NCBI GenBank assembly: GCA_021789975.1
Contig: JAJYIT010000029.1
Location: forward strand, 1-53,954
Source of the DNA: Bacteroidota bacterium
GTDB taxonomy: Bacteria; Bacteroidota; Ignavibacteria; Kryptoniales; JAKASW01
Reading direction: 5' to 3'
Length of the DNA: 53,954 nt
Every line of letters starts with the position of its first letter. Positions within the stretch are counted from its first letter, which is position 1. The notes under the pieces were generated by a model. The model ran no database searches and was not told the DNA's origin. It saw nothing but the letters and a program-made list of their open reading frames with translations. The position numbers were made by a program, and so were the translations under genes. Below are positions 1 to 53,954 of this stretch, one piece after another.

Positions 1-81
1 TCATCAACCTAATCGAACGACAAAGGACAGTAGTCACTTGACATTAACCACGATTTTGTTCTTATTCAATTTGGATCAAAG

Positions 82-2178
82 ATGGGGAGCAGTCAGGTTA
101 CTCTTTCTACTAATATAACATTGGACCACTTTTTGGGGGGCAGGTCATTTTTCTACACAGATCCGGAATTCTTTGATGTCTTCACCGTGAAATTTGTCGA
201 TGGAAATCGTACAACAGCACTTACTACCCCCAATTCGATCGTCCTGACTAAGACTATTGCCGCAAAACTCTATTCAGGTCGAGATCCGGTCGGCAAAACC
301 ATACTGGTCAGTGCCGACGATAATCCCACAAGTCACTGGCAGAGCTACACCGTCGCGGGTATAATCGACGACTTCCCCCAAAATTCTCAGTTCCATCCGA
401 CCGTGCTCGCTTCCTACTCGTCAATTGGAAATGCAGATCCGTATTTAAAGAACTGGCATAGCGTCGGTCTGTATACTTATTTTATGCTCCGTAGAAATTC
501 TTCACCACGATCCGTGGAGCAAGAGCTGCCGCTGATTGTGAAACAATATATGGGAAAGTGGGGAGAAGAGCAGAAGTGGTCGCTGGGTTTTCAGAGACTG
601 ACAGACATCCACCTTCACTCGCACCTCCTCGGGGAGATCGAGCCGAACGGGAGCATCGAGACCGTTTTAGTTTTCAGCACGGTAGGTTTTTTTGTCCTTC
701 TTATTTCCATCATCAACTTCATTTCTCTTTCAGTCGCGCGTTTTGCAGATCGGGCGAAAGAAGTCGGCATCAGGAAGGTGGTCGGCGCGAACCGAAAAGA
801 AGTGATGGCACAGTTCGTATCGGAAAGTTTAGCGGTTGAGTTTGCGGCCGCCGTGCTCGCTCTATCGTTGACCGAACTTTTGCTCCCTTACTTTAATCGG
901 TTGACCGGCACGTCAATTATATTTAGTATTCAGGACCTTGCTGTTGCAGCTGCAGCAATCCTTGTGCTCGGCATCGTTGCAGGCATCTATCCCGCCCTGT
1001 TCCTTTCGTCATTCAACCCCGCATCGATATTTCGAAAAGAGCCGTTGCTGAAGACGTCTGGCGTGGCGCTCAGGAAAGGGTTGGTCGTGCTCCAGTTCGC
1101 AATCGCCGTCGGTATCATAGCATCGACAATCATTATCGGGAAGCAGCTCCACTACGTCGAGAACAAGAACCTCGGTTTCAACAAAGACCAGGTGATTGTT
1201 ATACCGCTCCGGCATGAAGAGCTGATGAAGGAGTACCCGGCTTTTCGTCAGGCATTCTTGCAAGTCCCGGGAGTTGAAAGTGTATCGGGCGCTTCCGGGC
1301 AGTTGGGTAACACGAACTTCATAAGTAATGTATGGTACAACGCGAAGCCGGTCTTCCAAACAAGATATCTGGCAGTCGATTATGGCTTCTTGAAGACGAT
1401 GGGAATTCAACTCATATCAGGAAGACACTTTTCTGCCGATATTCCTTCCGACACGACTGGCGCGATACTGGTGAACGCAGTGGCCGCGGAGAAGCTGCGC
1501 ACCTTGGGATTGTTGGATAAAAGACTTTCTGTCGGTGCCGTATATGACAATGCAAGAATTATCGGCGTAATGAAGAATTTCAATTACAGACCGCTTTTTT
1601 ATCCTGTTCAACCGCTAGTCGTCTTCCTTCAGCAAGGTGCCGCGAGATTCATGGTTGTGCGACTGTCTTCGAAGAACATTCAAGGCACAATCTCAGCTCT
1701 TGAGATGACATGGAAAAAGATCGCACCGGAGTACCCGCTGGATTGGAGATTTCAGGGTGAGGCGTTCGAGAAAGCATACCAGTCCGACTTGATGTTGGCG
1801 AGAATTTTCCAGGTCGGATCCTTCCTCGCCATTTTCATCAGTCTCCTCGGCCTGTTCGGATTATCGAGCTACGCGGTCGAGAAACGGACCAGGGAAGTCG
1901 GCATACGCAAAGTTCTGGGTGCTTCTGTCGCGGACGTTGTCGGACTTTTGACGAAAGATTTCGTCCTACTCGTTGCACTCGGCGGAATTATCGGTTGTCC
2001 GATCGCCTACTATTTTATGGTAAAATGGCTCCACAATTTTGCATTCAAGATCGGCATTACAGTCGTTCCGTTCTTGGTATCAGTCGCGGTAACGCTGCTC
2101 GTCGCCGTGATGGTTGTGGGAATCCGGGCGCTGAGAACGGCATCTACCAATCCGACTGAGTCTTTGAGATATGAATGA
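82..2178 (+). CDS. FtsX/MacB-type ABC transporter permease, N-terminally truncated
   Basis: Permease of the FtsX-like family, which works with a LolD/MacB-type ATPase to move lipoproteins, peptides or lipids across the envelope. The 698 residues begin inside the first periplasmic MacB core-like domain. A first group of membrane segments follows at about residues 195-360, then a second periplasmic domain and a C-terminal group at about 575-690. Both FtsX signatures are visible (KEVGIRKVVGA and REVGIRKVLGAS). Compared with its intact neighbour at 2252, roughly the first 85-100 residues, including the first membrane helix, are missing. Stops lie in all three upstream frames (in this frame a TAG at 31-33), so the gene is 5' truncated or frameshifted before the window edge. 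The ATG at 82 has no clear ribosome binding site. No ATPase gene is adjacent in the window. Confidence 0.8.
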   Translation: MGSSQVTLSTNITLDHFLGGRSFFYTDPEFFDVFTVKFVDGNRTTALTTPNSIVLTKTIAAKLYSGRDPVGKTILVSADDNPTSHWQSYTVAGIIDDFPQNSQFHPTVLASYSSIGNADPYLKNWHSVGLYTYFMLRRNSSPRSVEQELPLIVKQYMGKWGEEQKWSLGFQRLTDIHLHSHLLGEIEPNGSIETVLVFSTVGFFVLLISIINFISLSVARFADRAKEVGIRKVVGANRKEVMAQFVSESLAVEFAAAVLALSLTELLLPYFNRLTGTSIIFSIQDLAVAAAAILVLGIVAGIYPALFLSSFNPASIFRKEPLLKTSGVALRKGLVVLQFAIAVGIIASTIIIGKQLHYVENKNLGFNKDQVIVIPLRHEELMKEYPAFRQAFLQVPGVESVSGASGQLGNTNFISNVWYNAKPVFQTRYLAVDYGFLKTMGIQLISGRHFSADIPSDTTGAILVNAVAAEKLRTLGLLDKRLSVGAVYDNARIIGVMKNFNYRPLFYPVQPLVVFLQQGAARFMVVRLSSKNIQGTISALEMTWKKIAPEYPLDWRFQGEAFEKAYQSDLMLARIFQVGSFLAIFISLLGLFGLSSYAVEKRTREVGIRKVLGASVADVVGLLTKDFVLLVALGGIIGCPIAYYFMVKWLHNFAFKIGITVVPFLVSVAVTLLVAVMVVGIRALRTASTNPTESLRYE

Positions 2179-2251
2179 TTTCAATAAATAGCGATTAGTT
2201 ATGAATGATCATTGATTATCGGCGATTGACAAGTGAAAACAGGAGGTGGGT

Positions 2252-4639
2252 ATGCTTAAGAATTATTTCACGCTCGCGGTCAGGGGAATTATGAGATCGA
2301 AGCTCCACTCTGCTTTGAATATCTTGAGTCTCGCAATCGGGATCGCGGTCTTTACGATTGCAGCTCTCTACGCCAAATACGAGCTTAGTTATGATCGGTA
2401 CAACAAAAATGCAGACCGCACATACCGCGTTATCATTCACTGGCAAATGGGGACGAATGAGTACACTCTGCCCATGTCACCGAAGCCGCTTGGCGATGCG
2501 CTGAGAGAAATGCCAGAGGTACAATCCGTTGCGAGACTGAGCAGGCCGTCGAATGTCAACACGGGAACCGTGGTTGTCCGATCGCCGAAAGGCTCCTTTA
2601 CCGCCGACAATTTCTTCTATGCCGACAACGGCTTCTTCAAAGTCTTTTCGGCTCGACTCCTTCAGGGCAACCCGGCCACGGCGCTCAACTCCCCGCATTC
2701 GATTGTGATCTCTGAATCGACCGCAAGACAATTGTTCTCCGATCCTTCAGGCGCAATCGGCAAGATTCTCAGCGTGAGCGCGCGCGATGAAACTCAAAAC
2801 TACAATATCACGGCTGTCATGGCAGACTTGCCGCCAAACTCACATTTCCATGCTGACTACCTTGCCTCGCTTGTGAGCGATGAATCGTCTGCACCTGCTG
2901 CTATTCGGTGGATGGCTCCGACATGTCTTACTTATTTTGTGGTCCGACCGAATGTATCTGTTCAATCTATTGAAAGCCAATTTCCTGGAATCATCGCGCG
3001 CCACATGGGTCCGAGAGCCGCGTCGATGATCTCCTACGGAGTTCAGAGGCTGACCGACATTCATCTGCATTCTCATCTTCTTACAGAGATTGAGCCGAAC
3101 GGGAACCCATACACCATGATAATTTTCCTGTCGGTCGGTTTCCTTGTCCTTCTCATCGGTGTAATAAACTTCGTTACTCTTTCCACCGCAAGATATTCCG
3201 AGCGGGCGAGAGAAGTCGGGATAAGGAAAGTCGTGGGTTCGGATAGAAAGAGACTGGTCGGACAGTTCCTGGGAGAAGCGGTTGTAATGAGTATCCTCTC
3301 AACAATACTCGCAGTGGCTTTTGTAGAACTTGTTCTCCCGGAATTCAACTCGCTTATGAACAAATCCGTGTCTTTGACTTTACCGGACATGGGAATGGTT
3401 CTCGTCGGGAGTATGCTGGTCGGGATTTGTTCGGGAGCATATCCGGCGTTCTTTCTATCATCGTTCCGTCCGGACGAGGTTCTCCGAAAAGAATTTTCTC
3501 TCAAGGCGAATGGTCTGCTTATCAGGAAGGGACTGGTGGGCCTGCAATTTGTCCTTGCGATCGGAACTATCATCTGCGGATTTGTGATCTGGAATCAGCT
3601 CAAGTTTGTGAGAAGTCATGACCCCGGGTTCGAAAAGGACAATGTTCTGGTGATACCACTTCTTCAGCAGCAGCTTTCATCCAATTACTCACTCCTCAAG
3701 GAGGAATTTGCGAAGGTGCCCGGTGTCGTTGGGGTAACCGGTGCATCTGCAATACTTGGAAATCTGGACAACAGGTTCCCGCTCTCGACTTTCAATAGTC
3801 CTTTGTTTGAGATACGATTGTTATATGCCGATTCCGATTTCGTGAGAGTCATGGGCATAAAGACCATCTCAGGTGTGGTCGCATCCAACGTCGGATTTGC
3901 CGACACGACGTGTGACATTATCGTCAATCGAGCCGCTGCTGAGAAACTCCGAACCATGCATGCTTTCGATTTGCCGCTTGGTTCCGTAACGAAGTTTGGA
4001 GATAAATCCTGGGCCAGAGTTTCCGGTGTCGTGGACAACTTCAACTATCGTCCACTGTATTATGCGGTCGATCCGATCGTTATCGTCCCGGCTTCGCGCA
4101 GTGCGAGTTTCCTGTATGTCCGGTATGAATCAGGTCAAGCTCAGAATGTCGTGGCCGCGGCGAGCAAAATTTGGAAACGAGTGGTCCCGCAATACCCGAT
4201 GGATGTCCATTTCCTGAACCAGGAATTGAATAGCCTTTACGGATCGGATAACAAGCTGGCAGATTTCGTTTACGTCTCGGCATTCCTCGCCGTGTTAGTG
4301 AGCATGCTCGGACTGCTCGGGCTTGCAAACTACTCGGTCGAGAGGCGTGTGAAAGAAATCGGGATCAGAAAAGTTGTCGACGCAACCGGATCGGATATTG
4401 TGCGACTGCTGACGAAAGATTTTGCAGCACCCGTCTTGGTAGCAAACCTGTTTGCATGGCCGGCTTCGTATTATTTCATCAACAAATGGCTGCAGACTTT
4501 CTCTTACAGGACTGAAGTTCATGTTTGGCCATTCGTCGGTGCAAGTGCTTTGGCCTTTGCGCTGGCAATGCTTACGGTGGGTTCACTTGCTTTGAAAGCG
4601 TCGGAGGCAATCCCGGTCGAGTCTTTACGTTATGAGTAG
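2252..4639 (+). CDS. FtsX/MacB-type ABC transporter permease
   Basis: Full-length two-FtsX-domain permease (795 aa) of the type common in Bacteroidota. It opens with LKNYFTLAVRGIMRSKLHS and a first membrane helix at about residues 18-40. A periplasmic MacB-like domain follows, then membrane helices at about 285-450 with the signature REVGIRKVVGS, a second periplasmic domain, and terminal helices with KEIGIRKVVDAT. The ATG at 2252 is preferred over an in-frame GTG at 2246 because a perfect AGGAGG sits at 2241-2246, five bases upstream. It is a diverged tandem copy of the gene just upstream (shared phrases LTDIHLHSHLL.EIEPNG), 73 bp away, so the two are probably a duplicated pair. The substrate cannot be read from sequence. 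Confidence 0.88.
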   Translation: MLKNYFTLAVRGIMRSKLHSALNILSLAIGIAVFTIAALYAKYELSYDRYNKNADRTYRVIIHWQMGTNEYTLPMSPKPLGDALREMPEVQSVARLSRPSNVNTGTVVVRSPKGSFTADNFFYADNGFFKVFSARLLQGNPATALNSPHSIVISESTARQLFSDPSGAIGKILSVSARDETQNYNITAVMADLPPNSHFHADYLASLVSDESSAPAAIRWMAPTCLTYFVVRPNVSVQSIESQFPGIIARHMGPRAASMISYGVQRLTDIHLHSHLLTEIEPNGNPYTMIIFLSVGFLVLLIGVINFVTLSTARYSERAREVGIRKVVGSDRKRLVGQFLGEAVVMSILSTILAVAFVELVLPEFNSLMNKSVSLTLPDMGMVLVGSMLVGICSGAYPAFFLSSFRPDEVLRKEFSLKANGLLIRKGLVGLQFVLAIGTIICGFVIWNQLKFVRSHDPGFEKDNVLVIPLLQQQLSSNYSLLKEEFAKVPGVVGVTGASAILGNLDNRFPLSTFNSPLFEIRLLYADSDFVRVMGIKTISGVVASNVGFADTTCDIIVNRAAAEKLRTMHAFDLPLGSVTKFGDKSWARVSGVVDNFNYRPLYYAVDPIVIVPASRSASFLYVRYESGQAQNVVAAASKIWKRVVPQYPMDVHFLNQELNSLYGSDNKLADFVYVSAFLAVLVSMLGLLGLANYSVERRVKEIGIRKVVDATGSDIVRLLTKDFAAPVLVANLFAWPASYYFINKWLQTFSYRTEVHVWPFVGASALAFALAMLTVGSLALKASEAIPVESLRYE

Positions 4640-4984
4640 AAATATCGACATCTCGCTATCAGTCCTTCGAAGCACCTCGGTATGATAGGTCGCCGGCCGC
4701 AGGTTGTAAGTGATAGGCAGGAAGGAAGGGAGACCATAGAAGAGAACGCGGAATAAGAAATACTTGCAAGCACCGCCATCTTTCCGTTCTCCCCGTTCCA
4801 TTTTTCTTGTTCCCTCCCCCTGACTCTACATCTTCCTTTCGGATTTTCCTCTATTAGCTCCTTGAACGAGCATCCTTGAACTTGAACTACCGGAAAACTA
4901 TGTTGACCATGTTCACGCCGAAGTAGTGATGCGTTCTGCAAAGCAATTCGGATATTTGTTAAGTACACCATGATGGAGTAAGAC
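4640..4984. other. intergenic region without a recognised gene
   Basis: About 345 bp between the permease and the DUF5683-like gene. Short frames here are shadows. No convincing terminator hairpin, tRNA or conserved element was seen. It presumably holds the promoter of the gene starting at 4985. Confidence 0.5.
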
Positions 4985-6073
4985 GTGAAGAAGTTGTTCG
5001 TCATAGTTCTTCTATGTTCCACAATCGCAGCAGCACAGTCATTGAAAGAGGGGCCGAATGCCGGGCAGGGTAGTGAGAGATTTGAGATCGCCACTCAACT
5101 CGAGAATTCCAGTGGCTCTATAGGACTCTCGCAACCATCAATTCCCCAACCTTCAGTGGTCTTCAAGAGTTCATCACGCGATCGATTGCCGGGAAAACTT
5201 ACAGGAGACCTTGCTGTCGATCTCTTCTCATCGGATACTTCTGTCAACATTCACAAGGATCGAACTCTTGAGACTCGAGCGGCGTTGAAGGCAGGATTAT
5301 TCTCGTTGCTGATACCGGGTGCCGGGCAAATTTATAATGGAGGAACCACCAACTATATTAAAGGGGCAGCCTTTCTTGCAGTGGAAGCCGCCGGCTGGAT
5401 CGTGAATGCGGTTTGGATGAAGAAAGGTAACGATCAGACAAATGCATTCCGCGCTTTCGCTGACTCGCATTACAGCGTCGTCAGGTATGCACAATGGATA
5501 CAGATGCATTATCAGTCGTGGGAAGAATATGGAATTGGAAATGGTAATGGTACAGGCGGTCAGGTGCAGGACCCGGCAATCGTGAACCAGTATGTTGGCC
5601 AGATGGTGACGAGCAGCAGTGGTCCGCCGTGGGACCAGATTAATTGGCCCGCACTTAACCTTGTCGAGAAAGCACTTGGTGGAGGATTCTTTTCACATTG
5701 GTTGTTCATCCGACCGAATGTGGAGTACTACAAGGAAATTGGAAAGTACCCTCAGTTCATAGAAGGTTGGGAGGGCGCCAATGGTTTTAGCGCTCCACCA
5801 TTGTCGGACACCACGTACGAGCAACTCCTCGCCTTCAATACGCCTCAAAGCATTTACTTCTACTACGGCCAGCAGCGCGCACTCGCCACACACCTTTACA
5901 CCGTTGCTTCCGTAGCACTCTTTGTAATCCTCGCGAATCACTTTGCCTCTGCAATTGAAGCAGCTCTGTGGGCGCACAGTCACGAGAAAAGAATTGTCAC
6001 AAGTGTCGGCCTATCGCCGCTTCCGGATGGGTTAGGATACCAGACTGATCTGCAGGTCTCGCTTCGATTCTGA
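4985..6073 (+). CDS. exported DUF5683-like envelope protein
   Basis: Protein of 362 aa with a clear signal peptide (MKKLFVIVLLCSTIAAAQS). A hydrophobic hairpin segment at about residues 98-140 carries the phrase LLIPGAGQIYNGG, typical of DUF5683-type and related small membrane domains. A second membrane segment lies near 300-325 (TVASVALFVILANHFASAIEAA). The C-terminus (VGLSPLPDGLGYQTDLQVSLRF) ends in an aromatic residue and looks like a beta strand. The start is GTG with GGAG about six bases upstream; the nearby ATGs at 4970 and 4973 run into a stop at once. Function is unknown; family members are envelope proteins of Bacteroidota and relatives. It stands alone. Confidence 0.65.
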   Translation: MKKLFVIVLLCSTIAAAQSLKEGPNAGQGSERFEIATQLENSSGSIGLSQPSIPQPSVVFKSSSRDRLPGKLTGDLAVDLFSSDTSVNIHKDRTLETRAALKAGLFSLLIPGAGQIYNGGTTNYIKGAAFLAVEAAGWIVNAVWMKKGNDQTNAFRAFADSHYSVVRYAQWIQMHYQSWEEYGIGNGNGTGGQVQDPAIVNQYVGQMVTSSSGPPWDQINWPALNLVEKALGGGFFSHWLFIRPNVEYYKEIGKYPQFIEGWEGANGFSAPPLSDTTYEQLLAFNTPQSIYFYYGQQRALATHLYTVASVALFVILANHFASAIEAALWAHSHEKRIVTSVGLSPLPDGLGYQTDLQVSLRF

Positions 6074-6245
6074 AGTCGCGATAGTAAAGACGTATGTGCG
6101 GGAACGATCTGCCGGAACTCCGCCTGTCTTATCCATGGAACTTAACGGTCGAGACCGAGTTCGATGCCTGACTGTCCGACATTCAATCGTGCCCTCAGTT
6201 TTATTTTGTAGGTGCCGGAAGAGAACGGCTGCGAGTTGTTATGAA

Positions 6246-6968
6246 CTAATTCGCCGGTGGAGTCTCTCTTCTCATCCTGTGTATCGCATCGACGATTCTT
6301 TTCTGAAAAATTACTCCAAGCAGGAAAAGAACTGTGGCGACGATCCCTACCACAATCACTGGCCCGTAGTCGCCTGCGCCAAGTTTCGCACCCATATATG
6401 CTGAGCCCAGTATGCCCGGGAACCTTGCCACCGCATTTATAACGATGAATCGGAAAGGTTTGATCGGGGTGAGTCCCGCAAGGTATGTGATCGCATCTTT
6501 CGGAATGCCGGGGATCAGGAAGAGTATGAAGAGCACCACCTCTGATCTCTGATTATTCATGAGAAAATCGAATTTCTTCAGTTTCTCTACTGGAAGAAAA
6601 GTCTTAACTGCCGGATAGCCCAGCAATCTCACTGTCTGGAATACGATGATTATACCCACGACGATCCCGATTTCGGTATACAGGGCGCCGAGCAGCGTGC
6701 CGTATATATAGCCGCCGATCATTTGAGCGATTTCCCCCGGTATCGCGGCAATGACGACGTGGAAGACTTGAAGGAGCATATAGATCAAGACTCCCCACAC
6801 ACCGTACGATCTTATGACTTTCGTTGCCATTTCCGCAAATCTCTGAGGATTACTCGACATGAATTCGATTTGCGGTAAAGCGACAATCGTAAGTGTGACG
6901 AGAATTGCAACGAGGAACAAGATGGAGATCAAGCTGACGAGTCTGGTTTTACATATTCGATTTTTCAT
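6246..6968 (-). CDS. TVP38/TMEM64 (VTT/SNARE-associated) family membrane protein
   Basis: Polytopic inner-membrane protein of 240 aa in the DedA-related VTT superfamily. Members act in lipid or small-molecule movement across membranes; the exact substrate is not known. An N-terminal helix lies at about residues 10-35. The re-entrant-loop signatures are visible: AAIPGEIAQMIGGYIYG, and in the second half FLIPGIPKDAITYLAGLTP. A final helix occupies about 205-225. The ATG at 6968 is chosen; an in-frame TTG at 6992 would add eight residues, and neither has a strong ribosome binding site. It is transcribed alone. Confidence 0.82.
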   Translation of the reverse strand: MKNRICKTRLVSLISILFLVAILVTLTIVALPQIEFMSSNPQRFAEMATKVIRSYGVWGVLIYMLLQVFHVVIAAIPGEIAQMIGGYIYGTLLGALYTEIGIVVGIIIVFQTVRLLGYPAVKTFLPVEKLKKFDFLMNNQRSEVVLFILFLIPGIPKDAITYLAGLTPIKPFRFIVINAVARFPGILGSAYMGAKLGAGDYGPVIVVGIVATVLFLLGVIFQKRIVDAIHRMRRETPPAN

Positions 6969-7338
6969 CTGCAGTGAGCGCACGACGTTCAAAGTATACT
7001 GAATTGCGGTGGAGGTTACAAGTAGAAAACCAGTTTACCGGATTATTGATAACGGTGTAGTGCTTTCTATTTCCGGATCTGGTCTGCGAGCCGTTTACAT
7101 TCCAACTATCATTTGCCAATTCAGCCACTTCACATTCTGGCGTAGAGATTGTTCTAATTGCAGTTCTTGGAGAACGTTGTTTGCTGGGATTAGTAAGAGC
7201 GGCAGTAGCGGCCTCCGGTTCATCGCATTTGAAGAAGAGGTTGCATTTGTGCTGACCGGAGACAAATTTGCGGCAGCGTTTTCGAGCGAAAGTGAAAAGT
7301 TCAGCTTAGCGGTTCGAATGCTTCATCGAGCGTCTGAT
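6969..7338. other. intergenic region without a recognised gene
   Basis: About 370 bp between two minus-strand genes. One plus-strand frame (7009-7344, GTG start) has no signal, domain or family resemblance and overlaps the 3' end of the kinase gene, so it is not called. No RNA or repeat was seen. Confidence 0.45.
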
Positions 7339-9819
7339 TTATGAATCGATAATCTGTCGAACTCGCTTCACCAACTCTTGCAGATGGAAGGGCTTTTGGA
7401 TAATCTCATCCACCTTCTCCGTCACTGAATCTTCAGCAAGAGAGGCGTAACTATATCCGGTCATGTACAGTGTCTTAATCTGTGGTCGTTTTGCCATTAT
7501 TCTGCGACTGAGCTCAACTCCCCCCATTTTCGGCATTACAACATCGGTGAGGAGGAGATGTATTTCTCCGGTATACGAAGTCGCGAGCAGATCTGCATCT
7601 GCCGGATCGAGCGATGCCATTACCGTGTAGCCGTAGTTCTCTAGTGTGGTTTTAGCCAGGTCTAATAAGTCTGCCTGGTCTTCCACGATCAGGATAGTCT
7701 CGTTTCCAATGAGATCATCGTCGGCAGGCAGAGTTTCCGTGCCTGGGGTCTCTCCCTCGGATCGGGGAAGATATAGGGTCACGGTTGTTCCCTCGCCGGG
7801 CCGGCTGGTCACTTCAACTGCACCGCCGCTCTGCTTCATTATCCCGTAGATGGTTGAGAGCCCGAGACCCGCACCATGGGCTTTGGGTTTCGTTGAAAAA
7901 AACGGTTCAAATACTCGGCCGAGTGTCTCGGCATCCATACCTTTGCCGTTATCTTCAAAGACTATCTTCACGTAATCGCCTACTTTCAAATCCGAACGGC
8001 TTGCAACAAAATCTTTCCCTGCAATTAGATTCGACGTTGTGATTCTAATAGTGCCAGACTCCTTTATAGCATCTCTGGAATTTGAGGCGAGGTTCACCAT
8101 TATCTGGTTGAACTGTGCCGGATCGATGACAACGTTCCACAGGTTCTTTGCCGGAAGGAATGCGAGCCTTATATGTTCTCCCAGGATCCTTTGCAGCAGA
8201 TTTGAGATTGCTTCAATGGCGTAGTTCAGATTGAGAATCCTCGGCGACACTTTGTCCTCCTGGGCGAAGGCGAGAAGTTGCTTTGTTAAGTCGGCGCCTC
8301 TGCGGGCGGCTGACAATATCGCATCGAGCGGTCTCTCGGTTGGGTCGCCTTTTGTAAGCTTTCGCTTCACAAGTTCCGCATAACCGGAAACCACGTTGAG
8401 AAGATTGTTGAAATCGTGTGCAATACCTCCTGCCAGTTGTCCGATACCTTCAAGTTTCTTAGACTGCAAAAGCTGTTCTTCAAGGAGTTTCCGCGAAGTT
8501 ATATCCTGTTTGACCGCAACGTAGTGGGTAATGGCTCCCTGATTATCGAGAACTGGATTTATCGTCATGTATTCGATGTAAAGGCTGCCGTCCTTGCGTC
8601 GGTTTGTCAGCTCGCCATGCCATACTTTCCCGGATAGTATTGTTTCCCATAAATCCTTATAGAACTTTGCCGGTTGCTTCCCGGATTTCACCAGGTCCCT
8701 CGGATTCCTCCCGACCGTTTCTGAATGGTTGTATCCTGTAAGGGATTCAAAAGACGAGTTGGCCCAAACAATCGTTCCGTTACGGTCGGTTATTATTATT
8801 CCGTTTGCCGCAGAATTCAATGCCGCAATCTGAAGGTGCATCTGCTGCTGCAGATGTCTCAGTTCGGTCACGTCTCTTACTACTGTCTGGATTGCCGGCG
8901 TGCCTCGAAACGTGATTGGAACGCTTGAGGCTTCGACATCGGCGACAGAGCCGTCGAGCCTAATCATTTTCCCTTCTCGGACCTGGGAAAAAGATCCAGT
9001 CTTTTTTGTTTGCTCGTATGTGGTAGCAACAAGCTCCCTGTAATCAGGATGCACGATCTCCAGGATTGATTTCCCGAGAAGTCGATCTGCTGAATTACCT
9101 CCGACAAACTTCAACGCTGTCTCGTTCAAATAGAGGAAGTTGCCGCGTTTATGTATGAAAATCGCATCAGGTGAGCTCTCGATAATATCCATGAATCTCT
9201 TCTCGTTCTCCGCAGACATTTCGTCGGCACGGCGTCGCTCCGTGAGTTCATCCTGCGCGTGCTGGAGCGCCGCCCTGACGCGTTGAGTGACAACTATCGG
9301 GACCAACGCACTGAGGTAGAGGAAGAAGAGGTGTGGAAGAAGTGTGTCGAGTGCCAAACCGGGCATTGATGAGGGAATTGATCCATCCTTCACGAGAAAG
9401 GCAAGCGCGATCTCGGTTATGGCACAAACAGTTGCAGCTAGTATCCCTTCCTTCTTTCCGAGGAGCAGTCCGGCCGTCACTACAATCAGAATGTACCTGT
9501 TGTTGTCCGGCGGAAGTATCCGCCAGTAGAGTACCGCGAGAAGTGTTAGAACGATCCACCCGGAAAAAAGCAAAACCATTATCGCATATCGTTGCTTCCC
9601 TCTCTGGTTAAGCGTGTGAGACACAAGGGAAGCGCTCATTGTTGGCAGATAGAATGTCAGCCAGATACGTGACAGGTGTGGTAGGAGCATCGTTAACGAT
9701 GCCCATAAGATGGTAAGCACTCCCATTTCGCTCCAGATGAAGTAATAGAGCGATTGCGAAAAGTCGAACTTGTCTTCTATATGGATGTTTACTGGCCTAA
9801 AAGGCAGATTAATTTTCAT
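7339..9819 (-). CDS. membrane hybrid sensor histidine kinase/response regulator (PAS-PAS-HisKA-HATPase-REC)
   Basis: Large two-component kinase of 826 aa. Five to six membrane helices fill about residues 20-180, followed by a short coiled linker. PAS domains lie at about 205-325 and 330-450. The HisKA dimerisation helix carries the phospho-acceptor His in GGIAHDFNN. The HATPase domain shows the N box (NLASNSRDA), G1 (DNGKGM) and G2 (GAGLGLS). A C-terminal receiver domain starts near 707, with the phospho-acceptor Asp in TDVVMPK near 759 and a conserved Lys in IQKPF. This HisKA/HATPase type with an attached receiver often passes phosphate to a separate regulator, but no regulator or transcription factor gene is adjacent. 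The ATG at 9819 is preferred over a GTG at 9843. The signal sensed is unknown. Confidence 0.9.
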   Translation of the reverse strand: MKINLPFRPVNIHIEDKFDFSQSLYYFIWSEMGVLTILWASLTMLLPHLSRIWLTFYLPTMSASLVSHTLNQRGKQRYAIMVLLFSGWIVLTLLAVLYWRILPPDNNRYILIVVTAGLLLGKKEGILAATVCAITEIALAFLVKDGSIPSSMPGLALDTLLPHLFFLYLSALVPIVVTQRVRAALQHAQDELTERRRADEMSAENEKRFMDIIESSPDAIFIHKRGNFLYLNETALKFVGGNSADRLLGKSILEIVHPDYRELVATTYEQTKKTGSFSQVREGKMIRLDGSVADVEASSVPITFRGTPAIQTVVRDVTELRHLQQQMHLQIAALNSAANGIIITDRNGTIVWANSSFESLTGYNHSETVGRNPRDLVKSGKQPAKFYKDLWETILSGKVWHGELTNRRKDGSLYIEYMTINPVLDNQGAITHYVAVKQDITSRKLLEEQLLQSKKLEGIGQLAGGIAHDFNNLLNVVSGYAELVKRKLTKGDPTERPLDAILSAARRGADLTKQLLAFAQEDKVSPRILNLNYAIEAISNLLQRILGEHIRLAFLPAKNLWNVVIDPAQFNQIMVNLASNSRDAIKESGTIRITTSNLIAGKDFVASRSDLKVGDYVKIVFEDNGKGMDAETLGRVFEPFFSTKPKAHGAGLGLSTIYGIMKQSGGAVEVTSRPGEGTTVTLYLPRSEGETPGTETLPADDDLIGNETILIVEDQADLLDLAKTTLENYGYTVMASLDPADADLLATSYTGEIHLLLTDVVMPKMGGVELSRRIMAKRPQIKTLYMTGYSYASLAEDSVTEKVDEIIQKPFHLQELVKRVRQIIDS

Positions 9820-10447
9820 GTGCTGATTCTGTTTCCGCCACACGTGAAAGTTTATCCGGCATTTGAGGGAAAAGTGCCTATCTAGATCATCAAAACCGGT
9901 TGCGACGGATTGTTATTGGTGTATTCATTTCGGCCACACCAACAATATAATAAACGCAAAAAGGATAATTCTTGCAATAACACATCGGAATCTTTCTGGT
10001 CGGTCTTTAATAAGTTTTGCCTCATATTAGAAGTAATACGGGATAGCTCGCAAGAATCAGGGGATGTGTGCCGCAAATCTGTTCGATACAGCTGTGGTGG
10101 ATGATCGGGCTTCCAAGCCTGGCCGTATAGATATGAGGCCCCAGAATATTCGAGTTGATCGCAACCTGAAGTATGCGCCGATGCCGAACGAAGAACCATT
10201 TGGATGTTAGGTCACTTCAGTTTAGGCGCAGCCTTTGGTCCTTTGTGGTCGTGTCGGATTCTTATGAAAGGGGGGAATCACTATTTCAAATCGAATAGGT
10301 TTTCCGCCGTCCCAGCAGGTTTAACTCTGTGAATGAATCCGCCGACAGGTGCTCACATCGCTTAAACAGTCATGCCAGCACCACTAAGTATCTTCTTCTT
10401 AGTCTTGATTTCAACCGCGATAGTTCTCTATTCACGCCGGATTTTTT
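9820..10447. other. long intergenic region without a recognised gene
   Basis: About 630 bp upstream of the kinase and downstream of the peptidase, both on the minus strand. Frames here (for example 9882-10199 minus and 10329-10538 plus) have no recognisable protein features. A weak inverted repeat (TTGGTGT at 9916-9922 with ACACCAA at 9936-9942) may be a regulatory site for the kinase or chance. No tRNA or repeat family was seen. Confidence 0.4.
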
Positions 10448-12655
10448 CTATTTTGAAACAGACCGTATACCCAAATTGTACGCCATAAAAGAAAGTACAT
10501 CTGCAGCCTGCGCAATCCGTTTGTCGGTTGGCATATAGTTATGGCTTGTCTTTGTTTCGACACGTATGATTATTGGGTTGTTGCAAGCCTGGTCGTGCTG
10601 CATAGCCGCAGTAAATTTATATGAGTGGCTTGGAACAACCCTGTCGTCGTGGTCGGCCGTTGTAACAATAGTTGGTGGGTAGCACGTGCCCGGTCGGATA
10701 TTCTGAACCGGGGAATATTTTATCAGCCACTGAAATGCAGTCGAGTCATCGGAGGAGCCGTATTCCGGGACCCAACCGACTCCGGCAGAGAACTTCTGGT
10801 AACGGAGCATATCCATGACTCCGGCCCCTGCGTACACGGCTCCAAACAAGTCGGGCCTTTCAGTCTCGCAGGCACCCACCAGCAGTCCGCCGTTCGAATA
10901 TCCTTCGATACCGAGTTTAGGTGTCGAAGTATACTTCTCTTTTATGAGGTACTCCGCTGCGGCAATAAAATCGTCGAACACGTTCTGCTTCTTCCCGAGC
11001 ATTCCGGCATGATGCCACGCCTCACCGAATTCGCCGCCGCCGCGGATATTTGCCACGGCATATATCCCGCCCATCTCGAGCCACACCGCTGTCGCCGGGC
11101 TGAAAGATGGAGTAATACTAATGTTGAAGCCGCCGTAGCCGTATAACATCGCCGGGTTTTCACCGTTCAGTTTCGTACCTTTCCTCATAGTGATGAACAT
11201 CGGGACACGTGTACCATCTTTTGAATGATAGTATACCTGCTTCGTCTCGAAGTTCTTCGGGTTAAAGTCGACATGGGGGGCGTGGAAAACTGTCGTCCTC
11301 GTGGACATAAAATTGTACCTGAAGATTGTTGTAGGATAAAGGAATGACGTGAAAGCATAGTACAAGTCGGGCGAATCGTTCCTTCCGCTCAGCCCGCCAA
11401 CTGTGCCGAGACCGGGGAGCTTTAGTTGACCGTCAAATTTGCCATCTGTCGAGTATATAGATACTTCGCTCTTTGCATCCACAAGGTAACTGACCACTAC
11501 GTGTCCATCTGCCAACAAGGAACTCTCAATCACGTTTCCGGATTCGGGAACCACAGTCTTCCATGTCTTCGGGTCTGGATCGTTGATGTTGAATGAAACA
11601 ATCCGGCGGTTAGGCGCGTCAAGAGTGGTTTGCAGATACATAGTGCTTCCCACATTCCCAATCGGGTAATACTCTGCATTGTCACTGGTGAATAGCGGCT
11701 TGATGGGGGCAGAAAGGTCGGGATGGTTAGCATTGCCGAGGTCAATGTAGTAGATCTTGTTTCTCGACTCCGTGCCCTTGTTAAGCACAATGAAAAGATA
11801 ATGTCCGTCCTCCGAAACTCCCCCGCCGACATACCAACCGGGATAATCTTTCAAGTCGTAGTAGAGCTTATCATCGTTTTGCGGAGTTCCGATCTTGTGG
11901 TAATAGAGTTGCTGACCGACGGCTTCGGACATCAGCGCTTCGCCCTTCTTCGGTTCTGGAAAACGAGAGTAAAAAAAACCGGCGTTGTCGTTAGTCCATG
12001 CGATGCCCGAGAACTTTACCCAGTGCAGAATATCTGGCAGATCCCGGCCCGTCTCAACGTTGAGCACATGGAATTCTTCCCAGTCGGCTCCGCCGCGGGA
12101 CAACCCGTAACACAGGTATTTGCCGTCCGGTGATGCCTCGTACTCGAGAAGGGCAATCGAGCCATCAGGCGACAACTTGTTGGGATCGAGAACCAGTTGA
12201 GGTTTGCCGTTGACAGACTTCCGGACGTAAACCGGGTTCTGGTTCTGCAGGCCGGAATTCATCCCGTAGTACAACCACCCCATATGTCCGGCATGAGGCT
12301 CACATTCGTTCGGGACGTCCACCTTCTCGTAGTTCCACAGCTTCTTGATTCGCATCGTTACCAGATTGCGGAAAGGAATTTTGTCAAGATATTTGAAAGT
12401 TATTTTGTTCTCTTCGTCAACCCACTTTTCAACCCGCGGACTATTTTGCTTTTCCATCCATCTGTATGGAGCGGGTACTCGCGTCCCGAAATAATCATCT
12501 ACCACAGTGTCCCTGTACGTGTTTGGATAACGCAATGATTGTCCTTTCGCTAGGATAGGTGTTAATATGGCAAAGGCTAAGACCAGGTGTTTCAAATCCA
12601 CTATGTTTCCCCATGAGCAGAAAGTATTGAATTTTTTCGAGAAAAACTCAGCCAT
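10448..12655 (-). CDS. secreted prolyl oligopeptidase family serine peptidase (S9A)
   Basis: Exported S9 peptidase of 735 aa that would cleave short peptides after proline. A long signal peptide covers about residues 1-40 (core LVLAFAILTPILAKG). The seven-bladed propeller follows (opening YRDTVVDDYFGTRVPAPYRW, a classic S9A start) to about residue 450, then the alpha/beta hydrolase domain. The nucleophile Ser sits in GIEGYSNGGLLVGA; the Asp region is TADHDDRVVPSHS; the catalytic His is probably in VETKTSHNYM. Two motifs deviate from the usual GGSNGG and AGHGxGKP forms, so specificity may differ. The start chosen is the ATG with AAGAAGGG about six bases upstream; a more distal ATG at 12694 lacks this. 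Monocistronic. Confidence 0.88.
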   Translation of the reverse strand: MAEFFSKKFNTFCSWGNIVDLKHLVLAFAILTPILAKGQSLRYPNTYRDTVVDDYFGTRVPAPYRWMEKQNSPRVEKWVDEENKITFKYLDKIPFRNLVTMRIKKLWNYEKVDVPNECEPHAGHMGWLYYGMNSGLQNQNPVYVRKSVNGKPQLVLDPNKLSPDGSIALLEYEASPDGKYLCYGLSRGGADWEEFHVLNVETGRDLPDILHWVKFSGIAWTNDNAGFFYSRFPEPKKGEALMSEAVGQQLYYHKIGTPQNDDKLYYDLKDYPGWYVGGGVSEDGHYLFIVLNKGTESRNKIYYIDLGNANHPDLSAPIKPLFTSDNAEYYPIGNVGSTMYLQTTLDAPNRRIVSFNINDPDPKTWKTVVPESGNVIESSLLADGHVVVSYLVDAKSEVSIYSTDGKFDGQLKLPGLGTVGGLSGRNDSPDLYYAFTSFLYPTTIFRYNFMSTRTTVFHAPHVDFNPKNFETKQVYYHSKDGTRVPMFITMRKGTKLNGENPAMLYGYGGFNISITPSFSPATAVWLEMGGIYAVANIRGGGEFGEAWHHAGMLGKKQNVFDDFIAAAEYLIKEKYTSTPKLGIEGYSNGGLLVGACETERPDLFGAVYAGAGVMDMLRYQKFSAGVGWVPEYGSSDDSTAFQWLIKYSPVQNIRPGTCYPPTIVTTADHDDRVVPSHSYKFTAAMQHDQACNNPIIIRVETKTSHNYMPTDKRIAQAADVLSFMAYNLGIRSVSK

Positions 12656-12788
12656 GATCGTCCCTTCTTTCGTTTGTTGATGATAATATCGCATGATGAC
12701 GATGAGATTTCAATAAGCGCTCCTGTTGTTCCTGGAACCAGCTAAGGCGCCGGTTTGTTCTAATGTGAACCATGAAAGGAAATAAATA

Positions 12789-13196
12789 ATGAGCGATTTC
12801 AAACTGAACCTCGGCAAGTTGGTTGTGCGAGTCACAGTCGGAGGACTGCTGCTCTTTCACGGGGTGTCCAAACTTAGCCACGGAGTGGCGTGGATGGCCG
12901 GTCCGCTTCATGCCTACCACCTTCCGTTCTTCATTGCCTATGGCGTTTATATCGGCGAGGTCGTGGCTCCGATACTGGTATTCTTCGGGATTCTAACCAG
13001 GCTATCCGGGCTTGTGATCTCGTTCGACCTACTGATGGCGTTTGTACTGGTCTCTCACGCGAGGTTCTTAACGCTAGGCCCGGCGGGCGGCTGGGGTTTG
13101 GAACTCGATGCATTCTACTTCCTCTCCGGCGTTGCCGTATTTCTGCTCGGTGCAGGCAAGTTTAGCCTCGCTGGAGCTAATGGCAAATGGAATTAG
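12789..13196 (+). CDS. DoxX family membrane protein
   Basis: Small four-helix inner-membrane protein (135 aa) of the DoxX/MauE-like group, associated with respiratory or redox-stress functions. The first helix contains the conserved phrase VRVTVGGLLLFHGVSKL. Further helices lie at about 45-68, 73-92 and 105-125, with the typical loop motif ELDAFYFLSG. A ribosome binding site AAAGGAAA precedes the ATG. It is divergent from the peptidase gene and followed by a decayed region, so it appears monocistronic. Confidence 0.85.
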   Translation: MSDFKLNLGKLVVRVTVGGLLLFHGVSKLSHGVAWMAGPLHAYHLPFFIAYGVYIGEVVAPILVFFGILTRLSGLVISFDLLMAFVLVSHARFLTLGPAGGWGLELDAFYFLSGVAVFLLGAGKFSLAGANGKWN

Positions 13197-13558
13197 AGAG
13201 CAATCGGCAATCCGGCGACTTCTGTCGTATCGCTGCAAGAGTGCCGCAGTTTTTTCGGGATCGGTAACAGGTTATCATAAGGATCGACGCTCTCGAAATA
13301 TCCCGATAATTTAGTTATGTAATTCAACACCTCCCTGCCTGGACATGTGGTGATCTTGTCTTGGTGGGGAAAGTTGCGTCGCCGGCGGCATGTCCGATCT
13401 CGGATTTCTATCTTGATCAAGCCCACTTCGATCGGACACTGACGCATTCCTCGTTTCTTGCGAGGTGCCTCCTGTTAAGACTTTTTCTTCTTCATTCGTC
13501 CTGACGTTTGAAAGAATCGACTGATCAACGGTTCCGTGTCTCAGAAAAGGAGGGGATC
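13197..13558. other. decayed intergenic region, possible relic of a DNA-binding protein
   Basis: About 360 bp without an open gene. One plus-strand frame at about 13400-13450 reads SDFYLDQAHFDRTLTHS, which resembles the second helix-turn-helix of AraC-type regulators (FxDQSHFxRxFK). No flanking domain remains open, so this is at most a fragment and may be coincidence. The 3' end of the stretch carries the ribosome binding site of the YbaK relic. Confidence 0.3.
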
Positions 13559-13762
13559 ATGACTATTGAGAAATTAAAGTAGTACCTCGACAACCACTCG
13601 GTGAGGTACGTTGTAATTAGCTACTCGTTGGCATACACTCCTCAAGAAATTTCACTTTTGGCTCACCTACCGGCAGGTCAGATGGCGAAGACCGTTATGG
13701 CACTGATTGACGGCAAAATGAGTATGGCTGTGCTGCAGGCATCCTGCCGGGTTGATTTGAAT
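13559..13762 (+). pseudogene. YbaK/EbsC-family aminoacyl-tRNA deacylase, pseudogene
   Basis: The frame from the ATG at 13559 reads MTIEKLK, then TAG at 13580-13582, then YLDNHSVRYVVISYS. It continues through AYTPQEISLLAHLPAGQMAK, TVMALIDGKMSMAVL and ASCRVDLN. This is the N-terminal half of a YbaK-like prolyl-tRNA deacylase, which hydrolyses mischarged tRNA. A strong AGGAGGGG ribosome binding site is still present just upstream. The gene is dead twice: an in-frame stop at codon 8, and loss of the C-terminal half, replaced by GC-rich palindromic sequence from about 13764. A GTG at 13601 could restart translation but would give only a fragment. Identification rests on the AYTPQEI...AK and DGKMSMAVLxAS pattern. 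Confidence 0.75.
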
Positions 13763-13763
13763 C

Positions 13764-13862
13764 CGCCTACGTCCGCTGGGGCGGACTTCGGCGGACGGGA
13801 GGCGCGGGTCACATTCCCCGCCGCTTGCGGCGGAACAGGGTTCGGGGCTTGCCCCGAGGTTC
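13764..13862. repeat. cluster of three GC-rich hairpins (REP-like)
   Basis: Three perfect palindromes in a row directly after the YbaK relic: GTCCGC/GCGGAC at 13771-13786 (4-nt loop), CCGCCGC/GCGGCGG at 13818-13833 (2-nt loop), and CGGGGC/GCCCCG at 13843-13856 (2-nt loop). The stretch is far more GC-rich than its surroundings and interrupts the coding remnant, so it looks like an inserted repetitive extragenic element. The remaining sequence to 14131 holds no recognised gene. Confidence 0.6.
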
Positions 13863-14131
13863 AAACCAATGATTCGCGAAGATCGGTAAGGTACGCAAAA
13901 GATCTATTAGCGATACAGAACTTCGCAAACCTTGCGATCATTACGATTCATTTGCTTTTCTTCTTTGAAGTGAGATCTAAATTATGACACTACCAGTTCC
14001 TCGGCAGATGGAATTAATTCGGAACAGTGTGTAACTTGTCCGATGCAGCGGCGTAAACTTGTTCGATTGAGTTTTCCTAAAGTTTAAATATTCGGTGCCG
14101 TTAAGTCAGCCATGAAAAACAACCGGATCAG

Positions 14132-15048
14132 TTGATAAAGGTCGAGCAACTCACCAAGAATTTTCCAGAGGTGACCGCTTTACGCAAGGTTTCCCTGGAG
14201 ATCGGAGACCGTGAGTTTTTCGGACTCCTTGGACCTAACGGTGCAGGGAAGACAACTCTGATGAGCTTGCTGGTCGGCTACCTCGACGCCGATGAAGGAC
14301 AAATTTCCATAAATGGGGAGGCTGCCCGTCAGGATAGACTCGCCATAAGAAAACAAATCGGTTTCGTACCACAGTCGCTCGCACTCTATGATGAGATGAG
14401 TGCTGTCCAGAACCTGGAAATGTTCGGCAGTCTATTCGATATTCCTCCGGCGAAGCTGAGCGATCGGATAAATGAAAGACTCAGCTCGGTGGGTCTATTT
14501 GAAAGGCGGAAGGATAAGGTAAAGACTTTTTCCGGAGGAATGAAGCGGAGATTGAATCTCGTTGCCAGCCTTCTCCATGACCCCGCGATTTTATTGTGTG
14601 ACGAACCGACCGTAGGTGTGGACCCCAGTCCCGCCATGCCATATTTGAATTCCTCGAAGGACTCAACCGACAGGGAAAGACCATCGTATATACGACGCAT
14701 TACATGGAGGAAGCCGAACGGCTTTGCACTCGTGTCGGGATCATTGACCATGGAACCATAATTGCACTTGGCAGCACTGAGCAGTTGCTCGCTATGCTCC
14801 CTTACGATGAAACGATCTCAATAGTGAAGATCCCATCCACACTGGATCATCTGGCGATGTTTCAAGATTTCGGAACGTTGACCGAGGAAAATGACCACTT
14901 CGAGCTGAAGCCGTTCGAAGGTTTCGCTCTTTCGGGCTTCTTCGCCAAAGTTGAATCGAACGGATTGAAGTACCACTGGATTGAGCTGCATCGTCCGACA
15001 CTGGAGGCTCTTTTCCTCCAGTTGACGGGGAGGAGGTTGAGAGACTGA
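14132..15048 (+). pseudogene. ABC exporter ATPase (DrrA/CcmA-like), frameshifted
   Basis: ATPase of an ABC-2 type exporter of about 305 codons. Walker A is GPNGAGKTT, the signature FSGGMKRRLNL, Walker B ILLCDEPTVGVD. After VDP the frame breaks: the next conserved part (QSRHAIFEFLEGLNRQGKT, then YTTHYMEEAERLC) is in the +1 frame. Restoring one C in the run at 14623-14626 joins the two parts perfectly, giving the usual length and C-terminal domain. The start is probably TTG at 14132, because the ATG at 14112 meets a stop. As written, the product would lack the H-loop and be inactive. The stop overlaps the CTG start of the permease. A homopolymer sequencing error is possible, but the partner gene is also broken. 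Confidence 0.8.
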
Positions 15049-16358
15049 AGCAGGTACTTCACCTTTTTGGGAACTCATGCAGGATCTTCCTGAGCGACAG
15101 GATTGCAGTCCTCTTGACTTTCATTGTTCCTCTTGTCCTCATGTTTATTTTTGGATCGATATTCGGCGGAGGCAGCTCCGAGCCGCATGGGATTCCTATT
15201 GCCGTTATGAATCAAAGCAGCTCGAAGATCGCGCGAAGAATTATCTCGACGCTCGATACCATGAAGGCATTTCAGGTGGTTGATTCGGTAAAAGGCAGCG
15301 ACGGAAGGTGAGTGCCGTTCGATACAGCATCCGTAATAGAATACGTCAGAAGCGGGAAGGCAACGGCGGGCATATTTTTTCCCACCGATGCATACACAGA
15401 CACATCGTCAGCTCTCAATTTGAAGTTTTATTACGATCCCAGGAACGAGATGGAAACGCAGATGGTGACCGGGCTCTTTCAGCAGGCGGTGTTCTCAAAC
15501 TTCCCGTCGATCATGGCACAGAGCGGCCTTCGTCAAGCAAGGAGCTACCTCGGATCAGATTCCGGTTCCGCTTTCAACGAGGGGCTTGCGACACTTGTGC
15601 ACAAGTACTTCAACCTGGACACGGCCAATTTCCTTAATCCAGGCAAATGGATGACTGCGGAAGGACACAATGACACCGCGAACGGTCCTAAGAATTTCAT
15701 GAACAGCTTTGTCCGTATCGAAAAGAAACAGGTTGTGGGCGAGAATGTCAAGAACCAGTGGGCAACCAGGAGCATCGGCGGATGGGCGCTGACCTTTCTT
15801 TTGTTCGCGCTTACCGCTTCATCCTCGTCATTGTTTGACGAGCGGAAATCAGGCGTGATGCTGAGGATACTTACTTCACCCGTTTCCCGTCTCCATATTC
15901 TCTGGAGCAAGTACATGTTCAACATGGCGCTTGCGGTCGGTCAGCTCTTATTTATGTTTTTTGTCGGATGGCTGATGTTCCAGGTCGATATCTTTTCGAT
16001 TTTTCTGAATCTTGTTTTGATAATCTTGTCCGCATCGGTGGCGTGCACGTCATTCGGTATGTTGCTCGCCGCGGTTTCGAAAACCAGTCAGCAGGCAAAC
16101 GGGCTTGGCACTCTGTTGATCCTGACCATGAGTGCTATCGGTGGTGCATGGTTTCCCACTTTCCTGATGCCTTCTGCGATTCAGGCTCTGAGTAAGCTGA
16201 CTTTTGTTTACTGGGCGATGGACGGGTTCCTTCAGGTCCTTTGGCGGGGGGTGGGTACGGCGAGTATACTTCCTAACATAGCAATACTTCTTGGTATGGG
16301 CGCACTGATAAACATTGTGAGCGTCTGGCAATTTAAGAAAGGAGATATTTTTTCTTAG
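15045..16358 (+). pseudogene. ABC-2 type exporter permease, interrupted by in-frame TGA
   Basis: Permease partner of the preceding ATPase, about 437 codons. The N-terminal part reads LKQVLHLFGNSCRIFLSDR, then a first helix (VLLTFIVPLVLMFIFGSIF) and a periplasmic region. It stops at TGA 15309-15311. The same frame continues at once from GTG 15312 (VPFDTASVIEYVRSGKA...) through the periplasmic domain and five C-terminal helices (from about 15770) ending KKGDIFS. The start appears to be CTG at 15045, overlapping the ATPase stop as CTGA, with AGGAGG eight bases upstream at 15031-15036. A single base change would restore the gene. The 348-codon downstream part might be translated alone but lacks the first helix. 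Confidence 0.75.
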
Positions 16359-16361
16359 AAA

Positions 16362-17141
16362 ATGAAAATCCCGATTTATCAAATCGATGCTTTCAGTCAA
16401 GACAGATTCCATGGTAATCCGGCTGCTGTCTGCATCCTCCAGGAATGGCTGCCGGACTCCACGCTGCAAAACATTGCTGCAGAAAACAATCTTGCAGAGA
16501 CGGCGTTCGTTGTGGAGAAGAACGGCCATTTCGAACTCAGGTGGTTCACGCCCGCAGTTGAAGTGGACCTGTGCGGCCACGCGACGCTCGCGACCGCGTT
16601 TGTGTATAAAGAACATTTGAACTATCCTGACGATTCAATATCGTTCAAGACTCAGAGCGGTCTGCTCAAAGTGGAATATGGCGGAAACATGCTGTCTCTG
16701 GTATTCCCGTCGAGGCCGGGCACAGCTTGCGCGGCGCCTGATCTCCTGGTTAAGGGGATAGGGATTGTCCCGCAAGAGACTCTCAAGTCGAGGGATTACA
16801 TGGTGGTTCTCAGAGATGAAGACGAAGTAAGGCATCTCGATCCCGACTTCGCCAAGCTGAAAGATGTGGATGCGCTTGGAGTAATTGCAACCGCGCCCGG
16901 AAATGACGTCGATTTTGTGTCGCGTTTCTTCGCCCCTCAGGCTGGGATGAACGAAGACCCCGTCACTGGTTCTTCGCACACCACGCTGATTCCCTATTGG
17001 TCGGCTAAACTCCGTAAGAAAAACATGGCCGCGTTGCAGTTGTCGCATCGAGGCGGCAAGCTCTATTGCGAAGATCTTGGCGATAAAGTGAAGATATCCG
17101 GTCGCGCGATCACATACCTGGTGGGTGAAATAACGGTGTAA
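16362..17141 (+). CDS. PhzF family isomerase-like protein
   Basis: Cytoplasmic two-lobed protein of 259 aa in the PhzF/diaminopimelate-epimerase fold. Conserved elements: YQIDAFSQDRFHGNPAAVC at the N-terminus, NNLAETAF holding the proposed catalytic Glu, LCGHATLATA, and DPVTGSSH near residue 205. Real phenazine synthesis is unlikely because no other phz gene is nearby; most family members outside phenazine producers have unknown substrates. It begins three bases after the broken permease stop, so it probably belongs to the same former operon. Confidence 0.88.
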   Translation: MKIPIYQIDAFSQDRFHGNPAAVCILQEWLPDSTLQNIAAENNLAETAFVVEKNGHFELRWFTPAVEVDLCGHATLATAFVYKEHLNYPDDSISFKTQSGLLKVEYGGNMLSLVFPSRPGTACAAPDLLVKGIGIVPQETLKSRDYMVVLRDEDEVRHLDPDFAKLKDVDALGVIATAPGNDVDFVSRFFAPQAGMNEDPVTGSSHTTLIPYWSAKLRKKNMAALQLSHRGGKLYCEDLGDKVKISGRAITYLVGEITV

Positions 17142-17267
17142 GGAAATGAAAGAAGAGATGACGTTAGGAAGGAATACCTGACTCGAATCGAATGAGTGAT
17201 GGGTCTATGGGTGGGCTGACCTGTTCGTGTCATAACCGTTTATCGATTCAGTTGATGGAGATAACGC

Positions 17268-17810
17268 TTGAGTAAGTTTGTCGTTTTAGTGGATGTCCTG
17301 GTACTCGCGGTGGTTGTGTACTTGTCTTGGTACCTTGCGACAGATTACCAGACATTTGCCGGCAGAGCTCACATGCCGATCGTCATCTGGATAATTGATA
17401 CCGTCGACCTTTTCATACACGAAGGAGGTCACTTCTTCTTCGGATTTATGGGACGGTTGATTTACTTCATGGGCGGTTCTCTCATGCAGGTGGTGCTGCC
17501 TGCCCTTGCGCTTTGGGTGTTCCTGAAATCAGGTCTCCGTACCCTTATAGCTACATTGTACTGGCTCGGTCAAAATCTTGTCAACGTTTCGGTATATATC
17601 GGGGACGCACCGTACAAGCGCCTTCCCCTGATTTCGAGCGCCGCAATCCACGACTGGAATTGGATATTCAGTCACATCGGCAACATGCAGATGGCAGAGC
17701 CCGTATCAGCTGTTGTGTTTGTAGTAGGAGTCGTATCGTGTTGCGGAGCAGTGATCGCTGCAGGGTATTTTACCGTAATCGATTTCCGCGAAGCATTCCT
17801 AATGGAGTAG
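17268..17810 (+). CDS. integral membrane protein with HEXXH motif (putative membrane metalloprotease)
   Basis: Membrane protein of 180 aa with about four helices (residues 5-25, 36-60, 65-105 and 145-170). An HEGGH sequence at residues 51-55 lies inside the second hydrophobic segment. This matches the zinc-binding HEXXH placement in site-2/M50-type proteases, although the usual NPDG motif near the C-terminus is not evident; a loop HDWNWIFSHIG may supply other ligands. The start is TTG with GGAG seven bases upstream, because the nearby ATG at 17254 runs into a stop. It is followed closely by the Dabb gene and the ABC exporter, suggesting one operon. The protease role is inference. Confidence 0.6.
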   Translation: MSKFVVLVDVLVLAVVVYLSWYLATDYQTFAGRAHMPIVIWIIDTVDLFIHEGGHFFFGFMGRLIYFMGGSLMQVVLPALALWVFLKSGLRTLIATLYWLGQNLVNVSVYIGDAPYKRLPLISSAAIHDWNWIFSHIGNMQMAEPVSAVVFVVGVVSCCGAVIAAGYFTVIDFREAFLME

Positions 17811-17815
17811 AGTTG

Positions 17816-18112
17816 ATGATCACGCACATCGTATTCTTCAGATTCAAAGATGGTATCTTGGATGAAAAAATTGGTGAGATGGAAGAAAGGCTCGGCCGAC
17901 TTCCTTCATTAATCGGTGAGATCAGGAAATATGAATTCGGGAGAAACTTGTTCCCTTCGGAAAGGGCCTACGACTTTGCACTGGTCTCGTCTTTCGACAG
18001 TCTTGAAGCCCTGGAGAAATACCGCACACATCCGGAACATCTGAAAGTGCTCAAATTGATCAATGAGACTTGCGATCATACAAGAACCGCGGATATACGC
18101 ACGGCGGGTTGA
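17816..18112 (+). CDS. Dabb (stress-responsive A/B barrel) family protein
   Basis: Small ferredoxin-like alpha/beta barrel protein of 98 aa, opening MITHIVFFRFKDG, with the family phrase YDFALVSSFDSLEALEKY and the closing HPEHLKVL. Dabb proteins usually dimerise; many have no assigned function. The ATG follows the previous stop by five bases, with GGAG (17804-17807) inside the upstream gene. Its TGA overlaps the ATG of the ABC ATPase (TGATG), so translation is coupled. Confidence 0.85.
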   Translation: MITHIVFFRFKDGILDEKIGEMEERLGRLPSLIGEIRKYEFGRNLFPSERAYDFALVSSFDSLEALEKYRTHPEHLKVLKLINETCDHTRTADIRTAG

Positions 18113-19026
18113 TGCCTGAAACGATTCTGAGAACGGAGGGCCTCAGCAAGAAATTTGGCCAGCGGTGGGCAGTCAAGGATGTTAACCTGGAGGTGAATAA
18201 GGGAGACATCTTTGGTTTCCTCGGGCCGAATGGTGCGGGGAAGAGTACGACAATCCGAATGATACTTACCCTGCTTACGCCTACTTCGGGTTCCGTAAGA
18301 ATTTTTGGAAAAGATGTCCGTCGTGACAGGCACGAAGTCCTTTCCAGAGTATGCGGAATTGTGGAGAAGCCCGATTTCTATATTTATCTGTCTGCGTATC
18401 GGAACCTCGAAGTTTTGGGAAATCTCTCCAGGAAAATAGCGAAGGATGAAATTGTCAGTGCACTTGAAATAGTAGGACTCGCTTCGAGAGCGAACGACAA
18501 AGTCAAAACATTCTCACATGGAATGAAGCAGAGATTGGGAATAGCCCAGGCTATCTTGACGAAGCCGGACCTTGTAATAATGGACGAACCCACTTCCGGG
18601 CTCGATCCCCAGGGGATGAAGGAAGTCCGTGATCTTGTATTGACTTTGTCCAGGGATCATGGAACAACGATATTTCTTTCCTCGCATCTTCTAACAGAAG
18701 TGCATTCCGTGGCAAACAGAATGGCAGTTCTCAATCATGGTGAACTGATCGTACAGGGGAAAGTATCCGATCTTCTCAAGGGGGATTCCTCATATTACTC
18801 GATCAACGTGTCTCCGCAGGATCGGGCCGTGGAAATCTTGAAGGCTCAACCTTGGATAGAAATTGTCTCCGTTGCGAATGAAATAGACATCCATATCGAT
18901 TCGGGTCGGGCGGCGGAAGTCAACAGGCTGCTGGTGGTGAACGACATTGAAGTGTCCTCTTTCACCGCCAAGAGAACGCTGGAGGACTACTTCCTCAAAA
19001 TTACGGAAGGCGCGTCGGACCTGTGA
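18112..19026 (+). CDS. ABC-2 exporter ATP-binding protein
   Basis: Cytosolic ATPase of 304 aa. Walker A GPNGAGKST is near residue 42, signature FSHGMKQRLGIA, Walker B LVIMDEPTSGLDPQG, and H-loop SSH. The C-terminal domain of about 80 residues is typical of the CcmA/NatA group. It energises the permease encoded next (stop overlaps its start as GTGA). Unlike the similar ATPase at 14132, this copy is intact. The cargo cannot be inferred; the adjacent LolA-like protein hints at an envelope role. Confidence 0.9.
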   Translation: MPETILRTEGLSKKFGQRWAVKDVNLEVNKGDIFGFLGPNGAGKSTTIRMILTLLTPTSGSVRIFGKDVRRDRHEVLSRVCGIVEKPDFYIYLSAYRNLEVLGNLSRKIAKDEIVSALEIVGLASRANDKVKTFSHGMKQRLGIAQAILTKPDLVIMDEPTSGLDPQGMKEVRDLVLTLSRDHGTTIFLSSHLLTEVHSVANRMAVLNHGELIVQGKVSDLLKGDSSYYSINVSPQDRAVEILKAQPWIEIVSVANEIDIHIDSGRAAEVNRLLVVNDIEVSSFTAKRTLEDYFLKITEGASDL

Positions 19027-19865
19027 CCCTCATAGGAATAGAAACCTTCAAGACGTTTCGTCGATGGCGAACCTACCTCGGCTTCTTGGCGGTTCTGGGT
19101 GCTGTGATACTCTTGGAAGTAATTGTGAAACTTAACCTGGCTCATTTCAGCCAGGCATATGCACGCGGATTGAGCAACGAATTCGTGGTCTCGGGCAATA
19201 TCATTAATGCATGGGCAATAGCAGCTTTCACCCTGAACTCACTCTACATCCACGTCCCGTTTCTGATCACGCTTGTTGCGGGCGACATGGTTTCTGCGGA
19301 GGCTGCCTCCGGCACGTTGCGCCTTCTCCTTATAAGGCCTCCGTCGCGCTCAAGGATAATCGTGGCGAAATATTCCGCTATGATGATTTATACGGGTCTG
19401 CTCATAATCTTTCTTGCCGCCCTTTGTATTGGTCTGGGCCTTCTGTTGTTCGGCACGGGTGATCTAATCCGCTTCCAGGTTATGCCTCCGCAGATGGTGA
19501 TCCTACCTCAAAGCATCGCAGTTCCGCGCACACTGCTCGCATTTCTATTCGCTATTCTAGCGATGTCGGTTGTCGGCTCCCTGGCATTTCTCTTTTCAAC
19601 TATGGTGGATAACTCGATTGGTCCGATCATAGGTGCGATGGCCATCGTTATTGTGTTCACTATCGTCGGCACACTGCCGTTCGAATCGCTCGAAGCTATC
19701 AGGCCGTACCTGTTCACCACCTACATGGACATATGGCAGTTGCCCCTGGACAATCCGGTCAATTGGCTGGAGGTGTTGAAATACGCCCTGGCGCTGATAG
19801 GTCATGATGCACTTTTCTTCGGTGCGGCATTCTTTATCTTCGTTCGGAAAGACATAAAGAGCTGA
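19023..19865 (+). CDS. ABC-2 type exporter permease
   Basis: Six-helix permease of 280 aa forming the membrane channel for the ATPase at 18112. It opens with the typical cytoplasmic amphipathic stretch (GIETFKTFRRWRTYLG) and helix one (FLAVLGAVILLEVIV). The loop MVSAEAASGTLRLLLIRPPSR is a hallmark of the NatB/YhfA-like ABC-2 permeases. A GTG start overlaps the ATPase stop by four bases. It ends seven bases before the LolA-like gene. Confidence 0.88.
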   Translation: MTLIGIETFKTFRRWRTYLGFLAVLGAVILLEVIVKLNLAHFSQAYARGLSNEFVVSGNIINAWAIAAFTLNSLYIHVPFLITLVAGDMVSAEAASGTLRLLLIRPPSRSRIIVAKYSAMMIYTGLLIIFLAALCIGLGLLLFGTGDLIRFQVMPPQMVILPQSIAVPRTLLAFLFAILAMSVVGSLAFLFSTMVDNSIGPIIGAMAIVIVFTIVGTLPFESLEAIRPYLFTTYMDIWQLPLDNPVNWLEVLKYALALIGHDALFFGAAFFIFVRKDIKS

Positions 19866-19872
19866 GGTAAAC

Positions 19873-20544
19873 ATGGAATCGATCTTGATCGCGATATTGT
19901 TTTTCTTGCCAGGCACCCCGCAGAGCAGCGGCGTCGAGTATCTTGACAAGGTGTGGTCACAATTCTCCGGCATAAAAGACTACACCGTCGATGTCCGCGT
20001 GCACTTTGATGTCAAGGAATTGCAGTCTCCTGATATGCAAGCCACGATTTACTACAAAGCACCGGACAAAGTGAGAGTCAAGTCGAAAGGCCTCTTCATA
20101 ATGCCACGGGAAGCCGGGGTCTTTAATCCGAGCAAGTTTAATCCGAGCGATTACACTGCTGCTGTGGAGGACACGCTGACGTACGGGGGCAACCCTGCCG
20201 TGGAAGTTTCGGTTGCTCCAAAGAAGAAGGGCGAGGAAGACCGGAAACTCATCCTTGTCATCGATGAGAAGGATTGGCTCGTGCGTGAAATCAAGACTCC
20301 ACCCTCGTCTGGAAAAAAGGTGCGTGCGAGAATTACATACGCGACCGTCGATGGGTTCAATCTCCCTAGCGAGATGGACGTGACTTTTGATGTGAATAAG
20401 ACTGACGGAGAGATCCCGAATCCGGGACGTGACCGTAGGCGCTTGGGCGGCGTGAGTGGAAGCGTGCAGATTTACTACTCGAACTATAGAGTGAACACAG
20501 GTCTGAGCGACGAGATATTCAAACGCGAGGAAGGAAGCAGGTAG
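19873..20544 (+). CDS. LolA-like exported outer-membrane lipoprotein-sorting domain protein
   Basis: Protein of 223 aa with a short signal peptide (MESILIAILFFLPGTPQSSG). It has the open beta-barrel pattern of LolA/MucB-like carriers: repeated short strands with phrases such as YTVDVRVHFD, YYKAPDKVRVKSKG and YATVDGFNLPSEMDV. It may bind a lipid or lipoprotein in the periplasm. It is the last gene of the operon with the intact ABC exporter, which suggests the transporter hands cargo to, or extracts it from, the inner membrane. The family call is by pattern and not certain. Confidence 0.6.
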   Translation: MESILIAILFFLPGTPQSSGVEYLDKVWSQFSGIKDYTVDVRVHFDVKELQSPDMQATIYYKAPDKVRVKSKGLFIMPREAGVFNPSKFNPSDYTAAVEDTLTYGGNPAVEVSVAPKKKGEEDRKLILVIDEKDWLVREIKTPPSSGKKVRARITYATVDGFNLPSEMDVTFDVNKTDGEIPNPGRDRRRLGGVSGSVQIYYSNYRVNTGLSDEIFKREEGSR

Positions 20545-21033
20545 GTGGTAGTTGAAAATTGCCTTCTACACTCTCTCAGCATGGTAGAAGCAACCTTCTT
20601 CCAAATCCACGATTGCCTTGACCTGCGCCCGGTGGATGTTCTGTTCATCCCCGCCTGCCCACCGGTCAGGCAGGCGCACACGGGGAACAACTCCATGGAA
20701 ATGGCGTCAACGATATATGTTTCCTTCGTGGAACTGCCTTGCCAGACGCCCCCCCAGTGCAGTTACTTGGAACAGGATCTTCCGCAGACGGAGATCCGGA
20801 ACGCTATCGGGGTTCGCCAAAATAACACGGAAAAGGAATGTTGCCTATTGGCGGCGCACGACTGCCATCCACAACGCCATAGCTTGTTCGCAAAAGAACT
20901 TATATCCCCTGTATCATAAAATCAGGAAAAGGCGCGAAGTGGCATTTCCAAATCTTAGGAGCGGCATGTTTCCCGACTGATTTGCGAAACTTCTCGCGGG
21001 AGTCTAGTTGTTATATGTGCTAAAGGAAAATCC
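20545..21033. other. intergenic region with a GC palindrome, no gene
   Basis: About 490 bp. Two overlapping plus-strand frames (20545-20919 and 20618-20980) show no domain or signal and are not called. The stretch contains a palindrome at 20652-20676. The 3' end supplies the ribosome binding site (AAAGGAAA) of the next gene. Confidence 0.45.
20652..20676. repeat. REP-like palindrome
   Basis: Perfect 8-bp inverted repeat CGCCTGCC/GGCAGGCG around a 9-nt centre that is itself partly palindromic (ACCGGT). It is of the same general GC-rich kind as the hairpins at 13771-13856 and 41924-41970. It lies between two operons. Confidence 0.55.
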
Positions 21034-21462
21034 ATGAAGCCGCTCATTGCAGTAATGCTTGCCTTCTTACTATCAGCATGTTCTAAATCGAATCCGACAG
21101 GTCCATCCCAAGGAAATGACACGACCAATGTGAGTTTCTCCAGCCAGGTACAACCGATACTGACCGCGAACTGCGCCTTGCCCGCATGTCATGCGGGTCC
21201 TATTACCTCACCTGTTGCAATACATGAGATATTGTTACCCGACAGCGCGTACGCAAATATCGTAGATGTCAGGAGCGAGGAGAAGCCGCAATATTACCGG
21301 GTCATGCCGTTCTTCTCCGATAGCAGTTATCTGTACATGAAGATTACCGGTGACTCGCGAATTTCTCCCTATGCCCGGATGCCTTTTGGAAAAGCTCCGC
21401 TACCCAGCTCAGATATCAACGTGATAAAAGCGTGGATCGACCAGGGCGCGAAGACCAACTGA
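21034..21462 (+). CDS. cytochrome-like lipoprotein with CX4CH motif
   Basis: Exported lipoprotein of 142 aa. The lipobox is LLSACSK near residue 16, followed by a Ser/Pro/Gly-rich linker. The domain QVQPILTANCALPACHAG resembles the N-terminus of planctomycete-type and Bacteroidota single-haem cytochrome c domains, but with an expanded C-x4-C-H motif instead of CxxCH. A downstream ARMPFG motif could supply the Met axial ligand, and WIDQGAK closes the domain. CX4CH haem attachment is known from cytochrome c3 families; binding here is inference. It is paralogous to the next gene. Confidence 0.7.
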   Translation: MKPLIAVMLAFLLSACSKSNPTGPSQGNDTTNVSFSSQVQPILTANCALPACHAGPITSPVAIHEILLPDSAYANIVDVRSEEKPQYYRVMPFFSDSSYLYMKITGDSRISPYARMPFGKAPLPSSDINVIKAWIDQGAKTN

Positions 21463-21509
21463 GCCTGGTTCTCAAAGTTGGATATGTTCTATGAAGGGCA
21501 ATTGAGTCT

Positions 21510-21941
21510 GTGAAGCTACTAACGGCCTCTTTCCTGGCGATACTGTTTGCTGCTTGCTCGAACCCGTATTATTCAAACCCTGTTTCTTCTCCGCCTCCAC
21601 CTGCACCGGATACATCTTCCGGCATCAGCTTTTCAGGTCAGATACAACCGATCTTCAACGCCAACTGTGCGCTGTCAGGCTGTCATGCGGGACCGAGTCC
21701 CCAGGACGGAATGTCGCTTGTAGCCGGTCAATCGTATGGCAACATCGTCAACGTTCAGAACATAGAGTATGGAGATTACCTTATTGTTGATCCGTTCTAT
21801 GCGGACAGCAGCTACATGTACTTCAAGATCACGGGTAATCCAATTGCAGGTCCAAGGATGCCGTACGGTAAGTCGCCGCTGCCCGATTCGTTGATTCACG
21901 AAGTAGAACAGTGGATAGACCAGGGGGCCAAGAACAATTGA
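21510..21941 (+). CDS. cytochrome-like lipoprotein with CX4CH motif, paralogue
   Basis: Second copy, 143 aa, with lipobox LFAACSN and a proline-rich linker (SSPPPPAPD). The same domain follows: QIQPIFNANCALSGCHAG, then a PRMPYGKSPLP candidate Met-ligand loop and WIDQGAKNN. The start is GTG at 21510. It lies 47 bp after its paralogue, so the pair is a tandem duplication likely co-transcribed. It may act as a small periplasmic electron carrier anchored to the outer or inner membrane. Confidence 0.7.
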   Translation: MKLLTASFLAILFAACSNPYYSNPVSSPPPPAPDTSSGISFSGQIQPIFNANCALSGCHAGPSPQDGMSLVAGQSYGNIVNVQNIEYGDYLIVDPFYADSSYMYFKITGNPIAGPRMPYGKSPLPDSLIHEVEQWIDQGAKNN

Positions 21942-21948
21942 AGGTGGG

Positions 21949-21983
21949 TTGGATAGTAGTCCTCAAGTGATATAAATTATCAC
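21949..21983 (+). promoter_or_regulatory. probable promoter of the fluoride operon with palindromic operator
   Basis: A -35-like TTGGAT (21949-21954) and -10-like TATAAA (21971-21976) are separated by 16 bp and place the start just before the riboswitch. The -10 box lies inside an inverted repeat GTGATA/TATCAC (21967-21983) that could bind a regulator. Assigned by spacing to the riboswitch only. Confidence 0.45.
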
Positions 21984-21985
21984 AA

Positions 21986-22056
21986 TAGGCGATGGAGTTC
22001 GCCTCGAAACCATCCCGATCTGTCAGGTTGACGAGCCGGGATTGATGACTCCTACC
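21986..22056 (+). promoter_or_regulatory. fluoride riboswitch (crcB motif) aptamer
   Basis: The 5' core GGCGATGGAGTTCGCC (21988-22003) gives the first stem and the conserved GAUGG loop. A second stem follows (ATCCCG pairing with CGGGAT, 22012-22042), then the invariant 3' element TGATGACTCCTACC. These are the hallmarks of the crcB RNA. It overlaps the terminator at 22048-22080 by sharing ACTCCTAC, so fluoride binding should prevent terminator formation and switch on the downstream genes, which include crcB and DUF190, independently supporting the call. Confidence 0.92.
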
Positions 22057-22080
22057 AGACAAGAAGTAGGAGTTTTTTTT
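22048..22080 (+). terminator. riboswitch expression-platform terminator
   Basis: Perfect 8-bp stem ACTCCTAC/GTAGGAGT (22048-22055 with 22066-22073) followed by eight T. Its 5' arm is part of the aptamer, so formation is mutually exclusive with the fluoride-bound fold. Confidence 0.9.
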
Positions 22081-22492
22081 ATGCAAACTGTTGTAGGTTC
22101 TTCTTTCCGGGGCTTCAATCCTCAGGACAATCCTTACGCAGGCAGGCCGTTAGGTCAGACAGGTAAGGAAAGCTTTCTCTGCCTGGTCGAGGCATTGCGC
22201 CGACAGTTATTATCCACATTCCCGGATTTTCTCCATCGAATTGAGAACATTGCACCAAAGGCTTCAGATGAGAATTCTAATCTTGTTGTCGTCGGCGAGT
22301 TCAAAAAGGGGGAAATCGACTCTCATAAACGCGGTTGTCGGAGAAAATGCGCTTCCGACAGACGTCGTTCCTCTCATTTCAATTGTAACAGTTCTTCATC
22401 GGGGCTTGAAGGAGAGATTCACTATTGTTTTTCCAAGTTGTCGCAAGGAAGTAAGCGGCGGAGGGCAGCGAGGTGGCATAGGGTATGTGTGA
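22081..22492 (+). pseudogene. dynamin-like GTPase remnant
   Basis: Remnant of the N-terminal part of a dynamin-family GTPase. One frame carries SNLVVVGEFKKG, and the next frame continues GKSTLINAVVGENALPTD and VVPLISIVTVLHRG. Together they form the Walker A/G1 P-loop and switch region. Removing one A from the run at 22303-22307 restores GEFKRGKST. Resemblance fades after about 22455; the rest of the roughly 600-residue protein is absent. An upstream segment near 22135-22165 has REP-like character (CAGGCAGG...TCAGACAGG). It sits between the fluoride terminator and crcB, so it may once have been the first gene of that operon. No function is left. Confidence 0.75.
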
Positions 22493-22598
22493 TCCTCACA
22501 GCTTTGCGAGTCGGCGATTCTGAGTTTGATCGTTTCAAAATGTCTCCGGGTTTGCTATGGAGATATTGTTAAAGCTCTCACTAACGAAAAGGCGATAG

Positions 22599-22973
22599 AT
22601 GTTTAGAAATATTCTTGTAATTATAGGCGGTGGCATCGGTGCCTTGTTTCGGTATCAGCTTTCCGGCTGGATTTATAAGTTGCTCGGAGCTGAATTTCCG
22701 TATGGGACTCTGGCTGTGAACCTAATCGGCTGTTTTGTCATCGGTCTCTTCCTCACTATCGCTGAGGACAGATTTCTTATCAGCCCCTCGTTCCGTATCT
22801 TCTTTGCGGTCGGAGTGCTTGGAGGTTTCACTACGTTTTCTACTTTCAGTTTTGAAACAGTGGAGCTGCTCAAGGGAGGTGCCGTTGCTATGGGCTTGCT
22901 CAACGCCATTGTCTCAGTAGTCTTCGGGCTTGCCGCAGCATGGGTCGGGATGATTGTCGGCAGAATAATTTGA
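22599..22973 (+). CDS. crcB: fluoride ion transporter CrcB/FluC
   Basis: Small four-helix channel protein of 124 aa that exports fluoride as an antiparallel dimer. Diagnostic motifs: GGGIGALFRYQLSG in helix 1, YGTLAVNLIGCF with the conserved Asn in helix 2, and GGFTTFSTFSFE, the helix-3 phenylalanine/threonine track with the central Na+ site. AAGG precedes the ATG by about seven bases. It is controlled by the fluoride riboswitch about 520 bp upstream, with a dead GTPase in between. A single crcB gene suggests a homodimer. Confidence 0.95.
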   Translation: MFRNILVIIGGGIGALFRYQLSGWIYKLLGAEFPYGTLAVNLIGCFVIGLFLTIAEDRFLISPSFRIFFAVGVLGGFTTFSTFSFETVELLKGGAVAMGLLNAIVSVVFGLAAAWVGMIVGRII

Positions 22974-22984
22974 TGGAGGTTTAG

Positions 22985-23338
22985 ATGAAACTCGAAGGAA
23001 CCGGAAAGCTTCTTCGTATCTTTATCGGTGAGGATGATCGCCTGAATAAGAAACCACTTTATGAAGTGTTTGTGGAGCGGGCTAGACAATTTGGGATGGC
23101 GGGAGCCACCGTCCTTCGCGGAGTCGAAAGTTATGGTGCAGGAAGCAGGATTCATACCGCTAAGCTTTTTGAACTCAGCGAAGACCTTCCCCTGATCGTT
23201 GAGATAGTTGACACTGAGGAAAAGATGAACTCATTCCTTCCGATAGTTACTGAGCTCTTTGAAAAGGCGGGATGCGGAGGAATGGTGACTGAGGAGAATG
23301 CCACTGTGATCCATTACACGGCAGGGAAGAGGTCCTGA
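22985..23338 (+). CDS. DUF190 family protein, fluoride-operon accessory
   Basis: GlnB/PII-like fold protein of 117 aa with the family phrases LLRIFIGEDD, KPLYEVFVERARQFGMAGAT and VLRGVESYGAG. DUF190 genes commonly sit next to crcB and are thought to modulate fluoride export or signalling; the mechanism is not established. A strong GGAGG site precedes the ATG, 11 bp after crcB, so the two are co-transcribed. Confidence 0.9.
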   Translation: MKLEGTGKLLRIFIGEDDRLNKKPLYEVFVERARQFGMAGATVLRGVESYGAGSRIHTAKLFELSEDLPLIVEIVDTEEKMNSFLPIVTELFEKAGCGGMVTEENATVIHYTAGKRS

Positions 23339-23398
23339 CTCAAACGCCATCCGATCGCTTCTACCATTGGAAGACTAATCAAAGTACGAGGCAATCAA

Positions 23399-23584
23399 TT
23401 GAGAGCGCTAATATCTTCCGACATACGTGCAAATCTTCCCGCGCTTGAAGCTGTGCTTAAAGATGCGGGGAATTTCGACCAATGCCTCTTTCTTGGGGAT
23501 TTCATTGACTACGGTTCATATCCTAAAGAGTGTTTAGCGTTTCTTCGTGAAAAAATGGATCATGGTGTGTTCGTATTTAACTAA
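23399..23584 (+). pseudogene. calcineurin-like metallophosphoesterase, truncated pseudogene
   Basis: A 61-codon fragment from a TTG start: ALISSDIRANLPALEAVL, then LFLGDFIDYGSYPKECL. These match the first two metal-binding blocks (DxH and GD) of YfcE/MJ0936-type phosphoesterases. The essential His of SDIH is changed to Arg. The frame ends at FVFN where GNHD would be expected, and no downstream metal motifs remain open. About 270 bp of noncoding sequence follow to 23857. The gene is inactive by both criteria. Confidence 0.72.
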
Positions 23585-23857
23585 AGAAGGTCGTTCAAGA
23601 ATCATGGGAGTGGCGGCGCGATAAAGAGTGAAGATTGGGAGTACGACGCTGAACAAGTCATGTATGAATAAATCTTAATGTCGTTGCTGGGAGAACGACC
23701 GACCTTTCATTCATGTTTTTATAACGCTGAATGAGTTCTTGCCTTCTGACGGGCTAGGAAGAAGAGGATATGTTCAGACGACAAAGATCTCGTTCGCGAC
23801 GGGACTTTTCGTCCCTGCCAAAGAAACTAAATCATGAACTTAAACCCAGGAGGGTTT

Positions 23858-24283
23858 ATGAAGATACAAGGCGTTGTCAATGCGTCGTCCCAGTCCGAGG
23901 TTCTAAGGAGCAGGATGACGAAGGAGAACCTGACACATGGCCAAACGGTCCGTGCCGACATACCGAACGTGCGAGTCGGAGAGCCAAATGCGGATTTGCT
24001 TGGCCTGGTTGTGAGAAGGCCCCCGGTGTTCTTCTGCAATGTCGGCAATATGAGACTCATAGAGGAAATAGATTCCGGCGACGGTGGAAGCCTTCCCGAT
24101 CAGGTGATCGTGAAGGGTCTCAAAGTAGATAGTACCGGCATGTTCGATTTGGAAAACGCTCTGATAACCTCAAATTTCGATCACGGTTACCGTCGACGAA
24201 AAGACACGCGCGGTCCACCTCCAGACTTAGGCAAGCTCTCGACGCGATTTCCTCTGAGCTGCTCCTCCGGAAGTCATGTGTGA
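23858..24283 (+). CDS. unrecognised protein, probable frameshift near its 3' end
   Basis: An open frame of 141 codons with a strong AGGAGG site seven bases before the ATG. The body (LTHGQTVRADIPNVRVGE, LLGLVVRRPPVFFCNVGN, DQVIVKGLKVDSTGMFDL) has well-formed alternating strands and looks like a real compact beta-rich domain. After ENALITSN the frame turns into an Arg/Pro/Ser-rich tail, whereas the +1 frame reads ISITVTVDEKTRAVHLQT and stops at 24228. That tail fits better, so an indel near 24175 is likely. I do not recognise the family. It has its own terminator at 24319-24360. A small hairpin (GGGAC/GTCCC, 23801-23815) lies in the leader. Confidence 0.5.
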   Translation: MKIQGVVNASSQSEVLRSRMTKENLTHGQTVRADIPNVRVGEPNADLLGLVVRRPPVFFCNVGNMRLIEEIDSGDGGSLPDQVIVKGLKVDSTGMFDLENALITSNFDHGYRRRKDTRGPPPDLGKLSTRFPLSCSSGSHV

Positions 24284-24318
24284 GGCAATCCTTGCTCTGG
24301 TTGCCGTAAATCCAAAAG

Positions 24319-24360
24319 CTCCTGTCACGGAACACCATCCGCGACAGGAGTTTTCTTTTT
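24319..24360 (+). terminator. Rho-independent terminator
   Basis: Stem CTCCTGTC/GACAGGAG with inner CGGA/TCCG pairs, followed by TTTTCTTTTT. It ends the transcription unit of the gene at 23858. Confidence 0.85.
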
Positions 24361-24557
24361 CCGAAGTCTCCCGGACGACTTTCCTGCACTTCTTCGCTTG
24401 TTCAATTCTCGCCAGATGCCGGAATAATTCTACTTGAAAGTATGAGATTTCTGGAGCCTTTTAATCTCCTTCGTTGTTTTGTATAGGTTGATAATTGTAA
24501 CTTTTCAAATGAGAAATTGTTTCCTCCTGAAGTCACATCATAATACGGACACCACGA

Positions 24558-25433
24558 ATGCTAAGTAGGATTTTAAGTGATACTGTAGTACCAGTTCTTT
24601 TGACCATTGGCCCTCTCAAAGTGTACAGTTATGGTCTCACCGTCGGGATCGCCTTCTTGCTGGCTAACTATGTCTTAGTCAAGGAATTCAAGCGAAAGGG
24701 ACTGGGTGCGGATTTTGCGAACCAGGTCACGATCTATGCCGTAGTTTTTGGTCTCGCCGGTGCCAGAATACTTTCGCTGATCGAGACTTGGAAAGATTTT
24801 CTCCGTGACCCGATCGGGATGGCGTTTTCGGCTGGAGGACTAACATGGTACGGCGGGTTTGTACTTGCCGGGATCGTAATATTGTGGAGCATCAAGCGGA
24901 AAGGCTTCAAATTTCTGACGGTGGCGGATGCCCTAGCGCCTGCTTTGATACTTGGCTATGGGGTCGGAAGGCTCGCATGTCATTTTTCAGGAGACGGTGA
25001 TTATGGGATCCCCACAACATTGCCCTGGGGTGTAGACTATGCGCGCGGAGTCGACCCACCCGCTGAGGCATTCAGAGCCATGCCCAAAATAGAGGCCAGG
25101 TATCCGGGAGGTGTTGTGCCGAATAACATACTTTGCCACCCGACGCCAATCTACGAGTTTCTTGCCTGCCTTCTTATCTTCTATGTCCTGTGGCGATACA
25201 GGAAGAAGCTGGTGACGGATGGAAGACTTTTCATGTTGTATCTCGTGCTTGAAGGGATCGAGAGATTCCTCGTAGAGTTTATTCGTCTTAATCCCAGGCT
25301 CCTGTTTGGCCTGAGTGAGGCACAGCTCTGGTCGATACCGCTCATGATAATAGGTGTGATCGGTTTCATCTATCTGCCGAGGAGAATGAACCAAGGTGAA
25401 CCGGTACTGGCAAATGCCGAGGTGCGAAGATGA
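24558..25433 (+). CDS. lgt: prolipoprotein diacylglyceryl transferase
   Basis: Seven-helix inner-membrane enzyme (291 aa) that transfers diacylglycerol from phosphatidylglycerol to the lipobox cysteine of prolipoproteins. Family features: VYSYGLTVGIAFLLANY at the N-terminus, GLTWYGGFVLAG (a Tyr stands where E. coli has His103), the signature GYGVGRLACHFSGDGDYG with the essential Arg, and HPTPIYEF near residue 197. It would process the lipoproteins encoded at 21034, 21510 and 45628. The stop overlaps the next gene start (ATGA). Confidence 0.95.
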   Translation: MLSRILSDTVVPVLLTIGPLKVYSYGLTVGIAFLLANYVLVKEFKRKGLGADFANQVTIYAVVFGLAGARILSLIETWKDFLRDPIGMAFSAGGLTWYGGFVLAGIVILWSIKRKGFKFLTVADALAPALILGYGVGRLACHFSGDGDYGIPTTLPWGVDYARGVDPPAEAFRAMPKIEARYPGGVVPNNILCHPTPIYEFLACLLIFYVLWRYRKKLVTDGRLFMLYLVLEGIERFLVEFIRLNPRLLFGLSEAQLWSIPLMIIGVIGFIYLPRRMNQGEPVLANAEVRR

Positions 25434-25951
25434 AAAGAATGCTCAGGATCAAGAGACATTTTACAGAGGTCGTTATCGTGATTATCGTGTTTCCTTTTGC
25501 GTTCGCCCTGCGAGGCGAAGCATATGCCCAGGATGCGGTCGGCAACCAGACAGAAGCCGGTGTTCCATTCAAAGCAGAGGGTCAGCTTCTGTTCCTACAG
25601 AAGGGGTCCGGTAAGACACTGAAAATGATAACGATTCAGATTGCCGATAACGACCAGGAGAGAGCACAGGGATTGATGTGGCGCTACTCGATGCCGGAAG
25701 ATGAGGGAATGCTGTTCATCTTTGACAAACAACAGGTTTTGGATTTCTGGATGAAGAACACTTACATACCGCTTGATATGGTCTTTGCCGACGAGTCGGG
25801 TAGGATAGTGGATATTTTCCGCAACGCCGCGCCGCTTAACGAGTCGAATATCTCTTCCAACAAGCCCGCGTTGTATTGCGTTGAAGTAAATGGGGGATTC
25901 TGTACCCGCTACGGAATCAAGACCGGCGACACCATTGAATTCATGAGATAG
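25430..25951 (+). CDS. exported DUF192 family protein
   Basis: Protein of 173 aa with an N-terminal signal segment at about residues 14-33 (core VVIVIIVFPFAFALRG) and a DUF192 domain. Diagnostic phrases are ERAQGLMWR, EDEGMLFIFDKQQVLDFWMK, NTYIPLDMVF and YCVEVNGG. The family is a small secreted beta-barrel domain of unknown biochemical role. It is translationally coupled to lgt (ATGA overlap). Confidence 0.88.
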   Translation: MKRMLRIKRHFTEVVIVIIVFPFAFALRGEAYAQDAVGNQTEAGVPFKAEGQLLFLQKGSGKTLKMITIQIADNDQERAQGLMWRYSMPEDEGMLFIFDKQQVLDFWMKNTYIPLDMVFADESGRIVDIFRNAAPLNESNISSNKPALYCVEVNGGFCTRYGIKTGDTIEFMR

Positions 25952-26011
25952 TGGGGCGGCGGGTCGATCTTCAAGCTAAAGCCTTTCTCAGTAACAAACG
26001 GAGTAATTGTG

Positions 26012-26536
26012 ATGCCAAATCTCAAGGACCTACCCATAGGCGAAATGGCGCCCGAACAGGTCAACGCTGTTATCGAAATTCCTAAGGGTACGCACGTTAA
26101 AATTGAATATGATGTTAATATGCAGATATTTAAAGTCGATAGAGTCCTTTATTCAGCAGTTCATTATCCGACAGCTTACGGATTCATACCAAGTACCCTG
26201 TGGGACGACGGTGATCCACTTGATATTTTGGTCCTGACTGAAGAACCGTTGCAGACCGGATTATTTGTTCAGACCAGACCGATTGGAGTTCTCGTAATGA
26301 CCGACGAGAAAGGCTCGGACAGCAAAATCCTTTCAGTCCCGTTGAACGATCCACGATATACCGGTGTGGAGGACATCGAGCACGTACAGAAGCACTTCCT
26401 GCTGGAGGCGGAACACTTCTTCGAAACATACAAAGAGCTTGAAGGCAAACATGTCACGAGCTTCGGCTGGAAACCGAGGATCGATGCGAAGAGTGCAATA
26501 AAGAAAGGCATAGTCTCCTACAAACTGGCACACTGA
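26012..26536 (+). CDS. ppa: inorganic pyrophosphatase, family I
   Basis: Soluble Mg-dependent enzyme of 174 aa that hydrolyses pyrophosphate and so pulls biosynthetic reactions forward. It contains the family signature DDGDPLDILVL with the metal-binding Asp triad. Other conserved parts are KIEYD, RVLYSAVHYPTAYGFIP and the C-terminal HFFETYKELEG. Length is normal for bacterial hexameric enzymes. The ATG at 26012 is preferred to GTG at 26009 because GGAG lies about eight bases upstream. Confidence 0.95.
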   Translation: MPNLKDLPIGEMAPEQVNAVIEIPKGTHVKIEYDVNMQIFKVDRVLYSAVHYPTAYGFIPSTLWDDGDPLDILVLTEEPLQTGLFVQTRPIGVLVMTDEKGSDSKILSVPLNDPRYTGVEDIEHVQKHFLLEAEHFFETYKELEGKHVTSFGWKPRIDAKSAIKKGIVSYKLAH

Positions 26537-26672
26537 CTGAATGCACAACTTTAAAACGGGGTTGATCGATTGTGATGTGCCGGAGGGGGCTGATTAAGCT
26601 GAGATTACCGGCAGGCAACAGCGACGAGGAACACGACACCTTAATTGAAGGAAGCGGGAGAGAAGAACTTGC

Positions 26673-26707
26673 CTCACCGTGGAGAGGAGAAAGCCTCCCA
26701 CGGTGAG
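26673..26707. terminator. strong hairpin between convergent genes (probable bidirectional terminator)
   Basis: A 10-bp perfect stem CTCACCGTGG/CCACGGTGAG with an inner GAGG/CCTC extension lies between ppa (plus) and the HMA gene (minus). Flanking T-tracts are modest (ATTTCTTT on the plus side), so efficiency is uncertain. Confidence 0.65.
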
Positions 26708-26729
26708 AACATTTCTTTACTGCCGAGAG

Positions 26730-27104
26730 TCACCAGCTGCTTGTCTTGACTTTGGCGGTTTTCTGAGCGGGTTTCTCTACGTACTTCACTTCTTTCAAAG
26801 TAAAGCCCGCGGACTTTACGGCATTGTTGATTTGGGCTTTGTTGAGTTTTGACAAATACGGGCATTCGAAACTTGCGCAGCCGGTCTTATAATTTGCCGA
26901 CACATTTTCGACTCCCTTGAGCGAACTGAGCTTCGTCTTCAGTGCTTGTGAGCAATACGGGCAGTACATGCCTGAGACTACAAGATTAACCCTTTCGGTC
27001 TTGCTTGCGGGCTTTGTCTTGCCGAATGCGTTGCCCTGAAACGAGCCGACAGCCAGGAACGCTGCGACTATGAGCATCCCTGAGATTAACTTTATCGTTT
27101 TCAT
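26730..27104 (-). CDS. exported heavy-metal-associated (HMA) domain protein
   Basis: Protein of 124 aa with a signal peptide (core LISGMLIVAAFLAVGSFQG) and a single HMA domain. The metal-binding GMYCPYCS motif (CxxC) is near residue 46, followed by the ferredoxin-like phrases LKGVENVSANYKTG and AVKSAGFTLKEV. The Lys/Ala-rich tail is likely disordered. It probably binds Cu(I) or another soft metal in the periplasm, or serves as a mercury-binding-type protein. AAAGGAGG lies six bases before the ATG. It is divergent from the octahaem cytochrome gene. Confidence 0.85.
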   Translation of the reverse strand: MKTIKLISGMLIVAAFLAVGSFQGNAFGKTKPASKTERVNLVVSGMYCPYCSQALKTKLSSLKGVENVSANYKTGCASFECPYLSKLNKAQINNAVKSAGFTLKEVKYVEKPAQKTAKVKTSSW

Positions 27105-27348
27105 GTTTCCTCCTTTGTTACTTTTTACTTTCTTATAGCTTAACTACCCGGTCGTCCAAGTAGTTCCGGACCGAAGGAGCACTCTTGGAAAATCTTCCCC
27201 TCTTTTTCTCGAGTGTGTACGAAGTAAATCATCAAGCACGTTGCTCTGCTGAGCTTGGACTTTCTCCGTTTTCTTATTAACGTAGCGAACGCAGGATTGT
27301 AAGGTACCGTTCCAATGTAGTTTTACAACAATGACAGAGGAGGGGAGT

Positions 27349-28622
27349 ATGACCAGAGAGATTCCGCAAACCGTAATTGTCGGTGCCTCAGTAGTCGTGA
27401 TCGTGATTGCAGCTCTGTACCTTTTCACAAATCTTCCGACAGGTGGTGAAACTGCGAAGGTTCAAAAGGTTTCATACACCGGCGGTGACAAATGCGCTAC
27501 TGTCATGCCCGGGTCACCCCAGACGTTGCCTACCAATATGCGGTTAGCACGATGGCCAAATCCGGCGTTAAGTGCGAGGATTGCCATGTTGTGAACAAAG
27601 ACAACCCGATGGGATTCGAGCACGAAGGATTCTTCATAACTTCCTCGCCCACTCCCCAACAGTGTGGAAAGTGTCACATCAGAGAAACCAACGAATTTGA
27701 ACACAGCCGTCACGCCGGGCCCGCGTGGTTGGCTCTCACAGGGTGGGACAAATTCACACCAGCTCAAAAGAAACTAACAGAAGGTATCCCTGAACTTACT
27801 CGCGGGCCAAATGGCATCCCGACTGCGACGAGGAATGCCATTTTCGAGATGGAGGGCCCGAACGTGACTCCGGCCGCTTGTCAGGTTTGTCATTCGATCG
27901 GCGAGCCGAACAAAGATGGGAGTATCGGCAATTGCAGCAAGTGTCACCTGCGACACGAATTTTCTCTTGCACAAGTCCGTAAGCCGGAGGTTTGCGGCCA
28001 GTGTCATCTTGGCCCTGACCATCCGCAGGACGAGATTTACAGAGAGTCTGCACACGGGGTGATTTATGCGACAGAAGGAGATAAGTGGAATTGGAGCCAG
28101 GTACCGGGAAGATTGACAACCCGAGACTTTCCTGCCCCGACCTGTGCCACATGCCACATGAGCGGTTTCGGCGGCCAGGGAACGACTCACGAGGTCGGCA
28201 CCCGGTTGAGTAAATTCCTCTTCGCAGCAATCTCGACAGATAGACCTAACGCTATACAGAACAGAAGGAACATGCAAGCGATTTGTTCCAATTGTCATAC
28301 TCAGCCGTTCATCGATTCGGTCTACAGGCGTGCAGACAGCGTCACAGCTTTCGTAAACCGAAAAGTACAGAAGGCGTCGGACATAATCTCCGGCTTAATA
28401 GAGGACGGAATAATAACATCAAAGCCATTTGCTACCACCATCAGCTACGATGCATTCGATCTCTGGCATTACTATGGAAGGACAGCAAAGTTCGCCGCTT
28501 ATATGGGCGGACCCGATTATGTACAATGGCATGGTGTCTATCCGCTGCTAAGACAGTTGCAGAGAGTTAAAGAAGATGCTGCCCGTTTGAGAGCAGATCA
28601 CAAAGCGGGAGCGGGAAGATGA
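27349..28622 (+). pseudogene. octahaem c-type cytochrome (hydroxylamine oxidoreductase-like), frameshifted
   Basis: Membrane-anchored multihaem cytochrome: an N-terminal helix (IPQTVIVGASVVVIVIAALY) followed by eight CxxCH sites in a row (CATCH, CEDCH, CGKCH, CQVCH, CSKCH, CGQCH, CATCH, CSNCH). The context phrases HSRHAGPAW, QCHLGPDHPQ and HEVGTRLSKF are typical of HAO/epsilon-HAO enzymes of nitrogen oxide metabolism. The first site is broken: after GGDKCAT the frame shifts, and inserting one T near 27501 gives CATCHARVTPDVAYQYA joined to the rest (about 424 aa in total). AGGAGG at 27338-27343 supports the ATG at 27349. As written, a product from an internal start would lack the anchor and haem 1. 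It overlaps the 8-TM gene (ATGA). The frameshift may be a sequencing error. Confidence 0.8.
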
Positions 28623-29500
28623 ATGAGCTAAGCGTCTTCCGGCTTGCAAAAGTGAAACTCCCGATGGAGAAGAACAGACTTCTCCTGTTGCTGGTTGGAG
28701 TGAACTTTGCATTTACAGGGATCGATGTCGTCCTTGGACATGCCGTGAATGATTTCGTGCCGGCATATGAGTGGATCCCGGTTTTCTATGCGCCGCTCGG
28801 CGCTCTATCGAGTTTCATTGTCGCGCTTAGATCAAAACCCAGCAGGTTCCTATCGTTTGTCCATATCTTGTTAATGGTAATCGGCATAGCGGTTGGAATA
28901 CTCGGTACTGCGTTCCATGCCGACCAGGCGCTAAACCCACTCGGACAACTCACATGGATATGGTTGACGTTTGCCTCGCCAGTCCTTGCTCCACTGGCCT
29001 TCGCCGGGATTTCTTTCGTCGGACTCTATGCGGTAATAATGGAGGTCGAAGGTCAGCCGGGGTTGCTCGAAGTACCGGGCCTCGGTACCTTCAAAGCCCC
29101 CATATCGCGTGATAGACATTTCCTTTGGCTCGTTGGGTTGGGATTTGCAGCCAGCGCATTGACTTCCATAATTGACCACGGCCAATACGGTTACACACTG
29201 TACAAAATGATCCCGATCGTCTACGGACTTTTCGCGACAGGGGTAGTGATTACATTAGCAGTCAGACGCGAGTGGTCGGGCGGTGACGAGATAACTTATT
29301 TCTGGACGATGATCGCGGGGATTGCAGTAGGGATTCTGGGATTCGCCTTCCATCTTTCAGGCGATCTTGGCGTTACAGGGCAATTCAGCATGGAACGAAT
29401 CTTGGTCTTTGCTCCAATATTAGCACCGCTTCTCTTCAGCGATCTTGGAATTCTCGGATTGATTGTTGTGGCGCGAGATGTTCAGGTGCAGCCAAATTAG
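28619..29500 (+). CDS. 8-TM membrane protein with internal duplication, partner of the octahaem cytochrome
   Basis: Integral membrane protein of 293 aa, not recognised as a named family. About eight helices form two similar halves (roughly residues 18-142 and 166-288). The halves share GIAVGILGTAFH (ending His100) and GIAVGILGFAFH (ending His245), and His41 aligns with His187. Paired histidines within or near the membrane could ligate haem b or act in quinone or proton chemistry. The ATG overlaps the cytochrome stop (ATGA), so translation is coupled. I infer a quinone- or membrane-electron-transfer partner of the octahaem enzyme; this is not demonstrated. Confidence 0.7.
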   Translation: MNELSVFRLAKVKLPMEKNRLLLLLVGVNFAFTGIDVVLGHAVNDFVPAYEWIPVFYAPLGALSSFIVALRSKPSRFLSFVHILLMVIGIAVGILGTAFHADQALNPLGQLTWIWLTFASPVLAPLAFAGISFVGLYAVIMEVEGQPGLLEVPGLGTFKAPISRDRHFLWLVGLGFAASALTSIIDHGQYGYTLYKMIPIVYGLFATGVVITLAVRREWSGGDEITYFWTMIAGIAVGILGFAFHLSGDLGVTGQFSMERILVFAPILAPLLFSDLGILGLIVVARDVQVQPN

Positions 29501-29523
29501 TAGATCTGGCAATCGCCGTTTCG

Positions 29524-30291
29524 TCAGACTCTTGCGAAGGGAACGGTAATGAGGAAGATCAGTGCGCTTGCGAGAATTACAAGTGGTCCGGCAGGAAGTC
29601 CAGTATACATCGCGCACGTTATTCCGGCGATTGCAGAAACAGCACCGAAAATTCCTGCAGTGGTTCCGAACTGCGCAAGTGTTATGCTCACGTTTCTAGC
29701 GGCGGCGGCAGGTATTGCCACCAACGCAGCCGTCATCAATCCTCCGACAAGATAAACACCCAGCGCCACGATCACTGCTATGGATGAAAGATAAATCAAG
29801 TTGAAAAGTCTGACGTTTATGCCTTCCGTCTTCGCAACATCTTCATTTATGCTGATGAGCATTATCTGCGAATAACTTCGATTGATTGCAATTACGACCG
29901 CAGTCCCCAGCATCACGGACGCTAGCGTTTCGTAAAACCCGACAGTTGAGATATCTCCTACCAATGCCGCTTCTGCCTTGTCGATTGGAAGAAACAAAAA
30001 CGCTGTCGCAACGCCTGTCGCGAAAACGATTGCGGTCAAAGCTTCCATTGCGAGTTTGGTCCTTATCTCAAGGAGCCATATCAGCAGAATTCCCAGGACC
30101 ACAAAAGGAAACGCGCCCAGTGAAATACTGAATCCGTAAACCAAAGCCAAAGCTGCACCCGGAAGCGCAAGATGTCCCAGCGGCCCGGCAACCACAGCCA
30201 TCTTTCTGGAGATCATAAGTGTTCCCAGGTAGGCTGCAGAACTCGATATAAAGACTCCGCTTATGAGGCTCAGAACCAGTTGTGATGCCAT
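29524..30291 (-). CDS. metal ABC transporter permease (ZnuB/TroC, ABC-3 family)
   Basis: Membrane permease of 255 aa with about eight helices for Zn/Mn/Fe uptake. Characteristic ABC-3 sequences: GTLMISRKMAVVAGPLGHLALPG near the start, GDISTVGF, EGINVRLFN, and the conserved LVGGLMTAALVAIPAAAARN. It is encoded 14 bp downstream of its ATPase. No substrate-binding lipoprotein (ZnuA-like) gene is adjacent, so that component must lie elsewhere or be lost. Metal specificity cannot be told. Confidence 0.85.
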   Translation of the reverse strand: MASQLVLSLISGVFISSSAAYLGTLMISRKMAVVAGPLGHLALPGAALALVYGFSISLGAFPFVVLGILLIWLLEIRTKLAMEALTAIVFATGVATAFLFLPIDKAEAALVGDISTVGFYETLASVMLGTAVVIAINRSYSQIMLISINEDVAKTEGINVRLFNLIYLSSIAVIVALGVYLVGGLMTAALVAIPAAAARNVSITLAQFGTTAGIFGAVSAIAGITCAMYTGLPAGPLVILASALIFLITVPFARV

Positions 30292-30305
30292 GGTTGGTCG
30301 TTCTC

Positions 30306-30998
30306 TTAGTGTGTATAGAATTTCATTTCAGAACCGTAAACGTCGCGCAAGATATCGGGAGTCAGAATCTCTTTCGGCACCCCGTAACACCGGTGCCCGA
30401 ATCTGGACAGGCATAAGACATGTGTTGAATTTGCATATACAATACTCAGATCGTGAGTGACATTGAGAATCGTCAGGTTCTGCTTTTCCCAGAAATCTCT
30501 CAAAAGTGAGTAAACGGTTTCGCCACCTGCTGCATCAATCGCAGTAGTCGGTTCGTCGAGGAACAGAACGTTGGGACGCGAGACCAGCACCCATCCAATG
30601 AGCATACGCTGAAATTCCCCACCAGATAGATGCCCGGCATTCTTTTTCAACGTTGATGGGCCCAGACCTACCAAATCTAAATACTCGATGACAGTATCGT
30701 GCCCAACTCTCTTCAAACGAAAAAAATCTCCGACTGTCAGCGGCATATCGCGAACCGCCATCTGGTTTAAACCCTGGGGGAGATAACCGATCTTCGGCTT
30801 CTTGTGCCATGATACGGTTCCCTTGTGCGGTATTAGTCCCAATAAAGATCTCAGCAGCACACTCTTCCCGGATCCGTTCGGACCGAGTATAGTCAGGAAT
30901 TCGCCTTCATTTACCTCAAAGCTCAAATCGGGTAGGATCTTAGCTCCCTCCAACGTGGTTTCCAAATTCCTCACTTCAAGCAAGATCTCTGCGGCCAT
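30306..30998 (-). CDS. metal ABC transporter ATPase (ZnuC-like)
   Basis: ATPase of 230 aa with Walker A GPNGSGKSVL, signature HLSGGEFQRMLIG, Walker B VLFLDEPTTAID, and the H-loop THD. The Q-loop phrase IGYLPQGL is typical of metal-type importers. GGAGG lies 13 bases before the ATG. It is the first gene of a two-gene operon with the ABC-3 permease. Confidence 0.88.
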   Translation of the reverse strand: MAAEILLEVRNLETTLEGAKILPDLSFEVNEGEFLTILGPNGSGKSVLLRSLLGLIPHKGTVSWHKKPKIGYLPQGLNQMAVRDMPLTVGDFFRLKRVGHDTVIEYLDLVGLGPSTLKKNAGHLSGGEFQRMLIGWVLVSRPNVLFLDEPTTAIDAAGGETVYSLLRDFWEKQNLTILNVTHDLSIVYANSTHVLCLSRFGHRCYGVPKEILTPDILRDVYGSEMKFYTH

Positions 30999-31445
30999 TC
31001 CCGTTCGTTCAACCTCCGGTAATTAATTTAACATACTTGGTTGTGAAATCAGATATGTCTCTTGTCGTCTCAAGGAGGACTCCACGCGATCAACGCATAC
31101 CCTCGTCAAGACGGGTATTGTTCGGTTTTCCCAATCGGGCAAGAGGGAAGGATCGCGCTAATGTGAGTTACAGATAAAAAGGTACCACTTGACTTCGTGG
31201 TGTACCCCTTTATGTTTCCCGCGGTCATGCAGTTGTCATGCGCAGAAATCGAACGGAGCTATAAAGTATGGTGGTACAGTTCAATTCCAGTTTCCATCCA
31301 ACTAGGCGCACTCCTGAGTAAAACAGAGATGAGAATCGCGAATTTAGTCCGAAGTGATTTGTCGCTGGCCGAGTAGAGATAATACAGGGACTTCTTTGCG
31401 CAACTTCATACCGTGCTCTTGCGAAAAAGGTGGCCCGTAGGTGAG
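30999..31445. other. intergenic region without a recognised gene
   Basis: About 450 bp between the ZnuC-like and MFS genes, both on the minus strand. A bulged hairpin (GGTAC-CAC with GTGGTGTACC, 31180-31212) may terminate MFS-side or divergent transcripts. Otherwise nothing was recognised. Confidence 0.4.
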
Positions 31446-32690
31446 TTACGAAAAGGAGATGTTTTCCCCGTCTGGTACATACTTCTCATAGAACCAAATG
31501 CCGACGGCCAACAAAGAAAAGCCTATTCCAAGGAAAGACACGCCACGCCAGCCAGCCAGCGGATAAATTGCGGCTGAGAGTGCCGAGCCGATTGTACCAC
31601 CCATGAAATAAACCGACATATACGCGGTGGTAATCCTGCTCCTCACGTCAGGGCTCAGGCGATAGATGACACTCTGGTTGGTTATATGAGTACCCTGTAC
31701 GCCGGCATCCAGCAGCAAATCACCGATGATTATGTAGAACACAGCGTTGCTACCGGGCAACATGAGAAGAAAAGCGAGGAGATTCAGAAGCACGAAGACA
31801 ATAGTCGTGATGCTTGTGAGCCCTTTGTCCGCGAGCCTCCCTGCAATATTGGCACTCAAAGCACCCGCGGCACCTATCAGACCGAACAAACCTATCAAAG
31901 CATCGGAATAATGGAATGGGGGACCTGCGAGGAGGAAAGTCATGCTCGTCCAGAATATCCCGAAGTTAGCGAATACCAATCCGCCATAAATCGATCTGAT
32001 CCGTAAAGACCGTTCCTCTTTGACTAAATCCAGCACGGACAATAGGAGTCTGTGATAGGCCAGGCTCAAATTGTGCTTGTACCTTGGGAGTGTTCTGTCG
32101 AGCAATATGGTGATGCCGAGCATCAGCACCGCGGCGGTACCGAATACAGCGCGCCAACCGGCCAAATCGGAAATGAATCCGGACAGCGTTCGCGCAAATA
32201 GGATCCCGAGAAGCGTCCCGCTCATCACCTGACCTACTACTTTTCCTCGTTCATGGTCGCCGGCGAGGGTTGCCGCAAACGGTACGAGAATTTGTACTAC
32301 GACAGAAGCTGAACCTACCAACAAGGACGCAGCCAGAAAGAAATGAATTGTCGGCGAAAACGCAGCCACGACAAGTGCAAGTGAAGTGAGGATCGAGATT
32401 GAGACGATCAATCTCTTTCTCTCCAAAATGTCGCCGAGCGGAACTATGAAAATAAGTCCCAACACATAGCCAAGTTGAGTAAAAGTTACGGACAGTCCCG
32501 CAGTAGTAGTGCTCGCGTCGAACTCTTTTGCAAGCGTATCCAGAAGCGGCTGCACCCAGTACAGGTTTGCAACGCTGACGGCACACGCAAATGCCATCAG
32601 GAAAACCATTCGTGGGCTCAGCGCTTTCAATCCGTCTTTGCCGGTTAAATACAATCCCTCAAGACGAGGGGACAGACCTGATTCCTCCAC
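31446..32690 (-). CDS. MFS transporter
   Basis: Major facilitator superfamily exporter, about 414 aa, twelve helices. The opening LMAFACAVSVANLYWVQPLL is typical of the YnfM/AraJ-like drug or metabolite exporters, with the loop-2 motif GDILERKRLIV. The longest frame would begin inside the upstream dehydrogenase gene, so I start at GTG 32690, just after that stop. TTG at 32630 or ATG at 32609 are alternatives that still keep the first helix. The substrate is unknown. It is the last gene of a minus-strand operon with the FAD/FeS dehydrogenase and CDF transporter. Confidence 0.82.
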   Translation of the reverse strand: MEESGLSPRLEGLYLTGKDGLKALSPRMVFLMAFACAVSVANLYWVQPLLDTLAKEFDASTTTAGLSVTFTQLGYVLGLIFIVPLGDILERKRLIVSISILTSLALVVAAFSPTIHFFLAASLLVGSASVVVQILVPFAATLAGDHERGKVVGQVMSGTLLGILFARTLSGFISDLAGWRAVFGTAAVLMLGITILLDRTLPRYKHNLSLAYHRLLLSVLDLVKEERSLRIRSIYGGLVFANFGIFWTSMTFLLAGPPFHYSDALIGLFGLIGAAGALSANIAGRLADKGLTSITTIVFVLLNLLAFLLMLPGSNAVFYIIIGDLLLDAGVQGTHITNQSVIYRLSPDVRSRITTAYMSVYFMGGTIGSALSAAIYPLAGWRGVSFLGIGFSLLAVGIWFYEKYVPDGENISFS

Positions 32691-32692
32691 TC

Positions 32693-35662
32693 CTATTCGA
32701 TCACCATGTCCGAGGTGTTGGAATCGCCGGTGGGTGAGGCTGAACCCCGGCGGATGGTATCTGCTGTGCTCGGCCGGTCGTGACGATAGCTCAAGTAGCT
32801 CTCTAACAAAATCCCCGCGAGATGCTCCACCCTCAAACCTGTTGCATGTTCTATCTGCATGTTGCACGTACCGCAGGTGGTGATTACAGAGTCGACGTCC
32901 GACTCTCTGATCTGTGTGAAGAGATTAAAGCCGGCTTTCATCGAAAGGTCATAGAATTGTTTCTTGAGTCCGAATGTTCCAGCCATACCACAGCACGTGT
33001 CCTCTGCAAGTTCTATCACCTTGAGTTCAGGGATCATCTTCATAAGCTCGACGGGTTGAGATCGGACTCCGAGAGGTATCGAGTGACAGGGATTGTGATA
33101 CGTAACTTTCTTTTCGACGGGACCGAAGTCGGTATTCAGTTTCCCATCAGCTTCAAGTCGGACCAGATAGTCCGAGAGTTCGAATATATGTTCCGAGACT
33201 TTTCGTGCAGCATCGGTGCCGACTAATGGTGGATAGTCTTCCTTAACCGCCAGTGCGCAGCTCGGTGCCGAGAAAACGATGTCGAATCCCTGCTCAACGA
33301 ACTCTGACAACTGCTCCACGTTCCAGGAAGCATCGGGTATCGCTTCCTTTCGGCTTCCTGTCGTAATCTTAGCTATGCCGCAGCACCTGAGACTGTCGAG
33401 CGTACGAACTTCCACGCGGTTACGTCGGAGGACTTCGATAGTGGCCAGGCCTTCTCCCGACACATCGTTGAAGTTCGCGAAACATCCTGAGAAATATATA
33501 GCTCTTCTCTGGGCATCAGGAGTCGAGCGATTCAAACGGACGCGTTTGTGAAGCGGCTTGTGGAATGCAGGCATCTTTCTTCGGCTATCGATCCCGACGA
33601 GCCTTTCAAGCGAATTCCGGACAAAAGGGATTGCATTAACGAGATTTGCCGCACGGGGCAAGACGGCAGCTGATGCGGATAACTCGGGAAGTCTGTTGAT
33701 GAACTTATCCTGTCCTGTCTTTTCGACCTTTCTGAAATATATGGTCTTCGCTTCCACGACGAGACCCGGTATATCGATTTGTGTGGGGCACTCCGTCAGA
33801 CACAGTTTGCAGTTAAAACAATAGTCGAGCACATCTTTGAATTCGGACGCCTTTAGATATTCGGCAGGCAGCTTGCCACTGGTTATGCCGCGGAGCAAAT
33901 TGCCTTTTGCCCTCGGTGTTGCACGCTCGTCGAAAGTTGCCAGCGCGGTAGGGCAGTAGCTAAGGCAGGCACCGCAGCCGTGACACTTTTCAATTTCATG
34001 AGCGATCTTGTCAAGGTCCAGCGATGTTCCGGTTACTGCTCGTCCGTATTTCTCCCCGTACCTCAAATCGTGCACGATCGATTCCTCCTGCTCGCCGATG
34101 ATCTTGTCCGGGTTCATTATTCCTGTCGGATCGAATATCTCTTTGACTTTTTTGAAGAGGGAATAGATCTCGGGTCCATATGATCTTGACAAATACGGCG
34201 TGCGCAGAAGTCCGTCTCCATGTTCACCGCTCAATGTGCCTCCCAGCCTCACGGTGAGATCATATATCTCGTTTGCGACCGGATCGAACTTCGCAAGGTA
34301 GTCTCTGCTTTTCTGGTCCGTCAGTAATATTGTGTGAATGTTCCCGTTGCCGGCATGTCCGTAGATCGCATACTGCAAGTCGTGATGTTTGAAAATGTCT
34401 TGAGCTGAACTCAGATATGACGGCAGCATGTCAACAGGTACCGCAACGTCTTCGACAAACGAGGTCTTCTTTCCGGGTTTCTCGATTTTGTAGAACAGCG
34501 CCGACGCTTCTTTCCGAACCCGCCAGAGTTTCGCTACCTCGGCATTATCTCTCGGTAGTATCTGGTCGCTTGACAAAGAGAGTGCCTTGAGGCGCTCGGC
34601 TAACTTCAACACTTTACTGTCCGCGGCTGCGTCATTGTCTTCTGCGAATTCGAAAATGAGAATGGAGACAAACTTTCGTTTCAGAACTTCATCGATAGTC
34701 CGGTCAATCCCAAGCGCAGCGTTTGAAAATGTTTTGTCGAGCATCTCTACTGCAGCGGGACCAAAACCCAGAGACTCTACGGCCGCAACCGCGCAGTCTT
34801 CGTAAGATCTGAAATATGCGATCAGATTCTTTCGCGCAATCGGAACCGGCTTCAATTCTAACTTTGCCTCTACGACGACACCGAGAGTTCCTTCGCTGCC
34901 GGTGAAAAGCTTCGTGAGGTCCGGGCTTCTTGAGCCTATCGTCTCTTTCAGATTATATCCCGAAGAGTTCTTTGTTGTCCTCGGAAATTTCTTATTGATC
35001 AGTTCTCGGTTCGGAAGCAACAAGCCGGATATTTTTTCAGAAAAATCGCGGTCCGGTGAGTCTTTCGAGAACTTTCTTAACTCGCCATCGGCCGTTACCA
35101 CCGTCAGGTCGATGATGCTGTCCTTGGTTGCGCCGTACTTAACCGTATGAGGTCCCGCCGCGTTAGTGCCGATCATGCCTCCTATGGCACACTGCTTACC
35201 GGTGGACGGGTCGGGGGCGAACATCAGGCCATTCAAGTCCGAAAGCGGGATTAATGGATTGGTGGAGCGTTGGATTGAACCGCGAAGGGACCTGTTGAGC
35301 TGGTCGAGCACCACCCCGGGTTGGACTCTTGCGTAACGTTCCTCGCCGTTTACCTCAAGGATGTTCCGTAGATATTTGTTGAAGACCAGGATTATCCCCT
35401 CTCCGATGGATTGTCCGGCGAGACTTGTTCCTGCTCCGCGGCTGGTAATTGGAATGTTGTGATCTCGACAATAAAGTACCGTACTTACGACATCGTCGAC
35501 AGTCTTAGGTACTACGACTCCGAGAGGTCTGATTTGATAGATACTTGCGTCAGTGCTGAAGAGTACCCGCGATATGTCGTCAAACAAAACATCGCCTGAA
35601 ATCTGATGCTTGAGATCCTTTTCAATGGCGCGTGTGTCTTGTCCCATCGTTTCCTTGTCCAT
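32693..35662 (-). CDS. FAD- and [4Fe-4S]-dependent 2-hydroxyacid dehydrogenase (YdiJ-type)
   Basis: Three-part oxidoreductase of 989 aa. An N-terminal FAD-binding domain carries SRGAGTSLAGQSIGEG and GGMIGTNAAGPHTVKYG. A FAD-oxidase C-terminal domain holds the metal-site phrase YGHAGNGNIHT and SGEHGDGLLR. A ferredoxin domain with CHGCGACLSYCP and CFNCKLCLTECP clusters follows. Two CCG domains are seen (RCCGIAK, DTCCGMAGTFG). This architecture matches E. coli YdiJ, a D-2-hydroxyglutarate dehydrogenase, and D-lactate dehydrogenase relatives; electrons probably go to quinone. A tail of about 30 residues after the last CCG domain is atypical. The start overlaps the CDF gene by about 40 bp; ATG at 35647 with AAGGA is an alternative. 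Confidence 0.9.
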   Translation of the reverse strand: MDKETMGQDTRAIEKDLKHQISGDVLFDDISRVLFSTDASIYQIRPLGVVVPKTVDDVVSTVLYCRDHNIPITSRGAGTSLAGQSIGEGIILVFNKYLRNILEVNGEERYARVQPGVVLDQLNRSLRGSIQRSTNPLIPLSDLNGLMFAPDPSTGKQCAIGGMIGTNAAGPHTVKYGATKDSIIDLTVVTADGELRKFSKDSPDRDFSEKISGLLLPNRELINKKFPRTTKNSSGYNLKETIGSRSPDLTKLFTGSEGTLGVVVEAKLELKPVPIARKNLIAYFRSYEDCAVAAVESLGFGPAAVEMLDKTFSNAALGIDRTIDEVLKRKFVSILIFEFAEDNDAAADSKVLKLAERLKALSLSSDQILPRDNAEVAKLWRVRKEASALFYKIEKPGKKTSFVEDVAVPVDMLPSYLSSAQDIFKHHDLQYAIYGHAGNGNIHTILLTDQKSRDYLAKFDPVANEIYDLTVRLGGTLSGEHGDGLLRTPYLSRSYGPEIYSLFKKVKEIFDPTGIMNPDKIIGEQEESIVHDLRYGEKYGRAVTGTSLDLDKIAHEIEKCHGCGACLSYCPTALATFDERATPRAKGNLLRGITSGKLPAEYLKASEFKDVLDYCFNCKLCLTECPTQIDIPGLVVEAKTIYFRKVEKTGQDKFINRLPELSASAAVLPRAANLVNAIPFVRNSLERLVGIDSRRKMPAFHKPLHKRVRLNRSTPDAQRRAIYFSGCFANFNDVSGEGLATIEVLRRNRVEVRTLDSLRCCGIAKITTGSRKEAIPDASWNVEQLSEFVEQGFDIVFSAPSCALAVKEDYPPLVGTDAARKVSEHIFELSDYLVRLEADGKLNTDFGPVEKKVTYHNPCHSIPLGVRSQPVELMKMIPELKVIELAEDTCCGMAGTFGLKKQFYDLSMKAGFNLFTQIRESDVDSVITTCGTCNMQIEHATGLRVEHLAGILLESYLSYRHDRPSTADTIRRGSASPTGDSNTSDMVIE

Positions 35663-36593
35663 CACCTGTCGACCGTTTCAATCCGTTCCTGTCCCGGTAC
35701 TGGGAGATTAATTCTTCCTCGCATGCATCCGCTTCGAGTTGGAACGTCGGATGGTCGATGCTGAATCGGTCTGCAAGCCGGTCCTCCAGCACGTCGGTTA
35801 TCCCTGTTGTCTTGCTGATCTTCATGTCTTCGACCACGATGTGGGCCGAGAGAGCCCGGAAATTGGACGAGAGTGACCAGACGTGTAGGTGATGAACGCC
35901 CTTCACTCCGGGGAATGCCCTTATAAAATCGGCAACCTCATTCAAGTCTATCCCGCGCGGAGATCCTTCAGTAAGAATGTTTACAGATTCGATTAGAAGA
36001 TCCCACGAACTTTTTATGATAAAGACTCCGATAGCAATGGATACAATCAGATCAAATGCCTCGAAACGGTAGAAAGTGATGATGAGGGCGGTCAGTATAA
36101 CTGCACCGGATTCTAATGTGTCGGTAAGCAGGTGGAGGAATGCACTCTTGACGTTTAGATTTTGCTCCCTGTGCTTCTTAAGCAATAAGACCGAGGCTAA
36201 GTTGGCAGCAAACCCCACAACGGCTACGATGAGCATAAGCCGCGGGTTAATGACAACCGGATGGTAGAATCTTCCGATCGCCTCATAGATAATGTAGACG
36301 CCGATCATCACCAGGAGCACAGAGTTGATGAATGCTGCAAGTATCTCTACGCGGAAATAGCCGTATGATTTTCGCGTGTTCCCATCCCATCTCATCATCC
36401 TCATCGCCACCAGTGTGACAATAAGCGCGACAAAGTCGCTGAAGTTATGCATCGCATCCGAGACAAGAGCAAGGCTGTTTGAGAAGACACCTCCTAACAA
36501 TTCGACAACTGTGATTATACCGTTGAGGAGGATCGAATACACAACGGGCCTTTCCGCTTCGTTTCTTCCGCCTGAATCGGCTTTGTCTTTCAT
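35622..36593 (-). CDS. cation diffusion facilitator (CDF) Zn/heavy-metal exporter
   Basis: Six-helix antiporter of 323 aa that expels Zn(II) or similar ions in exchange for protons. Both transport-site pairs are present: SDAMHNFSD in helix 2 and HLLTDTLES in helix 5, giving the HD-HD pattern typical of zinc-specific CDFs. The cytoplasmic C-terminal domain has VHHLHVWSLSS and ends in a polar, His-containing tail (GTRHTRH). The ATG at 36593 is preferred to TTG at 36596. Its 3' end overlaps the dehydrogenase start. Confidence 0.9.
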   Translation of the reverse strand: MKDKADSGGRNEAERPVVYSILLNGIITVVELLGGVFSNSLALVSDAMHNFSDFVALIVTLVAMRMMRWDGNTRKSYGYFRVEILAAFINSVLLVMIGVYIIYEAIGRFYHPVVINPRLMLIVAVVGFAANLASVLLLKKHREQNLNVKSAFLHLLTDTLESGAVILTALIITFYRFEAFDLIVSIAIGVFIIKSSWDLLIESVNILTEGSPRGIDLNEVADFIRAFPGVKGVHHLHVWSLSSNFRALSAHIVVEDMKISKTTGITDVLEDRLADRFSIDHPTFQLEADACEEELISQYRDRNGLKRSTGDGQGNDGTRHTRH

Positions 36594-36673
36594 CAATCAA
36601 ATTTGAAACGTTGCGCTATGAGAATCAACGGAGGGTACATGTTGTTCTTCAAACCCCTTAGGAAGGACATAAG

Positions 36674-37747
36674 CTAGCCGGGGCGCCGACTGCTCAGGAG
36701 TTCCAATACCTTTTCATAAACCGTCTCGACGCCAAGCTCCTTTAAACACTTGAACTTCATATCGCTGCGCGAGCATGTCAGCGGACGAGGCGAGTAATAG
36801 AAACAAGGTGAACATTCGAGATAGAGCGACGCGACTCGGTAAGTCGTTTGCCAGGGGCCGGAGTGCGCCGTGTTGATAGGGCCAGCTACAAGTACCGACT
36901 TCCTTTCCATAGCCGCTGCGAAATGGAGCATGCTCGAATCGTTAGAAACAAAGACGTCACACTTCTCAATCAGCCCGGCGGTCTCGCCGAGTGAGTTCGT
37001 GTCCACGCTGACAACCCCCTGGGACTTAATCCTTGCCACGATGTCGTCTTTGAGCTGCCTCTCGTCATTTCCACCGAAAACAAGAATACTTGCCCCGTTC
37101 TCGCGGCTCAGGCGCGACCCCAGGCCGGCGAATTTCTCAGGCTGCCATCGCTTATTAATGTGGTCCTTCAGTGTCGATCCCCCCGCATGGAAGCCGACTA
37201 TCGGCCGCGTCAAATTGATGCCATGACGATGAAGGAACTTGTCAGCATACTCTCTTTCTTCATTAGAAACGGCAAACCGCAAACCTGGCGATCCTGTGAG
37301 CTCAATTCCAAGGATTTCCGAAAAGAGGCGAATGTTTTCTACGACGTTGTGAAGGGAAGGATCTTCCTCGACCCGAATATTGTTGAGAAATCCCAACTCC
37401 TTGAAGTCGAGATGACCGTACTTGACGCCGCCTCTTTTCTTGGCGCGGATGAGGCGACTGATAACGTTGTATTCTTTGCGGTTAGTCGGATAAATGTTGA
37501 CCGTCGCATCGTATTTCCCACGTATAGAATTTATGAACCTGAGAGACCGAAAGAATCCTTCTTTCATGAAATCGAAACAATAAGTTTGCTCGACTTCCTC
37601 CATCCTTTTGAAAATTTCCTCCGCACCTTTATACATCGTCAGGACATCAATAGAGATATCGGGGCGGAACTTCTTCGCGAGCTCAATAGCGGGAGTGCAC
37701 ATAAGTGCATCGCCTATGCCTGGGAGGGCCATCACAAGGATCTTCAT
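36674..37747 (-). CDS. glycosyltransferase family 9 (heptosyltransferase-like)
   Basis: GT-B fold enzyme of 357 aa related to LPS heptosyltransferases. Features: N-terminal LVMALPGIGDALMCTPAIELAK, the central GFHAGGSTLKDHINKRWQPEKFAGL, and the donor-site stretch CDVFVSNDSSMLHFAAAMERKSV with AGPINTAHSGPW. It probably builds lipopolysaccharide or another surface glycan. A Cys cluster near the C-terminus (CSPCFYY, then TCSRSDMKFKCL) is common in this subgroup. It is followed on the same strand by the methyltransferase and DUF2723 genes, so the region may serve glycan synthesis. Confidence 0.88.
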   Translation of the reverse strand: MKILVMALPGIGDALMCTPAIELAKKFRPDISIDVLTMYKGAEEIFKRMEEVEQTYCFDFMKEGFFRSLRFINSIRGKYDATVNIYPTNRKEYNVISRLIRAKKRGGVKYGHLDFKELGFLNNIRVEEDPSLHNVVENIRLFSEILGIELTGSPGLRFAVSNEEREYADKFLHRHGINLTRPIVGFHAGGSTLKDHINKRWQPEKFAGLGSRLSRENGASILVFGGNDERQLKDDIVARIKSQGVVSVDTNSLGETAGLIEKCDVFVSNDSSMLHFAAAMERKSVLVAGPINTAHSGPWQTTYRVASLYLECSPCFYYSPRPLTCSRSDMKFKCLKELGVETVYEKVLELLSSRRPG

Positions 37748-37833
37748 GGTCTGATTGACCCTATCTCAGACTCGCGATCCGCCGGTCTTAGCAGAAGGCT
37801 GATGCGTGATTGGTGCAGAAATACGAAAATCCT

Positions 37834-38646
37834 CTACGGTTTCCTGCAAACAACACCGCATGATATTGAGGTGTGAAGGGCTATCGGAGTTTCCCGAAGT
37901 GCTTCTCTTATTTTTTTCCGCAGGTTGGACAGTGGCTTGACAAATTGAGGAGTCAGTGGAAGCTTTACCCCGACTCTCCTGAATGCCTCGCGTGTGACGC
38001 GGTAAAACAAACTCGGGTACATCCATTCCCCGTAGCTGTAAATGGGCTGAACCCCAAGAGATCTGAGCAGAGCTTGTAACTCCCCGGCAGAAAACTCACG
38101 CTCCCATCCGGCGAACCATTTATCCATGGCGATCAAAATGTGTTTCATGACAGTATAGATGTGGTATCTTTGAGGAACGTCGACCAGAAGCAATCCGCCG
38201 CTCCTTAATATTCTAATATTCTCGCGGAGAAGTTCGGATGCTTGATTCTCACGGAAATGTTCGAGGAGTCCCTGATGGAAGACGAGGTCAAACGAACCGT
38301 CGGGGAAGGGCAGCGCGAACGCGTTCCCTCCGACTGGGCTTACTTCAACTTTTTCTTCGACCGCGAGATTCTTTATGATATGGAGTGAGTTCATCGAATA
38401 GTCGAGCATGAAAACGGACGCTCCGAGCGCCACCATCCCGAAACTGTCTCGTCCGGTCCCGGCGCCTACTTCGAGAACTTTCTTATTCCGAAGGTCCATG
38501 AGTTTAGAGACATTCCGAAGTACTCGGTCTTCGTTGGAGTATACCTCGTGAACCGCCTTCTTCTCAGACCAGAAGTTGTCCCAGTGGGATTTTGTAGACT
38601 CTCTATGTGCAGGTACCGCTGTTCGTTCTGTTGTTTTCATGTCCAT
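37834..38646 (-). CDS. class I SAM-dependent methyltransferase
   Basis: Cytoplasmic methyltransferase of 270 aa. Motif I is VLEVGAGTGRDS, the acidic strand is VFMLDYSMNSL, motif II is FPDGSFDLVFHQGLLEHF, and the post-motif is GGLLLVDVPQRYH. The N-terminal SHWDNFWSEKK resembles enzymes acting on surface glycans or lipids. ATG 38646 is chosen; further in-frame starts lie on either side and no ribosome binding site is clear. It lies 86 bp before the GT9 gene on the same strand, which suggests joint action on a surface polymer. Confidence 0.85.
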   Translation of the reverse strand: MDMKTTERTAVPAHRESTKSHWDNFWSEKKAVHEVYSNEDRVLRNVSKLMDLRNKKVLEVGAGTGRDSFGMVALGASVFMLDYSMNSLHIIKNLAVEEKVEVSPVGGNAFALPFPDGSFDLVFHQGLLEHFRENQASELLRENIRILRSGGLLLVDVPQRYHIYTVMKHILIAMDKWFAGWEREFSAGELQALLRSLGVQPIYSYGEWMYPSLFYRVTREAFRRVGVKLPLTPQFVKPLSNLRKKIREALRETPIALHTSISCGVVCRKP

Positions 38647-38984
38647 AATATAAGAAAACTGACTTATCAAACCTGCTCTTCCGGTAGTGGCTCAATTTCA
38701 ATTCACACGTCACCCCGAACCCTGGACTGATACGCTCCAGGTCAGGCTTGTTTCGGGGTCTAAAACCAGATGTTGAACCGAGTTCAACATGACGGAATGC
38801 TTCAAAGTGAGCCAGTACCGCTCTTCCATCTCTCATGTGAGCTTGCAATAATAGTCCTGGTCAAATTATCCTCCTATCCATATCCCGGAATTTGACGCTG
38901 ATCAGACAGCTCCAATAGCTCTCTGTGGCCCCTATTGTGGCGCCAATTGGCGTTTCGACTTTGGACACAATGTTCTGCGTCGAT
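38647..38984. repeat. intergenic region with nested palindromes (dispersed-repeat-like)
   Basis: Contains CCCCGAA/TTCGGGG (38713-38719 with 38752-38758) enclosing CCTGGA/TCCAGG (38721-38726 with 38736-38741). A perfect 9-bp hairpin ATGTTGAAC/GTTCAACAT follows (38770-38790). The phrase order resembles short dispersed elements seen between genes in many environmental bacteria. No gene in about 340 bp. Confidence 0.55.
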
Positions 38985-41744
38985 CTACTTTTTTGTCGAA
39001 TCGGTTTGGGCAGACGCCTGAGCTTTCTGTAATTCCCGGAGCTGAGAGATTCTCATCTCGATGCTCTTTTCGTTCGGGAACATCGTCATCAACTTCGTAA
39101 GTAAGTCTATTTGTTTGCCGTAATCGTTTTCGACGGAGTATAGATCAAGCAGTACCCTGTATGGATTGTAAGGCGAGCGAACGTCTATCGGGTCTCTCTC
39201 AATTGCTGCCTCTGATTCCTTCTCGATCACGTCGGCGTACTTCCTGAACTTGCCCTCTGCCCCTGCGGCCATGTACATCCTTGCTACATCCCAAATAATC
39301 CGGTAATCCATCGGCACGGCGGCGATCGGCACTTTCGATTCCATGGAGTCCATTATGGCAACGGCATCGGAGTTCCTATCGTTTTGCAGATAATATGACG
39401 CCAGTCGCATGAATGGATTCCGGTAATTGAGCGTCAGGTTCCGTGCGTTGTCGTCGAAATATAGGTCGGCATCGTTCATGTTGGTAAATCTGAACCCGTA
39501 CCTTTGGTTTCGGTAGTAATCCTTCGGCGAGTCCATCAAGCACTTGCGCATGATGTCGGCATTTATTGGATACTGACCATGTTCGTCTCTCTGAAAGTAA
39601 GGCATGACTTCGAGGGCCATCCCTTGCATTTGAAGGTAAGAATCCAAACCTATGAAGTTACTCGGCGCGACGGTTACTGAGAAATAGACGGGACGGCGCC
39701 AATCGTTGGTTTCTAATATATTCTTTATCATGAGATCCTGCACCCTTATTGCCTGAACGTCCTGGAAGGATACGGTCGGGTTGATCGTATATTCAATAAA
39801 CCCTCTGTTTGTTATCGAAGAGTCGGTCACTCCGTAATGTTTATAGACTTCTTTGCTGACGGGAAGTCTCGCCGTGGTCTGCCTCCACTGGATTGGCATT
39901 ATTCTCGTTATCTCTTCGTTGGAATAACTAATCGGTACTGTGGCAGCCCCATGAGGGGTCTCGTTTTTTAGCTGGAGGATGTACCAGTCTGTATTTACAA
40001 GACTGAGATTGACTATGCGGATGTCGGTTCGGACACCGGCGACTTCTTGTAAGTACCACAGCGGGAATGTGTCGTTGTCTCCGTTCGTGAACAGTATTGC
40101 GTTCTTTTTGCATGACTGAAGGATATTGTAGGAATAATCCCATGGGATATAATTGCCTCTTCTGTCATGCGTCAGCCGATTTTCGGCGAACATATTGAAC
40201 GGAGATATCAGAAAGAAGAGAAATCCGAGGCCCGCCGCAATGAGCATCTTTGTTCGCGGTTGTTTGGCTCGCTCAACAAAAATACTGATAAGCCCCGACA
40301 CACCTATCCCTATCCATAATGCAAATCCGAAAAATGCGCCCACGAAAAAATAGTCTCTTTCTCGCGGCTGAGGCTCGAACATGTTGAAATACATAACGAG
40401 CGCAAATCCCATCATAACGAAGAGCGTTAAGAATGCCAGCCCGAACTTCCAGTCTTTCTTGAAATGGTGCCACAGTCCAAAAAGTGCAAGGATGAACGGG
40501 ATTCCGAAATAGCGTGCTGGATAACCTCGATTGTCGTCGAACCAGTTCGGTGGAGCGTCTGTAAATGCGACTGGCGCGTCCTGAATATCTCCAGACCGCC
40601 CGATGAAATTGAATCCAAGGTATCGAAGAAACATCCTGTTCAATTGATAATTCCAAAAGAAATCCCAATCAGAAGAATACTTTTGATAATTCCTAATGTG
40701 GACCGGATCGGCGGTGTCCCATCTCCTCTTTGTGAGAGGAGGCTGCTGACCATATTGAGAGCGGTTAAGATACCCGACGAGACCTGGCAACGTTCCCGGA
40801 TTGTTTTCGTTTATCGGAGGATGGGAGTTTGCACGGAGTATTATGAGTGTGTATGTGGAATAGCCGACAATGATAAGCAGCGCTGCCGTCAGCGACATGC
40901 TGAGAATCTTCCGATTTTCTTTCTGGGACTTGTACACTCCATATATTGCTGCAGCAAGTACGGCAAATACTACCACCTTGAGGAAACCGCTGTTGCTGAC
41001 GTGAATCGGCCCAGCAGATAAAGTCCCGTTGAGAAGGTTAGGTAGCCATTCCACGATGACCGGGAAGATGATGGCGAACGACGCCAACGTGATGATGATA
41101 AAGTAAATGAACCGCTTCGTCTGGAATTCATAATACCTGAAATAAACAAGGAGGGCAACGGTGAAGTATGCAAGGAGGCTCAGTTGGTGCACCCCGATTG
41201 AAAGTCCCATCAGGTATGCGATCAACAACAGGTATCTTTCGCTGCCGGGCTCATCGGCTTTTTCGTACCAGACCATTGCAAGCCATACGACGCATGAGAC
41301 AAAAAACATGCTCATGGCAAATACTTCAGATTCGACCGCGTTAAACCAGAAAGTGTCGGTGACCGAAAAGGTGAGTGCGCCGATGGCGGACGAGGCAAAT
41401 ACAACCATGGCATTGACCGAGTCTTGAGGTAACCCACGCCACCTCGAAATGATCCTGACACCGATCAGATACATGAACGTAATCGTGAGAGCACTGCAGA
41501 GACCGGAGAGAAGGTTTATTTGAAAGCCCGGGTCTGAGAACAAGGGTGCAATCATTGCAAGACGGCCGAGGATTAGAAAGAGCGGCGGTCCAGGCGGATG
41601 CGGAACTTCAAGCGCAACTGCCGTGGCAGCGAGTTCACCGGCATCCCAGAATGCCACCGATGACTGGGTCGTTAGCGCATATATTATGAAAGTGAGGAGA
41701 AAAATCGCCGCGGCGATATAACCGTTCAATCTTTTGTAGCTCAT
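38985..41744 (-). CDS. DUF2723 family protein (GT117/TMEM260-like glycosyltransferase)
   Basis: Large polytopic protein of about 919 aa. The N-terminal half has about 12 helices with the first-loop signature FWDAGELAATAVALEVPHPP, which holds the acidic catalytic-site residues of GT-C transferases. The conserved loop region EPQPRERDYFFVGAFFGFA follows. A soluble C-terminal part has the phrase LFTNGDNDTFPLWYLQE and ends in short TPR-like helices (FRKYADVIEKESEAAI, LRELQKAQAS). DUF2723 proteins are related to vertebrate TMEM260, an O-mannosyltransferase; the bacterial ones probably glycosylate exported proteins. ATG 41744 is preferred; ATG 41762 is possible. Confidence 0.88.
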   Translation of the reverse strand: MSYKRLNGYIAAAIFLLTFIIYALTTQSSVAFWDAGELAATAVALEVPHPPGPPLFLILGRLAMIAPLFSDPGFQINLLSGLCSALTITFMYLIGVRIISRWRGLPQDSVNAMVVFASSAIGALTFSVTDTFWFNAVESEVFAMSMFFVSCVVWLAMVWYEKADEPGSERYLLLIAYLMGLSIGVHQLSLLAYFTVALLVYFRYYEFQTKRFIYFIIITLASFAIIFPVIVEWLPNLLNGTLSAGPIHVSNSGFLKVVVFAVLAAAIYGVYKSQKENRKILSMSLTAALLIIVGYSTYTLIILRANSHPPINENNPGTLPGLVGYLNRSQYGQQPPLTKRRWDTADPVHIRNYQKYSSDWDFFWNYQLNRMFLRYLGFNFIGRSGDIQDAPVAFTDAPPNWFDDNRGYPARYFGIPFILALFGLWHHFKKDWKFGLAFLTLFVMMGFALVMYFNMFEPQPRERDYFFVGAFFGFALWIGIGVSGLISIFVERAKQPRTKMLIAAGLGFLFFLISPFNMFAENRLTHDRRGNYIPWDYSYNILQSCKKNAILFTNGDNDTFPLWYLQEVAGVRTDIRIVNLSLVNTDWYILQLKNETPHGAATVPISYSNEEITRIMPIQWRQTTARLPVSKEVYKHYGVTDSSITNRGFIEYTINPTVSFQDVQAIRVQDLMIKNILETNDWRRPVYFSVTVAPSNFIGLDSYLQMQGMALEVMPYFQRDEHGQYPINADIMRKCLMDSPKDYYRNQRYGFRFTNMNDADLYFDDNARNLTLNYRNPFMRLASYYLQNDRNSDAVAIMDSMESKVPIAAVPMDYRIIWDVARMYMAAGAEGKFRKYADVIEKESEAAIERDPIDVRSPYNPYRVLLDLYSVENDYGKQIDLLTKLMTMFPNEKSIEMRISQLRELQKAQASAQTDSTKK

Positions 41745-41866
41745 GATTTGCCCGTCTGACATTGTGGTAGAATTGACACAACAATTTATCGGCGAGCACA
41801 AGAAGAAACAAGGAGTTGATCAATTGCGGATCATTCACCCGTCGAGTGAGGCGTAATCGTACTTCC

Positions 41867-41986
41867 GCACCCGTAGCTCAGTTGGATAGAGCAAGAGTTT
41901 CCTAAACTCTGTGTCGTGTGTTCTCCCTTATGAACCGGAACGGTTCACGGGGGAATCCGCCCTTGGCGGAGAGTCACGCCGAAGGC
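41867..41986 (+). pseudogene. tRNA-Arg pseudogene split by a palindromic insertion
   Basis: Near-identical to the intact tRNA-Arg 301 bp downstream from the acceptor 5' strand through the anticodon arm (TTCCTAA loop) to the TTC of the T loop at 41923. Then 47 extra bases follow (41924-41970), and the T loop and T-stem 3' strand resume (GAGTCACGCCG, 41971-41981). The 3' acceptor strand is decayed (AAGGC instead of GGGGC) and no CCA is encoded. The T-stem keeps pairing with one wobble. It is a non-functional duplicate. Confidence 0.8.
41924..41970. repeat. 47-bp palindromic element inserted in a tRNA T loop
   Basis: Composed of two perfect hairpins: TGAACCG/CGGTTCA (41931-41947, 3-nt loop) and TCCGCC/GGCGGA (41956-41970, 3-nt loop). 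Its GC-rich hairpin style matches the palindromes at 13771-13856 (which also contain GGCGGA), so it may be a mobile REP-type unit. Confidence 0.6.
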
Positions 41987-42167
41987 TTGCAAAGAGAAAT
42001 TTCAGATTTTGCTTTCCGCGATCGCCCGTAGTCGATTATCCGCTGAAACCTCATCGTTATTCAGAGAGCGTATGTAGAACGAGCGCTTGAGTATGATCGG
42101 AGAACTCTTTACCCACTTCCTCAATTGTAAATCTTCCGTCCACCGAATAAATTGTAATCGTACTTCC

Positions 42168-42244
42168 GCCCCCGTAGCTCAGTTGGATAGAGCAAGAGTT
42201 TCCTAAACTCTGTGTCGCGTGTTCGAGTCACGCCGGGGGCACCA
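42168..42244 (+). tRNA. tRNA-Arg (anticodon CCT)
   Basis: Complete cloverleaf: acceptor GCCCCCG/CGGGGGC, D arm GCTC...GAGC, anticodon stem AGAGT/ACTCT with loop TTCCTAA (anticodon CCT, reading AGG), T arm GCGTG/CACGC with TTCGAGT loop, discriminator A and encoded CCA. A duplicated upstream flank (from 42154) is shared with the pseudogene copy. Confidence 0.97.
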
Positions 42245-42250
42245 ATTAAA

Positions 42251-42391
42251 AAGAGTTCCAGAGTCCAAGGTTCAAGTTCCAGACAAAAGCAAAAATTCAA
42301 ACATGAAGAAGGAAAAGACAGCGTTTGAGCTTAATGAATTTTGTTTTTGGAATTTACTTGAAGTTTGGTATCTGGAGCTTGGAGCTTAGAG
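42251..42391. repeat. imperfect long inverted repeat (MITE-like spacer element)
   Basis: The left part (AGTTCCAGAGTCCAAGGTTC, then AAGCAAAAATTCAAA) and the reverse complement of the right part (AGCTCCAGATACCAAACTTC, then CCAAAAACAAAATTCA) are clearly similar. The 140-bp stretch between the tRNA and proS could therefore fold into one long imperfect hairpin. It has no coding potential. Confidence 0.55.
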
Positions 42392-42395
42392 TAGA

Positions 42396-44090
42396 ATGCG
42401 ATTGAGTACCTATTTTGTACCGACCCTGAAGGAGAATCCTGCTGACGCGACGATGGCAAGCCACCGCTTGATGGTGAGAGCGGGTATGATACGTCCGCTA
42501 GCCGCGGGGATTTATTCGTGGCTCCCGATCGGCTGGCGCGTGATGAAAAAAGTGATGGAAATAATCCGTGAGGAGATGGATGCGATTGGTGCGCAGGAAT
42601 TTCAGCTTCCCGCGCTCAATCCGGTCGAGATCTGGGAGCAAACCGGGAGAGTGGAATCATTCGGGGATACTTTATTCCATTTGAAGAACCGACCGTTCGT
42701 CCTTGCGCCGACCCATGAGGAAATTTTCACGACGATCGCTAAGGATCACATTAAGTCTTATCGCGACCTGCCCCAGATCTGGTATCAGATTCAGACGAAA
42801 TTCCGGAACGAACCGAGACCGAGGTCAGGAGTCATAAGGGGTCGACAATTCTTCATGAAGGATTCTTATACTTTTGACAGGGATTTCACCGAGCTTGATA
42901 AGAGCTACGGGGCGCATAGAGAAGCTTACAAGAAGATTTACAGCAGAAGCGGCATCAAGTTTTTTATCGTAGGCGCGTATAGCGGCGCCATGGGAGGAAC
43001 CGGATCACAGGAATTCATGGTCGAGTCCCCAGACGGTGAGGACACTTGTGCAGTTTGCGACAATTGTGATTACGCCGCCAATCTCGAAGTTGCAACGAGC
43101 GCTGCGAAGCCGGTAGGAAGAACCGACGGTTCGAAAAAGCCTGAAGAACTTCACACACCGAATATAAAGACCATTGATCAACTCGCTCAGTTCCTTCATA
43201 TATCGACGGAGAGACTAGCGAAATCTCTGGTCTACAAAGATGATACTACTCCGGTGCTTGTGCTGATGTCCGGCAACGATCAGTTGAACGAAGCAAAACT
43301 GACGACGGCACTCGGTAAAACCGCTTTTGCGATGTCCCCGGAAGAGCTTTCGAAATATACGGGAGCAAATGCCGGTTCCATTGGCCCGATAGGTTTGAAG
43401 GACTTCAGAATAATCGCCGACAAGAGGCTTGAGAATGCTAACGAATTGATCAGCGGCGCTAATAAGGACGATTACCACATAACTCACATAGACTTCAGCC
43501 GGGACGTGAAGATCGACGGTTATTATGATTTGCGTAGCATCGAAGCAGGTGAACCGTGTCCGAGTTGTGGTAAGGATCTCCGCGTCGTAAATGCCATAGA
43601 AATCGGACACATTTTCAAACTCGGTACAAAATACTCCGTGTCACTCAACGCTAACTACCTCGACGAAAATGGAACCGAGAAGCCCATCGTCATGGGAAGT
43701 TATGGAATCGGCGTCGAGCGCATTATCGCCTGTCATATCGAACAGAACCACGACGACAACGGAATTATCTGGGACAATTCGATTTCTCCGTTCATGGTAC
43801 ACGTTACATCTGTAAACATGGACAGCAATGAGGTCGTCGCCACTGCCGACAAGCTTTACGAAGAGTTCAACGCTGCAGGAATTCCGGCTCTCTACGATGA
43901 CCGCCATGGTGTAAGCCCCGGTTTCAAATTCAAGGATGCCGACCTGCTCGGAATGCCGGTCCAGGTGATAATCGGCGAACGAAATTTGAAACAGGGTAAC
44001 GTCGAGTTGAAGTTTCGAAAAAGCGGTGAGCGGAAAGTGGTCGGGATCGGTGCCGCCGTTGAAGAAGTAAAGAGATTTCTAAAGTCGTGA
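42396..44090 (+). CDS. proS: prolyl-tRNA synthetase, bacterial type with editing insertion
   Basis: Class II synthetase of 564 aa that charges tRNA-Pro. Motif 1 lies near residues 60-80. Motif 2 is TKFRNEPRPRSGVIRGRQFF and motif 3 is GSYGIGVERI. Between motifs 2 and 3, a YbaK-like INS editing domain (about 225-400) includes AKSLVYKDD and GSIGPIGL, used to hydrolyse Ala-tRNA-Pro. The anticodon-binding domain follows (IPALYDDRHGVSPGFKFKDA). This is the long bacterial form. The free-standing YbaK editor relic at 13559 is dead in this genome segment. The stop overlaps the next gene (GTGA). Confidence 0.96.
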   Translation: MRLSTYFVPTLKENPADATMASHRLMVRAGMIRPLAAGIYSWLPIGWRVMKKVMEIIREEMDAIGAQEFQLPALNPVEIWEQTGRVESFGDTLFHLKNRPFVLAPTHEEIFTTIAKDHIKSYRDLPQIWYQIQTKFRNEPRPRSGVIRGRQFFMKDSYTFDRDFTELDKSYGAHREAYKKIYSRSGIKFFIVGAYSGAMGGTGSQEFMVESPDGEDTCAVCDNCDYAANLEVATSAAKPVGRTDGSKKPEELHTPNIKTIDQLAQFLHISTERLAKSLVYKDDTTPVLVLMSGNDQLNEAKLTTALGKTAFAMSPEELSKYTGANAGSIGPIGLKDFRIIADKRLENANELISGANKDDYHITHIDFSRDVKIDGYYDLRSIEAGEPCPSCGKDLRVVNAIEIGHIFKLGTKYSVSLNANYLDENGTEKPIVMGSYGIGVERIIACHIEQNHDDNGIIWDNSISPFMVHVTSVNMDSNEVVATADKLYEEFNAAGIPALYDDRHGVSPGFKFKDADLLGMPVQVIIGERNLKQGNVELKFRKSGERKVVGIGAAVEEVKRFLKS

Positions 44091-45505
44091 AGCACAAATT
44101 GCTGATAAGCGGGAAATGGATCGAGACGAAGGAAGTCTCTTCCGTTTTGAATCCATTTGATTCGACGGTAGTCGGCGAAGTGTACCAGGCTGGTGAGACG
44201 GAAGTAAAAGCTGCAATTGGAGGCGCTGAAAAATCGTTTGATGAAATGAGAAAGCTTCCCTCCTACAAACGCGCCGAAATTTTAGAGAGGACGGCATCTG
44301 CAATCCGGAGGCGCAAAGAAGAGATTGCCTGGATGATGACACTCGAATCCGGCAAGCCGATCCAATACACCCGCAGTGAGGTTGACAGGGCAGTGCTTAC
44401 GTTCAGCATGGCAGCGGAAGAAGCGAAGAGGATTCCGGGTGAAGTGGTGCCGTTGGATTTAGCTGCCGGATCGGAAAAACGCTGGGGAATTGTCAGAAGG
44501 TACCCCATTGGTCCGGTCACGAGCATAACTCCTTTCAATTTTCCTCTGAATCTTGTTGCTCACAAAGTGGCACCTGCCTTGGCCGCAGGGAACAGCGTGG
44601 TACACAAAGCGCCTCCCCAGACTCCGATCACCTCCGTACTTCTTGGCGAGTTAATGCTCGACTCGGGAGTACCGGAGGGTGCGATAAATATCATATCATG
44701 TAGCAACGAGATCGCCGAAAAACTTGTCGTCGATCCTCGAATGAAAATTCTGAGCTTTACCGGCAGCCCGCGCGTCGGTTGGTACTTGAAGTCAAAAGCC
44801 GTCAGGAAGAAAGTGATCCTGGAGTTGGGCGGGAATGCCGCCGTCATCGTCGAGGAGGATGCCGATTTGGAGACAGTAGCGAAAAGGCTTGCAGTCGGAG
44901 CCTTCTCGAATGCCGGTCAGATTTGCATCTCAGTCCAGAGGGTTTATGTGAACAGCAAGATATACTCCGACTTCAGAGACGCATTCGTGGATGAAACAAA
45001 AAAGTTGATAGTCGGCAACCCGCTCGAGAGCGATACCGTTGTCGGACCAATGATCAATGCAGCCGAGGCAGATAGGGCTTTCAGGTGGATCGAAGAAGCC
45101 AGAGAATCCGGTGCGAACTTAATCACTGGCGGGAATAGAACGGGCAACTTGATCGAGCCGGCTGTCCTGGAAAATGTAAGGTCTGACGCTAATCTGTGCT
45201 GTGAGGAGGCGTTTGCTCCCGTTGCTATATTGGAGCCTTATGCTGATTTCGAAGACGCGCTCGGCAAGGTTAACAACGCACGGTTTGGACTTCAGGCCGG
45301 AGTCTTCACAAACGACGCCAGGAGAATCTTGCGTGCCTTCGACGAGCTTCAGGTGGGCGGCGTGATAATCAACGACTACCCAACTTACAGAATTGACAAC
45401 ATGCCTTACGGCGGAATAAAGGATTCCGGATTCGGGCGTGAGGGAGTCAAGTACGCCATCGAGGAGATGACTTATCCGAAACTCCTTGCGTTGAATTTTG
45501 CCTAG
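44087..45505 (+). CDS. aldehyde dehydrogenase family protein
   Basis: NAD(P)-dependent dehydrogenase of 472 aa. It has the catalytic Glu region LELGGNAAVI, the catalytic Cys in NAGQICISVQRV, the Asn-containing PFNFPLNLVAHK, and C-terminal GGIKDSGFGREG. Sequence style resembles succinate-semialdehyde or lactaldehyde dehydrogenases; the substrate is not determinable. GTG start overlaps the proS stop by four bases, so it is translated with proS, an unusual pairing. Confidence 0.92.
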   Translation: MKHKLLISGKWIETKEVSSVLNPFDSTVVGEVYQAGETEVKAAIGGAEKSFDEMRKLPSYKRAEILERTASAIRRRKEEIAWMMTLESGKPIQYTRSEVDRAVLTFSMAAEEAKRIPGEVVPLDLAAGSEKRWGIVRRYPIGPVTSITPFNFPLNLVAHKVAPALAAGNSVVHKAPPQTPITSVLLGELMLDSGVPEGAINIISCSNEIAEKLVVDPRMKILSFTGSPRVGWYLKSKAVRKKVILELGGNAAVIVEEDADLETVAKRLAVGAFSNAGQICISVQRVYVNSKIYSDFRDAFVDETKKLIVGNPLESDTVVGPMINAAEADRAFRWIEEARESGANLITGGNRTGNLIEPAVLENVRSDANLCCEEAFAPVAILEPYADFEDALGKVNNARFGLQAGVFTNDARRILRAFDELQVGGVIINDYPTYRIDNMPYGGIKDSGFGREGVKYAIEEMTYPKLLALNFA

Positions 45506-45627
45506 GGACGTGGCAAAAAATTTCCGCGCCTAAGTCTAATCCTTCCATCCAAGTGAAATTTGACGACTCTTTTGAGAGGGAACAATTCGTCCATGTGTGT
45601 GGTTCCGGCGATAGCCAGAGGGATTCT

Positions 45628-46254
45628 TTGAGAGTAGCATCACTTCTTATAGCTTTTTCATTTTCATCGTGTGCTGTGCTGCAGCCGACTGCAATCGTAC
45701 ACCTCGTCAGAGTAGGGGACAATTTCGTGCTTAGCGCCGGCGACACCACTGAAACCCTTTTCGACGTTGACACCAGGATTCATACTCAATTTGACTTGAA
45801 CGGATCGAACAGAGTAGGAGTGGCCCCTGGAATCTGGAAATATCTAGCGGATGGAATAGCCCCGGGATGGCACTATATTGACCTGATCGGCACGACAGTC
45901 TGGGTTCGCGGGGTTCCAGTATACCTTAGAGGTGGAGACACAGTTTCAGTTGACCTGGGAGATAATCACATGGCGCTAGACGGTATGCCGTTTTTCGAGG
46001 TGTACCAGGATAAGAATATTTACTATTCGTTCACCCCTATGTTCTCATTGAATTGCTACGGCTGCAATTGGTATCCTGAAATAAAATTTGACGGCAGTGT
46101 AATGAACTACACAGCCCCCTGGGTGGCCGTCGATGCCGGTTGGCATACAATAGAAATTACCAGTCCTCTGGATAATGTTCACCTATACTATAGAACTCTA
46201 TTTGACAATTATACAGTTACCCGGTTCAATCTATACCCAGTCCAGATGAATTGA
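45628..46254 (+). CDS. lipoprotein of unknown function
   Basis: Lipoprotein of about 208 aa. The long frame opens at 45553, but starting at TTG 45628 gives a perfect lipoprotein signal (LRVASLLIAFSFSSC, the Cys being the lipidation site), with GAGGG about six bases upstream. The mature part is beta-rich (VHLVRVGDNFVLSAGDTTE, VWRGVPVYLRGGDTV-like repeats) with two WH.I motifs (GWHYIDLIG and GWHTIEIT) that suggest two similar PEGA-like or beta-sandwich repeats. No family is recognised. It ends two bases before dnaE. Confidence 0.65.
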   Translation: MRVASLLIAFSFSSCAVLQPTAIVHLVRVGDNFVLSAGDTTETLFDVDTRIHTQFDLNGSNRVGVAPGIWKYLADGIAPGWHYIDLIGTTVWVRGVPVYLRGGDTVSVDLGDNHMALDGMPFFEVYQDKNIYYSFTPMFSLNCYGCNWYPEIKFDGSVMNYTAPWVAVDAGWHTIEITSPLDNVHLYYRTLFDNYTVTRFNLYPVQMN

Positions 46255-46256
46255 CG

Positions 46257-49200
46257 ATGCCGCAATTTGTTCACTTACATAATCACTCGCACTACAGCCT
46301 TTTAGATGGTGCAACTCCGATCGATGGGATGATTACCAAGGCTATCGAATCGAAAATGCCTGCGCTGGCGCTGACCGATCATGGTGTTGTCTTCGGTGCA
46401 ATAGAACTCTACGAGCATGCCAGAAAAGCCGGGATAAAACCCATCGTGGGCTGCGAGATGTATGTCGCCAAGGGCAAGAGGAATGAAAAGAACGGATATC
46501 ACCATCTCACTGTTCTCGTAAAGAATTATGATGGCTACAGGAACCTTGTGAAGCTCGTTTCAATAGCGCATCTGGAGGGTTATTACTACAAGCCGAGGAT
46601 AGACTTTGACCTTCTGAGACAGTACCACGAAGGTCTAATAATTCTGAGCGGCTGTCTAAGCGGACCTGTTTCGGAACCGCTGGTCAACGGTGATTTTGAA
46701 TCGGCGAGGAAGGCCGCCAGGATGTATAAGGACCTTTTCGGCGATGACTATTACCTGGAAGTTCACAGCCACGGTCTGGATGAAGAGAAGCGCGTATTGC
46801 AGGGAATGCCGAGGATAGCCGCGGAACTGGGCTCAAAGCTCGTCGCTGTCAATGACGGACACTACCTGAGCCGCGAGCACGCTGTCCCTCACAACATCTT
46901 GTTGAATATCTCCCAGTCAAGTAACGGCACCAAGGACCCCACCGAACTCCGCTACAAGGTACCCGAGTTTTATTTCAAGACTGCCGAGGAGATGGAAGAG
47001 GCATTTGCAGATTATGATTTCGGAGGAGAAGCAATCGAGAATACCCTCGAGATTGCTGAAAAATGCAATCTTGAGTTGAAGCTCAAACAGGATCTGATGC
47101 CCCGATTCCCGATCCCGGAGAACTCAGGTGTTGCCAGCGCCGAGGAGTATTTTGAGAAACTTGCTGAAGAAGGGTTGCACAAGCGATATCAAGATGTTAC
47201 CCCCGAAATACAGACTCGTTTCGAGCATGAGATCCGCGTAATAAAAAAGATGGGGTTCGCAGGATATTTTCTTGTTGTACAGGATTTCATCAACAGCGCG
47301 CGGCAGATGGGGGTCCCTGTCGGACCTGGAAGAGGAAGTGCTGCCGGGAGTCTTGTTTCTTATTCACTTGGCATCACCAATGTCGACCCGCTCAAGTACG
47401 GCCTCCTTTTCGAAAGGTTTCTAAACCCCGATAGGGTCTCGATGCCTGATATTGATATCGACTTTGCCGACAACAAGCGCGACAAAGTCATCGAATATGT
47501 TAAGAACAAATATGGAGAGGAATCAGTCTGCCAGATCGTGACATTCGGGACTCTTTCCTCGCGAGCTGTTCTGAAAGATGTGGGTAGAGTACTCGGAATC
47601 CCACTCTCAACGATTGATTCGATCACCAAGCAGATTCCTGTAATCCTCGGTCGTGTAACGCCACTGAAAGAAGCGGTCGAAACCATTCCGGAGCTGAGGT
47701 GGGTTAGAGACAGCGTCGATCCCAAAATAAAACAGCTCATAGAATACTCCCTCGTGCTTGAAGGAACCAACCGTAATGTCGGGACACATGCCGCCGGCGT
47801 TGTCATCGCCCCTGCGAAGATCACAGATTATGTGCCCCTATACAAAACACCGTCGACCGAGGTCATAACACAGTATGAGTACAAGAGCCTTGAGGAAATC
47901 GGGTTACTCAAGATGGACTTCCTGGGATTGCGGACCCTTTCGGTTCTCGAGGAAACCCTGCGTCTTATTAAGGAGAATCATGGCAGGGAGATCGATCTGG
48001 ATGAGATCCCTTACGATGATCCGAAAGTGTTTGATCTCTTTTCGGCCGGTCAGACCGTAGCCGTGTTTCAATTTGAAAGCTCCAAGATGCAGGAGTATCT
48101 GAAGAAGCTGAAACCCACTTCCATCGACGATGTCGTTGCGATGAATGCACTCTACCGTCCGGGCCCGATGGAAATGATCGATGATTTCATCGCGAGGAAG
48201 ATAGGTGAGAAGCCAATTGAGTACCTACATCCCGATATGGAGCCGATCCTTCGTCCGACATACGGCGTGATGGTCTACCAGGAACAGGTGATGCAGATTG
48301 CCAGCGCGATAGCGGGCTTCACTCTTGCCCAGGCGGACATGATGCGTCGTGCAATGGGCAAAAAAGACAAAGAACTGATGGCGGAGCAGAAAAAACTCTT
48401 CGTGGAGGGTGCCGCCAAGAAATCCATAGATAAGAAGATTGCCGCAGACATTTTCGACCTCATTGAAAAGTTTGCTTCTTACGGATTCAATAAATCTCAC
48501 AGTGTTGCGTATTCAGTTCTCGCTTACCAAACCGCATACCTCAAGGTTTATTACGGACCCGAATTCATGGCAGCTACACTTACGAGCGAGATCGGTGACC
48601 TTAACAAGATGACTCTTCTTTTGGATGAATGCCGCAAACAAGGGATCACCGTTCTGGGCCCGGATGTTAACGAAAGCGAGCCGACATTTTCAGTCAGGGA
48701 GGGAGCTTTGCGATTTGGGCTGAGTGCGATTAAGAATGTTGGGACAGGTGCGGCGGAAGAAATTACTCGCGCGCGGGGCGAGAGTGGAAAGTTCGAAAAC
48801 ATATTCGACTTCGTTTCGCGGGTCGATGTGAAAAGTGTCAACAAACGCGCCCTCGAAAGCCTTGTACAGGCAGGTGCATTTGAATCGTTGGGTCACGGCA
48901 GAAGGCAGCTGCTGGAATCTGCAGAAATCATCGTCCAGTTCGGTCAGTCCGTGCACGACAGCCGGCTAAGCTCACAGTCCTCACTGTTTGATGCGCTCGA
49001 TGATGAGCAGAAAAAGCTCGCGACTTATCCGATTATCCCGGAGGTGGCTGAATGGAGCCAAGGGGAAAAATTGAATCGCGAGAAAGAGCTTCTCGGCGTG
49101 TTCATATCGGGTCACCCTCTTCTTAAATATGAACACGAGTTCAATTCGTTTGCGACTGTCAGGCTTGGGGATGTCACCACAATTGAAGAAGGTGGAGCGG

Positions 49201-49694
49201 CTCGTGCCGCCGGGATTGTCGTAGATGTTCGCAGGAAGATTGACAAAAGGGGAAAGACTATGGCGTTTGTCACGTTGGAGGACTTCACGGGAAAGGGGGA
49301 ATTGATTTTCTTCGGTGACGCCTATTCGAAATTTCAAAGTGTTTTATATCCCGACTCGATAGTCCTGGTATCCGGACAGGCAGAATCCAACGGTGATTCG
49401 GTACGTATTAAAGTGAGTGAAGCATACCCCCTTGCAGATGCACCGGCAAGGCTGACAAAGGGCATTGCCGTGTCCCTTGATTCCAGCGAGCGCTCGAAGG
49501 ATCTTCTCTCCTCATTCAAACAGATTCTGGGGAATTACACCCACGGGAATTGTCAGATATTTTTTAGCGTTGTAAATGGAGATTCGAAACCAAGGATATA
49601 CAAATCCGGATTGTACGGAATAAAACCGAGTCGGGAATTTGTGGACGCACTATTCAATCTATTCGGAAAAGAGAACGTTAAATTACTTTCTTAA
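46257..49694 (+). CDS. dnaE: DNA polymerase III subunit alpha
   Basis: Replicative polymerase of 1145 aa. An N-terminal PHP domain opens HLHNHSHYSLLDGA. The polymerase palm carries GPGRGSAAGSLVSYSLG and the catalytic acidic triad in MPDIDIDFAD near residue 400. The fingers follow (YQEQVMQIASAIAGFTLAQAD, SYGFNKSHSVAYS), then a tandem helix-hairpin-helix and an OB-fold domain (AGIVVDVRRKIDKRGKTMAF). It is the normal DnaE1 length. ATG 46257 is preferred over TTG 46251, which overlaps the previous stop. Confidence 0.97.
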   Translation: MPQFVHLHNHSHYSLLDGATPIDGMITKAIESKMPALALTDHGVVFGAIELYEHARKAGIKPIVGCEMYVAKGKRNEKNGYHHLTVLVKNYDGYRNLVKLVSIAHLEGYYYKPRIDFDLLRQYHEGLIILSGCLSGPVSEPLVNGDFESARKAARMYKDLFGDDYYLEVHSHGLDEEKRVLQGMPRIAAELGSKLVAVNDGHYLSREHAVPHNILLNISQSSNGTKDPTELRYKVPEFYFKTAEEMEEAFADYDFGGEAIENTLEIAEKCNLELKLKQDLMPRFPIPENSGVASAEEYFEKLAEEGLHKRYQDVTPEIQTRFEHEIRVIKKMGFAGYFLVVQDFINSARQMGVPVGPGRGSAAGSLVSYSLGITNVDPLKYGLLFERFLNPDRVSMPDIDIDFADNKRDKVIEYVKNKYGEESVCQIVTFGTLSSRAVLKDVGRVLGIPLSTIDSITKQIPVILGRVTPLKEAVETIPELRWVRDSVDPKIKQLIEYSLVLEGTNRNVGTHAAGVVIAPAKITDYVPLYKTPSTEVITQYEYKSLEEIGLLKMDFLGLRTLSVLEETLRLIKENHGREIDLDEIPYDDPKVFDLFSAGQTVAVFQFESSKMQEYLKKLKPTSIDDVVAMNALYRPGPMEMIDDFIARKIGEKPIEYLHPDMEPILRPTYGVMVYQEQVMQIASAIAGFTLAQADMMRRAMGKKDKELMAEQKKLFVEGAAKKSIDKKIAADIFDLIEKFASYGFNKSHSVAYSVLAYQTAYLKVYYGPEFMAATLTSEIGDLNKMTLLLDECRKQGITVLGPDVNESEPTFSVREGALRFGLSAIKNVGTGAAEEITRARGESGKFENIFDFVSRVDVKSVNKRALESLVQAGAFESLGHGRRQLLESAEIIVQFGQSVHDSRLSSQSSLFDALDDEQKKLATYPIIPEVAEWSQGEKLNREKELLGVFISGHPLLKYEHEFNSFATVRLGDVTTIEEGGAARAAGIVVDVRRKIDKRGKTMAFVTLEDFTGKGELIFFGDAYSKFQSVLYPDSIVLVSGQAESNGDSVRIKVSEAYPLADAPARLTKGIAVSLDSSERSKDLLSSFKQILGNYTHGNCQIFFSVVNGDSKPRIYKSGLYGIKPSREFVDALFNLFGKENVKLLS

Positions 49695-49724
49695 GAATTA
49701 GAACCATCGAAGGGAAGAAACAAG

Positions 49725-50060
49725 ATGAAACCTGTCGTAGTAGACTCTCAAAATTTCAAGAGCGAAGTAGTAAACAGTAATATTCCGGTGTTAGTGGATT
49801 TCTGGGCATCCTGGTGTGCACCTTGCAGGATGATTGCGCCGATTGTCGAAGAACTTGCGAAAGAGTATGACGGCAAGTTGAAAGTTGCGAAGTTGGATGT
49901 CGATGCGAATCAGGACGTCGCAATGGGTTTTGGAATAATGAGCATACCGACATTGTTGATATTCAACAAAGGGGCGGTAGCTGAACAGATTGTCGGGGCT
50001 GTACCGAAGTCGGTTCTCGTCGGCAAGATTTCAAGAGTTCTTGAGAAAGTTGCCGCTTAG
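49725..50060 (+). CDS. trxA: thioredoxin
   Basis: Cytoplasmic disulfide reductase of 111 aa with active site WASWCAPCRM (Ala in place of the usual Gly) and the cis-Pro loop SIPTLLIF. It lies 30 bp after dnaE and six bases before the glutaredoxin-like gene, so these redox proteins are likely co-transcribed. Confidence 0.95.
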   Translation: MKPVVVDSQNFKSEVVNSNIPVLVDFWASWCAPCRMIAPIVEELAKEYDGKLKVAKLDVDANQDVAMGFGIMSIPTLLIFNKGAVAEQIVGAVPKSVLVGKISRVLEKVAA

Positions 50061-50065
50061 TCTTT

Positions 50066-50335
50066 ATGGATTGTGATTTGATAAAAGAGAACCTGCCTAA
50101 TAGACTGAGAATATATACAACCTCCTGGTGTCCTGATTGCAGGAACGCAAAAAGATTTCTCGACTCTCATCAAATCATCTATGAAGAGGTCGACATCGAC
50201 AAGGATCCGGAAGCAGAAGCATTCGTTATCCGTGTCAGCGGCGGGCGAAGAGTCATTCCTACGGTATGCCTGGAAGATACGTACCTTTTCAATCCACCGC
50301 TTTTGACGCTGGCGAAACTGGTCGGACTGGAGTGA
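50066..50335 (+). CDS. glutaredoxin-like protein
   Basis: Small thioredoxin-fold protein of 89 aa with N-terminal active site YTTSWCPDCRNAKRFLD (CPDC) and the phrase EEVDIDKDPEA, then a cis-Pro loop RVIPTVCLED. It resembles mycoredoxin/NrdH-type glutaredoxins that receive electrons from thioredoxin reductase. Six bases downstream of trxA, same operon. Confidence 0.88.
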   Translation: MDCDLIKENLPNRLRIYTTSWCPDCRNAKRFLDSHQIIYEEVDIDKDPEAEAFVIRVSGGRRVIPTVCLEDTYLFNPPLLTLAKLVGLE

Positions 50336-50421
50336 TATCCCGTTAGCCGTGGATCCCGGCCGGTAGATCGCCGGTCTGCATCTGAATAATAAGCAATAGC
50401 TGAAGGGTGTTTATTATATCT

Positions 50422-51186
50422 ATGAGTTCTGCGATAAGTAAGATCCTTTTCCTTTCCGCGCTGATGTCGTTATTTTCGGTTGTCAGCGACGCAGCGGCGA
50501 TCAAGACGATGATGGTCAGGTACCAGAGTGGCCAGGATACAGTTTCCGCATACATGGCAATACCTGAGGCGACTGGTAAGCATCCTGCTCTGATCGTGAT
50601 ACATGAATGGTGGGGTCTGACCGACTGGATCAAACAAGACGCGAGGAATTTCGCACGAAAGGGTTACCTTGCACTTGCTATAGACTTGTACCGGGGCAAG
50701 CTTGCATCTGATCCATCTCAGGCTTATCGATTGATGGTTTCCGTTCCGCGGGAGCGAGCTGTTACGGATCTGGAGTCCGCTTTCGAGTATCTTCGAACCA
50801 TGAAGAATGTGGACGCTTCGAGAATTGGCGTAATCGGATGGTGTATGGGAGGGTCTTATTCTTTCATTGCCGCAACTCATCTGCCCGGGCTAGCCGCATG
50901 TGTTATTGATTATGGGAATGTGGATACCACTACGGCAGGGGTTGCTTCAATCCACTGTCCCGTCCTCTGTAATTTTGCCGGTCTTGATAATACTTATACG
51001 CCAGCTATGGGAAAAACTTTCGCTGGTGCGATGAGAGCATCCGGGAAAAGGATCGAGTTCTACGAATACCCCGATGTCAACCATGCTTTCATGAACCCGA
51101 ACAACACCTCTGGGTACAGCGAGATTGAGTCGAGGGTAGCATGGCGAAGGATATATACATTCCTTCACAAGTACCTGTGGCGATAA
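50422..51186 (+). CDS. exported dienelactone hydrolase family protein
   Basis: Alpha/beta hydrolase of 254 aa with a signal peptide (core ILFLSALMSLFSVVSDAA). The dienelactone hydrolase triad is visible: nucleophile Cys in GVIGWCMGGSYSF, Asp in FAGLDNTYTP, His in YPDVNHAFMNP. The opening of the mature part (LIVIHEWWGLTDWIK) is typical. Its substrate is probably a lactone or ester in the periplasm; true dienelactone use is not implied. ATG 50422 is preferred to GTG 50407. Confidence 0.88.
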   Translation: MSSAISKILFLSALMSLFSVVSDAAAIKTMMVRYQSGQDTVSAYMAIPEATGKHPALIVIHEWWGLTDWIKQDARNFARKGYLALAIDLYRGKLASDPSQAYRLMVSVPRERAVTDLESAFEYLRTMKNVDASRIGVIGWCMGGSYSFIAATHLPGLAACVIDYGNVDTTTAGVASIHCPVLCNFAGLDNTYTPAMGKTFAGAMRASGKRIEFYEYPDVNHAFMNPNNTSGYSEIESRVAWRRIYTFLHKYLWR

Positions 51187-51385
51187 CGAGCACGCGATGC
51201 GCTACACTTTGATCTGTACGGTTGACGAATTTTGTTGAGTGAAGTCGGCTTAATGGATAGTGGAGCAGGACGGTAGCGGAACCTATTCTGCAATTCATGG
51301 TTCTGTCCACTTTGCAAGGCTGGGTCTGGGATTTGTGAAATTCGGATAGCGGGGACACAAGGAAGGGGAAAAACTCTTTAAGATA

Positions 51386-51811
51386 TCAGTATGCTTCGGG
51401 GCGGGGCAGCTGGATTGGCATAATCAGATGAGTGATCTCCACTTGACTTTCAGACTGTTTTGCTCTTAAATAGAGCATGGACTGACCTATCATCATCCTC
51501 GGATCGAGTGAAGCACTGTGATCCTGGAATAGGAGCTGGATTTTCGGCTTGACTCTCCTTCGGTTTCTCGACGCAGGAAAGAGATTGTAATCCATAAACT
51601 CGATTCTGCCGGACGTCGGCCGAACTAATCCGGCAATGCAGCGCACGAGAGTTGTCTTCCCGCTTCCGCTCTCTCCAATTATACCGAGAGTCTCCCCCTT
51701 TACCAGAGCGAAGGAAATATCTCTCAACACTTCTCTCGATCTACCTCCTTCAGGTGATAGTCCGGCCTTACCCAGTCGGACACCCAGGTTGCTCACTTCC
51801 AGCAGTGACAT
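51386..51811 (-). pseudogene. oligopeptide ABC transporter ATPase DppF-like, truncated
   Basis: N-terminal 110 or so residues of a DppF/OppF-type ATPase. Walker A is GIIGESGSGKTTLVRCIAGL and the Q-loop is LLFQDHSASLDPRMM. The frame then diverges and ends at 51386, with no signature, Walker B or H-loop and no matching downstream remnant. It therefore cannot hydrolyse ATP. Its start overlaps the 3' end of the DppD-like pseudogene. No Dpp permease or binding protein is present in the window. Confidence 0.7.
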
Positions 51812-52770
51812 CTGACTTTCCGATCATGGCCGACGTCAATCAATTCCGGCTCGCTTTTGAGACAATCACCGCAGAGCTTGTGGCATCGCGGGCCGAACTT
51901 GCAGCCTGGCAGAGGTTCGCCCATGCCGGGCGTGCTGCCATTGACCGTAGGGATATCCTCCAGTCTCTTGCCGAAGGTAATCTGTGAGTTCATAAGAAGC
52001 TTCGAGTACGGGTGCCTGGGATTGCAGAAGAAATCTTCCGTGTCGGAGCTTTCCGCAATTCTGCCGGCGTAAAGCACAGCTATTCTATCTGCATATCGTC
52101 TTGCGACTTCGAGATCATGTGTAATAAGCAAAACAGCCATCCTGCTCTCCCTGCGGACTGAGTCGAGCAGCCCAAGTATCTGGAGTCGGAGCAAGGCGTC
52201 AACCGAACTTGTAGGCTCGTCCGCTATCAGAAGTTTCGGTTTGGTAGCAAGAGCCATAGCGATGAGAACTCGCTGGATTGTACCGACGCTCAACTGATGG
52301 AGATAGGCTCTAAGAACCCTCGCCGGATCCTGGATGCCTGCCTGATACAGTATCTCAAAGCTGCCTTCTTCTGTCAGTTTGTCGGGAAGCACAGCGGTGG
52401 CTCTCCTAAACTGGCTTCTGATGGTGGCAACAGGATTGAGCGATTGAGCCGGTTCTTGAAAAATGTAACGTATCTCGGAACTTCTGATCTTCTTCAAACT
52501 TTCAGGATTGCTCTCGTGAAGGTTAATCCCCTCAAAGCTTACGTTGCCGGTAACGATCATTTGCGATTGGGAATGAAAGAGTCAGGTGATTGCATACCCG
52601 ATGGTGGTTTTTCCGCTTCCGCTCTCTCCCACGAGGGCCAACATCTGACCTCTGCGGATTTGGAATGAAACTGACTCTACGACATGCAGCTTTCTTCTGT
52701 CATAGCCGCATGTGATGTTTAATCCCGCCACATCCACTAACTGGTCGTTGAGAGAGCCGCTACCGTCCAT
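51793..52770 (-). pseudogene. oligopeptide ABC transporter ATPase DppD-like, in-frame TGA
   Basis: DppD/OppD-type ATPase of about 325 codons. It reads VGESGSGKTTIGYAIT, then TGA at 52582-52584, then the same frame continues LFHSQSQMIVTGNVSFEG. Later parts are the Q-loop YIFQEPAQSLNPVA, Walker B LLIADEPTSSVD, H-loop ITHD, and the peptide-transporter Cys-rich tail (GCKFGPRCHKLCGDC). The signature is degenerate (HQLSVGTIQRVLI instead of LSGGMQQR), consistent with decay before or after the stop. One base change would restore the usual Gly codon. It is partner to the truncated DppF-like gene. Confidence 0.75.
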
Positions 52771-52942
52771 ATGCGTGGGTGCCCTAATGCCTCGCTCTTA
52801 GATTAATAGCGCAGATATTCACGATGAACCCCGTCCGGGTTCAAAGCTGAGTTAAATGATCTTAATGACTTTAGCAAATTTTCCTAACCAAAGCAAACCC
52901 CAGAGGTCGCACGCACCTTGTAAATTCATCTGCCATATCCTA

Positions 52943-52960
52943 AATTATTTGCAAATAATT
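52943..52960. promoter_or_regulatory. 18-bp perfect palindrome upstream of tRNA-Glu
   Basis: AATTATTTG followed by CAAATAATT, about 85 bp before the tRNA. Further downstream lies a second inverted repeat, TTAGGAA (52978-52984) with TTCCTAA (53003-53009). It may be an operator for the tRNA or a divergent promoter; no protein partner can be named. Confidence 0.35.
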
Positions 52961-53043
52961 ACTGATTCGATTTTTCGTTAGGAATTGAAATCGTGAGCGG
53001 GTTTCCTAATTCGCAATTTGAAATCCGCCTTTCGTAATTCGTT

Positions 53044-53119
53044 GTCCCCATCGTCTAGTGGCCTAGGACATCGCCCTTTCACGGCGGTAACAGGGGTTCA
53101 AATCCCCTTGGGGACGCCA
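53044..53119 (+). tRNA. tRNA-Glu (anticodon TTC)
   Basis: Complete cloverleaf: acceptor GTCCCCA/TGGGGAC, D arm with CTAGTGG, anticodon loop CTTTCAC (anticodon TTC) on a CGCC/GGCG stem, T arm AGGGG/CCCCT with TTCAAAT loop, discriminator G and encoded CCA. Confidence 0.97.
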
Positions 53120-53171
53120 CTCCAGATCGCATTGTTCGTACCACTTTGTCCAGAGTCTTTATCGCCGGCTC

Positions 53172-53394
53172 TCATGTATTCTGAGATTCGTAAACAAATT
53201 GAATTCTTCCGTTGACTCCGGGTAGTAACTAACGGTGGGTCATGTATTCTGAGATTCGTAAACAAATTGAATTCTTCCGTTGACTCCGGGTAGTAACTAA
53301 CGGTGGGTCATGTATTCTGAGATTCGTAAACAAATTGAATTCTTCCGTTGACTCCGGGTAGTAACTAACGGTGGGTCATGTATTCTAAGATTCC
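53172..53394 (+). repeat. 68-bp tandem direct repeat, three full copies plus a partial
   Basis: Copies start at 53172, 53240, 53308 and 53376 (the last about 19 bases, with one change). The three full units appear identical. Each begins TCATGTATTCTGAGATTCG and contains a short frame MYSEIRKQIEFFR ending in TGA. There are no spacers, so it is not a CRISPR. The 68-nt period is not a multiple of three, so it is not one repeated protein. Confidence 0.9.
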
Positions 53395-53560
53395 TTATCT
53401 GCCTTGACACATTTAACAGCCTAATCTATTTTCCTCTGAACAAGAAGGGAAGAGCTGCAGGAAATTCGTTAACGGTTTGAAACGGATTACTGAAACAACC
53501 ATTGACGATCAAAATAGCAATCAGCCCGCCTCTCGTTCTGGGCATTTCCCGGGGGATCTC

Positions 53561-53954
53561 ATGAAGATTATTCTGTGTAGTGGCCTTCTCGTAGTGTCGC
53601 TGACTACAATGTCCTTTTGCCAGGGAGTCAGGATTATTTCGGAAGGGCCAAACTCAGTGACTATCGAAGTGATGCCCGACTCCATCGGTGTTGACACGAT
53701 CACTTCAAGCGGACAATCATACCTCGATCTCTCCTTCAAAGGCGCGCTCACGGAATATAACTCGACTGCCACTTTCACGAGGCAGTTCATCCCTTTGTTA
53801 TTGGGAGTGTTCTCAAAAAGTCTGAGCGTTCAGGTACTTCAAACCGACTATAGCTCCGTTGCCATGCTGCCACCGGTTCGCGGCCGCGCTCTACCTCCAG
53901 GCGTGTCGGGTGCTGAAATCAGGCCGCGGGCAGTGTCGCAATTTGTTTCATTCG
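53561..53954 (+). CDS. secreted protein, N-terminal fragment (possibly peptidase C25/type IX cargo)
   Basis: The frame runs off the window end (131 codons seen). A signal peptide is clear (MKIILCSGLLVVSLTTMSFCQG). The mature part is beta-rich and includes PRAVSQFVSF at the edge and a proline-rich stretch LPPVRGRALPPG. This pattern resembles the propeptide region of gingipain-type C25 peptidases and other type IX secretion cargo, but only the first part is visible, so the family call is weak. GGGGGA lies four to five bases before the ATG. Confidence 0.5.
   Translation, partial: MKIILCSGLLVVSLTTMSFCQGVRIISEGPNSVTIEVMPDSIGVDTITSSGQSYLDLSFKGALTEYNSTATFTRQFIPLLLGVFSKSLSVQVLQTDYSSVAMLPPVRGRALPPGVSGAEIRPRAVSQFVSF

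Follow-up and report, generated by a model that had tools for sequence, protein, structure and literature searches.

Hairpin-filled tRNA copies and GIY-YIG nuclease genes as probable homing-type cassettes in a bacterial lineage

Why should a bacterial tRNA gene stand beside a near-copy of itself whose T loop is filled by two hairpins, and where do such hairpins come from? The question is raised by a tRNA-Arg(CCU) locus in the window (the whole stretch of DNA analysed, 53,954 nucleotides), where two copies lie in tandem on the forward strand with a start-to-start distance of 301 bp and with the upstream DNA duplicated as well. The downstream gene (42168..42241) is intact and is preceded by a 5' flank and promoter-like region (42122..42167) that is conserved in relatives. 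The upstream copy is split into a 5' part (41867..41923), which ends in the T-loop TTC (positions 54-56), and a remnant of the 3' T loop, T stem and acceptor (41971..41986, GAGTCACGCCGAAGGC); with the insert left out, this copy (CCT in DNA letters) matches 69 of the 74 positions of the intact gene. The insert itself (41924..41970) is 47 bp long, sits exactly between TTC and GAGTCACGCCG, and shows no target-site duplication at its boundaries. It folds into two hairpins (folding z = -4.8): H1 (41924..41954), with outer TCCCTT/GGGGGA and inner TGAACCG-GAA-CGGTTCA stems supported by folding, homologues and covariation, and H2 (41956..41970), TCCGCC-CTT-GGCGGA, which rests on the fold and usually reads TCCCTTCGGGA in homologues. 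The original prediction of a tandem tRNA-Arg duplication, with one T loop split by a 47-bp palindromic insertion of exact boundaries (TTC followed by GAG), is borne out by these data; its description of the insert as two perfect hairpins holds for H2, with a 6-bp stem and CTT loop, but not for H1, which is near-perfect, having one A.C mismatch and wobble pairs.

ARAGORN makes a single tRNA call across the two copies, at 42168-42244, and the Rfam model RF00005 scores the intact copy at 65.5 bits versus 29.1 for the split one; sub-threshold Rfam matches to YrlA and plastid ycf2 at the site reflect tRNA-likeness. Three acceptor pairs of the upstream copy are broken and its promoter-like region is degenerate, the duplicated 5' flank (41821..41866) being identical to 42122-42167 at 32 of 46 positions and having lost the promoter-like box AATAAATT. 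Given the broken acceptor pairs and the lost box, the upstream copy is a pseudogene. A tRNA intron was considered and rejected, as removal of the insert leaves the three broken acceptor pairs in place and an intact gene adjoins; a group I or other intron was likewise rejected, as Rfam detects no ribozyme family at the site and the copy is a pseudogene. We found no GIY-YIG nuclease gene beside the split copy. The window also contains no other copy of the insert, so an earlier remark that the insertion illustrates the mobility of palindromes found elsewhere in it is not applicable. Elsewhere in the window, about 50 bp behind tRNA-Glu (53044-53119), a 68-bp unit is present in three tandem copies (53172-53393); these units hold no T-arm copy and are therefore apparently unrelated to the hairpin inserts and cassettes described here.

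Comparison of empty and filled sites, as originally proposed, revealed an empty site in G005, the nearest relative: a lone tRNA-Arg(CCU) (L019) stands there directly behind the same promoter-like box, and the upstream gene is also shared. The gene is single, without a second copy, in 11 genomes of the same genus. Homologues of the insert were sought first by a DNA search of relatives and then with a sequence pattern and a covariance model composed of T stem, TTC, two hairpins, GA and T stem, the E-values of which are rough. Within the window's own genome, homologous inserts were found at tRNA-Val, -Ser, -Gln and -Leu and in a fragment of tRNA-Asp next to a GIY-YIG gene; five of six genome matches lie <300 bp from an intact tRNA and the sixth is in the tRNA-Asp fragment (binomial 6e-11, a value partly biased because the model includes the T stem). 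The sister species G007 carries four tandem tRNA-Gly copies upstream of an intact tRNA-Gly, each with an insert at the same T-loop point; in a second place, behind tmRNA, an insert lies within a duplicate of the tmRNA 3' end. About ten or more copies occur in each of G002, G005 and G007, some of them as tandem arrays (at tRNA-Val, -Arg and -Gly), and exact T-loop inserts in a local copy were observed for tRNA-Arg, Gly, Val, Leu, Gln, Ser, Met and Pro and for tmRNA. In almost every case the insert directly follows TTC, inside a copy of the neighbouring tRNA.

Since homologous inserts occur at so many other tRNAs, the double hairpin in the window is not a product of chance, and the search for further copies on which the original prediction had staked itself returned them in both the genome and its relatives. 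The accompanying idea of a small element jumping into a tRNA T loop stands insofar as the insert is palindromic, precisely placed, repeated and apparently of a mobile type; the recipient, however, is not a lone functional tRNA, as in every case with an identified intact gene the insert lies in a duplicate next to that gene. Other families of the class carry shorter inserts of 22 nt; one of these, TCCCGAAGGGACTCCTTCGGAG, comes close to being a palindrome built from two palindromes. An exact-motif scan of named genomes returned true copies in Bacteroidetes MAGs only; similar patterns in viral contigs (L066, L067) and in further genome-contig and phylum matches (L068, L070, L071, L077-L080) were dismissed as chance-like, having neither a tRNA nearby nor a hairpin, and the stem TCCGCC..GGCGGA alone, which occurs at 18 places in the genome, was rejected as a family marker. 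As a separate observation, the tRNA-Arg(CCG) of the window's genome (L288, G000:C30) seems to be followed by a decayed 3' tRNA copy with a palindromic insert of about 20 nt, which is likely an older scar.

We examined 14 aligned 42-nt inserts for covariation and observed that the apical stem carries paired substitutions at 8 pairs, with 25 cells changed on both sides and 92% of its cells paired; none of 500 shuffles scored as high, and slid controls were far lower. The conserved feature of the inserts is the hairpin, not its sequence, and insert lengths likewise differ among copies (22, 30, 42, 47 and 75 nt). In many 3' tRNA copies a palindrome replaces the anticodon arm, in others the T loop is filled, and in some both occur; a tRNA-Pro copy, for example, reads TAGAGCG-TGGCGCGCTTCGCGCCA-AGGTCGTGGGTTC, with the palindrome in place of the anticodon arm. 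Palindrome replacement is not restricted to the T loop, as several pseudo-tRNAs (L133, L135, L136, L141 and L131) carry hairpins at the junction of the D and anticodon arms or in place of the anticodon arm. One further locus (L145, G008:C31:490594-490693) contains nested palindromes in a 100-nt match, where the tip of the T-loop insert itself seems to have been invaded by additional hairpins.

Some of the units also contain a gene. In G002, the intact tRNA-Arg(CCG) with its AAATCCCACCGTGCTCAC is followed by GAA, an ATG-to-TGA reading frame for a GIY-YIG protein of 81 aa (Pfam PF01541, E 4e-15), TTGTGGGTTC, a 42-nt double hairpin and a second AAATCCCACCGTGCTCAC, and the unit is tandemly repeated. 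The same tRNA lacks a cassette in at least nine further members of the genus. Among the genomes inspected, the cassette is present in G002 and in an identical contig of G007; in the others, some of which share a conserved flank upstream, no GIY-YIG gene was found behind this tRNA. These two contigs (G007:C53, L122, and G002:C9, L123) are 100% identical over about 1 kb, including intergenic DNA, in MAGs of different species, which likely reflects shared contamination or very recent transfer; given this identity, the two cassettes are probably not independent.

We examined 81 distinct short GIY-YIG genes from 13 genomes of the genus. Most genomes in the analysis are MAGs, and some neighbouring tRNAs are masked by tandem units and contig ends. 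Of the 81 genes, 34 start no more than 170 nt 3' of a tRNA on the same strand; the distance is at most 80 nt for 30 of them and at most 10 nt for 20. For the 30, the expectation is well below one (binomial about 1e-77). Most tRNA-adjacent genes are then followed by a copy of the same tRNA's 3' part, and units span about 90-450 bp and contain one GIY-YIG ORF or none. The T arm is clean in many cassettes (insert 0), and the T-loop hairpin is therefore not a required cassette part. Active-site-type residues (Y, YxG, R, H and E) are invariant in the nucleases.

Phylogenetic analysis separates the short GIY-YIG proteins into two clades (support 100/96): clade A, whose 24 members are never at tRNAs, and clade B, whose 48 members include every tRNA-adjacent gene. 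Clade B is present in 95 of 149 genomes and 55 of 80 genera of the class, and the sampled class loci show the same cassette anatomy at Pro, Ala, Asp, Asn and Ser tRNAs, including in one-contig genomes (G048, L259). Outside the genus, roughly every second clade-B gene sampled lacks a tRNA in the 200 nt upstream, in part because of later tandem units and contig ends. Mapping tRNA isotype onto the tree of 54 tRNA-adjacent nucleases required 9 changes versus 30.9 for shuffled labels, with none of 200 shuffles as low; near-copies contribute to this signal, and the Asp, Pro, Ala and Ser groups nonetheless span several genera. Such isotype tracking is what target-specific homing predicts. Clade A has flanks of its own: in 5 of 24 cases (L151, L153, L171, L173 and L207; G000:C83:143110, G000:C12:9319 and others) palindromic repeats resembling CGTCATTCCCG..CGGGAATCC occur on both sides, versus 0 of 60 other genes. 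These palindromes resemble CGTC-tagged REPs, which have been reported without a dedicated transposase (PMC3733652).

We consider it probable that these loci are homing-type tRNA cassettes built around a GIY-YIG nuclease, with the window copy a nuclease-less derivative. The observations behind this reading are the cassette anatomy, the precision of the insertion site, the association with GIY-YIG genes, isotype tracking, presence or absence between relatives and covariation of the hairpins. Full cassettes encode an endonuclease of a homing family (PF01541), whereas the window copy has no ORF; orthologous tRNA sites are found both with and without the element (tRNA-Arg(CCG) and the window's tRNA-Arg(CCU)); tRNA isotype follows the nuclease tree; and tRNA 3' copies follow the ORF, in the manner of fungal mORF-type elements, which duplicate the 3' end of the invaded gene. 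A full cassette lies directly behind an intact tRNA and consists of a short GIY-YIG gene and then a repeat of that tRNA, either its 3' part or the whole, in which palindromic hairpins replace the T loop, at the junction of TTC and GA, the anticodon arm, or both. Each nuclease lineage would recognise one tRNA isotype together with its flank and cut the cassette-free allele, and repair of the cut would copy the cassette into the tRNA locus; the host would retain a whole tRNA, the cassette duplicating its 3' end. The hairpins in the downstream copy, together with separation of the upstream tRNA from its flank, may destroy the cut site and so prevent recutting, and the hairpins may also stop the downstream copy from acting as a tRNA. 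Loss of the nuclease by deletion and unequal (tandem) exchange would then leave hairpin-only tandem copies, the window's presumably among them. Since the split copy precedes the intact tRNA and has no nuclease gene next to it, its descent from a nuclease-bearing cassette is proposed by analogy with the full units.

Several other explanations could account for parts of these data. The hairpin-bearing copy could instead be a structured 3' module of a tRNA/nuclease transcript, under selection at the RNA level and not as a target in DNA, and serving as a processing signal, a stabiliser, a terminator or a tRNA mimic with locked loops. Covarying stems that tolerate G-U pairs, a three-way fold kept on the T stem and the retention of tRNA stems with replaced loops would all suit such a module, yet T or acceptor stems have decayed in many copies (G002 Met, Arg and tmRNA, and the window), the window copy lacks its promoter-like box, and the hairpins vary freely in sequence and across the lengths given above; we regard this explanation as unlikely. 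Somewhat less credible still is a passive origin, in which an ordinary tandem tRNA duplication was followed by palindrome insertion or outgrowth at hairpin tips, the GIY-YIG genes being unrelated. The window, with its tandem 301-bp duplication and decayed promoter-like region, could be read in this way, as could the nested and variable palindromes at hairpin centres (L145), but not the sharing of insert type and site by many tRNAs, the nuclease gene inside the duplicated unit or the fidelity of nuclease lineages to a tRNA isotype.

The insert was originally thought to be a REP-type element, which a RAYT/Y1 transposase would have moved. REPs are scattered palindromes that bear a GTAG or CGTC tag (PMC3733652); the present inserts are also short palindromes placed without target duplication, and a check for RAYT genes did find two Y1_Tnp genes in the genome. 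No related hairpin lies beside either gene, however, copies are confined to tRNA and tmRNA copies rather than dispersed between genes, and the tag is absent, the insert reading TCCC...GGCGGA and its homologues TCCC...GGGA. Failing on tag, transposase and dispersal, the REP-type identity finds no support and is very improbable. Slightly more remote is the remnant of a tyrosine-recombinase island, with the tRNA T loop as att site and the copied 3' end as attR: the units are flanked by direct repeats of the tRNA 3' part, but at about 90-450 bp they contain no recombinase or integrase, the hairpin lies inside one repeat only, and the recurrent gene encodes a GIY-YIG protein.

The homing-type cassette finds its closest known behaviour in fungal mitochondrial mORFs (Glomus sp. 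atp6/atp9/cox2/nad3, Allomyces atp6; PMC3630166), together with mitochondrial double-hairpin elements and GC clusters. Like the cassettes, mORFs place an endonuclease ORF (LAGLIDADG or GIY-YIG in their case) at the 3' part of a host gene, duplicate its 3' end while leaving the gene whole, and are patchy between close relatives (PMC3630166). However, mORFs occupy mitochondrial protein genes and bring a foreign, diverged gene end (PMC3630166), whereas here the hosts are bacterial tRNA genes and the units, of a few hundred bp, carry a near-identical local tRNA copy with palindrome-replaced loops. Mitochondrial double-hairpin elements and GC clusters are similarly short, GC-rich palindromic units that merge and nest and are thought to be mobile, possibly with the aid of an endonuclease, according to Paquin et al. 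2000 as cited in PMC4478555; as described there, they are dispersed in mtDNA, in contrast to the T loops and anticodon arms of bacterial tRNA copies occupied here. The cassette proteins share the GIY-YIG catalytic domain (PF01541) and its invariant key residues with free-standing I-TevI (PDB 1mk0), UPF0213 (PDB 1zg2, 1ywl) and SLX1, but are single-domain proteins of about 80 aa without a separate DNA-binding domain. REP/BIME elements with RAYT are also small bacterial palindromes, apparently non-autonomous (PMC3733652, PMC3116915), from which the inserts differ in lacking a GTAG tag or RAYT association and in being confined to tRNA copies. Genomic islands integrated at tRNAs likewise exploit the conserved 3' part of the tRNA, which is duplicated when they insert, whereas the cassettes have no integrase, are tiny and carry a hairpin inside the downstream repeat.

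A bolder possibility, which we put forward tentatively, is that these loci represent a new bacterial selfish element, in which isotype-specific GIY-YIG cassettes would home into tRNA genes with hairpin-locked decoy copies of the target as self-immunity, and in which self-nesting palindromes would insert at tRNA hairpin tips (T loop and anticodon loop); the nuclease might generate these palindromes by acting, like SLX1, on cruciform or hairpin DNA. Such a role of the nuclease in making palindromes is possible because, among solved proteins, UPF0213 and the branched-DNA nuclease SLX1 come closest to it.

Our searches of the open-licence literature returned no account of GIY-YIG cassettes at bacterial tRNAs, and hairpin elements that settle at tRNA genes, often with a GIY-YIG enzyme, apparently form a widespread, undescribed family. 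Small GIY-YIG genes are present in very many bacterial genomes, and to our knowledge no role has been assigned to them. As the tRNA target is predicted by nuclease lineage, target recognition is directly testable. If a large GIY-YIG clade does consist of tRNA-homing cassettes, this would supply a function for those genes; it would also provide a bacterial counterpart to the mitochondrial endonuclease ORFs that replace gene ends and to double-hairpin elements, and would explain many tRNA pseudogenes and tRNA-flanking palindromes.
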